A stretch of DNA of 64,000 nt, taken from an uncultured Acidimicrobiales bacterium (GTDB lineage Bacteria > Actinomycetota > Acidimicrobiia > Acidimicrobiales > SHLQ01). Positions 1-64,000 of the stretch are shown in pieces. The notes beneath the pieces are model-generated. The model searched no databases, was not told the DNA's origin, and saw only the letters and a program-made list of their open reading frames with translations. The stretch covers positions 1-64,000 of the forward strand of contig CALJDK010000055.1 of assembly GCA_938023735.1 (NCBI GenBank). Direction: 5' to 3'. The position numbers and the translations under genes are program-made. Positions within the stretch are counted from its first letter, which is position 1, and each line of letters begins with the position of its first letter.

Positions 1-1008
1 ACCGCCGCTGTGGGTGTTTGCCACTCCGACCTTCATTTCATGGAAGGCCACTATCACGCCGATCTACCGGTGGTTCCCGGCCACGAGTCGGCCGGGGTGG
101 TCGAGAAGGTTGGCGAACGGGTCACCTACGTCGAGCCGGGCGACCATGTCATCACCTGCATGTCGGTGTTCTGCGGCCACTGCAAGCTTTGCACCACGGG
201 CCGTCCGTACTTGTGCGCAAGCCCCGAGACTCGCCGTACCGAGGGGTCACGGCTCAGCCTCGATGGAGCACCCATCGACCAACTCTACGAGCTGTCGTCC
301 TACGCCGAGAAGATGTTGGTGCACGAGCGGGCGGTGGTGAAGATTCGCAAAGATATGCCCCTCGATCGAGCTGCACTTATCGGGTGTGCGGTGATGACCG
401 GATTCGGCGCAGTGGTGAACACCGCACAGGTCGAGGTGGGCGCCTCGGTTGCCGTGGTCGGCTGCGGCGGCATTGGTTTGTCGGCCATTAATGGAGCGGC
501 GATCACCGGGGCCGGGCAGATCATCGCCATCGATGTGGTGGCCGACAAACTTGAAGCTGCGAAGCGCTTCGGCGCCACCGACTTCATCGACTCGTCGGGG
601 CTGTCATCGGCTGAGGTTGTCGACGCGGTCAAGGCCCTTACCGGCGGGGGAGTGGAGTACTCCTTCGAAGCCGTTGGCGTCAAGGCCACCACCGAACAGT
701 GTTTCGACATGTTGTGCCCGGGCGGCGACGCCACCGTCATCGGTATGGTGCCCGAGGGGCAACGGGTCGAGATCGATGCGTCAGAGTTGTTGATGGAAAA
801 GACCCTGCAGGGGTCGAATATGGGATCGAACCGGTTCCGGGTCGACATGCCCCGTCTCGTCGAGTTTTACCTCGACGGCAAGCTTCATCTCGACGAACTC
901 ATCTCGAAACGAATTGGGCTCGACGCAATCAACGAGGCCTTCGACGAGATGAAGGCAGGTTCGGTAACCCGAAGCGTCATTACCTTCGGCCCTGACTCCA
1001 ACAACTAA
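1..1008 (+). CDS. Zn-dependent alcohol dehydrogenase (MDR family), 5' end outside window
   Basis: ORF 10-1008 continues in frame to base 1; GHESAGVVEKVG, GDHVI, CGHCKLC zinc motif, VVGCGGIGLSAI Rossmann motif. Confidence 0.9.
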   Translation, partial: TAAVGVCHSDLHFMEGHYHADLPVVPGHESAGVVEKVGERVTYVEPGDHVITCMSVFCGHCKLCTTGRPYLCASPETRRTEGSRLSLDGAPIDQLYELSSYAEKMLVHERAVVKIRKDMPLDRAALIGCAVMTGFGAVVNTAQVEVGASVAVVGCGGIGLSAINGAAITGAGQIIAIDVVADKLEAAKRFGATDFIDSSGLSSAEVVDAVKALTGGGVEYSFEAVGVKATTEQCFDMLCPGGDATVIGMVPEGQRVEIDASELLMEKTLQGSNMGSNRFRVDMPRLVEFYLDGKLHLDELISKRIGLDAINEAFDEMKAGSVTRSVITFGPDSNN

Positions 1009-1020
1009 TCGCGGCGCTGG

Positions 1021-1398
1021 CTAGTCGGCGAAGCTCACCAGAATCGCGGCGTTGGCAATAACGATTCCGTCGCCTGGGGGCCGGGTGTCGCTTGGTTCGG
1101 CGGCGACATCGAGTCCGCCCGTCTGAACGTTGACGGTGACCGTGCCGTACGGGACCTCTTCGGCAACTGCCACAACGTCGACTTCGCCGGGCTGCTGCAC
1201 ACCGATTCGAACCTCGACGTACATGTCGTGAACAGTCTTGTCGGTCGCGCGAAAGAAGTTGAGGCTGCTGTGGCGAAGCGCGTCGGACACCGCTCGTCGA
1301 GCAGCCTTGGTGTAGTCGTTGCCGTGAACATCGACACCCATACCCATCTCGGTGATCCAACGGGTGGTCTGGGGCTTGTCGGCTTCGGCGTCACTCAT
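1021..1398 (-). CDS. Lin0512-family protein
   Basis: 125 aa ORF, MGMGVDVHGNDYTKAARRAVSDALRHSSL motif. Confidence 0.7.
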   Translation of the reverse strand: MSDAEADKPQTTRWITEMGMGVDVHGNDYTKAARRAVSDALRHSSLNFFRATDKTVHDMYVEVRIGVQQPGEVDVVAVAEEVPYGTVTVNVQTGGLDVAAEPSDTRPPGDGIVIANAAILVSFAD

Positions 1399-1457
1399 CA
1401 GCCAATCAAAGCACCGATGGATTACTGACTCCGAGGCGGGGCCGATAGCTTGAAAAT

Positions 1458-2957
1458 ATGGACAACACCCAAGACACGCAGCATTTCGATGTTGTGGTGG
1501 TCGGCGCCGGCATTTCTGGCATCGGCGCTGCGTACCACCTGCAAGAGTTCTGCCCCGACCGGACCTTTACGATCCTCGAAGGCCGTGAACGTCTCGGCGG
1601 AACCTGGGACCTCTTCCGGTACCCGGGAGTTCGGTCGGACAGCGACATGCACACCCTCGGCTATAGCTTCAAGCCTTGGAAAGACAAGAAAACCATCGCC
1701 GATGGTCCGGCCATTCTCGACTATCTCAATGAGACCGTCGACGAGTACGACATTCGCCGCAAGATCCGGTTCAACCACCTGGTTACCGACGCCAAATGGT
1801 CGACCGACGATGCCACCTGGACGGTGTCCACCACCCGAGCCGACGGCGGCTCAACCCAGACCTACACCTGCAACTTCTTGTTCATGTGCTCGGGCTACTA
1901 CAGCTACAAGGGCGGCTATGAGCCAGAGTTCCCGGGCAGCGAGCGGTTCGGCGGCGAGGTCGTGCATCCCCAGAAGTGGCCCGAAGATCTCGACTACGCC
2001 GGGAAGAAGGTCGTCATCATCGGATCAGGCGCCACCGCGGTCACGCTGGTGCCGGCAATGGCCGATACCGCCGAGCACGTCACGATGCTTCAGCGATCGC
2101 CGACCTATGTGGTGACCCGCCCGTCACAAGACAAGTTGGCCAATAACCTTCGGAAGGTGCTGCCCGAGAAGTTGGCGTACGAAATCACCCGTCGCCGCAA
2201 CGTGTGGCGGGGCGAGATGGTCTACAAGAAAACCCGCACCGAACCCGACAAGGTCAAAGACCTGCTGCTCAAAGGTGTGCGCGACGAGTTGGGTGAGGAC
2301 TACGACGTCGACACCCACTTCACACCTACCTACAACCCGTGGGACCAGCGCATGTGCTTGGTGCCCGACAGCGACCTGTTCGCATCGATCCGCGATGAGA
2401 AAGCCACCGTTGTCACCGACTTCATCGAAACCTTCACCGAAACAGGCATTCAGCTGAAGTCGGGTCAGCACCTCGACGCCGACATCATCGTTACTGCGAC
2501 CGGCCTGCAACTGGTGACCTTGGGTGAGATGACCTTTGAAGTCGACGGCAATCCCGTCGACTTCTCCGAGGTGTGGACCTACAAGGGGCTGGCCTACAGC
2601 GACGTCCCCAACCTGGTGTCGTCGTTTGGTTACATCAACGCATCGTGGACCCTGCGGGCCGACCTCACCTGCGAGTACGTGTGCCGACTTCTCAACCACA
2701 TGGCCGAAACGGGAACCGATGCGTGTACGCCGCGGCTTCGTCCCGCAGATGCCGACATGCCTCGACGGCCATGGATCGACGATTTCTCTGCGGGCTATAT
2801 GCAGCGCATGATGCCGATGATGCCCAAGCAGGGCGACCGGGCTCCGTGGCTCAACACCCAGAGCTACAGCGCCGACAAAAAGCTCTTTCGGGAAGGTCCC
2901 ATCGCCGACGGCGTGATGCGCTTCACCAAGAAGGCTCGAGTCAGAGAAACGGTTTGA
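1458..2957 (+). CDS. Flavin-containing / Baeyer-Villiger-type monooxygenase
   Basis: VVVGAGISGIGAAYHL FAD motif, GTWDLFRYPGVRSDSDM, VVIIGSGATAVTLVP NADPH motif. Confidence 0.9.
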   Translation: MDNTQDTQHFDVVVVGAGISGIGAAYHLQEFCPDRTFTILEGRERLGGTWDLFRYPGVRSDSDMHTLGYSFKPWKDKKTIADGPAILDYLNETVDEYDIRRKIRFNHLVTDAKWSTDDATWTVSTTRADGGSTQTYTCNFLFMCSGYYSYKGGYEPEFPGSERFGGEVVHPQKWPEDLDYAGKKVVIIGSGATAVTLVPAMADTAEHVTMLQRSPTYVVTRPSQDKLANNLRKVLPEKLAYEITRRRNVWRGEMVYKKTRTEPDKVKDLLLKGVRDELGEDYDVDTHFTPTYNPWDQRMCLVPDSDLFASIRDEKATVVTDFIETFTETGIQLKSGQHLDADIIVTATGLQLVTLGEMTFEVDGNPVDFSEVWTYKGLAYSDVPNLVSSFGYINASWTLRADLTCEYVCRLLNHMAETGTDACTPRLRPADADMPRRPWIDDFSAGYMQRMMPMMPKQGDRAPWLNTQSYSADKKLFREGPIADGVMRFTKKARVRETV

Positions 2958-2970
2958 GCCGGATACTTCG

Positions 2971-5900
2971 TTAGACCAGAAGGGCCTCGACCTCGGTCGC
3001 GCCAACGGCGGCGACGTCGTCGTCGAGGGTTCGGCGGGCCTGCAGTGAGGCGAAACCACTGAGTGCGCCCACCGACAGCACGATCACCATGCCGGCGCCA
3101 AGGTGGCCGACCTCGTCGTCGCCACATTCGTAGTTTGCGATGCCGGGGCGATCATCGTCGTCGGCAAGATCCCCGAGCTTCACCCGGCCGTCGATGCACT
3201 CGTACCGGTCGGCCCGATCCTCGACCGCCTGGTCGTCGACGATAGCCACCGGAACGTCACGGTCGGTGAAGGTGATCTGGTCGGCGATGAAGCCGATCGC
3301 CAGCGGAGTAAGTGCGCTGAGAAGGAGTCGGAAGAATGCGTTGACCGAGAACACCGAACCGCGAATTCGGGCGGGAGTGACCTCGCTGATCAACGAGACG
3401 AGGATTGGCCCGGCGGCCACGAGTCCTGCGGCGCCGAACACCAGAAACGGGAACTTCAGCGAAACTGGTGTGGGGGAGTAGGCGAGCATCAGCAGGAGGA
3501 TGCCCAGCTCGGCGCCGATGACGGCGATCCACAGTTTGATGTGGCGCAGTCGGTCGGGGTCGATCGGTTCGGGTTCCGGGTGTTCAACCGTCGGATCCAG
3601 ATTGTCGATGGGGCTCCGCCCGGGAAGCAGCTGGATCAGGCCTCGTACGCCACCGCCAGCCGGCATACGACGGGCCACGAGTTCTGGCCCTCGGGACGCA
3701 ACCCACGCACCGATGAGGGCACCGGCTAACGAGGCGAAGCCGAAAAGGCCTGCCGCTTCGCCCGCAGTGAGGTCGTGATGGCGGCGCAGGAACGTGGGAG
3801 CCCAGAACGTGACACCGATTGGCGGGCCGAAGCTCAGCGCAGTTCCGGCAATCAGATAGGGGATCGATTTCACCCGCCAGATGCTCGACAGCGACTCGCC
3901 CCACGGAACAGCTTCTTCGGCGGCGTTGTCATGCTGGTCCCCTGTGCCTCCTGTGTCACCCTGGGCGGCGCCATGGCCATCGCTGGCGCCCCGGGCCGGT
4001 TCGGGTAACTGCGAGACGAACCAGATGAGTAGTGCGGCCGGTATGGCTCCGACCACGAATGCCCATCTCCAGCCTGCCTTGTCGATCACGATGCCAGCAG
4101 CCAGCGTGCCGAACGCGCCACCGAGAATTGGGGCAACAAGACGCCACGAGAACGCTTTGTGGCGTAACCGGGCCGGGTAGAAATCCGACAGCAGCGACGA
4201 TGACGTGGGATCGTCGATGGTGGTCATCATGCCCAGCGCAGTGCGAAGCACAAACAGGTGAGCAAAGCGCTGAATGGCGCCGGTGAGCGCCGATGTGGCC
4301 GCCCACACGACCATCAGGACGGTGAGGAGTCGCGTGCGGTTGACCCGGTCGGCGAGTCGGCCCGCAAACACCACCACGGCGGCTCCGGCCATGACATCGG
4401 CAAACGGTAGAAAGCCAGCCTGGGTGTCGCTGAACCCGAACTCGTCCTGAAGATCCTCGAGTGCGATGGGCAGAATGCCGCGGGCGATGAAGTCGGCCAT
4501 TGCGATTCCGCCGAGTACGAGCACCGGGATACGTCCGGCATCGCCCCAGGCCGCTTTTTCTGCGGGCCGGTCGTTCCAATGCTCCTTCCAGCGCTGTCGG
4601 CGGTCAGAAAGGCGGAGGATGCCCTCGCCGTTTGCCATCCGGGCGGCGGCCAGAAGACCAAAGGCGCCGACCAGCGGCGCATACCGGGTAAACGACCCGC
4701 CCGAGTCGCTCCCCGACAGCGACGCCAGAAGGCCGCCGGATACGAGCACACCGCCGAGAAAGGCGCCCTTTACGGTCGTGATGCCGGCGATGTACGCAAA
4801 CGCCAGCAACCCCAAGCCGGCGAACAACCCGAAGTTGCTCGCAGTAACGGCGGGGATCTTGTAGGCGAAGAGCACGCCGGCGACCGCTGCCAGACCCGAA
4901 GAGATTGCGAAACCGAGGAGCTTGGTGTTGCCGACGTCGATGCCGACCGCCGCGGCTGCTCGTTCATTCGAACGCACCGCAAGAAAGCGGCGTCCGATAA
5001 CGCCTCGCCGAGTGTTGGCCACCAACAGCGCACAGATGATCGACATGATGATGACGAGGGCCGTGTAGCCCGGACTGTCCGGGGTTCCGGCGTACACGCC
5101 CGATTGCTCGACCTGACGAGGTCCGCCGACGTAGATACCGAACCACCTGGGAACCGGCGTGGGGTTGCTACTGATGGCGCCCTCGCCCATGAGCACCGGG
5201 TTACCGAGAAACAGATCCTCGATGGCGATGACTGCAGTGATCGTGATGATCGCGAGTTGGAAGCCTCGAACCTGTAGCGCTGGAAGCCCAATCACAACGC
5301 CTACGAGCACGACGATCACGACCGCCAAGAGTGCCGCAAGGGGTGCCGGAAGGTCGGCGCCAGTATTGGCAACAAGGTCGGTGGCTCGCACCGATGTGCC
5401 GTCGGCACTGAGTCGAATCATCAGGAACGCAGCGAGACCAGCCAAGCTCCACTGCGCAAGCGAGACCTGGCCCAAGAAGCCGATGAGCACCACCAGCGAC
5501 AACATGAAGATGCCGGCTACCAGGGTGGTGGTGATTCCGCTGTCGATTCGCCAGTTGCCTACCAGCACAAGAAAGACCGTGAATCCAGTGACCACCAGGA
5601 GCGACCGCGCCGAGTCGGGCGAGGCGGGGGCTCGAGCCTGTCCCCGGAGCACGAGGCTGCCGCGCACCGGAAGCTTGTCGCCTCGAAGAAACAGGATTGC
5701 GATGACGATGACGAGAGGGATGACCTGTCGGACACCATCGGCCGGCGCCCAGTCGGGCCAGCCTTCCCGGCCGGCGACCCAGATACCACCCGACTGGATC
5801 ATGCCAATCGCTACGCCCCCGAGCGCAGCGCCGGCGACCGAGGTGAGGTTGCCGACCAAAGCAGCGCCAAGCGCTGGCACCACCAACAAGGTCATGTTGG

Positions 5901-6678
5901 AGGGCTGGGTGAACCCGACGAACATCATGCCGACGATGCCAGCCAGAATCGCCGAAATGACCCAGGTAGTTCCTGCGATCGCATCGGCCGAGTAGCCGAG
6001 GAGCGAGATCCCCCGCTCGTTTTCGTCAACCGCCCGCGCGGCAAGCCCAAATCGTGTGAAACGGATCAGCGCCCAAGCGCCCACGGTGACCACAACTCCG
6101 GCCACGAACAGCCACAGGTTGCTCGTCGGGAGGTCAGAGCCGAGTCCAAGAAAGTTTCGGACGGGTTCCTGGTTGCGTGAGAACACGCCCAAGCCCTGGT
6201 CACCTCGCACCGATCTCCCGAAGTGCACGAACGCGACAGCTTGGAGATAAATCATCACGCCGACGGATCCGAGCACCTTGCTGAGCGGCGAGGCGTGTCG
6301 TAGCGGTCGGAAGACGAGCAGGTGGGCCATGATGCCGATGAGGGCAGACATCGCGAGTCCGACGAACACGGCAACGCTGGCGTTGAGTGGGGATTCGCCC
6401 AGGGTGATTCGGACCGGAAGGTTGTTGATGTGTAGAGCTTGGAGCCAGCCCCACTCGGGAATGATGTCGACCCATGGCAGGTAGATGTCGCCCGATCCCC
6501 CAAGATCTTCCGATGTGCGGATCTGGTTTAAGGTGAGCGCGCTGTACATGGCGATAGCGCCATGACTGAAGTTGATAACCCCAGAACCCCGGTAAGCAAC
6601 AACAAGTCCAACAGCCAGAATCGCGAAGACCGCTCCGGGCCCTATGCCAAGCAGCAGCGAGAACAAAAAGTCAGACAA
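2971..6678 (-). CDS. LivH-LivM ABC permease fused to C-terminal MFS transporter
   Basis: Single 1235 aa ORF: LivH-like N-terminus (VVAYRGSGVINFSHGAIAMY), LivM-like middle (IGFLGQVSLAQWSLAGLAAF), MFS-like C-terminus (DFIARGILPIALEDLQDEFGFSDTQAGFL, GRLADRVNRTRLL). Confidence 0.85.
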   Translation of the reverse strand: MSDFLFSLLLGIGPGAVFAILAVGLVVAYRGSGVINFSHGAIAMYSALTLNQIRTSEDLGGSGDIYLPWVDIIPEWGWLQALHINNLPVRITLGESPLNASVAVFVGLAMSALIGIMAHLLVFRPLRHASPLSKVLGSVGVMIYLQAVAFVHFGRSVRGDQGLGVFSRNQEPVRNFLGLGSDLPTSNLWLFVAGVVVTVGAWALIRFTRFGLAARAVDENERGISLLGYSADAIAGTTWVISAILAGIVGMMFVGFTQPSNMTLLVVPALGAALVGNLTSVAGAALGGVAIGMIQSGGIWVAGREGWPDWAPADGVRQVIPLVIVIAILFLRGDKLPVRGSLVLRGQARAPASPDSARSLLVVTGFTVFLVLVGNWRIDSGITTTLVAGIFMLSLVVLIGFLGQVSLAQWSLAGLAAFLMIRLSADGTSVRATDLVANTGADLPAPLAALLAVVIVVLVGVVIGLPALQVRGFQLAIITITAVIAIEDLFLGNPVLMGEGAISSNPTPVPRWFGIYVGGPRQVEQSGVYAGTPDSPGYTALVIIMSIICALLVANTRRGVIGRRFLAVRSNERAAAAVGIDVGNTKLLGFAISSGLAAVAGVLFAYKIPAVTASNFGLFAGLGLLAFAYIAGITTVKGAFLGGVLVSGGLLASLSGSDSGGSFTRYAPLVGAFGLLAAARMANGEGILRLSDRRQRWKEHWNDRPAEKAAWGDAGRIPVLVLGGIAMADFIARGILPIALEDLQDEFGFSDTQAGFLPFADVMAGAAVVVFAGRLADRVNRTRLLTVLMVVWAATSALTGAIQRFAHLFVLRTALGMMTTIDDPTSSSLLSDFYPARLRHKAFSWRLVAPILGGAFGTLAAGIVIDKAGWRWAFVVGAIPAALLIWFVSQLPEPARGASDGHGAAQGDTGGTGDQHDNAAEEAVPWGESLSSIWRVKSIPYLIAGTALSFGPPIGVTFWAPTFLRRHHDLTAGEAAGLFGFASLAGALIGAWVASRGPELVARRMPAGGGVRGLIQLLPGRSPIDNLDPTVEHPEPEPIDPDRLRHIKLWIAVIGAELGILLLMLAYSPTPVSLKFPFLVFGAAGLVAAGPILVSLISEVTPARIRGSVFSVNAFFRLLLSALTPLAIGFIADQITFTDRDVPVAIVDDQAVEDRADRYECIDGRVKLGDLADDDDRPGIANYECGDDEVGHLGAGMVIVLSVGALSGFASLQARRTLDDDVAAVGATEVEALLV

Positions 6679-7004
6679 GCGCGCAACCTAATACCCAACC
6701 GCAAGAGCACCAAAAGCTACGCGTTTAGCGTGCACCTGACGGCTCCTAGCGCCGCTTCTGGGCACCACGCCGCCTTGACTCGACTCGTTTGGAGCCTGCA
6801 CCGTACGTTGCCGCGACGGGAACCGGTTCCCGCTTCCACCCGCCGCTTCCGGGACCGCGATTACTGCCCTCCGGGCGGGCCGTTCCGCACGGAGCGGCTC
6901 GCGGCGCGCCGTTTGTCTGTTGCTCGTCGCCAGCTTGCAGATTCTTTGGTGGCCGCAGCGCACCGGCTGGTTTGTTGTCTTTGAAGGCTATTCCCTGCAG
7001 GACC

Positions 7005-7035
7005 CGCGACACAGGTGTCTGACACCTGTGTCGCG
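7005..7035. repeat. CGCGACAC palindrome, perfect
   Basis: CGCGACACAGGTGTC-T-GACACCTGTGTCGCG, 15 bp arms. Confidence 0.9.
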
Positions 7036-7069
7036 ACGGACTAGGGAGCTTGCGAGCGAACGACCAGAG

Positions 7070-8227
7070 TCAGAGGGCCTCGATGATGGTTACGTTGGCT
7101 TGGCCGCCGCCTTCGCACATGGTTTGGAGGCCGTAGCGGCCGCCGGTGCGCTCGAGTTCGTTGAGCATGGTGGTCATGAGGCGGGCGCCGGTGCAGCCGA
7201 GCGGGTGGCCCAGGGCGATGGCGCCGCCGTTGACGTTGACCTTCTCGTGAGGAATGTCGTGCTCGTGCATCCATGCCAGAGGCACCGGGGCGAACGCTTC
7301 GTTGCATTCGAACAGGTCGAAATCGTCGATCTTCATGCCGGTCTTCTCGAGGGCATAGCGGGTGGCTTCGATCGGGCCGGTGAGCATGTAGATCGGGTCA
7401 TCGCCGCGCACGCTGAGGTGATGGATGCGGGCCCGAGGCTTGAGGTCGTGATCCTTCAGCGCCTGCTCGGAACACACCAGCATGGCTGCGGCGCCGTCGG
7501 ACAGCTGACTGGCCATGGCGGCGGTGATTCGCCCACCTTCGACCAGCGGGTTGAGCTGCGCCATCTTCTCGAGGCTTCCACCACGGCGAGGGCCCTCATC
7601 GTTCTTGGTGTCGCCGAACGGCACGATCTCGCGTTCGAAGCGGCCTTCGTCGATGGCGGTGATTGCCCGCTCGTGTGATTCGAAGGCGAACTTCTCCATG
7701 TCTTCGCGTTCGAAACCCCACTTCTCGGCGATGAGTTCGGCGCCACGAAATTGGCTGACCTCTTGGGTGCCGTAGCGGTCGACCCAGCCGGTGCTGGTGG
7801 TGAACGGGTCAGTGGCGGTGACGCCCACGTGTTCGGCTACGGTCATCGCAGCGCCGATGGGAATCATGGACATGTTCTGGATACCGCCGGCCACCATCAC
7901 GTCGTTAACGCCGGCCATAACACCGGTGGAGGCAAAGTGAACGGCCTGTTGGCCCGAACCACATTGGCGATCGATGGTGACACCGGGGACGGTTTGGGGG
8001 AGTCCGGCTGCGAGCCATGCAGTACGAGCGACATCGCCAGCCTGGGGGCCGATGTTGTCGAGGCAGCCCATAATGACGTCTTCGACGGCTTCGGGGTCGA
8101 TGCCGGTGCGGTCCATCAAGGCTTTGATGGCGTGGGCGCCCATATCGGCAGGGTGCACCTCGGCAAAGGCGCCGCCTCGTTTTCCAACCGGCGTGCGGAC
8201 TGCGTCGACGATGTATGCGTCACCCAT
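7070..8227 (-). CDS. Acetyl-CoA C-acyltransferase (thiolase, FadA5-like)
   Basis: [14 protein letters not shown] active site, [32 protein letters not shown]. Confidence 0.9.
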
Positions 8228-8341
8228 GATGGTGTCTCCTGAAGTGGTGGGTCGTGGCGAAGGAAAATCACCGCGTTCTTCGGATTACCGTATGCGTTCT
8301 CGGGCGAAAATCGCCAGAAACCGGGCCAGATTTCTCGAGCG

Positions 8342-9487
8342 TTAGGGCTGAAACTTGGGGTAGTAGTTTGCCGGGCCCATCGCCTGGACATCGGCTACCC
8401 ATTCGCTTGCGTAGGGCCACGCTTCCTCGTTGCCCTCCATCGGGCCTTGCCAGAACCGGGCAAAGGGGCCCTCGCCTCCGGGTTCGAGTGACCACGCCTG
8501 GCGTCGGTAGGCGAAGTTGTCCGGCACCAGCTCGTGCGCTTGGCGGAAGTGCCCGATGGCTGCCTCGTGTTTTCCCTGTTGTTCGAGATGCGTTGCGAGG
8601 GCGAAGTGGGCTTGACCTTTCGACGTGTTGCCGTCGCGTGGCTGGGAGCGAGCGATGACCTCGTCGGGGCTAAGCGCATAGCTGCTGTCGGCGCCGTTGG
8701 TGACCCAGTCGCGAAGCGCTGCTTCGTAGGCCTCGGGGCTGGCTTCGATATGCACGGCTTCGGCCATGATGGCGTTGGCCCGATCAGGGAACTCATCCAT
8801 GCCTTCGAATGGGTTGGTTCGTGCGACATCAATCGATGGTGGTGCGGGGGCGGCCTCCGCCGGTCGCACGATCATGCCGTCTTCGTCGATCCACACGCTG
8901 TTGGGGATGTTGATGATGCCGAACTTCGCTGCGACGAGGTGGTTGGCGTCGATGAGCGACGGGTGTTCGGGGTTCGCAGCCTCAATGAATCGCCGACAAG
9001 CCTCGGGGCCTGCGGTGTCCATACCAACGGTGACCACTTCGAGTCCCTGGGGGTGGAGTTCGGAACGCAGTGCCTGCCACACGGGCAGGTCGCCGGAGCA
9101 GCCTCAATAGGGTGACCACGCCACCATCAGTACTTTTTTCCCACGAAGCGATGACAGTGAGAAGTCGCTACCGGAAAGGTCGGGCAGTGTCAGCTCGGGG
9201 GCAACTGCAGTGGCCAGTGCCCGGCCGCCGAGGGTTTCTGGTCCGAGGGCCCAGAGGCCGTGATCGGTGTCGGCGACAAGCGCCAGCCCTAGCTGCTCGG
9301 CAAGTTCTTCGATATTTACCGTGGGGCTTACGGTGCCGGTGCCGGTGCCGGTGTCGGTGCTGTGTGCGGTGGCATCGGGGCCGAGGGGGATACACACCTC
9401 GCCCTTGCAGGCTCCTTCGGGTTTGAGTTCCCAACCAGTGGCGGTTTCGAATGCGTTACGTTCAACGGTGAGCGAATCGGTAATCAT
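8342..9487 (-). CDS. Candidate selenoprotein: ResA/TlpA-like redoxin with in-frame TGA (WSPY-U-GC)
   Basis: Two ORF fragments (9679-9104 and 9082-8342) are in the same frame, separated by one TGA at 9104-9106; readthrough gives LRGKKVLMVAWSPYUGCSGDLPVWQALRSEL; start taken as MITDSLTVERNAF. Confidence 0.8.
9073..9089 (-). promoter_or_regulatory. Candidate bacterial SECIS hairpin
   Basis: Minus strand CCTGCC-CGTGT-GGCAGG, perfect 6 bp stem, loop starts 21 nt after the TGA, G at loop position 2. Confidence 0.65.
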
Positions 9488-9510
9488 GGACTGGACCCTA
9501 CACGGCCGTC

Positions 9511-9577
9511 CTCCCGCCCTTTCCTTTCCGCCCACCCGCCCTTTCCTTTCCGCCCTCCCGCCCTTCTGCGTGCCGCC
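9511..9577. repeat. About three 22-23 nt tandem units (CTCCCGCCCTTTCCTTTCCGCC)
   Basis: Units at 9511-9532, 9533-9554 and degenerate 9555-9577, between divergent genes. Confidence 0.85.
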
Positions 9578-9599
9578 TGAAAGGCGGTATTCTTGGCAT

Positions 9600-10463
9600 A
9601 TGTCCGCAAGTGGTTTTGTGTTCGATCGGCTTACCCCAGCCATCGGTGCTGAAGTATCGGGTGCCCAACTTGCTGGCACACCCTCGACCGAAGCGGTCGG
9701 CGAGTTATACGAGGCGCTGCTCGAACATCAGGTGCTGATATTTCGTGACACCGATCTCTCGCCGAGCGCAATGGCGGCCTTCGGTGCGATGTTCGGGCCG
9801 CTCGGGGCGCGACATCATCGCTATGTAACCCATCCCGACTGCGACGATGTCGTGATCATCAAGTGGGAAGGCGACGACTTGCCCGATGCCGCCGAGTGGC
9901 ACTCCGACATGACCTACCGCGAGAACCCGCCGTTCTCGTCCATTCTCAAGGCGGTCGAGGTGCCCCCTGCGGGCGGCGACACCCTGTGGGCCAGCATGTA
10001 TTCGGTGCACGACTCGCTACCAAAGGGGCTTCGGGCCGACCTGGCCGAGCTTGAAGCCGTGCACGACATGGGCGCATTCCGCACCCCCGCGTATCGCGAG
10101 GGCGGGAATCAGGGAATTCAGGAGGCCATGCTTGGGGCTGGCACCGCCGTGCATCCGGTCATCGCGCACCATCCGGTTACCGGCCGGCCGTATCTCAACG
10201 TGAGCGAGTCGTTCACCCGATTCATCATCGGACTCTCGGCGCCCGAAGGCGGACGTCTTCTCACCGAATTGTTCGACACCATCAACCGGCCCGAACACCA
10301 CGTGCGGATCCGTTGGAAGCCAAACACCATCGCCATGTGGGACAACCGTGCCACCCAGCACTACGCCGTGGTCGATTACCTGCCGCATCGACGAGTGATG
10401 CACCGGGTCGCGGTGAGCGCAGATGCCCGAGCCCAGTCGAAGGTCAGTTCGTCGCCGGCTTGA
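9600..10463 (+). CDS. TauD/TfdA-family Fe(II)/2OG dioxygenase
   Basis: AEWHSDMTYRENPPFSSIL HxD motif, GGDTLWASMYSVHDSL, IAMWDNRATQHYAV. Confidence 0.9.
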   Translation: MSASGFVFDRLTPAIGAEVSGAQLAGTPSTEAVGELYEALLEHQVLIFRDTDLSPSAMAAFGAMFGPLGARHHRYVTHPDCDDVVIIKWEGDDLPDAAEWHSDMTYRENPPFSSILKAVEVPPAGGDTLWASMYSVHDSLPKGLRADLAELEAVHDMGAFRTPAYREGGNQGIQEAMLGAGTAVHPVIAHHPVTGRPYLNVSESFTRFIIGLSAPEGGRLLTELFDTINRPEHHVRIRWKPNTIAMWDNRATQHYAVVDYLPHRRVMHRVAVSADARAQSKVSSSPA

Positions 10464-10983
10464 ACTCGATGTCCACCATCAGTTCAGCTTCGAGGGCCTC
10501 GATACATTCCTGAAGTTCTGCAGGCGCCGCTCCTGCGGGGGCGATGAGAAGCGCCTGGGCCTCGAACAGCATGCCTCCGGCCATCGGGGCTTCTCGTAGC
10601 TCGGTACGAAGCTCGGCGATACTCACGTTTCGTTCGGCAAGGGCAGCCGAGAGGTCGTGAATAATGCCGGGTTGGTCAGGTCCCAGCAGGGAGAGTTCGA
10701 ACTCGGTGCCGGCTTGCGGGCCCGCGACCGGGTCGGCAGGACCGTCGGCGGCGGTAACGGTTACATCGAACAAGCCTTTACTGGTGAGGGGTTCGAGGGC
10801 TGCTTCGAAGGCAGACGATTTCGCATCGGGAACCGTCACCATCACGATTCCGGCAAACTTGCCTCCGAGTTCGGCCATATGGCTCTTGGCCCAGTTGCCG
10901 CCCTGTGCTTCAACGATCTCGGCGAGCGCGTCGACCAAGCCGGAGCGGTCGTCGCCGATGACGGTAAGGACAAGAGTCGCCAT
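10444..10983 (-). CDS. ACT-domain protein (GcvR-like)
   Basis: VLTVIGDDRSGLVDALAEIVEAQGGNW and second ACT-like LSLLGPDQPGIIHDLSAALAERNVSI. Confidence 0.8.
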   Translation of the reverse strand: MATLVLTVIGDDRSGLVDALAEIVEAQGGNWAKSHMAELGGKFAGIVMVTVPDAKSSAFEAALEPLTSKGLFDVTVTAADGPADPVAGPQAGTEFELSLLGPDQPGIIHDLSAALAERNVSIAELRTELREAPMAGGMLFEAQALLIAPAGAAPAELQECIEALEAELMVDIEFKPATN

Positions 10984-11015
10984 GGGGCGACCCTAGTGAA
11001 CGCGACCGTGCGGGT

Positions 11016-12749
11016 TTAACTCGCTTCCCGCTCGTCGGAAAGACCGGAATGGGTGAACGACTCGTGGTACTGCACCGGAAGCGGCCCTGGGGTTCGCTTG
11101 TGCACATACATGGCGGCATCGGCTTCACTGATCGCCTGCTCCGCGTCGATGGGGTCGAGGTCGAGCGATTGGGCGCCCGTCGATGGAGCGGTTGAGGGCA
11201 CAAATGTGTAGCCGCATGCGGCATCGATCTCGAAGGACTCGTCTGGGGCGGTCACTGCGTCGAGAAGCCGTTTAGCGAGTCGGGCCAACTGGGGCGACGT
11301 GGTGTTTGGCGCAACGACGATGAACTCGTCGCCACCGACTCGGCCAACCGTGTCGGTCTCGCGGGCGGCGTCTTGGAGTCGCTTGGCGAGCCGAACCAGT
11401 AGTGCGTCGCCGTGGGCGTGGCCATCACGGTCGTTGGCCGCCTTGAAGCCGTTGAGGTCAAAGTAGATGACGCCGGTTCCCTCGGACCTTCGGTCGGCCA
11501 TCGCTGCCGAAAGCGCGTTGTGCGCGCTCTGCCGGTTTGCGATGCCGGTGAGCCCATCGGTTGCTGCTTGGCGCGCAAGTTCGATGCGTAGCGTCCACGA
11601 CTCGGTGATGTCGTCAACACAAATCAACAAACCACCCGCACCACTGTGAGCACTGGCGCCGTCGCGGCCGTCACCGTGATCGTTGAGAAGGGGTCGAAAG
11701 GCCAGGCGAGTTCGTCGAGCCTGACCATCGTTGCGGTGAAGGGTTGCCTCCATATCGACCTCGATGGCGTCGCGGTAAATCGTGTATGCCATCTCGCGAA
11801 TGTCATCCTGAGTCGCGGGATCAAACAGTTCGAGGTAGTCGTCGAGCTTGCCATGCAGCACACCGGTGATCTCGGCGAGCCGTTCATTCGCAAAGACCAA
11901 AAGCCCGTCGCGATCGAAGTGTGCGACACCGCTCGGCAGCGCGTCGGTCAGTTGGCGAAGGATCTCTTCTTGTTTGGTGAGTTCCTCAAACATCTGCATT
12001 TCGGCGGTGATGTCGAGGAGTTCGCACCGCACGTAACCTTCGGTTGCCAACAGGTTGGTGGTGGTTAGCTCGAACCACATCCACTCGCCCGATTTTGTAC
12101 GTCGACGCTGACGGCAACGAACCGGGTGGGTCACCGTTACCGTCGTTAGCCAGGCGTCGATGGCGGCCTGGTTGTCATCGGGGTGGATGATTCCGAGCGA
12201 ATTTTCGCCGAGGAGGTCTGCCGCAGTCCACCCGAGCATTTCTTCGATGGTGGGGTCGAACGAAATCATGTTTCCAAGCTCGTCAGACCGGTACCCGATC
12301 CATCGGTTCTTCACCGATTCGACGTTGGATGTGTCCGTGTAGGGCACGGCGTTGTCGTCGGCAAGAAGTAGGCAGATTGTCAGCGGTTCACCGGTACCGT
12401 CGGGGTCGTCGGGAACGACTGCTATCAGGTGGAGTTGTTGGAGCTGATCAGGGTCTTCGACCAGGCGTACCGCCGACACCACGTGTCGGGTCTTGCGAGA
12501 AGCGGCGAAGGCAACAAATGCGTCGTGCTGGGACTCGGGCATGATCAGCTCGAGTGGTGCGACGGCGTCTTGAACGTTCGGGACGTACTCCTCGAGCCAT
12601 GACGGGGGTGTGGCAAGTGCGCCATGAGCGTTCATGGCCGTACCAATCGGAGCGTCGCCGAGGTTGGCGATAGACGCAATGAGGTCGCGTGTCGTTAGAT
12701 GCTCGCCAAACGGCGCGTTTGCCATACATGCGTCATCGTCGTTCGGCAT
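11016..12749 (-). CDS. PAS-domain diguanylate cyclase
   Basis: PAS-like regions; DGLTGIANR and GRVGGDEFIVVAPN (intact GGDEF). Confidence 0.9.
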   Translation of the reverse strand: MPNDDDACMANAPFGEHLTTRDLIASIANLGDAPIGTAMNAHGALATPPSWLEEYVPNVQDAVAPLELIMPESQHDAFVAFAASRKTRHVVSAVRLVEDPDQLQQLHLIAVVPDDPDGTGEPLTICLLLADDNAVPYTDTSNVESVKNRWIGYRSDELGNMISFDPTIEEMLGWTAADLLGENSLGIIHPDDNQAAIDAWLTTVTVTHPVRCRQRRRTKSGEWMWFELTTTNLLATEGYVRCELLDITAEMQMFEELTKQEEILRQLTDALPSGVAHFDRDGLLVFANERLAEITGVLHGKLDDYLELFDPATQDDIREMAYTIYRDAIEVDMEATLHRNDGQARRTRLAFRPLLNDHGDGRDGASAHSGAGGLLICVDDITESWTLRIELARQAATDGLTGIANRQSAHNALSAAMADRRSEGTGVIYFDLNGFKAANDRDGHAHGDALLVRLAKRLQDAARETDTVGRVGGDEFIVVAPNTTSPQLARLAKRLLDAVTAPDESFEIDAACGYTFVPSTAPSTGAQSLDLDPIDAEQAISEADAAMYVHKRTPGPLPVQYHESFTHSGLSDEREAS

Positions 12750-12820
12750 TTGCCGCTTGAGCCATCGGGCACTCTTCTGAACGGTGCTCTGATGTGGTGG
12801 GGGCGGCGTCGTGCCGCTGG

Positions 12821-14251
12821 TTAGACCGGCCAGCCCGACAGGGACTTCACCTCGAGGAAGTCCTCGATACCGTATTGGCCGCCTTCGCGGCCGTTGCCGG
12901 ACTGCTTATAGCCGCCGAACGGAGCGTTTGGCGCCCGGCGGGCGCCGTTGATCTGCACAACACCCGCACGGATTCGGCGAGCGAGGGTCTGCACCCGCTC
13001 GGCATCCTGGCCCTGGATGTAGGCCGCCAGGCCGTATTGGGTGTCGTTGGCCAGTTCGGCTGCCTCGTCGTCGGTCTCGAAGGCGCTCATGGTGAGCACA
13101 GGGCCGAAGATCTCTTCGTTCCAGAGGGTCATATCGGGGGTGACATCGGCGAACACGGTTGGTTTCACGAACCAGCCTTTGTCGAGGCCCTCGGGGCGGC
13201 CGAGGCCACCGGCCACCAGGCGGGCGCCTTCGGCGATACCGGTCTCGATGAGTTTCTGCACCTTGTTGAACTGAGCTTCAGAAACCAGTGGGCCAAGATG
13301 CGCCCCTTCCTCTGATGCCAGGTTGACCTCGGTGTTGGCTGCGGCTTCGGCAGCCAGCGCCACCGCTTGGTCATAGACCGAACCCTCGACCAGCATTTTG
13401 CCCGGGGAGATGCACGATTGGCCGGTGTTGTTGAAGCACATGCCAACGCCGGCAGGCACGGTCTTCTCAATGCCCGAGTCGGCGAAGACAACGTTGGGAG
13501 ATTTGCCGCCAAGTTCCAACGACACCCGCTTCACCGTGTCGGCGGCCGCCTTGCTGATGGCCATTCCGGCGCGGGTTGAGCCGGTGAACGAAATGAGGTC
13601 GACCTCGGGGTGGCTGGTAAGCGCCGTACCGGTTCCCGCGCCGTCGCCTTGGACCAGGTTGAACACGCCGGCGGGAATCTTGGCCTCATCGCAGAACTCG
13701 GCAAAAAGCGCTGCCGATACGGGAGCGATTTCCGACGGCTTCAGAACCATGGTGCACCCTGCGGCGAGCGCAGCGCCCACCTTGAGACAGATCTGGTTCA
13801 TCGGCCAGTTCCAGGGCGTGATGAGTGCAGCGACCCCGGCTGGTTCGAGAGCGACCAGGTGCTCGGGGCCATCGAGTTCTCTGACAAACTCCATCTCGGC
13901 AAGCTCGCGGGCAAAGGTCTTGAGGTGACCGAGGCCGACGGGCGATTGGGCGTTGCGTGACAGGGCCAGCGGTGCGCCCATCTCTTCGGAGATCGCCGCC
14001 GACATTTCGTCGGTGCGGGCGGTGAACACGGCGACGAGTCGATCGATAGCCTCGACCCGTTCGGCTGGGGTAGTGGTGGACCACGATGGGAAGGCTTTGC
14101 GGGCGGCCATAACGGCCTGGTCGACTTCGTCGGCGGTAGCCCAGACGGTCTCAGTAAAAGCTTCTTCGGTTGAGGGGTTGAACACCGGTTGGCGTTCGGC
14201 CGATGCCGCTTCCTGCCAGGCGCCATCGATATAAAAGCTGGTGGTAGTCAT
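12821..14251 (-). CDS. Aldehyde dehydrogenase
   Basis: NPSTEEAFTETVWAT, ELGGKSPNVVFAD, NNTGQSCISPGKMLV, EEIFGPVL. Confidence 0.93.
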   Translation of the reverse strand: MTTTSFYIDGAWQEAASAERQPVFNPSTEEAFTETVWATADEVDQAVMAARKAFPSWSTTTPAERVEAIDRLVAVFTARTDEMSAAISEEMGAPLALSRNAQSPVGLGHLKTFARELAEMEFVRELDGPEHLVALEPAGVAALITPWNWPMNQICLKVGAALAAGCTMVLKPSEIAPVSAALFAEFCDEAKIPAGVFNLVQGDGAGTGTALTSHPEVDLISFTGSTRAGMAISKAAADTVKRVSLELGGKSPNVVFADSGIEKTVPAGVGMCFNNTGQSCISPGKMLVEGSVYDQAVALAAEAAANTEVNLASEEGAHLGPLVSEAQFNKVQKLIETGIAEGARLVAGGLGRPEGLDKGWFVKPTVFADVTPDMTLWNEEIFGPVLTMSAFETDDEAAELANDTQYGLAAYIQGQDAERVQTLARRIRAGVVQINGARRAPNAPFGGYKQSGNGREGGQYGIEDFLEVKSLSGWPV

Positions 14252-14310
14252 GCGCCGAACTGTAACGGCGTTCGGCGTGTGGGTGGTGCTCGGGTGAACC
14301 GGTTCCCGCA

Positions 14311-15828
14311 CTATGGTTCGCCGTCACCGATCGCTTCTTTCCGCTTCGCCACGTACTCGTCGAGAGCGTCGCGGCGGTCGGCCGACAGTTCGGGTTCGAC
14401 GTAGTCTTCCAACGCATCCTGCCAAACCTTGGTTGCGCGTTGGGTTGCCGTGCGTCCACCTGACTCAAGCCAGGCGCCGTGGTTCTGCCAGTCGGAGATC
14501 ATCGGCGAGTAGAACGCATCGGTGTAGCGGGTCATCGTGTGCTCGTCGCCAAAGAAATGGCCGCCGGTCGGAACTCGGCTCATCGCGTCGAACGCCAAGG
14601 CTTCGTCGCTGAGATCGATTGGGGTGAGGAACTCCATCATGTGCTGGAGCATCTCGACATCGAGCACCAGCTTTTCGTAGCTGGCCTGGAGTCCGCCTTC
14701 CATCCAGCCTGCTGCGTGGTAGATGAGGTTGGTGCCCCCGAGCACACATCCCCACAGCGACATTTGGGTCTCGTACGCCGCCTGGGCGTCGACGGTGTTC
14801 GACGCACTTGAGTTTGAGGCCCGGTAGGGGAGGTTGTACCGGCGGGCAAGCTGACCGGATGCGACGTTGGCTTTGGCGTGCTCGGGAGTGCCGAACGCTG
14901 GCGAGCCCGACTTCATATCAACGTTCGATGTGAACGAGCCATACATCACCGGTGCGCCGGGTCGGGTCAGTTGGGTGAGCGCGATACCGAACAGGGCCTC
15001 GGCGTTTTGTTGGGTCAGCGCGGCGCCGAGGGTTACCGGCGTCATCGCACCCATAAGCGTGAACGGAGTTACCGAGACCGCCTGGCCATGCTCGGCCATC
15101 GTCATGAGGCCTTTGGCCATCTCCTCGTCGAAACGGCGCGGTGAGTTGACGTTGATGATCGTGGTGACTCCCGGCGATGCGGCCATCTCCTCCAGCGTGA
15201 TGCCCCGGCTGATCGCCATCATTTCGATTCCGTCGAGCGCTCGCCCACGGCCGATCGACAGGCAGTGAAAACTTAGGTCGGATAACGTCAGATTCGCCCG
15301 GTAGGCGTCGAGGTGGCGGTTGTTGGCAGGGAGTTCGAGCGGCGACGCCACCTGGTTGCCGATGATGTGGATGGCGTTGAAGTAGTGCGCGAGGCGAATG
15401 AAGTTTTCGTAGTCGTCCATGTTCGACGACCGGCGGCCGTTCACTTCGTCGTGCACGCTGGGCGGCCCAGCTACCAACCCGAACGCGACATGGTTGCCTC
15501 CCATCGTGAGCTGCTTAGCCTCGTTCCGCGACGTAAGTGTGAAGCTTGCCGGAGTCGTGGTCAGCGCATGCTCGATGATGTCGCGGCCGACCCGAACGGT
15601 TTCGCCTTCGACGATGGCGCCCGCATTGGCAAAACGCTGTCGAGCTTCGGGGCACCACAGCTCGACACCGAGCTCTTCGAGCACCCGAATTGATGCGTCG
15701 TGGATTCGCTCAACCCCTTCCGGGTCGAGCACCGGCAGCGTGCCGTGGGGGTTCGTTACCTGCCGCCAGGGGAGTTGTTTGACGTTGGGTTCTGGCGACC
15801 TCGTTCGTGATCGGCCTCGTCGAGCCAA
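14311..15828 (-). CDS. MttB-like (non-pyrrolysine) trimethylamine/betaine methyltransferase family
   Basis: MttB-family pattern (FGLVAGPPSVHDEVNGRRSSNMDDYENFIRLAHYFNAIHIIGNQV, VMYGSFTSNVDMKSGSPAFGTPE); uninterrupted ORF; likely TTG start just after upstream stop. Confidence 0.85.
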   Translation of the reverse strand: MARRGRSRTRSPEPNVKQLPWRQVTNPHGTLPVLDPEGVERIHDASIRVLEELGVELWCPEARQRFANAGAIVEGETVRVGRDIIEHALTTTPASFTLTSRNEAKQLTMGGNHVAFGLVAGPPSVHDEVNGRRSSNMDDYENFIRLAHYFNAIHIIGNQVASPLELPANNRHLDAYRANLTLSDLSFHCLSIGRGRALDGIEMMAISRGITLEEMAASPGVTTIINVNSPRRFDEEMAKGLMTMAEHGQAVSVTPFTLMGAMTPVTLGAALTQQNAEALFGIALTQLTRPGAPVMYGSFTSNVDMKSGSPAFGTPEHAKANVASGQLARRYNLPYRASNSSASNTVDAQAAYETQMSLWGCVLGGTNLIYHAAGWMEGGLQASYEKLVLDVEMLQHMMEFLTPIDLSDEALAFDAMSRVPTGGHFFGDEHTMTRYTDAFYSPMISDWQNHGAWLESGGRTATQRATKVWQDALEDYVEPELSADRRDALDEYVAKRKEAIGDGEP

Positions 15829-15832
15829 CGGG

Positions 15833-17155
15833 TCAACTCCAGGGGTAGGGGCTGTTTGACACCGGGTGCAGGTTGCCCTCGGCGTAGCGGCGGTATCGGA
15901 ACGGCTCGAGCAAGCCCTGTGTTTGGCCATCGAGCTCTTTGGCCACCAACGCCCCTACACCGATCATTTTGTAGCCATGGTTTGAGTCGCAAATGAAGTA
16001 GGCGTTTTCGGCGAAGGTATCGAAGACCGGGAAGCTGTCGGGAGTGAAGCTTCCAATACCACCCGACGGTTCGTGCTTGATGAGTCCGCTCTTGCCCTCG
16101 AACCGTTTCTGACAGTGCGAGAGGGCCGAGGTCCAGGTGCGGTAGAAGTCGCCACCCACCACGAAGTCGGGTGACTCCGGGCCATAGGGGTCGACGGCAA
16201 CCTCGAGCGCTGGCTTGTCGACGATGTAGGGCATATACCCGCCCTGCACCCCACCGAAGGAGAAGTCGGGTTTGTAGTAAATGCCCCACGGACCTTCGGT
16301 GACCAGTTGGCCGTCGTCGTCGTGAAGCGGCGCATCGGTATCGATGTGAATGACCGGAGGCATGTTGCCGTGGTTGTCGACCAGGTAGCCGGGGTCGACA
16401 CCGAGGACACCCTCTTGCAGTGCCCAGTAGGTCCACGTGTTGGTGTCGTGAAGTTTGCCATCGGACCCCTTTACTGCCGTGGTCACCGGAAGGTCGAGCA
16501 TGGCCCAGAACTTCTGCACCCACGGGCCGACGGCCACGACCACCTGATCGCACGCGATGGTGCCCTGGTCGGTGAGTACGGCGGTGACCGCCCCGGATGC
16601 ATCGGTGCTGAACTCGGTGACCTCAACACCGCCGGTTACAGAAACGCCAGCATCCTCGACTTTGGCGAGTAAGCCTTGCAGTGACTTCTGGTTGTTGGCG
16701 TAGCCGCCCTTCTTTTCGTGAAGCACCGAGGTGATTCCCTGCGCACGCCAGTCGTGGAAGATTCCCTCCATGTAGAGCTTGGATTCATCGGCGCCTTCGA
16801 TAAACACCGATTCGTAGCCGATTGCTTTTTGCTGCTCATAGATCGATCGCACATCGTCGCGCATGCCCTCGTGGCTGATCTGCATGTAGCCAACGGGATG
16901 GTACGAGAACGCTTCGGGGTCGGACTCCCACACGCCGACCGAATGGGCCATGAGTTCGCGCATAGCCGGCTGGAAGTAGTTGTTCCGAATCACTCCGCAG
17001 GCGATGCCCGATGCACCGGCTCCCACATTGGTTTTGTCGACGACGATGATTCCGTCGCCCGAACCACGAAGCCGGGCTAGGTGAAATGCGGTGGAGAGAC
17101 CGTGAATTCCTGCACCGATGATGACGGTGGTTGCGTTTTCGGGGAGCACATTCAT
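15833..17155 (-). CDS. FAD-dependent oxidoreductase, sarcosine oxidase beta/DadA-like
   Basis: TVIIGAGIHGLSTAFHLARL, GASGIACGVIRNNYFQPAMRELM, C-terminal PDSFPVFD / CDSNHGYKMIGVGALVAKEL. Confidence 0.88.
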   Translation of the reverse strand: MNVLPENATTVIIGAGIHGLSTAFHLARLRGSGDGIIVVDKTNVGAGASGIACGVIRNNYFQPAMRELMAHSVGVWESDPEAFSYHPVGYMQISHEGMRDDVRSIYEQQKAIGYESVFIEGADESKLYMEGIFHDWRAQGITSVLHEKKGGYANNQKSLQGLLAKVEDAGVSVTGGVEVTEFSTDASGAVTAVLTDQGTIACDQVVVAVGPWVQKFWAMLDLPVTTAVKGSDGKLHDTNTWTYWALQEGVLGVDPGYLVDNHGNMPPVIHIDTDAPLHDDDGQLVTEGPWGIYYKPDFSFGGVQGGYMPYIVDKPALEVAVDPYGPESPDFVVGGDFYRTWTSALSHCQKRFEGKSGLIKHEPSGGIGSFTPDSFPVFDTFAENAYFICDSNHGYKMIGVGALVAKELDGQTQGLLEPFRYRRYAEGNLHPVSNSPYPWS

Positions 17156-17205
17156 GGAATCACCTTAGAGAGATCGGCCTCAGCGTCCTATGACCAATAT
17201 ATAAT

Positions 17206-17233
17206 CGTCTCATACCTTCAAAGGTATGAGACG
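17206..17233. promoter_or_regulatory. Perfect 13 bp inverted repeat, likely LysR operator
   Basis: CGTCTCATACCTT-CA-AAGGTATGAGACG, immediately after TATAAT at 17200-17205, between divergent genes. Confidence 0.75.
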
Positions 17234-17247
17234 GTTAACCTGTAGCG

Positions 17248-18165
17248 ATGCACCTTGAGCAGCTTGAGTTGTACGCAACCGTTGTCGAGCAGGGCGGCAT
17301 GACCGCAGCGGCCGACAAGCTCGGCATGTCGCAGCCTGCCGTGAGTCGATCGATCCGGACTCTCGAGCGACAGTTGGGCGTTTCGCTCTTTCGTCGCGAC
17401 GGTCGGAGCGTCGAACCCACCGCGGCTGGCCGATTGGCATACGAGCGAGTCACCACGCTCACCACCGATTGGCGAAGCCTCATGGCCGAGTTGCGGCTGT
17501 TGGCCGGGCGACCCGACGACGTAGTGCTGGCCGTCCCGTTTGGCACCGCCCGTATCCTGATTCCTGTGCTCGTGCGGCGCGCTGCCACCGACCTCCCCGA
17601 TATTCGGGTGCGCGTTATCGAGTCGGCGTCGCCCGATAGTCGAGCCTCGGTGGCCTCGGGCGACATCGATGCCGCGGTCATCTACCCCGAACCCGAGATG
17701 CAGCCTGCCGACCCCGGGCTTGAGGTGCTCTGTACCGAGCGGCTGTGCGCAATGGGCCAACAAGAACTGGTTGGGCACGATAACGTCGCGATCTCACTTC
17801 ATGACCTTGCCCAACTCCCGCTTCTGCTCACGGGCCCAACGTGGAGCATTCGACGATCGATCGATGCGGCATTTGCAAGCATCGGTGCCGAACCCCAGGT
17901 GTTGCGCGAGGTTGGCATCGCCGATGCGCTTCTTTCGTTCGCGCTCGAAGGCGATGGCGTTGCCATCCTGCCCTATAGCAATGCGGCGCGAGACCACGAA
18001 CTTGAACTCTTGGCGGTGCGCGAGATTGAACAGCCCGAAATCGAACGTTCGCTGACGATGTGTCTCGGTACTGGCTTGCCTGAAGTGGTAGCTGACGAGC
18101 TTCGCTCCATCATCACGGCATCTGTTGCTGAAGTTGCATCGTCGGCGCGCTGGACGATTCGGTAG
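17248..18165 (+). CDS. LysR-family transcriptional regulator
   Basis: N-terminal HTH MHLEQLELYATVVEQGGMTAAADKLGMSQPAVSRSIRTLERQLGVSLFRRDGRSVEPT. Confidence 0.93.
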   Translation: MHLEQLELYATVVEQGGMTAAADKLGMSQPAVSRSIRTLERQLGVSLFRRDGRSVEPTAAGRLAYERVTTLTTDWRSLMAELRLLAGRPDDVVLAVPFGTARILIPVLVRRAATDLPDIRVRVIESASPDSRASVASGDIDAAVIYPEPEMQPADPGLEVLCTERLCAMGQQELVGHDNVAISLHDLAQLPLLLTGPTWSIRRSIDAAFASIGAEPQVLREVGIADALLSFALEGDGVAILPYSNAARDHELELLAVREIEQPEIERSLTMCLGTGLPEVVADELRSIITASVAEVASSARWTIR

Positions 18166-18260
18166 CTCCCTGTCTCCGTACCATCGCCACACCATGGCCG
18201 CACCGCAAAATCGACAGGGATTCGCTTCTCATACGGCCCAGAACGTGACATGGTTCACCT

Positions 18261-19367
18261 ATGGCAATCACTGAACCCGACACGCAGGAACTCCCCAGCC
18301 GGAGCGTGATGGACGAGTCGATCCGGCTCATCACCGACAACGCAACGCGCATCATGACGTGGGAATACGACCGCGAGCGCGACCAACTGGTCACGCTGTA
18401 CAACAAGGCGATGTCGTCGCAGTGGAACAGTGTCACCGACCTCGATTGGGCCATCGACGTCGACCCAGAGCGACTCGTCAACGAACAACCGAGTCCCGTG
18501 ATGCAGCTCGTTCGCGCTGCAAGTGAGATTCCGAACTCGCCGATTGCCAGCTGGGGCGAGAAAGAACACACCGAAGCGGGCATCGAGTTCCTTAAGGCCA
18601 GCATGAGCCAATTCATGCATGGCGAGCAGGGTGCCATGATGACTGCGGCCAAGATTGTCGAAACGGTTCCCTGGATCGACGCTAAGTACTACGCCTCAAC
18701 CCAGACTATGGACGAGGCCCGCCACACTGAGGTGTTCGCCAAGTACCTGCACGAAAAACTCGGCGACGCCTACCCCATGAGTCCAAATCTCGACGCGCAG
18801 ATCATGGCGTTGCTCGAGGACTCCCGCTGGGATATCGCCTATCTCGGCATGCAGATCGTTATCGAAAGTCTGGCCCTCGCCGCCTTCGGCGACATGCTCC
18901 GGCGAACCAACGAACCGCTCCTCCGCAAACTGCTTCGTTACGTGATGGCCGACGAAGCCCGCCACGTTGCGTTCGGCATTTTGAGCCTCTCGGAGTACTA
19001 CGAGAACCTCTCGTCGGCCGAGCTCAAAGAGCGCCAAGAATTCATGCTCGAAAACACCATCCGTCAGCGTGGCCGCTCGACGACGCCTGAGGTCTGGGAC
19101 CACCTCAACGTGTCGCTCGAAGAGGTCCTTCCCTTCCTTCACCAGGCATCGGCCGAAATTGGCATGCACCCCACGGCGCAGTTTCAGCGCGGATTCTTTG
19201 CCAAGCTGGTGCCCAACACCCGCCGACTCGGACTCCTCGATGCCAACGACGGCTACCTGCGCAAAGCATGGGGTGAAGCTGGCCTCATGGAGTACGAGTT
19301 CGCCGACGACACGGCAACCGATTACAACTCCTACGACGCCGTCGCCGCTGATCGAGCCGCTCGCTGA
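18261..19367 (+). CDS. Ferritin-like / R2-like diiron protein
   Basis: DEARHTEVF and ADEARHVAFG ExxH-type motifs. Confidence 0.75.
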   Translation: MAITEPDTQELPSRSVMDESIRLITDNATRIMTWEYDRERDQLVTLYNKAMSSQWNSVTDLDWAIDVDPERLVNEQPSPVMQLVRAASEIPNSPIASWGEKEHTEAGIEFLKASMSQFMHGEQGAMMTAAKIVETVPWIDAKYYASTQTMDEARHTEVFAKYLHEKLGDAYPMSPNLDAQIMALLEDSRWDIAYLGMQIVIESLALAAFGDMLRRTNEPLLRKLLRYVMADEARHVAFGILSLSEYYENLSSAELKERQEFMLENTIRQRGRSTTPEVWDHLNVSLEEVLPFLHQASAEIGMHPTAQFQRGFFAKLVPNTRRLGLLDANDGYLRKAWGEAGLMEYEFADDTATDYNSYDAVAADRAAR

Positions 19368-19381
19368 CGCTCGCTTCTGGA

Positions 19382-19398
19382 GTTTCGCGTAGCGAAAC
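19382..19398. terminator. Hairpin between convergent genes
   Basis: GTTTCGC-GTA-GCGAAAC, perfect 7 bp stem. Confidence 0.55.
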
Positions 19399-19422
19399 AT
19401 CCCCGCCGCTCGCTGACCCCCG

Positions 19423-20259
19423 CTACGACTGGTTGAGAGCCACCGAGATCTGTTCGTAGTCGACGGTCCAGAGTCTTGAGTTCTGGCCGTAGCTTTCCCA
19501 GCCGAGAAGCCGCCGGGCGCGATCTGACAGGTGCTGGGCCGATTCCCACGGCACCGAAATGGGCAGGGCCTCTTCGGGGGTGAGCCAGCCGAGAACGAAC
19601 GAGACATGAAGTCCGAGGCGCCACTCATCGGCAGTCCTGTTTGCACCGGCATTGTGAATTACCCGGCCGCTGTAGATCAATCCGTCGCCCGGCTGCATTT
19701 CGGCCACCGCCACCTCGTCGTCGGTAGCCGCTCGGCCGTAGTCGTCCCAACGGTGGCTGCCGGGCACCACCTGGGTTGCGCCGTTCTGAGTGGTGAACTC
19801 GCCAATGGCATACATGCACGAAATGGTGACCTCCGGCGACGTCGGCGAACAGAGCGACACCCAGTTGTTCGCATCACGGTGCCGCATCTGGGTCGACTCG
19901 CCCGGCCCGATTATCATCATCTGTCCGGTGTTGAGCCAGTAGTCCTGAGCTGAGGCAAGAAGCACCTCATCGCAGACCCCAAGTAGTGCGGGGTTAAGCA
20001 GAATGTCTTCGAACGCGGGGCTTCGGTGAGCCAGCCGGGTGAACCGTTTGGTCTCGGTTCCCCAGAACTCGATCGTGCGGTCCCCACCCGTGGTTGCCCC
20101 CGCCGGATGCTCGGTTGCAGTTTGTTCGATGTCGGCCTTGAACCGCTCGATCGTGTCGTCGTCGAGCAGGCCACGGACAATGACGCCTCCGTCGCGGTCG
20201 AGCATCGGAAGGATGTCGTCGGTGGTGGATCCGGCTTCGAGAATCGTCAGTTCAGCCAT
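19423..20259 (-). CDS. Phytanoyl-CoA dioxygenase (PhyH) family
   Basis: GGVIVRGLLDDDTIERFKADIE, MRHRDANNWVSL Fe ligands, NGATQVVPGSHRW. Confidence 0.88.
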   Translation of the reverse strand: MAELTILEAGSTTDDILPMLDRDGGVIVRGLLDDDTIERFKADIEQTATEHPAGATTGGDRTIEFWGTETKRFTRLAHRSPAFEDILLNPALLGVCDEVLLASAQDYWLNTGQMMIIGPGESTQMRHRDANNWVSLCSPTSPEVTISCMYAIGEFTTQNGATQVVPGSHRWDDYGRAATDDEVAVAEMQPGDGLIYSGRVIHNAGANRTADEWRLGLHVSFVLGWLTPEEALPISVPWESAQHLSDRARRLLGWESYGQNSRLWTVDYEQISVALNQS

Positions 20260-20300
20260 CGCAAGAGACTACTCAGCGTCGGCTCAGCTAGATTGCGCCC

Positions 20301-20777
20301 ATGAGCAACGCACAAGCATTCTTCGAGTCACAGCAGAGCAAAATTGGCGGCGAAAGCCGAACCGGCGAGTGGATGGAGGTCAGCCAGGAGCGCATCAATC
20401 AGTTCGCCGATGCCACCGACGATCACCAGTTCATTCATATCGATGTCGAGCGCGCCACAAAGGAAACGCCGTTCGGTGGCACCATCGCCCACGGCATGCT
20501 CACCCTGTCGCTTCTCGTTCCGCTTTCGGCGGCCATCAGTAAAGGCGACCCCATTCCCGACGGTGTCGTGATGGGAATCAACTACGGATTCGACAAAGTT
20601 CGATTTTTGAGCCCGGTGCCGGCCGGCGCAAAGGTCCGCCTGGTGGCCCAGATGTCCAACGTGGTGCTCAAGGGAACCGCCGTCGACTTCACCCAGACCA
20701 TGACGGTGGAACTCGAAGGATCCGACAAGCCCGCCATGCTTGCCGAGTGGATCACCCGCACCGTTTTCGACTCGTAA
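20301..20777 (+). CDS. MaoC-family (R)-hydratase
   Basis: INQFADATDDHQFIHIDVERATKETPFGGTIAHGMLTLSL hydratase motif. Confidence 0.93.
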   Translation: MSNAQAFFESQQSKIGGESRTGEWMEVSQERINQFADATDDHQFIHIDVERATKETPFGGTIAHGMLTLSLLVPLSAAISKGDPIPDGVVMGINYGFDKVRFLSPVPAGAKVRLVAQMSNVVLKGTAVDFTQTMTVELEGSDKPAMLAEWITRTVFDS

Positions 20778-20837
20778 GTCGAGCGTCGGGCGTCACGGCG
20801 GGGCGACGTCGCAAAGCGGGTCAGGGTTCCTACGCTG

Positions 20838-21383
20838 GTGCGAATGAAATCTCTTCGCTCGCAATCTTCACCGTCATCCCCATCTCGCGTTCGCCAGGTC
20901 CTTCTCTGCTTGGTCGTCTTCGCGTTCCTTGCCGCTGGTTGCGGCGGGAGCGATGACGCCAGCGTCTCGGGTTCCAGTGACGCGGCCACCGACTCTGGTG
21001 AGAGCGTCGACACGTCGACCAAACCCGCCATATCGGTGCCCGACGGCGACCCGCCCGCTCAACTCGTTATCGAGGACCTCGTGGTTGGCGATGGTGATGA
21101 GGCCGTCGCCGGCGCATCGATCAGCGTCGACTACGTGGGAGTTTCGTGGTCGACCCAGGAAGAGTTCGACGCGTCGTGGGATCGCGGCTCGGAGTTCGGC
21201 TTCAGTCTTGGGGTCGGCCAGGTCATTCCCGGCTGGGACGAGGGCGTACAGGGTATGAAAGTGGGCGGTCGCCGCCAGATCACCATTCCGCCCGACATGG
21301 CCTATGGGGTCAACGGTGCCGGTGGCGCAATCGGCCCCAACGAAACGTTGATCTTCGTCGTGGACCTTCGCGCCATCAACTAG
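20838..21383 (+). CDS. FKBP-type peptidyl-prolyl isomerase, lipoprotein
   Basis: Signal plus lipobox FLAAGC; GQVIPGWDEGVQGMKVGGRRQITIPPDMAYG. Confidence 0.92.
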   Translation: MRMKSLRSQSSPSSPSRVRQVLLCLVVFAFLAAGCGGSDDASVSGSSDAATDSGESVDTSTKPAISVPDGDPPAQLVIEDLVVGDGDEAVAGASISVDYVGVSWSTQEEFDASWDRGSEFGFSLGVGQVIPGWDEGVQGMKVGGRRQITIPPDMAYGVNGAGGAIGPNETLIFVVDLRAIN

Positions 21384-21406
21384 GGCCGAACGAGTAGGCT
21401 TGTCAG

Positions 21407-21787
21407 ATGCAAGACACCTCTGTGAAGCCCGAAATCACCGTTCCCGCTGGCGAACCGCCGGTAAACATCGTCATCGAAGACATCGTCGTCGGCGATGGCG
21501 CCGAAGCCAAGAGTGGAGCCACCGTCAACGTCGACTACGCCGGCGTTTCGTGGTCCACCGGTGAAGAGTTCGATGCGTCCTGGAACCGCGGCTCGGTCTT
21601 CTCATTCGGTCTTGGCCGAGGTCAGGTTATTCCTGGCTGGGATCAAGGCGTCGAGGGCATGAAGGTCGGCGGCCGCCGTCAACTCACCATTCCGCCTGGC
21701 ATGGCCTATGGCCCCCAGGGTGCGGGTGGGGTAATTGGCCCCAACGAAACGTTGATCTTCGTCGTCGACCTTCGAAGCTTGGGCTAA
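21407..21787 (+). CDS. FKBP-type peptidyl-prolyl isomerase, no signal peptide
   Basis: GQVIPGWDQGVEGMKVGGRRQLTIPPGMAYGPQGAGG; tandem paralog of preceding gene. Confidence 0.92.
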   Translation: MQDTSVKPEITVPAGEPPVNIVIEDIVVGDGAEAKSGATVNVDYAGVSWSTGEEFDASWNRGSVFSFGLGRGQVIPGWDQGVEGMKVGGRRQLTIPPGMAYGPQGAGGVIGPNETLIFVVDLRSLG

Positions 21788-22197
21788 CCGCCTGTTGCTC
21801 GGGTGAACGCATTGGGGTCCCGGTACTGCCGGTACTCCTCAACGAGCCCGCTCAGTCCGAAGTCAAACACGCCAATAAACCGGTTCTCGTAGGGCTCTCC
21901 GGTGGCCACCACCGTCGTGGTGCTGCGCCATTCGGCGATCCCGATGTTGCCGGTTGTGGCGTGAACGATGATGTCGTCGAAGGTGAACGGTTCGAACAGG
22001 GGTAACGCCGCTTCGAAGTAGGCCACCACTGCGTCGCGTCCCTCGTGGCGCGAGGGTTCTCCGTCGACGAAATCGAACATCGAGATCATCACTCCGTCGT
22101 TGTCCCAGAGTTCGCCCCACGCATCGAGGTCGGCAGCGGAAAGCCGGTCGAGGAACGCGTAGATCTTCAGGGCGGGGGTGCTGAGATCGTTGGTCAT
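21784..22197 (-). CDS. SnoaL/NTF2-like protein
   Basis: FLDRLSAADLDAWGELWDNDGVMISMFDF, EGRDAVVAYFEAALPLF. Confidence 0.75.
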   Translation of the reverse strand: MTNDLSTPALKIYAFLDRLSAADLDAWGELWDNDGVMISMFDFVDGEPSRHEGRDAVVAYFEAALPLFEPFTFDDIIVHATTGNIGIAEWRSTTTVVATGEPYENRFIGVFDFGLSGLVEEYRQYRDPNAFTRATGG

Positions 22198-22691
22198 GAT
22201 GGTGGCTCCGAAGGTGGGGTCTTGGCCAGATCCTCAACCACTTCGGCCAGGGGATGCAGGGCCAGCGTTGCTGGCGGCACCAGGAGCTTTCGGTCGCGGC
22301 TTCCGCCGCCGATGAGCACCTGATCGCAGGCCATCACCCGCGAATCGATCCAAAGTCGAAGGGGAGTGGCGGTGCCAAACGGTGTGACCCCGCCAATCTG
22401 CATGCCGGTGATCTGGGTGGTCTGATCGGCCGACGCAAACGACGTCTTCTTTGCCCCCAGCTTTTTGCGGACGACTTTGTTCACATCGAGTCGGGTGTGG
22501 GCCAGCACCAGGCACATCACAAAATCTGGCGGATCGGCTTTGCTGGCCACCACGATCGCGTTGGCCGATTCCTCCACTGAGTAGCCGTAGGTTTCGCAGA
22601 AGGCGGCCGTGTCGGCAAGGTCGGGATCGCAGGGCACCAACTGGTAGTCGCCGCCAAGCGATTCGAGTTGTTCCAGAACCAGATCTGTCAT
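22194..22691 (-). CDS. YbaK/ProX-type aminoacyl-tRNA deacylase
   Basis: VEESANAIVVASK, LDVNKVVRKKLGAKKTSFA, IGGVTPFG. Confidence 0.8.
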   Translation of the reverse strand: MTDLVLEQLESLGGDYQLVPCDPDLADTAAFCETYGYSVEESANAIVVASKADPPDFVMCLVLAHTRLDVNKVVRKKLGAKKTSFASADQTTQITGMQIGGVTPFGTATPLRLWIDSRVMACDQVLIGGGSRDRKLLVPPATLALHPLAEVVEDLAKTPPSEPPS

Positions 22692-22749
22692 CCGATTTAC
22701 CCTAGCTCCAGCTTGGATTCGGGGTGCCCAGCGGGGGCAGACTGGACGA

Positions 22750-23859
22750 GTGTCCAGTATCACCCTCAGCCCTCGAATTCGTACCTCGCCGTTCTATGAG
22801 GCCGCCGTGGCCGCAGGGCTGAGCGACGTGACCGTCTATAACAAGATGATCCTGCCGACGTCGTTTGGTGACCTGAAGGCCGAATACGACCGACTGCTCG
22901 GGCGGGTTGCGATCTGGGATGTCGGTGCCGAGCGTCAGGTGGAAATCGTTGGCCCTGACGCCGCTGCCTGTGCGCAGTACCTCACCGCCCGCGACCTGTC
23001 GAAGATGAAAGAGGGGCAGGGTAAGTACGTCGCCATGTGCGACCACGACGGTCGGATTCTCAACGACCCGGTGCTGATGAAGTTGTCGGGCAACCGGTAC
23101 TGGTTCTCGTTGGCTGATCATGACATGTTGCTCTGGTGCAAAGCGGTTGCAGCCGAGAAGGGGTTCGATGTGGTCGTGCACGAGCCCGACGTTTCTCCGC
23201 TTGGGGTTCAAGGGCCACTTGCTGAAGACCTCATCGCCGATCTGTTTGGCGACCACATCCGTGAGCTCAAGTACTTTTGGTTTCTCGAAACCAGCCTCGA
23301 TGGGATTCCTCTGGTGCTGTGCCGGTCGGGATGGAGCAAACAGGGCGGGTTCGAGCTGTTCCTCCAAGATGGCAGTTTCGGGACTGAGCTGTGGAACAAG
23401 GTTGTGGCGGCGGGCGAGAAGTACGGCATCGGCCCCGGTGCCCCAAATCATGTCGAGCGAGTCGAGAGTGGCCTGTTGTCGTGGGGCGGCGACAACACCC
23501 CCGACTCGAACCCGTTCGAGGTCGGCATGGGCCGCTACACCGATGTCGATATCGACGCCGATTTCATCGGCAAGGCCGCGCTGCAGACAGTGGTCGCCGA
23601 GGGCATCGGCCGACTCTTTGTGGGGTTGATTGTGGATACTGACGCCGCCGATGACTGGCCGCTTCCCGAGCGCACTCTGGTGATGCTCGACGGGAATCAG
23701 GTCGGAACCTTGGGCGCGATCGTCTACTCGCATCGCATGCAGAAAACCATCGGACTGGCGCAGATCAAACGGGAAGTTGTTGAAGCCGGATCGCTGGTTG
23801 AGGTAACCGGACCCAACGGTGCCAGCTCAGCCGAGATCGTCACCCTACCGTTCCTGTAA
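22750..23859 (+). CDS. DmdA/GcvT-like folate-dependent demethylase / aminomethyltransferase
   Basis: TVYNKMILPTSFGDLKAEYDRLLGRVAIWDVGAERQVEIVGPDA; resembles DMSP demethylase from memory. Confidence 0.75.
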   Translation: MSSITLSPRIRTSPFYEAAVAAGLSDVTVYNKMILPTSFGDLKAEYDRLLGRVAIWDVGAERQVEIVGPDAAACAQYLTARDLSKMKEGQGKYVAMCDHDGRILNDPVLMKLSGNRYWFSLADHDMLLWCKAVAAEKGFDVVVHEPDVSPLGVQGPLAEDLIADLFGDHIRELKYFWFLETSLDGIPLVLCRSGWSKQGGFELFLQDGSFGTELWNKVVAAGEKYGIGPGAPNHVERVESGLLSWGGDNTPDSNPFEVGMGRYTDVDIDADFIGKAALQTVVAEGIGRLFVGLIVDTDAADDWPLPERTLVMLDGNQVGTLGAIVYSHRMQKTIGLAQIKREVVEAGSLVEVTGPNGASSAEIVTLPFL

Positions 23860-23931
23860 CGCCAGTGCTGTAACGCCGATCCTGTAGACGGGCACTTCAA
23901 CGTCTGTGGGCTACGCACTAGCGTTCGCTCC

Positions 23932-24606
23932 ATGGACGACGTTTCATTGTCGGATCTTCGCGAGGGGCTCGAGGCCGTGGCGGTTCCGTCTCGAGCTCCC
24001 GAGATGGCCGCCTACATGAAGGGCAATTTCGTTTTTCTTGGCGTGAAGGCACCCGATCGCAAAGCGGTTCAGAAAGAGTTTGTTGCTTCGGCCAAGTACG
24101 CCTCGGCAGCCGAGGTGATCGAGATGGTCGATGCATGTTGGGGTCAGCCCGAACGTGAGTTTCAGTACGTTGGCGCCGATTTGCTGCGCCGCTGGGTGGC
24201 AAAGCTCGATGCCGGGCATATTGCTGATGTCGAGCGTTTCATCGGCTCGAAAAGCTGGTGGGACACTGTCGACACGCTGGCGACCAATGTGGTCGGCCCA
24301 CTGGTGCGGGCCAACCCCGAACTCGTGTCGGTGATGGACGAGTTCATCGACGACCCCGACTTCTGGATCGCCCGCACTGCCATCATTTACCAGCTCAAAT
24401 ACAAAGATGCGGTCGATGCCGACCGGCTGTTCGCCTATTCGAAGAGGCGGGCAGGTGACACCGAGTTCTTCATCCGAAAAGCAATCGGCTGGGCCCTCAG
24501 GCAGCACAGCCGAGCAGACCCCGAAGCGGTCAGAGCCTTCGTAGCAGAGAACGAAGCAACCCTGTCAGGCCTAACAAAGAGAGAAGCCCAAAGACTCCTC
24601 AACTAG
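23932..24606 (+). CDS. DNA alkylation repair protein (AlkD-like HEAT repeat)
   Basis: MAAYMKGNFVFLGVKAPDRKAVQKEF, KSWWDTVDTLATNVVGPLV, FFIRKAIGWALRQHSRADPEAV. Confidence 0.9.
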   Translation: MDDVSLSDLREGLEAVAVPSRAPEMAAYMKGNFVFLGVKAPDRKAVQKEFVASAKYASAAEVIEMVDACWGQPEREFQYVGADLLRRWVAKLDAGHIADVERFIGSKSWWDTVDTLATNVVGPLVRANPELVSVMDEFIDDPDFWIARTAIIYQLKYKDAVDADRLFAYSKRRAGDTEFFIRKAIGWALRQHSRADPEAVRAFVAENEATLSGLTKREAQRLLN

Positions 24607-24739
24607 CGAGCCCTCGCCCAATCCACCCCAAGGTCGGCAGGTCGGTGCCTGGAAGCCGCGCGGATTGGGCTTCGCCCAATGTGCCGGCTTCTTGAAACTC
24701 AGCGGATGTCAAAATGTGCGCAAGCGCCTATCCGCTGAG

Positions 24740-24899
24740 TTTCCTGGAACCTTCACCCCCATTCGGTACCTGGAACCTATACCCCCGTTTGGTACCTGGA
24801 ACCTTTGGGCGCTGAGGTACCTGGAACCTTTACCCCCGTTTGGTACCTGGCACCGAAGTGGGGGTTTGGTGCCAGGTACAAAAGTTCATTTGGGCGAAA
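24740..24899. repeat. GGTACCTGGAACC tandem array ending in a hairpin, copy 1
   Basis: Four TGGAACCT-containing units, then hairpin GTACCTGGCACC (24843-24854) / GGTGCCAGGTAC (24868-24879), then TTCATTTGGGCGAA; second copy at 45040-45176. Confidence 0.9.
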
Positions 24900-26075
24900 T
24901 TAGGGGTGGAAGGGGAGCGATTGGTGCCTTCTTACGAAGGTGCCTGGTGCGTAGGTTGCGTTGTCGGGGTCGACGTCGAAGTTGGGGAACCGGCGCAGTA
25001 GCGCTTCGAGGGTTACCTTGGCTTGGAGGCGGGCCGCAGCTGCGCCAAGGCAGTGGTGTGCGCCGTAGCCGAGGCTGAGGATGCGGCTCGGGTTGCGTTG
25101 AACATCGAGTTCGGCTGCCGTTGCTCCGTACTCTCGCTCGTCGCGATTGGCGCTTCCGTAGTGCAGCAACACCTTTTGGCCCTTGGGGATGTCGACGCCA
25201 TCGATCGTAATGTCGCAGGTGGTGGTTCGGGCCAGGTTCTGCACTGGGCTGGTGAGCCGTAGAAGCTCGTCGACCGAATCGGCGATCAAACTCGGGTCAT
25301 CGATAAGAGCCTGCCGCTGATCACGAAACTCGGACAACAACGTTGCGGCGCCGCCGAGCAGACCGGTGGTGGTGTCATTGCCACCGGTGACCATCGTGAA
25401 GATGAACCCGACGATCCACAAATCGGATACGTTGGGGTCACCTGCCAGGTCAGACACCACGTCTTCTCGGGGGCCGCTGCGGCGAAGGGCGATGAGTTCG
25501 GACGCGTAGGAGAAAAGGTCGAGCGCGGCCTCGGGAGCCGCCGTAATGTCGCCCTCGGCATTGGCCGACACAATGGCATTGGTCCAGCCATCGAAACGCT
25601 CGCGGTCCTCCTCTGGAACCCCGAGATAGTGCGCCACGACGAAGCTGGGCAGCGGCTTGAAAAGCAGTTCGACGATGTCCTGCCAGCCCGAATCGGCAAC
25701 TTGGTCGAGGCGTTTGTCGACGAAGTGGCGAATATCGGGCTCGAGTGCCGACACGCTCCGAGGGGTCATTGGGCGGTTCACCAAACGTCGCATCGCCGTG
25801 TGCTCGGGCGGGTCCATCATCACGATCGGCGCAGCCATGTCATCAAACATCGCCATTGCATCGTCGCCCGGTGTGAGGCCTTTCGCAGACGAGAAGGTTT
25901 CGGTGTCGCGGACGGCATCGAAGACGTCGGCGAAGCGCGACAGCACCCAAAAGCGGCCGAAGTCGGGATGATCGACCTCGTGGACCGGATGGTCGTCGCG
26001 TAGGCGGCGGTAGTCGCCAAAGGGATCGCGCCATGTTTCACCGCCTCGAAACTGAAAGGGATCGGTGGTGGTCAT
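24900..26075 (-). CDS. Cytochrome P450
   Basis: GGNDTTTGLLGG I-helix, LGYGAHHCLGAAAARL heme loop; start MTTTDPFQFRGG. Confidence 0.93.
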   Translation of the reverse strand: MTTTDPFQFRGGETWRDPFGDYRRLRDDHPVHEVDHPDFGRFWVLSRFADVFDAVRDTETFSSAKGLTPGDDAMAMFDDMAAPIVMMDPPEHTAMRRLVNRPMTPRSVSALEPDIRHFVDKRLDQVADSGWQDIVELLFKPLPSFVVAHYLGVPEEDRERFDGWTNAIVSANAEGDITAAPEAALDLFSYASELIALRRSGPREDVVSDLAGDPNVSDLWIVGFIFTMVTGGNDTTTGLLGGAATLLSEFRDQRQALIDDPSLIADSVDELLRLTSPVQNLARTTTCDITIDGVDIPKGQKVLLHYGSANRDEREYGATAAELDVQRNPSRILSLGYGAHHCLGAAAARLQAKVTLEALLRRFPNFDVDPDNATYAPGTFVRRHQSLPFHP

Positions 26076-26809
26076 GGCTGGTCGTCCTCGGTCGGCAAAA
26101 ACCACGACACATCGATACCGGCGACGGCTCCGATGACCAGCACGGATGGCGAGGGAACCGTTTCGGCGCCCAGTTCGACAAGCGGACCACGCCACACGGT
26201 TTGGCGCGTATAGGTTCCCCAGTTCACGACGGCGGCAGGTGTGTTGTCGGCCATGCCTGCGGTGCGAAGCCGCTGCGAAATTCCGGCAGCTCGGGCGGCG
26301 CCCATCAGTACCACGATGGTGCCACCGACTGCAGCGACACCTTCCCAGTCGACGGTTCGGCCGCTGCTCGGGTCTTCGTGACCGGTAACGATGGTCACGG
26401 CCAATGCATCGTGGCGCATGGTCACCGGGATCCCCGCGTAGGCGGGGGCGGCGATGGCCGAGGAGATGCCCGGCACGATCTCGAACGGTACGCCGGCCTC
26501 CTGAAGGGCATAGGCCTCCTCGCCACCCCGAGCGAACACACAAGGATCGCCGCCCTTGAGTCGCACCACATGCTCGCCAGCGAGCCCGCGCTGAACGAGC
26601 AGATCATTGATCTGGTCTTGCGTGAGCGTTGGCTTTCGCGGCTCCTTGGCGGCGCTGATGAGCTCACACGTGTCGCTGGCGAGTTCGAGAAGTTGCGGGT
26701 TGACGAGTCGGTCGTGCACCACCACATCTGCCTCGCCGAGAAGTCGTGCGCCCTTCACCGTAATGAGGTCAGGATCGCCAGGGCCTGCGCCCACGAGAAA
26801 GACAGTCAT
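26072..26809 (-). CDS. cobA: Uroporphyrinogen-III C-methyltransferase
   Basis: VFLVGAGPGDPDLITVKGARLL, VVRLKGGDPCVFARGGEEA; ATGA overlap with P450. Confidence 0.95.
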   Translation of the reverse strand: MTVFLVGAGPGDPDLITVKGARLLGEADVVVHDRLVNPQLLELASDTCELISAAKEPRKPTLTQDQINDLLVQRGLAGEHVVRLKGGDPCVFARGGEEAYALQEAGVPFEIVPGISSAIAAPAYAGIPVTMRHDALAVTIVTGHEDPSSGRTVDWEGVAAVGGTIVVLMGAARAAGISQRLRTAGMADNTPAAVVNWGTYTRQTVWRGPLVELGAETVPSPSVLVIGAVAGIDVSWFLPTEDDQP

Positions 26810-26872
26810 GGTTCATTCTGGCCTGCCGAACCGAGGTTTGCCTCCCCTGGGGAAGTGGGTCATTGTGCGGCA

Positions 26873-27946
26873 GTGGACCTGACCCCTTTTACCGACCTTC
26901 TGGCGGCGATTGGCCCCGTCGATGCCGATGCTGCCGATGCTGCCGAAGCGCACCATTTACAGCTCACCAAACCGCCTGGCTCGTTGGGGCAGCTTGAAGA
27001 GTTGGGAGTTCAGCTTGCGGCTATTGCCGGCTCCGAGGTTCCACCGCTGCCCGAACCGGCCGCCATCGCAGTGTTCGCTGGTGACCACGGTGTGTTGGCC
27101 GAAGGCGTGAGCCCGTGGCCGCAGGAGGTCACCATGCAGATGGTGCTGAACTTCTGCGCAGGTGGAGCTGCCATCAACGCCATCGCCCGGGCGAACGGCC
27201 TGGGAGTTCGGGTCATCAACGCCGGTGTGGCGACCGAACTACCCGATCATCCCGACCTGCTCAACAAGCCCATTCGGCGAGGTACCGCCAACCTTCGGAT
27301 CGAGTCGGCTATGACGCGTGACGATGCGGTCAATGCAATCCTCCTCGGGGCCGGGGTTGCCGGCGAGATGGTTGCCGATGGCGCACGTTGCCTGCTCACC
27401 GGCGACATGGGTATCGGAAACACCACACCGTCGACGGCGGTGATCGCAGCGATCACCAAAAGCAGGGCCGCCGAGTTAACCGGCCGCGGAACCGGTATCG
27501 ACGATGAGACGCTGGCACTGAAAATTGGTGTTATCGATGAGGCGCTTGCCCGTTTGAGTCACGTCAAGAACGTTACGCCGGTTGATCTTCTGGCCGAGGT
27601 CGGCGGCATGGAGATCGCTGCGCTGTGCGGCTTCTGTCTTGGTGCGGCGGTGAATCGGGTGCCGGTCATCGTCGACGGTGTCATCGCGTTGGCCGGAGCG
27701 CTGAGCGCGTTTGCCCTTTCGCCGCAGGTCCGGGGTTACCTTATCGGTGGGCACCGCTCGGTCGAGCCTGCTGCTTCGGCAGCGTTGCACCACATGCATC
27801 TCGAACCGCTCGTCGATCTTGGGTTGCGGCTTGGCGAGGGTACGGGGGCGGCGTTGGCGTACCCGCTGGTGCGGGCGGCGGCGGCCGTGATGTCGGAGAT
27901 GGCTACATTCGAAAGCGCCGGGGTCGATGGTTCCGATTCGATTTAG
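26873..27946 (+). CDS. cobT: Nicotinate-nucleotide--dimethylbenzimidazole phosphoribosyltransferase
   Basis: LTKPPGSLGQLEELGVQLA, VFAGDHGVLAEGVSPWPQEVT, MGIGNTTPSTAV; GTG start inside longer ORF. Confidence 0.95.
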   Translation: MDLTPFTDLLAAIGPVDADAADAAEAHHLQLTKPPGSLGQLEELGVQLAAIAGSEVPPLPEPAAIAVFAGDHGVLAEGVSPWPQEVTMQMVLNFCAGGAAINAIARANGLGVRVINAGVATELPDHPDLLNKPIRRGTANLRIESAMTRDDAVNAILLGAGVAGEMVADGARCLLTGDMGIGNTTPSTAVIAAITKSRAAELTGRGTGIDDETLALKIGVIDEALARLSHVKNVTPVDLLAEVGGMEIAALCGFCLGAAVNRVPVIVDGVIALAGALSAFALSPQVRGYLIGGHRSVEPAASAALHHMHLEPLVDLGLRLGEGTGAALAYPLVRAAAAVMSEMATFESAGVDGSDSI

Positions 27947-28691
27947 GCCCAACCCCTCAACCGGCGGCGAGGTGCACGGACCCCCCGATGCCGATGATGC
28001 CGTTCTGCTGCTTGCTCACGGCTCACGATGCTTCGAGAGTTTGGCGCAAGTACGCGCCATCGCCGCAGCGGTTGCCCGACGCGAGCCCGAACGCCGGGTT
28101 ACGACAGGCTTCCTGCAATTGTCGCCCCCGGAAGCAACCGACGCCGTCGCCTCGCTCGTCGAAGCGGGATGCAAGACCATCACCGTCGTTCCGCTGTTGT
28201 TACTGCGGGCCACCCACTCTCGAGTCGATGTGCCCGGAATCGTCGAGGCGGCCCAGGTTCGCCACCCCTTTGTCGAGTTCTCGCTCACCAAAGGACTGGG
28301 CGTTTCCAACACGCTGCAGGATTTGGCTGCCCGGCGAATCGCTGACGCCGGTGGCAAGGGCCGCCCGTTGGTCATCGTCTCGCAGGGAAGTTCGAACGAA
28401 CTGGCGCTCGGCGATGTGATCGACGCAAGTGTCGAGGTCGGTGCCCTCACTGGCGCTCCCTCGGTCGTCAACGCGTTTGCCCGGGCCGCCGACCCGTCGG
28501 TCGTCGATGTTGCGGCATCTTTTTCGGCGGGCGACGACATCGTGGTCTTCTACTGGGTGCTGTGCCACGGCAAGCTGGTCGAGGACGCTCGTGCCGTGTT
28601 TGCCGACTGCCCAGCCCAGATCACCGACGCTGGGATCTTCGGGCCTGCGCCGGCAATCATCGAACTCATCTGCCACCGGATCGACTCGTAG
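27927..28691 (+). CDS. Sirohydrochlorin chelatase / CbiX-family protein
   Basis: VLLLAHGSRCFESLAQVRAIAA, ITVVPLLLLRATHSRVDVP. Confidence 0.88.
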   Translation: MVPIRFRPNPSTGGEVHGPPDADDAVLLLAHGSRCFESLAQVRAIAAAVARREPERRVTTGFLQLSPPEATDAVASLVEAGCKTITVVPLLLLRATHSRVDVPGIVEAAQVRHPFVEFSLTKGLGVSNTLQDLAARRIADAGGKGRPLVIVSQGSSNELALGDVIDASVEVGALTGAPSVVNAFARAADPSVVDVAASFSAGDDIVVFYWVLCHGKLVEDARAVFADCPAQITDAGIFGPAPAIIELICHRIDS

Positions 28692-28804
28692 GGGGCAAGA
28701 TCCGGCTGGCCCATCCAAGCATCGGTAAGCGTCAGGAACGCTCGGGTGGAGCAACACCAGAGAAAAGGGTGTTCGCGGGGCAATCGGGTATCTTCAATCC
28801 AATC

Positions 28805-30301
28805 ATGAACACCCAGGAACTGGACCCCAACACCCCCGTCATCATTGGCGTCGGACAGATCAAACAGCAGCTTGCTGACAACTACGAGCAAGCCAAGGAA
28901 CAGGTCGAACTGATGGAAGCGGCCGTTCGCTCCGCCGCCGCCGACTGCCAGGTCGACAGCGACGCGGTGTTGTCGTCGATCGATCGCATTGGTGTGGTCG
29001 GTGGTCTCTGGGCGTACAAGGATCCGGGGCGTCAGGTGGCCGATGCGGTCGGCTCGCCTCAGGCCAAGAGCGTGCTTACTCACTTCGGGGGCAACATGCC
29101 TCAGGCGCTCGTGGCCAGTTACTGCTCGGCCGTGCAAGCTGGCGAGTGTGACCTCGCCATCGCGCTTGGCGGCGAGACCGTGTACAGCCGACGAAAGATC
29201 AAAGCGGCGGGCGGCGAGGCACCTTGCACACAGCCCGACGACATGCCCGACGCTGAGCGGTTCGGCTCCGACCTGTCGATGAGTTCCGAACACGAGCGCA
29301 ACCTGGGGCTCGATAGGCCGCCGGTGGTGTACGCCATGTTCGAGTCGGCCATTCGTGCCGAGGCCGGGCGTCCGGTCGACGAACACCTCGAAATCATCTC
29401 CGAGCTTTGGGAAGGTTTCAACAGGGTTGCGGTGGACAATCCAATGGCGTGGGTGCGCAAGCCGATGACCGCCGAAGAGATTCGAACTCCGGTGCCGACG
29501 AACCGGATGATCAACTGGCCGTACACAAAGTCGATGGTGGCGAACCCGCAGGTCGACCAGGCCGCGGCCGTTATCGTGTGCTCGGTAGCCAAGGCCACCG
29601 AACTTGGGGTGCCGAAGAGTCAGTGGGTGTACCCTCACGCAGCCACCCAAGCCCACGGAACGATGCTGTTCAGCGAACGCGATCACTATCACGGCAGCGC
29701 GGCGATTCGGATCGCCGGCAAGAAGGCCGTCGAGATGGCGGGGGTCGGAATCGACGACATAGCCCACTTCGACCTGTACTCATGCTTCCCCTCGGTGGTG
29801 CAAATCACCGTGAACGAGCTGGGTATTCCCGCAGACCGACAGCTCACCAGCACCGGTGGTCTTCCGTTCTTCGGCGGTCCGCTCAACAACTACGTGATGC
29901 ACGGCATCGCCAGCCTGGTCGAGCTACTCCGCGAGAACCCCGGCGATCTCGGCATGGTGCACGCCAACGGCGGCTACACCACAAAACAAGCCTTTGGTAT
30001 TTACGGCACCGCCGCGCCGACCGCCCCTTTTGAGGTGGTTGATGTTCAGGAGGAGGTCGACGCAACTCCGCGCCGAGACGTCGATATGGCGCCCGATGGC
30101 GAGGGCACCATCGAGTCTTACGTGTTGCCGTGGGACGGCGACGGCCCATCGCACGCCATCATCACCGCCATTATGGCCGACGGTCGACGAGCAATCGCTC
30201 AGATCACCGACCCGGTCACCACCGAAGCGATGCTCTCCGAAGAGTTCGTAGGTCGCAAAGCGACCCTCACACCCGACGGCAAAGCAAACGTCCCCACCTA
30301 A
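28805..30301 (+). CDS. SCP2-type thiolase-like acetyl-CoA acetyltransferase
   Basis: TPVIIGVGQIKQQ, YCSAVQAGECDLAIALGGE, FDLYSCFPSVVQITVNELGI, HANGGYTTKQAFGIY. Confidence 0.85.
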   Translation: MNTQELDPNTPVIIGVGQIKQQLADNYEQAKEQVELMEAAVRSAAADCQVDSDAVLSSIDRIGVVGGLWAYKDPGRQVADAVGSPQAKSVLTHFGGNMPQALVASYCSAVQAGECDLAIALGGETVYSRRKIKAAGGEAPCTQPDDMPDAERFGSDLSMSSEHERNLGLDRPPVVYAMFESAIRAEAGRPVDEHLEIISELWEGFNRVAVDNPMAWVRKPMTAEEIRTPVPTNRMINWPYTKSMVANPQVDQAAAVIVCSVAKATELGVPKSQWVYPHAATQAHGTMLFSERDHYHGSAAIRIAGKKAVEMAGVGIDDIAHFDLYSCFPSVVQITVNELGIPADRQLTSTGGLPFFGGPLNNYVMHGIASLVELLRENPGDLGMVHANGGYTTKQAFGIYGTAAPTAPFEVVDVQEEVDATPRRDVDMAPDGEGTIESYVLPWDGDGPSHAIITAIMADGRRAIAQITDPVTTEAMLSEEFVGRKATLTPDGKANVPT

Positions 30302-30328
30302 TCCCAACAAAAACACGCACACGAACAC

Positions 30329-30442
30329 GAACCGGTACCGCCAGCGTGGGGCAGGACCCCCAGATCCGGTGCTGGTTCGTCGATAAACATGAACCGGTAC
30401 CGCTAGCGCAGGGCAGGACCCCCAGATCCGGTACTGGTTCGT
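30329..30442. repeat. Pair of 52 nt REP-like palindromic units
   Basis: 30329-30380 and 30391-30442, direct copies with few mismatches; each has imperfect IR GAACCGGTACCG...CGGTACTGGTTC and inner GGGGCAGGACCCC. Confidence 0.9.
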
Positions 30443-30444
30443 GT

Positions 30445-31056
30445 TTAGAGGATGGCGGCTACGAAGAGGATTTGGGCCGAGTGGTAGAGCAGGTGGACCC
30501 ATACCCTCCTGTCGATGCGAGGGGTAACGAACCGGTCGGTTCCCAAAAGACCGTCCGAGAGCGCAAAGAGCACCGCGCCTAGGGCGAAGAATGGTTCGCC
30601 GGTTCCAAGACCGGTTACCACCATGGCGCCGATGACCACCACATACGCAACGACTGGCCATCGAAGACGGCTGGTATGTACCGACTTGATGATCGGCCGT
30701 CCGATGCCGACGGTGAGTGCTGCGGCGATGATGGTTGCCACAAACCACATCGCGGGGTCGAACCCAAAGGCAAGAAACGCTGCGACGTAGAAGAGGTGGC
30801 CGACGAGAAACGATCCAAGGCCCACCAGGAATTGATCGAAACGGGGGAGGAGCGCAATGTCGCCGACGAGCCCGCCGAGGAGCCCGGCAGCGAGAAGCCA
30901 CTTGACCTCGCCCGGTTCGGTCGTTGTGGTCAACGTCGCTGCGATGAGCAGCACCATCACCAGCGGCTTGGCTACCAACTCGATGTGCGGCTTCTCGAAG
31001 CGAACCGCCAGCCAGTCGATTGGGGCCGTCACCAGGGCAGCCAGAAAGAACAGCAC
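30445..31056 (-). CDS. YhhN/TMEM86-family lysoplasmalogenase-like membrane protein
   Basis: Multi-TM, KPLVMVLLIAATL, GLVGDIALLPRFDQFLVGLGSFLVGHLFY. Confidence 0.88.
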   Translation of the reverse strand: MLFFLAALVTAPIDWLAVRFEKPHIELVAKPLVMVLLIAATLTTTTEPGEVKWLLAAGLLGGLVGDIALLPRFDQFLVGLGSFLVGHLFYVAAFLAFGFDPAMWFVATIIAAALTVGIGRPIIKSVHTSRLRWPVVAYVVVIGAMVVTGLGTGEPFFALGAVLFALSDGLLGTDRFVTPRIDRRVWVHLLYHSAQILFVAAIL

Positions 31057-31079
31057 CCGCTGATTCTAGGCGCCGCCGA

Positions 31080-32141
31080 TTATGGCTTCGGTACGTCGGG
31101 ACCCGTTGGTCGGCCATCGACCATCTGGTCGAGGTACTCGCTCATTCCCATGCCCACCTTGGTGACGCCGTCGTGCTCGCAGGTGAACGTCGTCATTGCT
31201 TCGGTGATGCGGGTGAACAGCTCGTCGCCGTCGGGGGTCTTGCGCCGGTTCCGCAAAGGTATGAGTGAGACTACATCGCCTGCGATCTTGTACTCCTTGC
31301 CGGTCTCTGACTTTGCCCAGCAGGTCATCGACGTCTGATGGAACAGCTCGTCGTAGGTGGTTTCGACCGTGCAGTCGACGATCTTGTGGTACTCGTCGCC
31401 TTCGAGCACCATTCCCGAGCGGCGCATAGTGGCCGGATCATCGCCGATGACCGACAGCATGAGCGCGAAGCCTTCGTCGAACACCATTGGTAGCCAGCGG
31501 TACGACGAAATGGCCTGCCAGTATCTGGGGCCCCACGACTTGTCGCGCAGGCCCAGGCCATCGATGGTGAACGCTTCGTCGCCAACCACCATCGTTCCCG
31601 TCACCTTCGTGTGCTGTTCGTAGTGCGCTTTGGCGAAGCTCTTCTCGTTGGCCACCTTCTCGATTTCGGAGCCGTCTTCATACACCGGCCGCCCGCCGTA
31701 CATCGGCGACACACCGTGCATGTCAAGCGATACCTCGCATGCCACGTGCGGGTTCTCTTTGAACGCAACCCGGGGGTTGGTCATCTGCGCCGGGTCGTCG
31801 AGCAGTACTACGTTGCCTTCGTAGCTGACCCGTAGGTGTTCGAAGGGTTCAACCACCTCGATATGCAGCCCTCCGGCCCGCATCTCATCGTTGTTGTCGA
31901 TCTTTGGGCGCCCAAACATGAAGCCCACCCGCCCGCCAGGGAGATACAGACAGACCGACATCTCGGCGTAGCCCTCGTTGACCCGGTTGCCCAGGCGAAA
32001 CCAGCCGCCGATCTGCTGGTCGAGATCGAACCCGTTGAGGTACATCGACTCGTTGTAGTTGGTAGCGGCATCGGGTGTGTGCGGGTATTCGTCCTCGGGT
32101 TCGAGGACGGTAATGATCTTCTTCTTCGGGGTGCTGGTCAT
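31080..32141 (-). CDS. Conserved hypothetical (DUF7064/7065-like)
   Basis: 353 aa ORF, GLGLRDKSWGPRYWQAISSYRW motif; overlaps P450 by ATGA. Confidence 0.65.
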   Translation of the reverse strand: MTSTPKKKIITVLEPEDEYPHTPDAATNYNESMYLNGFDLDQQIGGWFRLGNRVNEGYAEMSVCLYLPGGRVGFMFGRPKIDNNDEMRAGGLHIEVVEPFEHLRVSYEGNVVLLDDPAQMTNPRVAFKENPHVACEVSLDMHGVSPMYGGRPVYEDGSEIEKVANEKSFAKAHYEQHTKVTGTMVVGDEAFTIDGLGLRDKSWGPRYWQAISSYRWLPMVFDEGFALMLSVIGDDPATMRRSGMVLEGDEYHKIVDCTVETTYDELFHQTSMTCWAKSETGKEYKIAGDVVSLIPLRNRRKTPDGDELFTRITEAMTTFTCEHDGVTKVGMGMSEYLDQMVDGRPTGPDVPKP

Positions 32142-33424
32142 GCGGGAGCGATTCGGTAGCGGACGGGCAGGGTTTTGTGGCCGAACACGAAGCTCGATGC
32201 CGTAAACGTAGGATCGCCAGCCGGTTCGAGCAGCTCAACCCGCTGCTGCATTTCGCTGAGAAGCGCCGCAATGCTGGCCCGGGCCAAGTGAGCCCCGAGG
32301 CAATAGTGCTCGGCCCAACCAAACCCCAAGTGCCGGTTCGGCGAGCGGGTGATATCGAAGTCGTAAGCCCGATCGAACACCCGGTCGTCGCGATTAGCGG
32401 CGTTGTAGAACAGCGCAAGCGCGTCGCCCTCAGGAATGACGACATCACCAAACTCGTCGTCGGTGAGAGTGATGTCGCGCAGCGCTGTTCGCTTCATGTA
32501 GTTGACTGGCGCTGTCCACCGCACGACCTCTTCCACGGCGGTAGTAACTACCTCGTCGCCGCCCGACCGCAGCACGTCAAGCTGGTCAGGGTTGTGGAGA
32601 AACGCCGAGATGGCGCCGGCGAGCGAATGGCGTGTGGTGTCATGGCCGGCGTTGAAAACGATGAGGTAGTAGCCGAGTGTCTCCATCAGGCCAAGCGGTT
32701 CGCCATCTGGGAGCGTGGCGTTGGCGAGCATCGATGCGAGGTCATCGGTGGGATTTGCCCGGCGGTCCTCGATGATGGCGTTGAACATTTCGAAGAACTC
32801 GGCGCCCAACTCGGCGCTGGTCTGGGTGCGGTCCTCAGCGCCAGCGTCACGCTGATAGTCGGGATCGTCGCCGGCCAGTAGTTGCTGGGTGAGTTCCAGA
32901 AGACGCTCCTCCTGATCGGCGGTTATGCCCAGGATGGTTCCGAGCACCCGGAGGGGATGGCGTTGGGCCACCATCGAAACAAAGTCGTCTTCACCTTCGG
33001 GTCCAAGTGAGTCGATAACCCCCCTAGCCGACTCGGTGACGATCTCGTCGAGTCGCTCGATGCCGCGTGGGGTGAAGAACCCGCTGGCCACCTTGCGGAA
33101 CATACGGTGATCGGGCGGGTCCATCATGATGACCGTGCGCATCTGACGAAGCCCACTCACTTCGCCCGCAGCCGCCTTGGCCATCTGCTCGTCGGTCCAC
33201 ACCACGATGGCGTCGGCTTCGTTCGAGAAATCTTCGGGCGCAGCGGAGATCTTGGTGATGTCGGCGTGACGAGTAACCGGCCAAAACGGCTGATAACCGC
33301 TGGGGCTCACCTTCTGGAGTGGCTGACCACGGAGCTCGCGCCACGGGTCGTGCGGAGCACCCTTGCTGCCGTAGTTGGCGGGAGCGATGAGGTCGAGCGG
33401 ATCGAACGATGCAAGCGCAGACAT
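32138..33424 (-). CDS. Cytochrome P450
   Basis: NAGHDTTRHSLAG, VVRWTAPVNYMKRTA, LGFGWAEHYCLGAHLAR. Confidence 0.93.
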   Translation of the reverse strand: MSALASFDPLDLIAPANYGSKGAPHDPWRELRGQPLQKVSPSGYQPFWPVTRHADITKISAAPEDFSNEADAIVVWTDEQMAKAAAGEVSGLRQMRTVIMMDPPDHRMFRKVASGFFTPRGIERLDEIVTESARGVIDSLGPEGEDDFVSMVAQRHPLRVLGTILGITADQEERLLELTQQLLAGDDPDYQRDAGAEDRTQTSAELGAEFFEMFNAIIEDRRANPTDDLASMLANATLPDGEPLGLMETLGYYLIVFNAGHDTTRHSLAGAISAFLHNPDQLDVLRSGGDEVVTTAVEEVVRWTAPVNYMKRTALRDITLTDDEFGDVVIPEGDALALFYNAANRDDRVFDRAYDFDITRSPNRHLGFGWAEHYCLGAHLARASIAALLSEMQQRVELLEPAGDPTFTASSFVFGHKTLPVRYRIAPA

Positions 33425-33475
33425 GGCCAGACAGTAGCTACCCGCAGGGCCCGCGCACCACTACACTCTGGGGTT

Positions 33476-34057
33476 ATGGAACAGGTCACGTTTGTACACA
33501 TGGATCAGGGCACCAAAGAAGATTACGAATTCCTCAAGCCCCTGTTTGCCGATCATGCCCAGAGCGTCCTCGTCGACAACCTGATGGGCATGCTCAAAAT
33601 GCTCGAAGGGCCAAAGCTCGGCTACCAGGTCGATCGCTACACCCACTCGTTGCAGTCGGCCACCCGCGCGCTCCGCAACGATGAATCCATCGACCTTGTG
33701 GTTTCGGCGCTACTCCATGATGTGGCCGATTCCTTTGCCCCCGATAACCACAGCGATGCGGCGGCAGCATTGCTGGCCCCATATGTCGATGAGCAGTCGC
33801 ACTGGATTGTGAAGCACCACGGCGTGTTTCAGGGGTACTACTACTTCCACCACATGGGCGGCGACCGCAACGCCCGCGAGATGTACAGCGACTCGCCACA
33901 CTACGACGCATGCGTCAACTTCTGCGCCGAGTACGACATGAACTGTTTCGATCCCGGCTACGACACGTTGCCGATCGAAGAGTTCGAGCCGATGATGCGC
34001 GAGGTCTTTGCCCGGCCTTCGAAGGTCCCCGGAATCCCTCCACTCGAAACCGTTTAG
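33476..34057 (+). CDS. HD-domain protein, possibly MIOX/PhnZ-like diiron oxygenase
   Basis: LVVSALLHDVADSFAPDNHSDAAAALL...WIVKHHGVFQGYY...DACVNFCAEYD. Confidence 0.75.
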   Translation: MEQVTFVHMDQGTKEDYEFLKPLFADHAQSVLVDNLMGMLKMLEGPKLGYQVDRYTHSLQSATRALRNDESIDLVVSALLHDVADSFAPDNHSDAAAALLAPYVDEQSHWIVKHHGVFQGYYYFHHMGGDRNAREMYSDSPHYDACVNFCAEYDMNCFDPGYDTLPIEEFEPMMREVFARPSKVPGIPPLETV

Positions 34058-34089
34058 GACATCTCTGCACAAAGGTTGTCCGGAGTCCT

Positions 34090-35046
34090 GTGATTCCACT
34101 CGTCGATATCTCGGGTATGCCCGAAACCTTCTCGGCCGACATTGCCGCGGCGTGCAGCGACGTGGGATTTGTAGCCGTTACCGGGCATCAGGTCAGCGAG
34201 TCGACTATCGCATCGATGCGTTCGATGGTGGAGCAGGTATTCGCCCAGAGCGAGCAGGTGAAGGCTGCGAACCGGATTCAACCCGGCAACTATCGCGGGT
34301 TCATCCCCCTTGGGTTCTTCACCCCCAACCGGCCCACTGACGGCGAAACTCCGCAGGCCGATGCGTATGAGGGCTTCAAGCTGCACTGGGAGTGTCCGGC
34401 TTCGCACCCTGCCATGACAGCCTGCGATCTGTACGGCACAAACCGGTGGCTCGAAGAGTTGCCCACGATGCGCGATGTGGTTCTCGACTACTGGGCTGCG
34501 TGCGATGTGGTTGCCGACAAACTGCTTCGTGGCTTCGCCCTGGCGCTGGGGATTGACGAAGAGTCGCTCCTGCAGCTGTTTGAGGCACCCATTACCAACA
34601 TGACGCTGCTGCATTATCCGCCCCAGGATCCAGACAGCGATTCACCCAGCTTTCATCCGCACAAAGACACCAACGCCATCACCATCTTGCACCCCGACCC
34701 GATCGGCGGCCTGCGGCTACAACAGCGCGATGGTGGTTGGATCGACGCGGTGTGCCCGCCCGACGCGTTGCTCATCAATGTGGGCGACATGATGGAGCTC
34801 TGGTCGGGAGGTCGATTTGTTTCCACCCCGCATCAGGTGATCAACCGAACCGGCGCCGAGCGGTACTCGTTTCCGTACTTCTCGGTGCCCACCCACTCGG
34901 CCGTGGTGCAGCCCCTCGTCGACCCGATGCCGGGTTTCGACCGGATCGAGCCAATCCCCGTCGGGCATTGGTCGGCCGAGGTTTGGCGAACCAACTGGCC
35001 CGATCAGCATCCGGCCGATGATCTTCACCTGGGCACTCTCGACTGA
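34090..35046 (+). CDS. Isopenicillin-N-synthase-like 2OG/Fe(II) oxygenase
   Basis: IPLVDISG N-terminus, SFHPHKDTNAITILHPDPIGGLRLQQRDGGWIDAVCPPDALLINVGDMMELWSGGRFVSTPHQV, RYSFPYF. Confidence 0.9.
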   Translation: MIPLVDISGMPETFSADIAAACSDVGFVAVTGHQVSESTIASMRSMVEQVFAQSEQVKAANRIQPGNYRGFIPLGFFTPNRPTDGETPQADAYEGFKLHWECPASHPAMTACDLYGTNRWLEELPTMRDVVLDYWAACDVVADKLLRGFALALGIDEESLLQLFEAPITNMTLLHYPPQDPDSDSPSFHPHKDTNAITILHPDPIGGLRLQQRDGGWIDAVCPPDALLINVGDMMELWSGGRFVSTPHQVINRTGAERYSFPYFSVPTHSAVVQPLVDPMPGFDRIEPIPVGHWSAEVWRTNWPDQHPADDLHLGTLD

Positions 35047-35115
35047 CCGAAGCTGGCCCACCGGCGGCCCCATCCGCTCTTGTGAGCCCAACGTTCGTTC
35101 CGGTAGAAAGCACCC

Positions 35116-36009
35116 ATGACTCAAGCGTTGAAGTTCGGATGGTTGTCGCCGGTAATCGGAAACCGGTGGAGCGACCACAAGCCCATCGTGGTCGACCAGG
35201 TCGACAAGATCCTTCCCACCGCCGTGCAGCACATGGACGCCGTGTGGATCGCTGACCATTTCTACGGCTTCGACGCCAAGACTGACCCATTCATGGAGGC
35301 CTGGACCACGCTCACCTGGATCGGCGCCCGCTTCGACAATGTGGAGCTCTGCCACCACGTGCTTGGCCACGGCTACCGTCCGCCAGCTCTCACGGCGAAG
35401 ATGGCGGCCACGCTTCAGGTGTTTTCGAAGAACCGGTTCATGCTCGGCATCGGGGCCGGTTGGCGGGGCGACGAGTACGAGGCGTATGGCTACGACTTCC
35501 CGAAGCCATCGGTACGCTTTGCTCAGCTCGACGAAGTCATCGATATCTGTCGCCTGATGTGGACCGAAGACTTCCCTACCTACGCTGGCGAGCACTACCA
35601 AATCACTGAGGCCTCGGCTCCGCCGCTACCCGAAGTAGTCCCTCCCGTCTGTATCGGAGCCTCGGGACCCAAGGTTGGTCTGCCGTTGGTAGGACGCCAG
35701 GCCGACGTGTGGAACAGCTTTGTCGGTGGTGCCGACGAAGCCGAGCAGGCGGCCAACTGGCAGACCAAGTGGGACATCGTGTCGGCCGCCGCTGAAGGGG
35801 CCGGACGCGACCCGGCGTCGATCACTCAGTGCACCACCATCGAGAAGCCGCTTCCCGAAAACGACGAGGAGTCCGAGCAATTTCTCGAACTCCTCGCTCG
35901 CTATCGGGATTTGGGAATCACCTATTTCGTTATGGACTTCGGGAACCCCGAAGCAACCGAACCAATCGTGCGGTTCAGCGAACAGGTCATTTCCCCGCTC
36001 CGTGGGTGA
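35116..36009 (+). CDS. LLM-class F420-dependent oxidoreductase
   Basis: VWIADHF, RFMLGIGAGWRGDEYEAYGYDFPKPSVRFAQLDE. Confidence 0.92.
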   Translation: MTQALKFGWLSPVIGNRWSDHKPIVVDQVDKILPTAVQHMDAVWIADHFYGFDAKTDPFMEAWTTLTWIGARFDNVELCHHVLGHGYRPPALTAKMAATLQVFSKNRFMLGIGAGWRGDEYEAYGYDFPKPSVRFAQLDEVIDICRLMWTEDFPTYAGEHYQITEASAPPLPEVVPPVCIGASGPKVGLPLVGRQADVWNSFVGGADEAEQAANWQTKWDIVSAAAEGAGRDPASITQCTTIEKPLPENDEESEQFLELLARYRDLGITYFVMDFGNPEATEPIVRFSEQVISPLRG

Positions 36010-36018
36010 CCGAGCCGG

Positions 36019-36837
36019 TTAGCTTGCTCCTGCCTCGGCAAGGGCCCGCGCGGTGAGCGCTTTGGCCAGATGGGTCCGGTACTCGGCGTCGGCGTTGTGA
36101 TCCTCGGGCGGCGATGTTCCGTCCGCTGCCATCAACGAAGCGTCGGCAGCTGATGCTCCGCCTCGCAGCGCCGACTCGACAGCTTCGGCGCGCAGGGGAG
36201 TGGACCCCATGTTGACCAGGCTGACGCCGCTGCCGCCGTCGGCAACCGCCACACCAACAATGGCCCAGTCCTGCGCCCTGCGGTTGAACTTCTGATAACT
36301 CCAGCCGCCGGTATCGGCGGGCACCTTGATCTCGGTGATCATCTCGTCGGCGGCAAGCACCGACTCGAAGTAGCCCGAGAAGAAGTCGCTCGCGGCGATC
36401 TCGCGTGTGCCGTTGGGGCCAGCAGCCACGATGGTGCCACCAAGCGCCAGCACCGCAGCCGGCAGGTCTGAGGCCGCATCGGCGTGAGCCATGGTTCCGC
36501 CCAACGTTCCGCGGTGTCGCACCGAGGGGTCGCCGACCAGCGATGCCACATGCTTGAGCATGGGACACGCCTCGGCCAGCACATCGGAGTTCTCCAACTG
36601 CTCGTGACGGGTCATTGCACCGATGGAGATGTGCCCGTTATCGCGGCGGATGTAGCGCATGTCAGAGAGCCGACCCACGTCGATAAGTACCGTCGGCGTT
36701 GCCAAACGGAACTTCATCATGGGAATCAGCGAATGGCCACCGGCCAAAAGCTTCGACTCGTCGCCATACTCGCCAAGCAGCTGCACGGCATGTTCGGCCG
36801 ATTCGGCCACCTTGTAATCGAATGCTGCCGGAATCAT
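36019..36837 (-). CDS. CoxM-like FAD-binding subunit of molybdenum hydroxylase
   Basis: LLAGGHSLIPMMKFRLATPTVLIDVGRL, RHRGTLGGTMAHADAASDLPA. Confidence 0.93.
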   Translation of the reverse strand: MIPAAFDYKVAESAEHAVQLLGEYGDESKLLAGGHSLIPMMKFRLATPTVLIDVGRLSDMRYIRRDNGHISIGAMTRHEQLENSDVLAEACPMLKHVASLVGDPSVRHRGTLGGTMAHADAASDLPAAVLALGGTIVAAGPNGTREIAASDFFSGYFESVLAADEMITEIKVPADTGGWSYQKFNRRAQDWAIVGVAVADGGSGVSLVNMGSTPLRAEAVESALRGGASAADASLMAADGTSPPEDHNADAEYRTHLAKALTARALAEAGAS

Positions 36838-39206
36838 GACGCACCTCCCTGCATTGCTTTCCAGACTCTTCGTGGCGTGGCTGGCATGTCCATGTCTTCG
36901 ACGCCGTAGGGACTCAACGCGTCGACGACGGCGTTCATCACGGCCGCCGCAGAACCAATGGTTCCGGCCTCGCCGGCACCCTTTACGCCCAAGGGGTTCG
37001 AGGTGCTGGGGGTAACCGTGTAGTCGGTTTTCATGTAGGGAACCTCGGCCGCTGATGGCACCAGATAGTCCATGAACGACGGGTTGGTTGGGTTGCCATC
37101 GTCGTCGTACATGGCGATCTCCCACAGCGCCTGAGCTGCACCCTGCACGATGCCGCCGTGAAGCTGGCCTTCGACGATCATTGGGTTGACCTGGGTTCCG
37201 CAGTCGTCGACTGCGATGTAGTCGACGAGTTCCACTCCGCCCGTTACCTCATCGATTTCGACGACCGCCACATGGGTTCCGAACGGGAACGCAAAGTTTG
37301 GCGGGTCGAACGATACCTGCTCTTGCAGGTTTGGTTCCATGCCGTCGGGCAGGTCGTGGGCGGCAAACGCCGCGAAGCCGAGCTCTTGGATATGTACCGA
37401 CTTTGCCGGTGTGCCCTTCACCGAGAAGCTGCCGTCGACGAATTCGAGATCATCGGGCGATGCCTCGAACTGGTGGGCCGCAATGAGCTTGGCCTTCTCG
37501 ATGAGTTTCTCTGCTGCCATCGAGATCGCCACGCCGCCAACCGCCAACGAGCGCGACCCGTAGGTATCGAGGCCGAGCGGGCTGAGCGCGGTGTCGGAGT
37601 GAAGCACGGTGACGTCGTCGCTCGACACGCCCATCTTGGTGGCGATGATCTGCGACCACGCAGTCTCGTGTCCCTGACCATGTGGGGTTGAGCCGCTCAC
37701 CACCTCGACCTTGCCGGTGGGCAGCATGCGAACAGTTGCGTGCTCCCAGCCGCCAGCGCCGTAGTTGAGGCCGCCCAAGGCCCGGCTGGGTGCCAGACCG
37801 CAGATCTCGACGTAAGTGCACATGCCGATACCGAGTTGCTTGCCGTCGCCGGCTTCGCGGCGACGAGCCTGCTCGGCCTTGAGCTCTTCGTACTTGGCAA
37901 GTTCGAGGGCCTTCTCGAGGTTCGGCGCATAGTTGCCCGAGTCGAAGATCAGGGTCGAAGCCGCCTCGTGATCCTCGAAGAACTCTCCACCATTGATGTA
38001 GTTGCGTCGGCGTATCTCGTCAGGTCCAACGCCGACCTTGGCGGCCAGAATGTCCATGGCCCGCTCGATGGCATAGCTGGCCTCTGGACGTCCGGCACCG
38101 CGGTAGGCATCGGTCGGTGTGAGGTTGGTGAAGTAGCCGTCGCAGGAGAACCCGAACGCCGGAACGTCGTAGACGCCGGTGTAAAGGAAGCTGCCAAGCA
38201 GCGCCACGCCAGGTGTGATGAGCATCATGTAGGCGCCCATGTCGGCGTCGAGGTGAGCCCGCACACCCTGGATCTTGCCGTTCTCGTCGGCGGCGATTTC
38301 GATGTGTTGCAGCTGGCCGCGCCCCTGATGGGTCGAGCCAACTGCCTCACTGCGAGTTTCTGTCCAGCGAACCGCCCGGCCGAGCCGGTTGGCCAGGGTG
38401 ACGGCCAGTAGTTCATCGGGGTTCACGTTGAGCTTGGCGCCGAATCCGCCGCCCACCGATGGGGCGATGATACGCAGCTTCTGCTCGGGTAGGCCCGTGG
38501 TGGCCGCAATCATCACCTTGAGGATGTGCGGCACCTGGGTGGCGCTGTACAGCGTGATTTCGCCGCCCATCGGTGACGGCACGGCCAGAACGCCACGTGG
38601 CTCCATCGCTGCAGGAATCAGGCGTTGCTGGACGAAATCGGCGCTGACATGGTGAGCCGGGTTCTCGAACGCGGCGGCCAGAGCGTCGGGATCGGGGACG
38701 AGTTCCCACGTGTAGGCCTTGTTGGTATCGAGTTCGAGATGGGCTTTGGCGTCGCCGTCGCGAGCAGCTGCGATGGAGGCAACTGCAGGCTGGTAGTCGT
38801 ACTCGACGACTACATGTTCAACCGCGTCGGCAGCCTGATACCGGCTGTCGGCAAGCACCACGGCCACGATCTCGCCGACATGGCGAGCGGTGTCGACGGC
38901 AACCGGCCAATGCGGCGGGTTGAGCATGTCCTCGGTGACGGGCCAGGCGCAGGGGAGTGGCGCGGCCCAGAGTTCCATGTCGGCCAACTGTTGGCCGGTG
39001 TAGACCGAGTGCACGCCAGGCATGGCCTCGGCGCCGCTCGTGTCGATAGAGACGATCTTGGCGTGGGCGGACGTGCAACGCACCATGCCCATCCAGAGTT
39101 CGCCGTTTACATGAATGTCGTCGACAAACTTGTTTTCGCCGGTGAGGAGTTTGGGGTCCTCTTTGCGGAGCATTGCGGTTCCGATACCGCCAGTGGTTGC
39201 ATTCAT
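36834..39206 (-). CDS. CoxL-like molybdopterin-binding subunit (form II type)
   Basis: 790 aa, [19 protein letters not shown] active-site loop, [21 protein letters not shown]. Confidence 0.93.
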
Positions 39207-39694
39207 GACGCACCTCCTGTGGTGCTGAGCACTGCTTTGACGATGTTGTGGTAACCGGTGCAGCGGCAGAGGTTGCCCTCGAGTCCTTCACGCACTTCGG
39301 CTTCAGTGGGATCGGGCTTCTCGCCCAGCAGCGACGTGGCTGCCATGACCATTCCTGGCGTGCAGTAGCCACACTGCAGGGCATGGCACTGCTGGAACGC
39401 TTCCTGCATGGGATGCCAATCCATATCGCCGGTGCTCGACCCATTGGCTCGAGCGGTATCGGCCAGGCCTTCGATGGTGGTGATCGCGGCGCCCTCGGCC
39501 TGGACGGCCAGCATCGTGCAGGACTTTACCGACCGGCCGTCGATGTGCACGGTGCAAGCCCCGCACGATGACGTATCGCAGCCAACGTTGGTTCCGGTGA
39601 GTTCGAGCTCGTCTCGAAGGTGATGGACCAAGAGCGTTCGTGGCTCAACGTCGGCGCTGCGCGCCGTACCGTTCACGGTCATGGATACTTCCAT
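39203..39694 (-). CDS. CoxS-like 2Fe-2S subunit
   Basis: [42 protein letters not shown]. Confidence 0.95.
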
Positions 39695-39725
39695 GCGAAA
39701 TTCCCCCAGGAGTGTTGCTATTCAA

Positions 39726-39746
39726 CGCGACACCGGTTGTGTCGCG
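39726..39746. repeat. CGCGACAC palindrome
   Basis: CGCGACAC-CGGTT-GTGTCGCG. Confidence 0.85.
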
Positions 39747-39808
39747 AGTCACAACCCTAGAGTTTCTTTGGTTGTCGGGGCAACAGCGACTTTTACTTGT
39801 AAACGTGG

Positions 39809-40744
39809 TTATGAAACGGCTCGGAACGCTTCGACGGCTTTGGACAGCGCATCGGTGATTCCGGCCCGGCCATCGGGTAGGCGTAGCGTGATTTTGAAAT
39901 CGGTCATGCCGGCGTCTCGAAGCGCTGGTACTGCGGCCATGGTGGCGGGCAGGTCGATCGAATCATCGTCGGCACGGGTGACCGGGATGTAGCAGGTGGC
40001 TTGAATCTCCGAGGGGTCTCGGCCGAGATCGGCGACAGCCGCGCGCATGGCCGCTATGCCGGTGAGTGGGTCCGCAACTGCGGGGCCCCACGGTATCCAT
40101 CCCGACCCGAAGATTGCCAGTCGTTTCATGGCTCGGGGGTTCACGGTTCCACTTACCCAGATGGGCACGCCACCGGGCTGAGCCGGTTTCGGTTGTGAGT
40201 GAATCCCGTCAAAGGCGAGTTCGTCGCTTGCGTACTTGGCGCTGTCAGCGGTCCAAAGCTCCCGACACACCTCGAGGGTGTGGTCGAGGAGTCGGCCACG
40301 CTTGTCGAAATCCAGTCCGGCCGCCTCGTACTCCGCGGCTTGCCAGCCCACCCCGACGCCCAGGTCGAGGCGCCCTTCCGACAGCACATCGAGGGTGGCT
40401 GTGGTCTTTGCCAGTACTGCAGGTCGGCGTAGCGCAGCCAGGAGCACTGCGGTTCCGAGCCGAACCCGGCTCGTTTGCCCGGCCAGAAATGAGAGGGTGG
40501 TGAGCGGCTCCAGCCAGTGGCCATCGGGCCCTGTTGGCTGCTTTCCGCCAGCGGTGCCGCCCTGTTTGGGGTCGCCGTAGGCGTCGAGGCTCTCGCCAAA
40601 GGCCACATGATCAGAAATGATGATCCGGTCGACGCCGGCGTCATCTGCGGCAACAGCGGTGTCGATGAGCTTTTGCCAAGAGTCAGGTGCCTGAGCGGCG
40701 AAGTTGATCGGTTGGATCGTCAGCTGTGGGTCTGGAACTGCCAT
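39809..40744 (-). CDS. LLM-class F420-dependent oxidoreductase
   Basis: DRIIISDHVAFGESL, RLDLGVGVGWQAAEYEAAGLDFDKRGRLLD. Confidence 0.9.
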   Translation of the reverse strand: MAVPDPQLTIQPINFAAQAPDSWQKLIDTAVAADDAGVDRIIISDHVAFGESLDAYGDPKQGGTAGGKQPTGPDGHWLEPLTTLSFLAGQTSRVRLGTAVLLAALRRPAVLAKTTATLDVLSEGRLDLGVGVGWQAAEYEAAGLDFDKRGRLLDHTLEVCRELWTADSAKYASDELAFDGIHSQPKPAQPGGVPIWVSGTVNPRAMKRLAIFGSGWIPWGPAVADPLTGIAAMRAAVADLGRDPSEIQATCYIPVTRADDDSIDLPATMAAVPALRDAGMTDFKITLRLPDGRAGITDALSKAVEAFRAVS

Positions 40745-40828
40745 GGCGGGACTCTACACAGGCAGGCGCAAATCGAAGGAAAAGGTGCGATAGGGAAGGG
40801 TTTTGGCCGCTGCCGAGTTTCTGCCTGT

Positions 40829-41896
40829 ATGTCCTCGCCCTCGCCGCATGATTCGAGTCCGGCCAAACCGCCGATGAGCGTTGTCATCATTGCGGTCTTC
40901 CTTCTCGCGTTGGCCATCGTGGTGCCGGTGGCGTGGTTCTTTGGTCGGAGCTCATTGTCTTCGTCATCAATGTCCTCGCCGTTCTCTGGGAACGGCGGCG
41001 GAACCTACGATCCGGTCAAGGCCGGCGAAGAACTGCCCGACGGTTTTCGACAAATTGTTCCTCGAGACGCGATCCGACCCGTGTATGAACCGGTGTTCGT
41101 GCCGGCCGATTCGGCGGGCTGGGACGACAATATCGAGGTCATCGGCGTCTTCTCAGGCATCGAAGCAAAGGCCTATCCCATCAGTTTCCTCACGCGGTGG
41201 GAGATGGTCGTTGACGAACTCGACGGTCTTCCCATATTGGTCAGTTGGTGACCGCTCTGCGCAACGGCGATGGTCCATCGCCGACAGGTCGGTAGCGACA
41301 CTCTCATCCTGGGAAATCAGGGAGCGCTCTTCGGTAACGCCATGACATGGTGGGACCACGACACCGGCAGTGTCTGGAGCCAACCAATAGGTGAAGCCAT
41401 CGCCGGGCCTCGCAAAGGCCAGCGACTCGAGACGCTGCCGGTCGAGTTCACCACGTGGGGCGCGTGGAAAGATGCCCACCCCGACACGTTGGCATTGCAG
41501 GCCGATGGCAAGCCGTCCGGGTTTGCGCTCAAAGACTTCCTCATCGTTTTGAGCAGCGGCGATGACACCCGCGGGTGGAGGGTGCCCGATGTCCAACAAC
41601 ACGGAGTAATCAACGATGTTGTCGATGGTCAACCAGTTGCGGTGGTGAGCGATCCAACCAACGAGCAGCGATGGTCGGTGTTTTCCCGACAGGTCGGCGA
41701 CACGGTGGTCGATCTGGAGATCGTGAGCGGAACGCTTCAGGACTCGGTCACCGGAACGACATTCGACCCGGTTCGCGGCTTCGGCACATCGGGCGCACTG
41801 GGCGACGAAACCCTCGAACTCCTACCGGGGTTCACTTCATTTCCCGATGACTTCGACACCTTCTGGCCCGACGGCTCCCTGTGGTCCGTAAACTAG
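40829..41896 (+). CDS. Candidate selenoprotein: DUF3179 protein with in-frame TGA (SW-U-PLC)
   Basis: ORF fragments ending 41251 and starting 41270 are in the same frame; TGA at 41249-41251 sits at the first Cys of the CPLC motif; readthrough gives GLPILVSWUPLCATAMVHRRQVGSDTLILGNQGALFGNAMTWWDHDTGSVWSQ. Confidence 0.82.
41265..41283 (+). promoter_or_regulatory. Candidate bacterial SECIS hairpin
   Basis: CGGCGATG-GTC-CATCGCCG, perfect 8 bp stem, loop starts 22 nt after the TGA with G first. Confidence 0.7.
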
Positions 41897-41924
41897 GTGG
41901 TTGACAAACTAGGTGGTTGGCGAG

Positions 41925-42059
41925 CTAGACCAACCCGATTACCGCCATCACGAAGAAAAAGATCACCACGCCGAACGCCGCAGCAGTGCCAAAGATGATC
42001 CACTCGGCAGTGGCCGTTGGGCCATCATGCTCGGCAACGTGCTCCAAGTTTGTTGTCAC
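41925..42059 (-). CDS. Small single-TM protein candidate (44 aa)
   Basis: MTTNLEHVAEHDGPTATAEWIIFGTAAAFGVVIFFFVMAVIGLV, GTG start. Confidence 0.5.
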   Translation of the reverse strand: MTTNLEHVAEHDGPTATAEWIIFGTAAAFGVVIFFFVMAVIGLV

Positions 42060-42209
42060 AGGACTTCCCAATCAACTTCCCACCAGCAGGACAGAATCCG
42101 ACACATCGCATTGCCAGCTTCCAGAGATCTGTTCTTCGGCACGTTTGCCAAAATTCTTGAATCAGAACGTCTCGGTCAATGAAACCAATCGCCGCTAACG
42201 TTCCCACCC

Positions 42210-43292
42210 ATGACAGTAGGACGTGTCCGAGAATCCGTTCAGGCCTTGGCCTCGTACCAGCCCGGCAAGAGCGCCAAGCAGGCCGAAGCCGAGCACGGCA
42301 TTGAAGACGCCATCAAGCTGGCGTCGAACGAGAATCCCTACGAGCCAGTCTCGGCGGTTGTCGACGCCGTGCAGGCCGCCGCTTCGGGGGTGAACCGATA
42401 CGCCGATCACCGGGCCACAGCGGTTCGAGAGCGAATCGCTGAGTGGCTTGGGCTCGACGCCACCCAGATCGCGGTGGGGTGCGGATCGGTCGGCTTGCTG
42501 CAGCAGTTGTGCCTCACCTACCTCGACCCGGGCGACGAAGTCGTGTACCCGTGGCCGTCGTTCGAGGCGTACCCCATCAACGTCAAAATGATGGGCGGCG
42601 TGCCGGTGACCGTTGACCTGGTCGATCACGCCTTCGATCTCGATACGGTCGCCGCAGCGGTAACAGCGGCGACAAAAATCGTGATGCTCGCCACGCCAAA
42701 TAACCCAACCGGAACTGCCACATCCACTGCAGACATAGCGGCGTTTCTTGCCAAGATTCCCGACGACGTCATCGTGTTGGTCGATGAGGCATATCGAGAG
42801 TTCACCGACCCGAGCCTTGGCGACCCGGTGGCCGACCTGGTGCCCAACCACCGCAACGTCATCGTGAGTCGCACGCTCTCAAAGGCCTACGGCCTTGCTG
42901 GACTTCGTATTGGCTACGCCGTGGCCGACCCGGACGTCGTCGCCGAACTCGACAAGGTACTGCTGGCATTCGCCGTCAACGGCTTAGCGCAAGCCGGTGC
43001 TCTTGCCGCTCTCGACTCGCTCGAAGAGATCCAGCCTAAGATCGACACCGTTTTGGCCGAGCGTCAACGGGTGGTCGATGAACTATCGGCTGCTGGTTGG
43101 GAGCTTCCCGATGCCCAGGCCAACTTTGTGTATATCCCGGTGGGTAACGACGCCGAGCCAGTGGCCCACGGTCTCGAACAGCGAGGCGTGGTGGTGCGTC
43201 CATTCCCGGGCGTGGGAATTCGCGTAACCATTGGAACCCCAGCAGAAAACGACCGCTTCCTCGCAGCCCTAGCCGAAACCTCAAGCGCCTGA
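42210..43292 (+). CDS. hisC: Histidinol-phosphate aminotransferase
   Basis: IKLASNENPYEP, NNPTGTATS, VSRTLSKAYGLAGLRIGY. Confidence 0.9.
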   Translation: MTVGRVRESVQALASYQPGKSAKQAEAEHGIEDAIKLASNENPYEPVSAVVDAVQAAASGVNRYADHRATAVRERIAEWLGLDATQIAVGCGSVGLLQQLCLTYLDPGDEVVYPWPSFEAYPINVKMMGGVPVTVDLVDHAFDLDTVAAAVTAATKIVMLATPNNPTGTATSTADIAAFLAKIPDDVIVLVDEAYREFTDPSLGDPVADLVPNHRNVIVSRTLSKAYGLAGLRIGYAVADPDVVAELDKVLLAFAVNGLAQAGALAALDSLEEIQPKIDTVLAERQRVVDELSAAGWELPDAQANFVYIPVGNDAEPVAHGLEQRGVVVRPFPGVGIRVTIGTPAENDRFLAALAETSSA

Positions 43293-43414
43293 CCGACCCG
43301 ACAATGGTGGCGGGGGCGGCTGGAGTCGTGCCGGAGCGAAGGCGGAGGCCGAGGTGTCGGTTGACGAAAGTAGCGGAGCGCTGAGAGAGCGAGCTTGCGA
43401 GCGACCGACCGGAG

Positions 43415-44152
43415 TTAAGGCCTTGGCCCGCCGCGCTCTCCTGGCCAGCGGCTGCCACCGATGACGTCGGCGTGGGGCCAAAAGGCCACCGGGTCGAGTG
43501 CTCCGGCTTTGGTGATCTCGCGAGCCTTGTGCGCACTGGTGGTGAGCTTGGCCGAGATCTGCTCTTCCATTGGCAGGTACCGGGTATGCGGATCCCACGG
43601 GCTCTCGTGAAGTCGAAGCTCGCCGTCGATGATCTCGGTGTGGGTTACCTCGCTCACCTGGCGGACTCGAACAACATGGGGTGGAAAATCCCACTCGTTC
43701 TCGACATTGTTGAGCGCTCGGATCGACTTAATCCACCATTCGTTGTGCTCGGTGTCTTCGCCAGTCGGCTCCTCGGTGCCCGAGCTCTGCCCGACGAATG
43801 TCATGAATGTATAGCCCTGGTGTGATGCGCGGGCTTCGACCTTGTCGCCGAGTCGGAAGTAGTGAACCCGGGCCGGGAACTTCGGCTGGCCGTTGGTTTC
43901 CTGGCTGATGAAGATGGCCGACTCTTGGTCGATGCCCATCCCTAGCGAATACCAACCTTCGATGCCGTCGTACACCGCAGACACCTTGGTGCTGATGCCG
44001 TACTCGGGTTCCTCACGTATCGGTACGCAATACACGCCGATCTGCACATGCGGCTCCGGACCGGGTTCGATCCCCGGAGGAAGAAGCGCTTCGACCTTTG
44101 CCGGGTCGGTGCCATAGGTGATGGTCAGTTTGGGCCAGCCTGCAATCTCCAT
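43415..44152 (-). CDS. Acetoacetate decarboxylase family protein
   Basis: VEALLPPGIEPGPEPHVQIGVYCVP, GWYSLGMGIDQESAIFISQETNGQPKFPARVHYFR. Confidence 0.8.
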   Translation of the reverse strand: MEIAGWPKLTITYGTDPAKVEALLPPGIEPGPEPHVQIGVYCVPIREEPEYGISTKVSAVYDGIEGWYSLGMGIDQESAIFISQETNGQPKFPARVHYFRLGDKVEARASHQGYTFMTFVGQSSGTEEPTGEDTEHNEWWIKSIRALNNVENEWDFPPHVVRVRQVSEVTHTEIIDGELRLHESPWDPHTRYLPMEEQISAKLTTSAHKAREITKAGALDPVAFWPHADVIGGSRWPGERGGPRP

Positions 44153-44375
44153 AGCCGAAAGCTAAACCAAGACGGTGGTCACAAGGAAATGTGCCGGTTC
44201 CGAAGCTTCCGCAAGCCCGTGGCTATTAATTGACGGCCACGAACGCTCCGTCGATGATCGACCAACCCGCCGGAAGCTCGTAGTAGGCGCGAGTGACCGA
44301 ATCCTCGCTCAAGTTTTCCCTGATTGTGCCGTTACTTCCGGCGGAACCACAATCAACTGCAAGGGAACAATTTAC

Positions 44376-44843
44376 GTGAAACGCTTTCTCATCATTCTCG
44401 TCGCCACCGCCATGGCATTCGTCGGGTTTGCGCCCGGAGCCTCAGCGGAGGAGGACGTCGCTACCTCGGAGCGATGTGAGCGCCAGGAACAGATCGAACA
44501 ACGCCTCACTCGGAAGATGGACAAGATCGCCGCCAAGGCTGACCGCATTGAGATGCGGATGGATCGGGTTGCCGAACGGATCGACAGCTTCGACTCTTCG
44601 AAGAAGAACTTCGAGAAGCGTATGGCGAAGGCTGAGCGTCGGATGGAGCGTCTCGAGAGCAAGGCTGCGAAGAACCAGGAGCGAGCTGATCGTGTCGAAG
44701 CGAAGCTTGCGAAACTGATGGCCGAATGTGGCGGGCTCGACGAGCCGGTCGAAGAAGCTCCAGTCGAAGAGGCCCCTGAGGAAGAAGCCTTGGTAGAGGA
44801 GACCCCTGGGGAAGAAGCTCCCGAAGAAGATCAGGTCGGCTAA
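44376..44843 (+). CDS. Secreted coiled-coil protein with acidic EEAP tail
   Basis: Signal peptide VKRFLIILVATAMAFVGFAPGASA; charged heptad-like region; PVEEAPVEEAPEEE tail. Confidence 0.75.
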   Translation: MKRFLIILVATAMAFVGFAPGASAEEDVATSERCERQEQIEQRLTRKMDKIAAKADRIEMRMDRVAERIDSFDSSKKNFEKRMAKAERRMERLESKAAKNQERADRVEAKLAKLMAECGGLDEPVEEAPVEEAPEEEALVEETPGEEAPEEDQVG

Positions 44844-44846
44844 TCC

Positions 44847-44990
44847 TCAGGAAAAGCGCGCCAGAAGTTCGGCGAGCGGTTCGAAGGCCGCCGGGTCCAC
44901 GAGACCCGGCGTGCTGACGATTGCGGTTTGCACCCCTGCGGCCGTGAGCGCGCTTCCGTCTCTTACGTTCGGCTGCCGACGTGGTGAACC
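44847..44990 (-). pseudogene. Possible C-terminal remnant of LLM-class oxidoreductase
   Basis: VRDGSALTAAGVQTAIVSTPGLVDPAAFEPLAELLARFS-stop resembles C-termini of LLM F420 oxidoreductases; upstream reading runs into the GGTACC repeat. Confidence 0.4.
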
Positions 44991-45039
44991 GAACCGCCAC
45001 GGCATTAACGCCGTGATTTTGGGCGAGGGCATAGAGCTC

Positions 45040-45176
45040 GGTGCCTGGAACCTTTGGACCCTGAGGTACCTGGAACCTTTGGCCTGTGAGGTACCTGGAA
45101 CCTTTACCCCGGTTTGGTACCTGGCACCGAAGTGGGGGTTTGGTGCCAGGTACAAAAGTCCATTTGGGCGAATTAG
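45040..45176. repeat. GGTACCTGGAACC tandem array ending in a hairpin, copy 2
   Basis: Three TGGAACCTTT units, hairpin arms 45117-45128 / 45142-45153, tail CATTTGGGCGAA. Confidence 0.9.
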
Positions 45177-46054
45177 CCGTTGGGGAACTTGAGTTTGTCG
45201 ATTGGGAAGTCGGCTGGCTGCCAGCCTTCTACTAGTTCTTTGCCTTGAAGGTCACGGACCGGGAGGTTGAGCTCGTGGAGCAGCGACAGGCTGTAGGCCA
45301 CTCGACCGGTGAGCACCGCTGGGTCTCCGGTAAGGAGCACCCAGGCGGCCTCGATCATCGTTTCCATTGGTTCGATGATGTGACCGGTTGCTTCCAAATC
45401 GACTCGGGCGACGGCACCGGGAGTGGCAACGGCGGCTTCGGGCGTGAGGCAATTGAGCGACACGCCAGTTCCGTACAACTCGGCTGCGCCGCCGGTGGTT
45501 GCACGGTCGAGGAACGCCTTCGACCCGCCGTAAGCGGCGGCTCCGCCGGTTTGGCCGAGAGTGAACGGTGGGCCCTGCGGGTGGCGGGCCGAACCCGAAC
45601 TGATGTTGAGCACCGATCCGGCGCCACGTTCGATCATCGACGGCAGCACTGCCTGAGCCATGAGCCAAGGTGTTCGCACGTTCACCCGGTACGCGATATC
45701 CATCCGCTTCGCGCTGATCTCGGCATAGGGCGTGTAGTAGGCGGCCGCAGCGTTGTTGACGAGATAGTCGATGGGTCCGAACGCTCCGATGACTGGCGCC
45801 AAAATTGCCGACGGGTCGATGTCTTCCGCCGACAGATCGGCAACCACCGGCATAGCCATGCCGCCCGCTTCGACGATCTCGGCGACCGTCCGCTCGAGAG
45901 AACCATCGAGATGGCTGTCGCCATCGCCGAGGGTGCGCGCCACACAGGCGACCGCACATCCTTCTGCTCCTAAGCGAAGCGCAATCGCTTTGCCGATGCC
46001 CCGGCTTGCGCCGGTGACGACGGCAACCTTTTGCGAGGAATTGTCGGCTGCCAC
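45173..46054 (-). CDS. SDR-family oxidoreductase
   Basis: VAVVTGASRGIGKAIALRLGAEG, YLVNNAAAAYY. Confidence 0.9.
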   Translation of the reverse strand: MAADNSSQKVAVVTGASRGIGKAIALRLGAEGCAVACVARTLGDGDSHLDGSLERTVAEIVEAGGMAMPVVADLSAEDIDPSAILAPVIGAFGPIDYLVNNAAAAYYTPYAEISAKRMDIAYRVNVRTPWLMAQAVLPSMIERGAGSVLNISSGSARHPQGPPFTLGQTGGAAAYGGSKAFLDRATTGGAAELYGTGVSLNCLTPEAAVATPGAVARVDLEATGHIIEPMETMIEAAWVLLTGDPAVLTGRVAYSLSLLHELNLPVRDLQGKELVEGWQPADFPIDKLKFPNG

Positions 46055-46060
46055 CGGGAG

Positions 46061-47155
46061 TTACTCGCCGTGGGGCAGAAGAACCGTGCGGGCTTCGGCG
46101 CCTTCTTTGAGGGCATCAAACGCGGCCTGGAGGCCATCGAGTCCGGCAGTGTTGGAGATCATCTCGTCGAGCTTGAGTTTGCCCTTGAGATACAGGTCGG
46201 CGAGCAGCCGGAAGTCGCGTCGAGGCTTCCCGCCGCCGGCACGGATACCCATGAGGTTCTTGTTCTGATGCAGGTCTTGGAAGCCATAGGTGACGGTTGC
46301 GGTGAGGTCGGGCACGCCCACCGCACACACGTTGCCGCCCGCTCGAGTCATCTTGATGGCGTCGGCCAGCAGAGCGGTGCTACCTACAACCTCGAAGGAG
46401 TGGTTCACGCCGAGTCCAGCTTTGGTCATTCCCTTTACGGCGGCAACGGCGTCGAAATCGTCGCCTTCAGCAAGAATGAAATCGGTGGCACCAAAGTCGA
46501 GTGCCATTTTCTCTTTCGAAGGTGCCCGGTCGATGGCGATGATTTGGCTGGCCCCCGACAGCGCAGCCGCCTGGATAACGTTGAGGCCAACACCGCCAGC
46601 TCCGATAACCACACAGGTGTCGCCGATGCCTACTTGCGCCCGGTTAAAGACCGCGCCCGCGCCAGTCATGACGCCGCAGCCAATGAGCGCAGCTGAGGCC
46701 AACGGGACCTCTTTGGGGATTGGGATGCACTGGTTCTCGGACACGATGGTCTCTTGAATGAACGCTCCGATGTTTGCGAAGTTGTAGAGCGGTTGGTCGC
46801 CTTCCATGTAGGGCTGAGCGAGGCCGCCAAGGGCCCCACAGTTACCGGGGTCGCCGGCTTCGCAGACCTCGCAGTGTCCGCAGTTGCCGAACGTTGACAG
46901 CACAACATGGTCGCCAACCTCGCAGTAGGTGACCGCCGAACCGGTCTCGATAACAACACCTGCGGCCTCGTGGCCCGGCACCAGCGGGGTCGGCATGTAG
47001 TACTTGCCGTGCACACAGCTCAGGTCGCTGCCGCACACGCCGGCGGCCCGCACCTCGACCCGCACTTGGCGGGGGAGGAGATCGGCGACGTGTTCGATGT
47101 CGTTCGACAATCGGATGCTGTCTTCGGTGGTGCCTTCGAGGATGAGTCCCTGCAT
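46061..47155 (-). CDS. Zn-dependent alcohol dehydrogenase
   Basis: GHEAAGVVIETG, CGHCEVCEAGDPGNC, VVIGAGGVGLNVIQAAALSGA. Confidence 0.92.
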   Translation of the reverse strand: MQGLILEGTTEDSIRLSNDIEHVADLLPRQVRVEVRAAGVCGSDLSCVHGKYYMPTPLVPGHEAAGVVIETGSAVTYCEVGDHVVLSTFGNCGHCEVCEAGDPGNCGALGGLAQPYMEGDQPLYNFANIGAFIQETIVSENQCIPIPKEVPLASAALIGCGVMTGAGAVFNRAQVGIGDTCVVIGAGGVGLNVIQAAALSGASQIIAIDRAPSKEKMALDFGATDFILAEGDDFDAVAAVKGMTKAGLGVNHSFEVVGSTALLADAIKMTRAGGNVCAVGVPDLTATVTYGFQDLHQNKNLMGIRAGGGKPRRDFRLLADLYLKGKLKLDEMISNTAGLDGLQAAFDALKEGAEARTVLLPHGE

Positions 47156-47257
47156 GTCGTGCTGGTTCGCTTTCGCTAAGGGTGCTTACAGAAATAGGGG
47201 CGCTTGCAGAAAGGGGGTACGTAAGGGGAAAGGGGGTACGTAGGGGAGATTGAGAAA

Positions 47258-48091
47258 TTAGAACGGGTACGCCGTGCCGTAGAAATCGCTGGCACCGTTG
47301 GTATCTGCTTTGTGTTTGGCCCAACGGGGTTCGCCGACCCCTACGGGTTTGTCGCCAAGCACGGTGATTCGCTGAATGATTCGTTGGCCCTCAAAGTCGT
47401 TGGCTACCGAGTGAAGGGTGCAGCGGTTGTCCCACATCGCGACATCGCCCGCTGACCACCGGTGACGTACCGAGAAGCTGCCTTGCTCGCACCAACGAAT
47501 CAGGAACGGCAGGAGAATGTCAGATTCTGGTCTCGAGAGCTGTCGGATGTGTTTGGTAAAGATCCGGTTGACGTACAGGCTCTTCCGTCCGGTTTGGGGG
47601 TGGATGCGAACCACGGGGTGCTCGGCATGGCCCTCGCCGTAGGTGTTGACGTGTATAGCGGTCATTCCCTCGAGCATTTCCTTCATCGGCGCAGAGAGCC
47701 CTTCGTACGCGTCGTACAGGTTGATCCACATCGTGTCGCCACCGACGGGCGGGCACTTGACCATATTGAGGATCGAGGTGATCGGCGGACTCTCGCGAAA
47801 GGTGACGTCGGTGTGCCAGACATCGGCGGTCGGGGTGTCGGCGGAGTCGAGCACAACGATCTCGGGGAAATCTTCGTCGAAGTGAACGAGCATGTCGTTG
47901 ACTTCTAGTTCGCCGAACAATGAGGCGAAGCGGTGGTGGCCCTCATGGGTGAGGTTCTGCCCGGGAAAGAACAGTACGAGATGATCGGCGAATGCCTGCA
48001 GTACGGCCTCGTTCTCGTCGTCGCTCAGATTATTGAGATCGACGCCATGAACTTCGGCGCCGAGCGACCCTCCAACCAGCTTGATTTCCAT
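47258..48091 (-). CDS. TauD/TfdA-family dioxygenase
   Basis: VWHTDVTFRESPPITSIL, GGDTMWINLYDAYEGL, VAMWDNRCTLHSVAND. Confidence 0.92.
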   Translation of the reverse strand: MEIKLVGGSLGAEVHGVDLNNLSDDENEAVLQAFADHLVLFFPGQNLTHEGHHRFASLFGELEVNDMLVHFDEDFPEIVVLDSADTPTADVWHTDVTFRESPPITSILNMVKCPPVGGDTMWINLYDAYEGLSAPMKEMLEGMTAIHVNTYGEGHAEHPVVRIHPQTGRKSLYVNRIFTKHIRQLSRPESDILLPFLIRWCEQGSFSVRHRWSAGDVAMWDNRCTLHSVANDFEGQRIIQRITVLGDKPVGVGEPRWAKHKADTNGASDFYGTAYPF

Positions 48092-48112
48092 ATCCGAACT
48101 TTGACACAGAAT

Positions 48113-48127
48113 CTGACGGTCCGTCAG
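48113..48127. promoter_or_regulatory. TetR-type palindromic operator candidate
   Basis: CTGACGG-T-CCGTCAG between divergent genes. Confidence 0.65.
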
Positions 48128-48165
48128 GTTTGAATGTCGATCTCGAAGTGTGAAAGAACTTGCCT

Positions 48166-49629
48166 ATGGAACGACCCGATCCGAAATTTGCGATCATCGG
48201 CGCTGGGATGTCTGGCATCCTTGCGGCGGTGAAGCTTCAAGAAGCAGGTCTTGAATTCACCATCTTCGAAAAGGCCGACAAGGTCGGGGGTACCTGGCGC
48301 GAAAACACCTATCCGGGAATCGCCTGCGACGTGCCATCGCACATCTACAGCTACAGCTTTGAACTGAATCCCGAGTGGAACTACTTCGCCTCGCCCGGCA
48401 GCGAAGTGCAGAGCTACTTCGAGGGTGTGGTCGACAAGTACGGTATCGATGCCCACATTCGGTTTGGCGAAGCGGTTACCCGGGCCGATTGGGACGAGTC
48501 CGATGGCGGCGGATGGCAGGTGGAAACGGCAGGCGGCTTCTCGGGCCGCTTCGATTGGGTGATCGCCGCCACCGGGGTGCTGCACCATCCCAAGATGCCC
48601 GATATCGAGGGGCTCGATGACTTCGACGGCGACATGTTCCATAGCGCCCAGTGGGACCACGATGTCGAGCTCGATGGCAAACGAATTGCTCTGGTCGGCA
48701 CCGGCTCCACTGGAACCCAAATTACCGGAGCGCTCGGTCCTCGAGCCGGGAAGCTTTCGTTGTTTCAACGCACCGCACAATGGGTTGTTCCGATGGAACA
48801 GGTCGCCTACAGCGAAGACGAGAAACAGGCGTTTCGCACCGATGCCGACCTGCTCAAAGATCTCCATCAGGAGCTGTCCAATAGTTTTCATACCGGTTTT
48901 GCCTCGCAGATCATCGACGCCGGTACGTCGTTCACCACCGACATGGAGGCCGTGTGCAACGAGGTCCTCGAAAACAAGGTGACCGACCCCACGCTGCGCG
49001 AGAAGCTCCGCCCCAACTACACGCTCGGTTGTAAGCGGCTGGTTGTTTCGCACAACTTTTATGACGCGGTGCAATTGCCGTCGGTCGAGCTGGTCACCGA
49101 TGGCATCGAACGTATCGAGGCTGACGGTATTCGTACCGACGACGGTCGCCTCCATGAGGTCGACATCATCGTTTTGGCCACGGGTTTTCATGTCGACCGG
49201 TTCATGCGGCCGATGGATATCGTCGGCGCGAACGGCCTTGTGCTCGACGACGTGTGGAGCGAGCGCCCATCGGCGTACTTGGCGCTAGGCATTCACGGGT
49301 TCCCCAACTTCTTCATGCTCAACGGACCCAACTCTCCGGTCGGCAACTTCTCCCTCATCGCCACGGCCGAAATGCAGATGAACTACATCATGCAGCTTGT
49401 CGACCTCTGGCGGAGCGGGCAGGCCGAGTGCGTGCACCCGGCCGATGAAGCCGCAGCCCGGTTCGAAGACGAGCGGGTCGAGGCGGCAAAGAAGACGGTG
49501 TGGGCCACCGGTTGTCGCAGTTGGTATCTCGATGACCGGGGAATCCCGTTTGCTTGGCCGTTTCCGTTCGACCGTTTCCAGGCCGAAATGGCCGAGCCGA
49601 AGCTTGGCGATTACGTCACGACGCTGTAG
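48166..49629 (+). CDS. Flavin-containing monooxygenase
   Basis: FAIIGAGMSGILAAVKL, GGTWRENTYPGIACDVPSHIYSYSFE, ALVGTGSTGTQI. Confidence 0.93.
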   Translation: MERPDPKFAIIGAGMSGILAAVKLQEAGLEFTIFEKADKVGGTWRENTYPGIACDVPSHIYSYSFELNPEWNYFASPGSEVQSYFEGVVDKYGIDAHIRFGEAVTRADWDESDGGGWQVETAGGFSGRFDWVIAATGVLHHPKMPDIEGLDDFDGDMFHSAQWDHDVELDGKRIALVGTGSTGTQITGALGPRAGKLSLFQRTAQWVVPMEQVAYSEDEKQAFRTDADLLKDLHQELSNSFHTGFASQIIDAGTSFTTDMEAVCNEVLENKVTDPTLREKLRPNYTLGCKRLVVSHNFYDAVQLPSVELVTDGIERIEADGIRTDDGRLHEVDIIVLATGFHVDRFMRPMDIVGANGLVLDDVWSERPSAYLALGIHGFPNFFMLNGPNSPVGNFSLIATAEMQMNYIMQLVDLWRSGQAECVHPADEAAARFEDERVEAAKKTVWATGCRSWYLDDRGIPFAWPFPFDRFQAEMAEPKLGDYVTTL

Positions 49630-51210
49630 CCGCGGCGAGCATGTCACGTAGTTCGGCCTTCACGACCTTGCCCACCGGGTTGCGAGGCAATACGGCGATC
49701 GTTTCGACCCGTTCGGGGAGCTTGTAGCTGGCAACGTCGAGGCCGCGAAGGTGTTCGGCCAGGTCGGCTACCGACGGAGCCGCCGAGTCGGTGGGCACCA
49801 CAAAGACCGCTACGCGCTCGCCGAGGTCGGGATCCGGGCTGGCAACCACGGCGCACTCGGCAACATCGGGATGGGTCGAGACAAGCGCCTCGACCTCTGC
49901 TGCCGATACGTTCATTCCGCCACGGATGATGATGTCTTTTGCTCGGTCGATAAATCGCAGCAGCGGTCGGCCGTCGATGGAGATTGCGCGTTCGAAGATA
50001 TCGCCGGTGCGGTAGAAGCCGTCGCCGTCGAATTCGGCACCGTCAGAACCGAGGTATCCCGAGAACACGGTGACACCCTTGAACCGCAACTCGCCAGGCT
50101 GGCCGGGTTCGGTGATCTCGACGCCCATGTCGCTGTCGACCAGGCGAACCTCAACGCCGGCACGTTCGGGGAACGGAAAGTATCGGGCTCGCTCGGCCGG
50201 GTCGGGCACCGTCGACGCCGTCGAGAGCAACGATGCGCCCTCATTGGACCCAAACGCGTTCACGATTTCGATGCCGCGGTCGTGCCAGCCTTCGACCATC
50301 CACGGATCGAGCGGGGCTGAACCGGATGTGATCGCCCGAATATTGCTGAGGTCGAGCCCTTCGAGCATCGCGTCGTTGCGGAGCAACATATTGAGCAGCG
50401 GCGGCGGCGCCACGGTGTAGGTGATTTTCTCGGACGCAAGCTGCCCAAGAAACACCGGCAGGTCAATCGGGTGGTGCAGCACCAGCGTGGCGCCGGTTTC
50501 GATCCACGGCACCAACATTCCGCCGATGCCACCCATATTGACCAGTGGAAGGGACAGAGGATTCGGTCGTCGGCACCGAGACCCAGTTCCGTCACCTGGA
50601 AGTTGGAGGTAGCGAGCCACATCGCATGGGTTCGGGGGACGCCTTTGGGTACGCCGGTGGTTCCCGAGGTCCAACAGATCGTGGCCACGTCGTCGGGCGC
50701 TGCGTCGACCGCCGTAGGTTTCGTATCACCCGAGGTGGCAGAAACAGCTACTGCGGTTGCTCCGTCGATGGTTTCGTTGCCGATGGTAAACATCGTTGCG
50801 TCGAACTCGGCACATACCGCCTGAGTCGAGGCGAGCACGTCGGTCCGGTCAGGTCGGGCGCCGGTGATGAACCAGCGTGCGTCGGCGGCATCCAGGCCGT
50901 AACGAAGCTCGTGTTGGCGGTGTTGCACCGGGAAGGGTGTGGCTACAGCGCCGATTCGCGTGCAGGCCAGAATGACAATCGGAAGTTCGGCGGCGTTAGG
51001 GAGCTGAATCGCCACCGGGTCGCCCGTGGCCACGCCGGCCTGTTGGAGTCCATTCGCGACCGAGTCGATCGCTGCGTCGAGCTGCGACCAGGTGTAGGTC
51101 TGTGGATCGCCGCAGAAGAACGCCGAACGATTGGGAGCATCGATCAGTGCGGCCGAATCAGGATTTGCCTGGACGGCCGAGCGAACTTGTCCGTCGAGTG
51201 TCTGCACCAT
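49616..51210 (-). pseudogene. AMP-dependent acyl-CoA synthetase interrupted by a frameshift
   Basis: N-terminal ORF (51210-, ICWTSGTTGVPKGVPRTHAMW) and C-terminal ORF (-49616, DRAKDIIIRGGMNVSAAEVE) lie in different frames, join near 50551. Confidence 0.75.
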
Positions 51211-51250
51211 GCGGGCAAGGTAGCACTGGGTGGAAATTGTGACAGGAAAC

Positions 51251-51264
51251 TAGAACGAGTTCTC
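51251..51264. promoter_or_regulatory. KstR-like operator candidate
   Basis: TAGAACGAGTTCTC matches TnnAACnnGTTnnA at all but the last base; in a divergent promoter. Confidence 0.55.
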
Positions 51265-51286
51265 ATGTGGAATCTATGGTGGCCTG

Positions 51287-51688
51287 ATGAGCGAAACCGC
51301 CACCCAGATCCCACATGTTGACTACCTCGTGCTCGGCGACTCGCCGCACCTGGTTGCCAACGAATGTACGAGCTGCGCAAGCCGCTACTTCGATCGCCGC
51401 AACGCCTGTGCGAAGTGCTTCGGCAGCGATTTCACCAAGGCCGAGGTGCCCACGGCGGGCGAAGTAACCGCCTTCACCATCGTGGCGTTCGCCGCACCGG
51501 GCGTTCCCACTCCCTTCGTGGCTGCGGTGGTCGACTGCGACGGCACGCAGGTTCGAGGAAACATCATCAACTGCGAGCCCGACGCCGATCATGTGAGCCT
51601 TGGCATGCAAGTAGAGCTCGCAACCTATTCACTGGGCACCGACAGTGCCGGCACCGAGGCCATCGGCTTCGGCTTCCAACCCATGTAA
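51287..51688 (+). CDS. DUF35 OB-fold/Zn-ribbon protein (ChsH2-like)
   Basis: LVANECTSCASRYFDRRNACAKCFGSDF zinc ribbon followed by OB-fold. Confidence 0.88.
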   Translation: MSETATQIPHVDYLVLGDSPHLVANECTSCASRYFDRRNACAKCFGSDFTKAEVPTAGEVTAFTIVAFAAPGVPTPFVAAVVDCDGTQVRGNIINCEPDADHVSLGMQVELATYSLGTDSAGTEAIGFGFQPM

Positions 51689-51696
51689 CTACCAAA

Positions 51697-51727
51697 CGCG
51701 ACACTCGTGTCTGACACCTGTGTCGCG
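51697..51727. repeat. CGCGACAC palindrome
   Basis: CGCGACACTCGTGTC-T-GACACCTGTGTCGCG, two mismatches. Confidence 0.85.
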
Positions 51728-51768
51728 GTTTCGAAATTTCAACCCATCCAGCAGAATCGAGCAGCACC

Positions 51769-52974
51769 ATGGCAAGCGACGACATCTACATTCTCGGCAT
51801 CAACATGACGAAGTTCGGGAAGCATCCCGACAAAGACTCCATCGACCTTGGTGCCGAAGCCGCCATGGCTGCGCTGGCCGACGGTGGGGTCACGATGGCC
51901 GACATGGGCATCCTGGCCGCCGGAAACCTGCTCGGTTCGCCCGGCTTCGGACAGAGCTTGCAGAAGCAGATCGGCCAAACGGGTATCCCGGTGTACAACG
52001 TGGCCAATGCGTGCGCCACCGGCGCAACTGCGCTCCGCACCGTCGTGATGGCGATCAAGGCTGGCGAGTGCGACATGGGTCTCGCGGTTGGCGTCGAGAA
52101 GCTTTCTGGTGCCGGTCTGTTGGGTGGCAGCGGTAAGAAGAAGTCCGACGACGACACGTGGACCCCCGACGGTCGCTTTGGGGCAGTGGCATCCACCGAC
52201 GGTCGCATCGGTACCCAGAACATGCCGGGCGTGTTCGCGCAGGTCGGTATGGAGTACGGCCATAAGTACGGCGGCACCAGCTTTGAGCTGTTCGCTCGTA
52301 TCAGCGAGAAGAACCACAACCACTCTACGCTGAACCCGCTTGCCGCCTACTCGAAATCGATGCCGCTCGAGCAGATCATGGGCGACATGATGATCGCCTA
52401 CCCAAACACCCGGCCGATGTGTTCGGCCAACTGCGATGGTGGCGCTGCGGCCGTGCTGGTATCGGGCGAGAAGCTCAAGAGCCTGTCCGACGAGCAACAG
52501 CGTCGTGCAGTGAAGATTCGGGCGTCGGTACTCACCAGCGATCCGTGGCAGGACGGCTGCCAGATTCTTCCCGATGTCAACACCCTCACACGGATGGCCG
52601 CCAACCAGGCCTACGAGACCGCATCGGTCGGTCCCGAAGATCTCGATCTGGTCGAGCTCCACGACTGCTTCGCTACCGCCGAATTGGTGCACTACGACAA
52701 CCTGATGTTGTGCGACGAGGGCGGCGCCGTCGACTTCTTTGAGTCGGGCAAGCCGTTCCGTGACGGCGAGCGGCCAGTGAATGTTTCGGGAGGCCTGCAA
52801 TCGAAGGGCCATCCGATCTCGGCCACGGGCATCGCCAACGTCTGGGAAGTCTGCCATCACCTTCGCAACGAAGCCGGCGACCGCCAGATCGAGGGCGCCC
52901 GTATCGGGCTTGCCCATGTCATTGGTCTCGGCTCGGCGTGCGGTGTACACATCCTCGAGTCATCGGCGGCGTAG
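51769..52974 (+). CDS. Thiolase-like lipid-transfer protein family
   Basis: YILGINMTKFGKHPDKD, NVANACATGATALRTVVMAI, ELHDCFATAEL, GGLQSKGHPISATGIA. Confidence 0.9.
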   Translation: MASDDIYILGINMTKFGKHPDKDSIDLGAEAAMAALADGGVTMADMGILAAGNLLGSPGFGQSLQKQIGQTGIPVYNVANACATGATALRTVVMAIKAGECDMGLAVGVEKLSGAGLLGGSGKKKSDDDTWTPDGRFGAVASTDGRIGTQNMPGVFAQVGMEYGHKYGGTSFELFARISEKNHNHSTLNPLAAYSKSMPLEQIMGDMMIAYPNTRPMCSANCDGGAAAVLVSGEKLKSLSDEQQRRAVKIRASVLTSDPWQDGCQILPDVNTLTRMAANQAYETASVGPEDLDLVELHDCFATAELVHYDNLMLCDEGGAVDFFESGKPFRDGERPVNVSGGLQSKGHPISATGIANVWEVCHHLRNEAGDRQIEGARIGLAHVIGLGSACGVHILESSAA

Positions 52975-53025
52975 AAGCCTCTACCGAGGCGAGCGTCGCG
53001 AAATTCACCACCACAGGAATCACAC

Positions 53026-54579
53026 ATGAACCTCATGATGCTGCTCGAGATGGCAGCCTCGGGCTTTGGCGACCGCACAGCCGTCGGCAGTAATAACGGC
53101 ACCGGGCTTACCTACCAGCAACTCTTTGCCGAAGCCGGTGCCGCTGCCGAGCGCTTCGCCGCCGACGGCATCGACAATGTTGCCTTGGTCGATATCAGCA
53201 GCCCGGCGCTGCCGATTGCGCTGTTTGGCGCAGCGTGGGCCGGCAAGCCGTTTGTGCCGCTCAACTACCGACTCACGCCGGCCGAACTCGATGCGCTCGC
53301 GGCCCAGATTTCGCCAGCCACCGCGGTGGTCGGCGACCGCGCCGCTGAGACGTTTGGGTCACCCGACGGAATAACCGTGGTCGATCGCGCCGACTTCCTC
53401 GCTGCCACCACCCAGAAGGCCGCTGCAGGCGCTGCCGACCCCACGTGGGGTATGGAGGGCGAAGATATTGCCGTGCTGCTGTTCACCAGCGGAACCACGG
53501 GAGCCCCGAAGGCCGCCGTTATTCGCCAGAAGCACCTGGTGAGCTACATCCTGATGTCGGTCGAGTTCATGGGCGCCGGCGAGGACGAAGCCACGCTGGT
53601 GTCGGTTCCGCCGTACCACATTGCCGGGATGGCGGCGCTCTGCAGCTCGGTCTATGCCGGCCGTCGCATCGTGCAGCTCCCCAACTTCGACGCCGACACC
53701 TGGATCGATCTGGCACGCGACGAATCCATCACCCACGCCATGGTCGTACCGACCATGCTGGCCCGAATCGTCGAGCGGCTCGACGAGCGGGGCGAGACGC
53801 TCCCGGCGCTTCGAGCATTGTCGTACGGGGGTGGAAAAATGCCTGCGCCGGTTATCGAGCGGGCGCTGCAACTTTTGCCCGATACCAACTTCGTCAACGC
53901 GTATGGCCTTACCGAGACCAGCTCCACCATCGCCATCCTCGGCCCCGACGATCATCGCGAGGCAATGGCCAGCAACGACCCTGCAGTGCGGGCCCGGCTC
54001 AGCTCGGCGGGGCAACCCTTGCCCGCTATCGAGGTCTCGATTCGTGACGAAGCAGGCGCCGAGGTTGCAGCCGGTGTGAGCGGCGAAATCTGGGTGCGAG
54101 GCGAGCAGGTCTCGGGCGAGTACCTCGGCCTGGGAAGCCGAGTCACCGACGACGGTTGGTTCCCCACAAACGACGGTGGCTCTATCGACACCGATGGCTA
54201 CTTGTTTGTCGAAGGCCGTCTCGACGACATCATCATCCGTGGTGGCGAGAACATCTCTCCCGGCGAGATCGAAGCGGTGCTTCTCCGCCACCCCGACGTT
54301 CGCGAGGTTGCCGCGATCGGCATTCCCGACGAGCAGTGGGGGGAAACTATTGCCGCAGTGGTGGTGGTGAACGATGCGGCCTCGGTGGACGATGACCAGA
54401 TCAAGTCCTTTGTAACTACCGAACTTCGCTCATCTCGATCGCCCGACCACGTTGTGGTTGTCGACGAGTTGCCGTACAACGAAACAGGAAAGTTGTTGCG
54501 TCGGGTCCTCAAAGCTGACCTCGGGTACCTTTCCGGCCAGAGTTCCACCCAGAGCTCTACTGAAAACCAGGAGAACTGA
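53026..54579 (+). CDS. Acyl-CoA ligase (FadD-like)
   Basis: LLFTSGTTGAPKAAVIRQKHL, YGLTETSSTIAI, GRLDDIIIRGGENISPGEIE. Confidence 0.93.
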   Translation: MNLMMLLEMAASGFGDRTAVGSNNGTGLTYQQLFAEAGAAAERFAADGIDNVALVDISSPALPIALFGAAWAGKPFVPLNYRLTPAELDALAAQISPATAVVGDRAAETFGSPDGITVVDRADFLAATTQKAAAGAADPTWGMEGEDIAVLLFTSGTTGAPKAAVIRQKHLVSYILMSVEFMGAGEDEATLVSVPPYHIAGMAALCSSVYAGRRIVQLPNFDADTWIDLARDESITHAMVVPTMLARIVERLDERGETLPALRALSYGGGKMPAPVIERALQLLPDTNFVNAYGLTETSSTIAILGPDDHREAMASNDPAVRARLSSAGQPLPAIEVSIRDEAGAEVAAGVSGEIWVRGEQVSGEYLGLGSRVTDDGWFPTNDGGSIDTDGYLFVEGRLDDIIIRGGENISPGEIEAVLLRHPDVREVAAIGIPDEQWGETIAAVVVVNDAASVDDDQIKSFVTTELRSSRSPDHVVVVDELPYNETGKLLRRVLKADLGYLSGQSSTQSSTENQEN

Positions 54580-54582
54580 ACC

Positions 54583-55830
54583 ATGGCCGATGCGGTCGAA
54601 GAAGAAGTAGGCAACTGGATCGACGCCACCTATGACCCAGCGATGACGGTGGGCGAGTGGTGGCAGGCCATCTTCGATGCGGGTTACTCGCACCCAAGCC
54701 TTCCGGAGAACGCCTATGGCAAGGGCTGGAGCCAGGCGATGGAGATGTCGGCCATGCGTACCTTTGCCGCGAAAGACGCTGTCGGACCGCCTCCAGGTCT
54801 TGGCTATATGCTCGCCGCTCCGACCATTGCCGATCACGGAACGCCCGAACAGATCGAGCGATTTCTTCCAGCCATTCTCACGGGCACCGAGGCGTGGTGT
54901 CAGCTGTTCTCCGAGCCGGGCGCCGGTTCGGACCTCGCTGGCCTCCAGACCAAGGGCGAGCTCGATGGCGACGAGTGGCAGTTCACCGGCCAGAAGGTGT
55001 GGACGTCGCAGGGTCACATCGCCGACATGGGCATGCTGGTCGCCCGCACCGACCCCGACAAGCCCAAGCACCGCGGACTTACCTACTTCGCGTTGCCGAT
55101 GGACCAGACCGGCGTCGAAGTGCGTCCGCTCAAGGAGATGACCGGTCGAGCGTTTTTCAGCGAAGTTTTTATGGACGATGCCCGTTGCGCCGATGACGCC
55201 ATGGTTGGCGACCGCGGTGACGGTTGGCGCGTTGCCAACACCACGCTCATGCACGAACGAGCCCATATCGGCGGCGGGTCGGCCGGGTTTGCTGCGGTCA
55301 ACGCCGGTTCCAAAGCTGATGCCCGAGGCAAGATCTGTGGCGAGGTCGTGGAGTTCTCGAAGAAGAAGCGTGCGGGTGGAACGGCGCCCGGCGTCGGCAT
55401 GAAGCTGTACCAGCGCTATCTCGAGCTGGCGCAACAACAGGGCCGCACTGACGACCCGATCTTCCGCCAGCAAGTCATGGAGCTCTACACGATGCTTCAG
55501 GTGAACCGACTCAACATCCAACGGTCGCGTGTCAAGAGCCAACGCACGGGGGCCGAAGGCAATATCGCCAAGCTGTACGACTCGGCCATTCACCATGCGT
55601 TCCGAGAGTTTGGCCTGGCATCAGCCGGCGCCGACGGCATGTTGTCGGGCGAGTCCTCGGCCACTGACCCCACCATCGCCGAACTTGCGTTGTTCTCGCT
55701 GGCTCCGTCGATCTACGGCGGCACCAACCAGATTCAGAAGAACATTATCGGCGAGCGGGTCCTTGGCTTACCGAAAGAACCTGGCCCCGATAAGAACACG
55801 CCATTTAGCGAGCTCCCGAAGAACCAGTAG
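54583..55830 (+). CDS. Acyl-CoA dehydrogenase
   Basis: QLFSEPGAGSDLAGLQTKGELDGDEW, KVWTSQGHIADMGMLVART, IYGGTNQIQKNIIGERVLGLP. Confidence 0.94.
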   Translation: MADAVEEEVGNWIDATYDPAMTVGEWWQAIFDAGYSHPSLPENAYGKGWSQAMEMSAMRTFAAKDAVGPPPGLGYMLAAPTIADHGTPEQIERFLPAILTGTEAWCQLFSEPGAGSDLAGLQTKGELDGDEWQFTGQKVWTSQGHIADMGMLVARTDPDKPKHRGLTYFALPMDQTGVEVRPLKEMTGRAFFSEVFMDDARCADDAMVGDRGDGWRVANTTLMHERAHIGGGSAGFAAVNAGSKADARGKICGEVVEFSKKKRAGGTAPGVGMKLYQRYLELAQQQGRTDDPIFRQQVMELYTMLQVNRLNIQRSRVKSQRTGAEGNIAKLYDSAIHHAFREFGLASAGADGMLSGESSATDPTIAELALFSLAPSIYGGTNQIQKNIIGERVLGLPKEPGPDKNTPFSELPKNQ

Positions 55831-55875
55831 TTCGGCGATCGCAACAATCGCTGCGGTTCCACCTACTATTTCGCG

Positions 55876-56721
55876 GTGCGGTACGTCACCCACTACGAGG
55901 TCCTTCAGATCCCGCCGACAGCGTCTGACGACGATGTCCGCACAGCCTTTCGCGCCCTGTCAAAGCTGCATCACCCCGATGCTGGTGGAAACCGAGCCCG
56001 GTTCGAACAAGTCGTCACCGCACACCGAATTCTGGCCGACCCGCAGCAGCGACACGCCTACGACACCTACCTGGCCGACCGGAACCGCAAAGAAGCGCAG
56101 GCCCTGGCGGCACAGGAGGCCGCCAATCGGTACTACGCCGACAGTAACGCTCAGGTCTTCACCGACGAGGAGCTCTACGACGGGCCCATCGAGAACCCGG
56201 TTCGCCACTTCCTCGGCTACCTGGTGGTCCTCATTGCCATCCTTGCGGTCATTCTGGGTCCGGCCTGGGTGGCCCTGCGTACCAGTAACGACGATGCAGC
56301 CGCCCCAGAAGCGGCCCCCGCAGCGGCGGTAGCGCCCGAGGAGCGGCACAATGGCCTCGATGTGGCCGAGTCGTCGTTGCGTTGGCTCGTGGCCTTCCAG
56401 GCGCTGTCAGGCACAGCGCCGCAGACGACAACCGAAGACAGCGTGGCGGTGTACGAAACGTCGCAACCAGGCGACCGGTGCCAAGAATTCACCCGACCTC
56501 AGTATTGGAACCTGCTGGCACCCGACAGCGTCGACCTTGCAGTCATCCAGGATGCACTCAACCACGACTTCGCCCGGGCTATTGCCGAGTGCAACAACTT
56601 CGACGACATCCTGCCAGCAATCACTGGAACGTTGATCGTCGATACCCCAACCCTCGCCGACCGCTTCCGCAGAATCGAAGCGCTAGCCGACGAAGCAGTA
56701 TTCACCCCTGGTGGCGTCTAA
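55876..56721 (+). CDS. Membrane-anchored J-domain protein
   Basis: HYEVLQIPPTASDDDVRTAFRALSKLHHPDAGG J domain, TM FLGYLVVLIAILAVILGPAWVAL. Confidence 0.85.
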   Translation: MRYVTHYEVLQIPPTASDDDVRTAFRALSKLHHPDAGGNRARFEQVVTAHRILADPQQRHAYDTYLADRNRKEAQALAAQEAANRYYADSNAQVFTDEELYDGPIENPVRHFLGYLVVLIAILAVILGPAWVALRTSNDDAAAPEAAPAAAVAPEERHNGLDVAESSLRWLVAFQALSGTAPQTTTEDSVAVYETSQPGDRCQEFTRPQYWNLLAPDSVDLAVIQDALNHDFARAIAECNNFDDILPAITGTLIVDTPTLADRFRRIEALADEAVFTPGGV

Positions 56722-58051
56722 CCGGGAGGAACGTTGGGCCGCGCAGGGTGGCAGAGTCTTTCCATTCCACTGCATCGGTGTCGATGGTGTAATCGCCGAA
56801 GTTATCGAGGATGGCTTCGAGACCAACGCGCATCTCGAGGCGTGCCAGTGCCGCCCCAATACAGAAATGGATGCCATGGCCAAACGAGATCGACTGGGCA
56901 CCTTCGCGGTCGAGCAGGAGCTCGTTGGGCCGGTCGAACTTTCGGGGGTCACGGTTTGCCGCACCCAGCCACAGCATCACGTTCTTGCCCGCAGCAATAG
57001 TGCGCCCGCCCAGCTCGATATCGGCAGTGAGGGCCCGCGGGTCGATGTGTACCGACGTGTCGAAGCGGATGAGCTCCTCGATTGCGTTCGGCCAGAGCGC
57101 GGCGTTGTTCCGGAGTAGCTCTCGCTGCTCGGGAAACTGCGCCAAGGCCAGTGTGGCGTTGCCGAGCAGTCCCGTGGTGGTCTCGTGGCCAGCGAACATC
57201 AGGATGCCAACATGCGAGATGAGTTCGTCTCGGGTGAGGCGTTCGCCGTCGTCTTCGATCTGTACCAGCGCGGTTAACAGGTCGTCCTGAGGGTCGGCAC
57301 GACGCTCGTCGGCAAGCTCACCGATGAACTCCATGAGTTCGGTGATTTCATGGTTGAGGATCGCGGCGTCGAAGCCACCCAGCGGGTCCAGCAGCTTGGC
57401 TTGGTGGTTCGCTACCCGCTGGGCCCGTGGCCACTCCGACTCGGGAAAGCCGACCAACTCTGAGATCACGTTGATAGGCAGTGGCTCGTTGAACGCAGTG
57501 GCGAGATCGGGGGTCTCCTGATCTTCCACGTCGGCAAGGAGAGATTTCGCGATCGTGGCGATGCGGGGCTCGAGCGCCGCGATTCGGCCGGGCGAAAAGG
57601 CCTTGGCCAAGAGTCGGCGCTGGCGGCCGTGATGTGGGGGATCGGTGAAGATCAGCCACCGTCTCCAGTAGTCGGCCACCGCCGGGTCGAGCTTGCTGTA
57701 GGGCGTAACCGACAACAGCATCTCCGGAAGCTCAGCCACGCTCGTGCCGTCCGAGCGCAGGATCTGCTGGCACTCGTCCCAACCGGTAATTGCCCATTCC
57801 TGGTACATCGGGTGGTAGGCCACCGGCCCTTCCTTCCGGACCTTTTCATAGAAGGGGTATGGGTTTCGGCGCCGCTCTTCGTCGAAGGGGTTTCCCCACT
57901 TGTCGAACCGGTCGAGCAGCGCAAAGAAGCGGGGCCGCTTGCGCATGAATCGCACGGCAGGAATGGCGAACTGTTCGATCCGCATCAGGGCCTCCTCGGC
58001 CGAAGCGTCGTCGGTGTCTCTTCGTGATCCTCTGTTTGTGAAGAGTTTCAC
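56702..58051 (-). CDS. Cytochrome P450
   Basis: FAGHETTTGLLGNA, FGHGIHFCIGAALARLEM; true start may be internal (MRIEQFAIP). Confidence 0.93.
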   Translation of the reverse strand: MKLFTNRGSRRDTDDASAEEALMRIEQFAIPAVRFMRKRPRFFALLDRFDKWGNPFDEERRRNPYPFYEKVRKEGPVAYHPMYQEWAITGWDECQQILRSDGTSVAELPEMLLSVTPYSKLDPAVADYWRRWLIFTDPPHHGRQRRLLAKAFSPGRIAALEPRIATIAKSLLADVEDQETPDLATAFNEPLPINVISELVGFPESEWPRAQRVANHQAKLLDPLGGFDAAILNHEITELMEFIGELADERRADPQDDLLTALVQIEDDGERLTRDELISHVGILMFAGHETTTGLLGNATLALAQFPEQRELLRNNAALWPNAIEELIRFDTSVHIDPRALTADIELGGRTIAAGKNVMLWLGAANRDPRKFDRPNELLLDREGAQSISFGHGIHFCIGAALARLEMRVGLEAILDNFGDYTIDTDAVEWKDSATLRGPTFLPVRRHQG

Positions 58052-58132
58052 AAGCCTGGGTGCCTGTCAAGGGCCATTCGTGACGAGTGGTTGAGGTGGG
58101 GTATTCCCCTAGGCACTCCTCAGAGCACGGGG

Positions 58133-58930
58133 TTACATCCCGAAGGTGCCGTCGAGACGTACTTTCCAGCTGCCTGCTGCGGTGGTGCCACCGTCTACGG
58201 GGATGGAGGCGCCAGTGATGAAGCTCGAAAGATCAGAGGCCAAGAAACAGATCACAGCGGCCTGCTCCTCGGGCGTGCCCATCCGTTGCAGGGGAGTGGG
58301 GTGAAGGCCCGGCAGGAGGGCTCCGGAGTCCTGTGAGAGTCCATCGTCGCCCGGGGTTGGGGTCATATCGGGTGCCACACAGTTGATTCGGATTCCCCGC
58401 GCTCCCAATTCAACGGCCAGCGATTGCGTGAATTGCTGCACGCCAGCCTTCATCGCCGCGTACACCGCAAACCCCGGCGCAGCATGAAATGCCTCGACCG
58501 ATGTGACATTGATGATCGACGCGCCGTCGTTCATCCGGCTGGTGCACGACCGCACACAGTTCGCCACGGTGCCGAAGTTCTCGCGGATCAGCGCGGTTTC
58601 GCCTTTGGCGGATACTTTGTCGAACGTGGCCCAGAACCCGCCGCCGGCATTGTTCACCAGAATGTCGATGGCACCGAGGTTCGTGACGGTGGCTTCAGCA
58701 AACGCTTCGACGGCGTCGCCGTCGCGCACATCAAGAACCTCGCTGTAGCAGCGTCGACCGCGGGCTTCGACGCCGGCTGCCGTTTCGGCGAGGCCACCTT
58801 CAAGCTGATCGCAGATTGCAACATCGGCGCCCAGGTCGGCCAAAGCCAGAGCGGTTGCGGCTCCTATGCCCTGTGCGGCGCCCGTGACGATGGCGATTCG
58901 ATCATCAAGGCGGAGCTGGTCGACATGCAT
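58133..58930 (-). CDS. SDR-family oxidoreductase
   Basis: IAIVTGAAQGIGAATALALADLGADV, DILVNNAGGG. Confidence 0.92.
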   Translation of the reverse strand: MHVDQLRLDDRIAIVTGAAQGIGAATALALADLGADVAICDQLEGGLAETAAGVEARGRRCYSEVLDVRDGDAVEAFAEATVTNLGAIDILVNNAGGGFWATFDKVSAKGETALIRENFGTVANCVRSCTSRMNDGASIINVTSVEAFHAAPGFAVYAAMKAGVQQFTQSLAVELGARGIRINCVAPDMTPTPGDDGLSQDSGALLPGLHPTPLQRMGTPEEQAAVICFLASDLSSFITGASIPVDGGTTAAGSWKVRLDGTFGM

Positions 58931-58939
58931 AGGGCGAGA

Positions 58940-59488
58940 TTAGGGGAGACTGCCGGTATGAGCGAGAGCAAGGCGAACCAACCGGTCTTGTCCACCGGTC
59001 ATCTCTGCCGACACGTCAATCCCGGCCGCTTCATCGCAGGTGAGCCACGCAAACTCCAGCGCATCCTGGGACGGTGTGCAGTCGCCTTGCACTGGCACCA
59101 CGTAGGCCAGGCTCACGGCGTGCTGGCGAGGGTCATGGAAACCAGTCATGGTCGGGTCGGGCATGTACTCGGCAACCGTAAAGGGCACGAGTGATGCGGG
59201 AATCCGGGGGAAGGCCGCAGGTCCGAGGTCTTTGTCGAGGTGTCGGCTGAGGGCCTGGCGTATCGTCTCGCCCCAGAGCACCCGACCGCTCACGATGGCT
59301 CGAGAGATCGTGCCATCGGGCATGGCCCGCAGCAGCAGACCAATGTGGGTGACCTTTCCCAATTCGTCGAGGCGAACCGGTACGGCCTCGACGTACACCA
59401 TTGGCACCCGGCCGCGAACGGTCTCAAGGTCGTTGTCGCTTAGCCAGGTGACGTCGGTTTCGGTATTGAGGTCGATCGAGTCGCTCAT
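58940..59488 (-). CDS. NUDIX-like protein (DUF4916)
   Basis: TWLSDNDLETVRGRVPMVYVEAVPVRLDELGKVTHIGLLLR, SGRVLWGETIRQAL. Confidence 0.75.
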   Translation of the reverse strand: MSDSIDLNTETDVTWLSDNDLETVRGRVPMVYVEAVPVRLDELGKVTHIGLLLRAMPDGTISRAIVSGRVLWGETIRQALSRHLDKDLGPAAFPRIPASLVPFTVAEYMPDPTMTGFHDPRQHAVSLAYVVPVQGDCTPSQDALEFAWLTCDEAAGIDVSAEMTGGQDRLVRLALAHTGSLP

Positions 59489-59516
59489 GGTGGAAGAGTC
59501 TACGGGCGAAAACGCA

Positions 59517-59547
59517 AGTGGGACGGAGCCAATGGCTCCGTCCCACT
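59517..59547. terminator. Strong hairpin downstream of proX-like gene
   Basis: AGTGGGACGGAGCC-AAT-GGCTCCGTCCCACT, perfect 14 bp stem. Confidence 0.75.
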
Positions 59548-59600
59548 CAAACTGCCGAAGCAGTCAGATGGTGATTCGCTTCTGCGAAAGCAGAATCAGA

Positions 59601-60713
59601 TCAGCCTGCGAGACCGACCTCAAGCCAACCGTCGACGACGTCGCGGTTGTCTTCGATCCACTTGGTTGCAATCGCTACGACGTCCTCTTGCGAGCCGTCA
59701 CCGTTCGACTGCTCGACCTGAGCGATCGAGATGTCGATTACCGATGGCTTCATGATGGACATCATCTTGATGGCGGCCGGGTTGTCGGCTGCCCATGCGC
59801 TGTTGGCGGTTACCTGAATGTCAGCAGCTTCCCAGCCAAGCTGGCAAGGCTGCGTGCAGGTGTCTTCTCCGAAGGAGCTGAAGCCTTCACCCTGGGTGTG
59901 GTTTTCGCCACCCTCGGCGCCAGATGGGTTCGACTCGTCAAGGATGTCCTCGGGGTGCATGGTGAGCCACATGACGTTGTCGCCAGGGATCATCTGCGTG
60001 ACATAGGCCGAAGGAGTCCAGGTGTAAATGATCATCGGCTCGCCAGCGTTTGCGAGGTCAAGTGCCTCAGCGAACATGGCGTCGTAACCAGCCTGGGTCT
60101 GCTCAAGGTTGTCCCAACCGTAGAACGCAATCTGGTTGGTCATGATGTCGTCACAGGTCCAGTCCTCGGGGCAGCCGTAGAAGTTGCCTACGCCGTTACC
60201 GTCGGAGTCGAGCTGTGAGTACAGTGCCTCGTCGTCGTTGATCTGCTGCATCGAGGTGATGCCGTTCTCTTCGATCCAGCTCTTGGTTGCAAGCATGCCC
60301 TGCACGCCAGCGTCCTGGAAGAGGCCGTCGACCTTCTCGACGAAGTCGCCGATACGAGAACCGTCGGCGCGGTCACCTTCCCACCAGGTGGAGTGACCCG
60401 GGTACCAGCTGTTGGTCCAGAAGTCGATCTCGCCCTCGGCAAGCTGGTTGTAGAACAGGTCAGGTGCGAGTTCGAGTTCAGCGGGATCGCTGACTTCGTA
60501 ACCGAGCTCGGTGAGTACCTGGCGGTAGATCTCGGCCTGGATGTAGCCGGATGCCCAGTTTGCCCGGGCCATGGTGATGGTCTTGCCTTCACCGGGTAGT
60601 GCGCCGTCGCCACCGCCGCCAGCGGCGGTGTCTCCTCCGTCGCTTCCACACGATGCGGCGATCATGGCGAACGCTGCAAGTACGGTCAGCAAAATACTGA
60701 GTCGTCTCTTCAT
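59601..60713 (-). CDS. proX: Glycine betaine/proline ABC transporter substrate-binding lipoprotein
   Basis: Lipobox MIAASC; ITMARANWASGYIQAEIYRQVLTELGYEVSD, FWTNSWYPGH. Confidence 0.9.
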   Translation of the reverse strand: MKRRLSILLTVLAAFAMIAASCGSDGGDTAAGGGGDGALPGEGKTITMARANWASGYIQAEIYRQVLTELGYEVSDPAELELAPDLFYNQLAEGEIDFWTNSWYPGHSTWWEGDRADGSRIGDFVEKVDGLFQDAGVQGMLATKSWIEENGITSMQQINDDEALYSQLDSDGNGVGNFYGCPEDWTCDDIMTNQIAFYGWDNLEQTQAGYDAMFAEALDLANAGEPMIIYTWTPSAYVTQMIPGDNVMWLTMHPEDILDESNPSGAEGGENHTQGEGFSSFGEDTCTQPCQLGWEAADIQVTANSAWAADNPAAIKMMSIMKPSVIDISIAQVEQSNGDGSQEDVVAIATKWIEDNRDVVDGWLEVGLAG

Positions 60714-60903
60714 TAAGTTTTCCCTCCTGGGGGTTCCAAGCGCTGCGAATGACAACGGACCATTAGCTCCTGTGATGACAAGATCTAATGGACTGTTGAC
60801 ACCTGCTCATGTGAGCTTTGTCACAGCAACTATAAAAGTTAGCGCATCTAACCGCCGTTGTCTGATCAAACCCACATATTTCTCTAGGGGCGGGAAACCC
60901 GGA

Positions 60904-60945
60904 CGCGACACTGCCCTCACCGTGGAAAGTGAGGGCAGTGTGGCG
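60904..60945. repeat. CGCGACAC hairpin between proW and proX
   Basis: CGCGACACTGCCCTCAC-CGTGGAAA-GTGAGGGCAGTGTGGCG, one mismatch. Confidence 0.85.
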
Positions 60946-61037
60946 AATTGACGTCTGTCGCCCAGGACAGAGCGACGAATGTGGCCACCGCAGGAGAGTA
61001 GAAGGGAGAGCGGTGGCCCTATCGGGTGGACGAAACG

Positions 61038-63170
61038 CTAGGCGTCGGCGAGCACCCGCTCTTCGACCTCGTCGGTTACGTCGACGGTTTCGGGCTCGTC
61101 GCTGTCGCTGTAGACCTTGCGGCGATCGAACTCGACGATGGTGGCGCGTGCCGACATGATGAGCAGCACACCGGCCACCGAGGTTAGGAACGCCCCGACT
61201 CCGGAGAACCAGTTGTTGTCGGCTACCCGAGCGGTGGTGGCTATCCAGTTGGCGCCGATAAGCACCAAGCCCACGCCAACGCCAGCGGAGAGGACGTTGT
61301 ACGCCCACAGTCGCTGTTCGTTGTCTCGGCCGAGCAGTCCAGCGCCGGGGAGTACCAAGAGGAGTCCAAGAACCGAAACGATGATCGAGGGAAGGCCGAG
61401 CTCGGCGCCCCGATCGTTCCAGCCATCGAGGATTACGTCGTCTTGGCGGGCACCGTTGGCAAGGTTGCTGATCTTCTGGGCGTTTGCCGCCTGAAGGGTG
61501 ACGTCGTCGCCTGCCGCCTCTCTCAAGGCTTCGATCTCGGCCCTGATCTCGGGGGTAAGGATAACGTCGGCCCGCTCATCGAAGGACCAGCCGGAGAAGG
61601 AGCCAATGACGACCAGGGCAACAGCGGCAACGCCACCAAGCACTCGGGCCATCGATACCTTGTCGGGCAGTGGGCGGCGAGGAGTATAGGGTGCGGCAAA
61701 CGTGGCGATTGCGCCACCCGCGGCCGCCAGAAGTCCACCGATGGTGGCTACGAGAGCGCCGGGCCCCTGGCTGATGGTTTCAATCAACCACGACGGCTGA
61801 GATACCAGGAAGCTGGCGCTTCCGATAGTGATTCCCAGACCGGCCATGGCAACCATGTCGGGGCTGAGGAACCGGGCTCCGGTACCTGGCGACAGAAAGG
61901 TCTTCACGGCCGAAACAACGACGAGGAGGCCGAGACCGCCAGCAAAGATTCCGTACCACGAGCCACCCGAGGCGGCCCAGCCGTTAAAGGCCATGCCCAC
62001 CAGATCTTCGTCGGTTCGACGTGAGTAGCCGCTGATCCAGCCGGCGTCGTTGCTCCAGGTAAGGAAGAGCGAGACGATGGTGATGAGGCCACCGAGCGTC
62101 GCAACGCCCAAGCCGGTGCGCTCACCGCTGGTAAGGGCTGCAAGGCGAACCTTTGCCGCCTGGCGAACTGGCTCGATGGCGGTGCCGGGGCTGTCTTCAA
62201 GAAGAACCTCGGGGTTCTTGCGTGCCGCCCACGCCCGGCGAATGCGAGACAGCAACTGGCCGTCTTCGTCGCCTTCACGCTGGCTGATGCGGTCGAGCAC
62301 AACGGCAACGAGGAACAGCGCAAGGCCGGCAGATGCGGCAAGACCGGTGTTGAGGTTGTTGATGGCTCGGAAGATGAGCAGGCCAAGGCCGCCGGCGCCC
62401 ATGATGGCAGCGATGCCGAGCATCGAGATGCTGAGCAGAAGGGTCTGGTTGAGTCCGGTCATGATGGCCGGACGAGCCAGTGGAAGCTGCACATCGGTGA
62501 GAACACGAAGCTCGGGTGCACCGAAGGCACGAGATGCTTCGACGACGTCTTCAGGAACCTGGCGAATGCCGAGGTTGGTGAGGCGAATCAGCGGCGGGAT
62601 GGCGAACACCATCGTCACCATGGTTGCCGATACCTCGCCAATGCCGAAGAAGAAGACCACCGGCAGCATGTACACAAACGAGTGCACAACCTGCATGGCA
62701 TCGAGGATGGGCCGGATTACGTTCCAGACGGCGTCAAAGCGACCCGACAAGATGCCCAGAGGGATGCCGATGATCGAGCACAACATCACGGCGACAAAGA
62801 TCATGCCGATGGTTTTTGCCGTGGCGTCCCAATGGTCGATGCCGAGTAGGCCACAAAGGGTGAGAGCCAGGCCCACACCAACCGCAACCTTTGCGTTCCG
62901 TGAGAGATACGCGATGAACGAGATAAAAAGCACCACCGCGATCCATGGTGCGGTGAGGATTGAGAACGTGCGGTTGTCGACCACGAGCCACATCAGGAAG
63001 GCAAAGGGCGCCCGGAAGATGTCGAGAAGGGGGTCGAGATTCGAGTTGATCCAGAACACCGTCTGGGCGAACCACTCGCCGAACGGCAGCGTGAACTGGT
63101 CGAGGACCTCGTTGTCGTGCCACGGCGGATCGTCGGCCTGGGCAAGAATGCCTGTGGATAAAATACCCAT
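61038..63170 (-). CDS. proW: Glycine betaine ABC permease (ProW-like) with long multi-TM C-terminal extension
   Basis: GIPLGILSGRFDAVWNVIRPILDAMQVVHSFVYMLPVVFFFGIGEVSATMVTMVFAIPPLIRLTNLGIRQVPEDVVEASRAFGA; ~400 aa extension. Confidence 0.9.
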   Translation of the reverse strand: MGILSTGILAQADDPPWHDNEVLDQFTLPFGEWFAQTVFWINSNLDPLLDIFRAPFAFLMWLVVDNRTFSILTAPWIAVVLFISFIAYLSRNAKVAVGVGLALTLCGLLGIDHWDATAKTIGMIFVAVMLCSIIGIPLGILSGRFDAVWNVIRPILDAMQVVHSFVYMLPVVFFFGIGEVSATMVTMVFAIPPLIRLTNLGIRQVPEDVVEASRAFGAPELRVLTDVQLPLARPAIMTGLNQTLLLSISMLGIAAIMGAGGLGLLIFRAINNLNTGLAASAGLALFLVAVVLDRISQREGDEDGQLLSRIRRAWAARKNPEVLLEDSPGTAIEPVRQAAKVRLAALTSGERTGLGVATLGGLITIVSLFLTWSNDAGWISGYSRRTDEDLVGMAFNGWAASGGSWYGIFAGGLGLLVVVSAVKTFLSPGTGARFLSPDMVAMAGLGITIGSASFLVSQPSWLIETISQGPGALVATIGGLLAAAGGAIATFAAPYTPRRPLPDKVSMARVLGGVAAVALVVIGSFSGWSFDERADVILTPEIRAEIEALREAAGDDVTLQAANAQKISNLANGARQDDVILDGWNDRGAELGLPSIIVSVLGLLLVLPGAGLLGRDNEQRLWAYNVLSAGVGVGLVLIGANWIATTARVADNNWFSGVGAFLTSVAGVLLIMSARATIVEFDRRKVYSDSDEPETVDVTDEVEERVLADA

Positions 63171-63209
63171 GAATGTGTCCCCCTTCGAGACAGTTCTGCA
63201 TGTTTGGTC

Positions 63210-64000
63210 TTACATGAACACTTCGCGTTCAAACCCGTCGATAAGGGTTTCAACACGGCCCATTTCCTCAAGAATCTCTCGAGGGTCAAGGGTTCCTTCC
63301 AGTGATCCGTTTTCATCGATCACTGCGATTGGTAGGCCACGACCTGCGGCCTGGTAGTTCTCGTTCAGCGTGGCGGTTTTGGTGGTCACGTCGAAGTCGG
63401 TTCGTACAGCAGTCGACAGGTCGGTGGTGCCGACGCTGCTGGCGCGCATGGCGTCGTCGCGGGTGAGCAGGCCGGTGGGTTTTCCTGCTGCGTCGACGAC
63501 GAAAGCTCCGGCGCGGCCATTGAGTGCGGTAATTGCAGCGTCGAGGCTGAGCGACCCATCGATGGGGTCGCTGCCGCCCATGATCTCGGTGACCTGGATG
63601 ACACGACCTTGGTCGACGTCCTGGACGAATTCGGCGACATAGCCGGTTGCTGGTTGGGTGAGGATTTCCTCGGGTGTACCGATCTGAACGACGGCGCCGT
63701 CCTTCATAATGCAGACCCGGTTCCCCACGCGAAGAGCTTCGTTGAGGTCGTGCGTGATGAACAGGATGGTCTTTTGGAGCTCGTTCTGGATATCCATGAG
63801 CTCGTCTTGCATCTGGCGACGGATGAGGGGGTCGAGGGCGGAGAACGCCTCGTCCATGAGCAAGATGTCGGGGTCCGAGGCCAGGGCGCGTGCAAGACCA
63901 ACTCGCTGCTGCATGCCGCCGGAGAGTTGGCTCGGCATGCTTTCGGAGTAGGCCTCGAGGCCAACGAGCGAGAGTGCTCGCAGAGATGCGGCATCGCGTT
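63210..64000 (-). CDS. proV: Glycine betaine ABC ATP-binding protein with CBS-like C-terminus, 5' end outside window
   Basis: PSQLSGGMQQRVGLARALASDPDILLMDEAFSALDPLIRRQMQ, CBS-like VVDAAGKPTGLLTRDDAMRA; frame open to window end. Confidence 0.92.
   Translation of the reverse strand, partial: RDAASLRALSLVGLEAYSESMPSQLSGGMQQRVGLARALASDPDILLMDEAFSALDPLIRRQMQDELMDIQNELQKTILFITHDLNEALRVGNRVCIMKDGAVVQIGTPEEILTQPATGYVAEFVQDVDQGRVIQVTEIMGGSDPIDGSLSLDAAITALNGRAGAFVVDAAGKPTGLLTRDDAMRASSVGTTDLSTAVRTDFDVTTKTATLNENYQAAGRGLPIAVIDENGSLEGTLDPREILEEMGRVETLIDGFEREVFM

Follow-up and report, generated by a model that had tools for sequence, protein, structure and literature searches.

A single uninterrupted reading frame in the window, by which we mean the whole stretch of 64,000 nucleotides analysed here, joins a LivH-like and a LivM-like ABC permease to an MFS carrier, and this LivHM-MFS fusion is real, conserved and unusual. 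ABC importers and MFS carriers are regarded as separate, alternative routes for moving a solute. We read the fusion as a hybrid transporter, in which an ABC permease powered by LivG and LivF and a probably proton-coupled MFS carrier would handle one substrate or two closely related ones; the probability of this reading is, in our estimate, about one half.

A conserved three-part gene

The features of the gene and its surroundings are collected in Table 1. The position of its start codon is kept in all four known orthologues of the fusion, as either TTG or GTG. In the predicted protein Pfam finds two stretches of BPD_transp_2, both above the cut-off, followed by MFS_1, which scores 124.7 bits against a cut-off of 33.4 and has its best stretch at residues 725-1000. 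The NCBIfam matches follow the same division and all score far below their cut-offs: those in the first part are LivH/UrtB-like, those in the second are LivM-like, and the third is matched by several MFS models. The preliminary description of this DNA had placed LivH, LivM and an MFS transporter in one frame, and the open frame together with the domain searches bears this out; the boundaries it drew between the three modules were accurate to within a few tens of bases. The linker between the permease pair and the carrier is probably cytoplasmic.

Table 1. Positions in the window of the fusion gene, its parts and its neighbours.
Feature	Position	Strand	Residues	Basis and remarks
LivH-LivM-MFS fusion gene, whole	2971..6678	-	1-1235	1235 aa; TTG start at 6678, stop ending at 2971; open end to end
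LivH-like permease half	5644..6678	-	1-345	BPD_transp_2 at residues 13-328; NCBIfam LivH/UrtB
Putative ATPase-coupling loop, LivH half	5992..6060	-	207-229	FTRFGLAARAVDENERGISLLGY; conservation
LivM-like permease half	4609..5643	-	346-690	Second BPD_transp_2 stretch; LivM and UrtC matches
Putative ATPase-coupling loop, LivM half	4921..5004	-	559-586	GVIGRRFLAVRSNERAAAAVGIDVGNTK; conservation
Linker, basic, hydrophilic	4531..4608	-	691-716	In 4/4 orthologues; hydropathy
Complete MFS carrier, 12 helices	2974..4530	-	717-1235	MFS_1, E 5e-36; motif-A-like GRLADRVNRTR; TM4 TIDDPTSSSLLSD
Enlarged TM11-TM12 loop	3103..3282	-	1133-1192	Two invariant cysteines; exceeds that of relatives by about 46 aa; alignment
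FMO-like flavin monooxygenase, convergent neighbour	1458..2957	+		Pfam; context only
Thiolase, upstream neighbour	7070..8227	-		Pfam; gap of about 390 bp to the fusion gene (gap sequence); context only

The same architecture occurs in four species-level genomes from two families, at 70-90% identity, which does away with the idea that the fusion is unique to this contig. Protein searches recovered the three other orthologues at 90% (G003/L044), 82% (G002/L045) and about 72% identity (G861/L046), the last of them in a different family of the same order. No further fusion of this kind was found beyond these four in samples of 395-397 genomes each from the class, the order and the phylum, and G001, the fourth sampled member of the window's genus, is without it. 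In a tree of 41 LivHM sequences the four fusions form one clade with a support of 100/100, and its sisters are LivHM proteins from the same and nearby families; judged by this tree, the fusion has a single origin across the four genomes. Pairwise dN/dS among the four is 0.07-0.16 for the LivH and LivM halves, and 0.02-0.06 and 0.05-0.11 for the first and second halves of the MFS part. All three parts are under purifying selection.

The permease half and the source of its ATPases

A LivHM fused in one chain is the norm among the relatives of this protein in the order. In what the preliminary description termed a triple fusion, the LivH-LivM part is therefore not unusual; what is new is the MFS. 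Actinobacterial LivHM and LivHM-LivG proteins share the arrangement of LivH and LivM in one chain, while their C-terminus bears an ATPase or nothing where that of the fusion bears an MFS carrier. Compared with LivH and LivM of the hydrophobic amino acid importers (HAAT, Liv/Urt), the fusion has the same two BPD_transp_2 halves and both of the coupling loops, and differs in the attached MFS and in the lack of adjoining LivFGK.

The two loops were compared in an alignment of 41 LivHM rows. The loop of the LivH half has a mean identity of 93% within the fusion clade and of 70% with the paralogues linked to LivGF, against 74% and 50% for the remainder; for the loop of the LivM half, the identity with those paralogues is 81%, against 50% for the remainder. 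Both loops are retained in the fusions, the LivM loop being weaker in G002, whose GI is gone. From their family membership they would be the helices that couple the permeases to their ATPases.

No LivF, LivG or LivK adjoins the fusion gene in any of the four genomes, as had been claimed earlier for this locus. In the window, no Liv ATPase or binding protein lies within the first 16 kb, and the sole match to an ABC ATPase in the entire 64 kb is a partial open reading frame at 63651-63977 (- strand), a distant relative about 32% identical to LivG/LivF. A search elsewhere in the genome did find LivG, LivF and LivK, the matches to the LivG family (PF12399) and the LivK family (PF13458) all being on contigs other than that of the fusion. 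The same genome has a second locally orphan Liv system, a LivK-LivHM pair without an adjoining ATPase (L048 3127-6752, - strand). Given the gap to the thiolase gene and the convergent monooxygenase gene, the fusion gene is probably transcribed alone. The genes that flank it vary among the four genomes; in G003 it is followed by an ABC ATPase and an 814-residue possible FtsX-like permease (L044 11058-14290, + strand), which are not of the Liv type by similarity.

All four fusion genomes carry an unfused LivHM paralogue, about 50-54% identical to the fusion and immediately followed by LivG and LivF. LivK precedes this LivHM in the three fusion genomes whose locus extends far enough, and LivK is found elsewhere in every fusion genome tested. 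In the window's genome the operon, on contig 199, runs LivK, LivHM, LivG, LivF, a 343-residue membrane protein and a second LivHM, and this position of LivGF between two LivHM genes suggests that a single pair of ATPases may already be shared by two permeases. The 343-residue membrane-like protein (L047 5667-6698, + strand) has no Pfam match. Since both coupling loops are retained and each of the four genomes encodes LivG and LivF in the operon of the paralogue, the LivHM of the fusion is likely powered by ATPases borrowed in trans. At E<=1e-150 the paralogue occurs in 16 of 397 genomes of the order, all four fusion genomes included, and the co-occurrence of fusion and paralogue amounts to two lineages, which are confounded by shared ancestry and make no independent test. 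It had been suggested that an MFS module was recruited as a partner to orphan ABC permeases. Recruitment fits with the conservation in four genomes, with the recurrent joining of MFS to Liv proteins and with a stand-alone relative beside a Liv cluster, both described below; the permeases, however, are orphan only locally, in view of the LivGF operon of the paralogue.

The MFS half and the recurrent joining of MFS to Liv proteins

The MFS part is complete, as first described: hydropathy shows 11 clear helices, and homology supplies TM4 (at about residues 805-825) as the twelfth. Motif A, between TM2 and TM3, is invariant in the four orthologues. Matches to the fusion among PDB sequences are to MFS proteins only (EfpA, DgoT, SPNS2, SV2 and NorA). 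AlphaFold2 models from four-row alignments had a mean pLDDT of 31.8 for the full-length L046 orthologue and of 45.3 for the MFS part of the window's protein. The carrier shares the 12 helices, motif A and the TM4 signature with DHA1, aromatic-acid/galactonate and Spinster-like carriers (TIGR00893, TIGR00895, SPNS2, DgoT), but it is far below the cut-offs of these families, is fused, and has an enlarged TM11-TM12 loop. It matched no named MFS subfamily with a known substrate, all the NCBIfam MFS scores being far below cut-off (at best 79.6 against 395 bits). The enlarged loop, which is very acidic, is common to the four fusions and counts 71-73 residues in them, against 14-26 over the same columns in 58 of the 59 other MFS rows and 48 in the remaining one. 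Its predicted location is extracytoplasmic, where it could, as a guess, serve as a disulfide-closed cap or a docking site.

Among the stand-alone MFS proteins sampled, the nearest to the carrier of the fusion is one of 602 residues in G075, 43% identical over the N-terminal half. Its gene lies about 1 kb downstream of LivK-LivHM-LivF and in the same direction, with LivG divergent; none of the 28 other stand-alone MFS relatives has a LivHM gene within about 5 kb, on contigs several of which end early.

MFS carriers have been joined to Liv systems in another way as well. Contig 109 of the window's genome has two MFS-LivF fusions, of 776 and 796 residues, each overlapping or abutting a LivHM-LivG fusion. 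These two Liv loci are in opposite orientations (L050 5072-10260, - strand, and 15587-20000, + strand), and their MFS-LivF proteins are 72% identical. In the phylum sample, MFS-LivF proteins occur in 19 of 397 genomes, the window's genome and 18 others; some of them are MFS-LivF-LivG, and LivHM adjoins in most of the loci. On a plasmid of Embleya sp. NBC_00888, for instance, LivHM and LivG come after MFS-LivF, in a different frame. Open frames of 1,200-1,800 residues near some of the MFS-LivF matches suggested a single LivHM-MFS-LivF-LivG chain; this was rejected, as LivHM is in a different frame from the MFS in nine of nine loci.

In both types of fusion an MFS of the same broad subfamily is joined to a Liv ABC system, but in the MFS-LivF and MFS-LivF-LivG proteins it sits on the ATPases and in ours on the permeases, and the two occupy separate branches of the MFS tree. 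The LivF-fused carriers form two separate groups in this tree, and a constraint to a single group is rejected (AU p 0.0075); these groups may also come from losses of one ancestral fusion. The LivHM-MFS fusions take a third position, among stand-alone MFS proteins, in a tree whose root is not known. By this placement, the LivHM-MFS join is an event separate from the MFS-LivF joins. We found no description of an ABC-MFS or Liv-MFS fusion in the open-access papers searched, and Streptomyces transportome papers, examined by term search, name no such fusion. Within that open-access literature, the broader tendency of Actinomycetota to fuse MFS carriers with Liv ABC systems, to which our fusion belongs, is apparently undescribed.

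How the fusion may work

In the hybrid transporter that we favour, the LivHM half would be a working ABC permease pair that imports with LivG and LivF from the paralogous operon elsewhere in the genome, and it possibly borrows the LivK binding protein too. The MFS half would work as a full secondary carrier, with protons as its probable driving force, for the same compound or a close relative of it. The substrate is probably an organic acid or another catabolic compound and not a branched-chain amino acid in the strict sense. Weak hints at the breakdown of organic acids or similar molecules come from the flanking and related genes, which include a thiolase, a monooxygenase, a P450, a short-chain dehydrogenase and acyl-CoA-ligase-like and flavin oxidoreductase-like genes. 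By fixing the ratio and the place of both transporters, the fusion would add gradient-driven uptake or overflow to ATP-driven scavenging. The ATPases in trans, the shared substrate, the proton coupling and the direction of transport are all four what we infer, as is the coupling of ABC and MFS, to which the fusion itself and the operon and neighbour data speak by association. That other actinobacteria have joined ABC and MFS differently suggests that both act on a common substrate.

The two transporters could also have been joined for co-expression or a fixed ratio within one catabolic function, with each of them working alone, the MFS for example exporting another intermediate or waste. In keeping with this, the parts of the fusion are complete modules, joined by a short linker whose conservation, at 54-58% identity between families, falls below that of the domains. 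A precedent exists in Rhodococcus jostii RHA1, where the uptake of different metabolites from one catabolic pathway is divided between the ABC system CamABCD and the MFS carrier CamM (PMC8399759); the likeness to our fusion is in the arrangement, an ABC system and an MFS in one pathway, and CamABCD and CamM are separate proteins. That MFS carriers have repeatedly been joined to more than one kind of Liv subunit, however, suggests more than chance co-expression, and we regard this explanation as rather unlikely, though a serious contender.

Less probable still is that the MFS alone transports, and that LivHM has become a scaffold or a docking platform for a binding protein without ATP-driven transport of its own. 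Such a role would suit the lack of an ATPase adjoining the fusion in all four genomes, the missing GI of the LivM loop in G002, and the N-terminal half of the MFS as the best-kept part of the protein (89-90% identity between families, where the Liv halves have 63-74%). It is harder to reconcile with the retention of both coupling loops, the low dN/dS throughout the Liv halves and the LivGF pair present in every fusion genome. Finally, a merger of two genes by assembly or sequencing error can be set aside: although the fusion-bearing genomes are metagenome assemblies of 110-310 or more contigs, the same junction and linker are intact in three other genomes, which were assembled independently and whose fusions are 70-90% identical, and the alignment of the four orthologues has neither a frameshift nor a stop there, which rules out a missed stop or an assembly join near 4600.

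Returning to the hybrid transporter, we tentatively extend it to a composite class, somewhat doubtful as yet, in which one polypeptide would couple an ATP-driven unit, with its ATPases in trans, and a gradient-driven unit for one substrate, and which would have arisen repeatedly in Actinomycetota through the joining of MFS carriers to different Liv subunits. The recurrent fusion of ABC and MFS genes in one phylum suggests that the two act jointly on some substrates, and the LivHM-MFS fusion makes dual energization testable in a single protein. If true, these poorly cultured actinobacteria would need a different annotation of their “orphan” Liv permeases and of their MFS genes.
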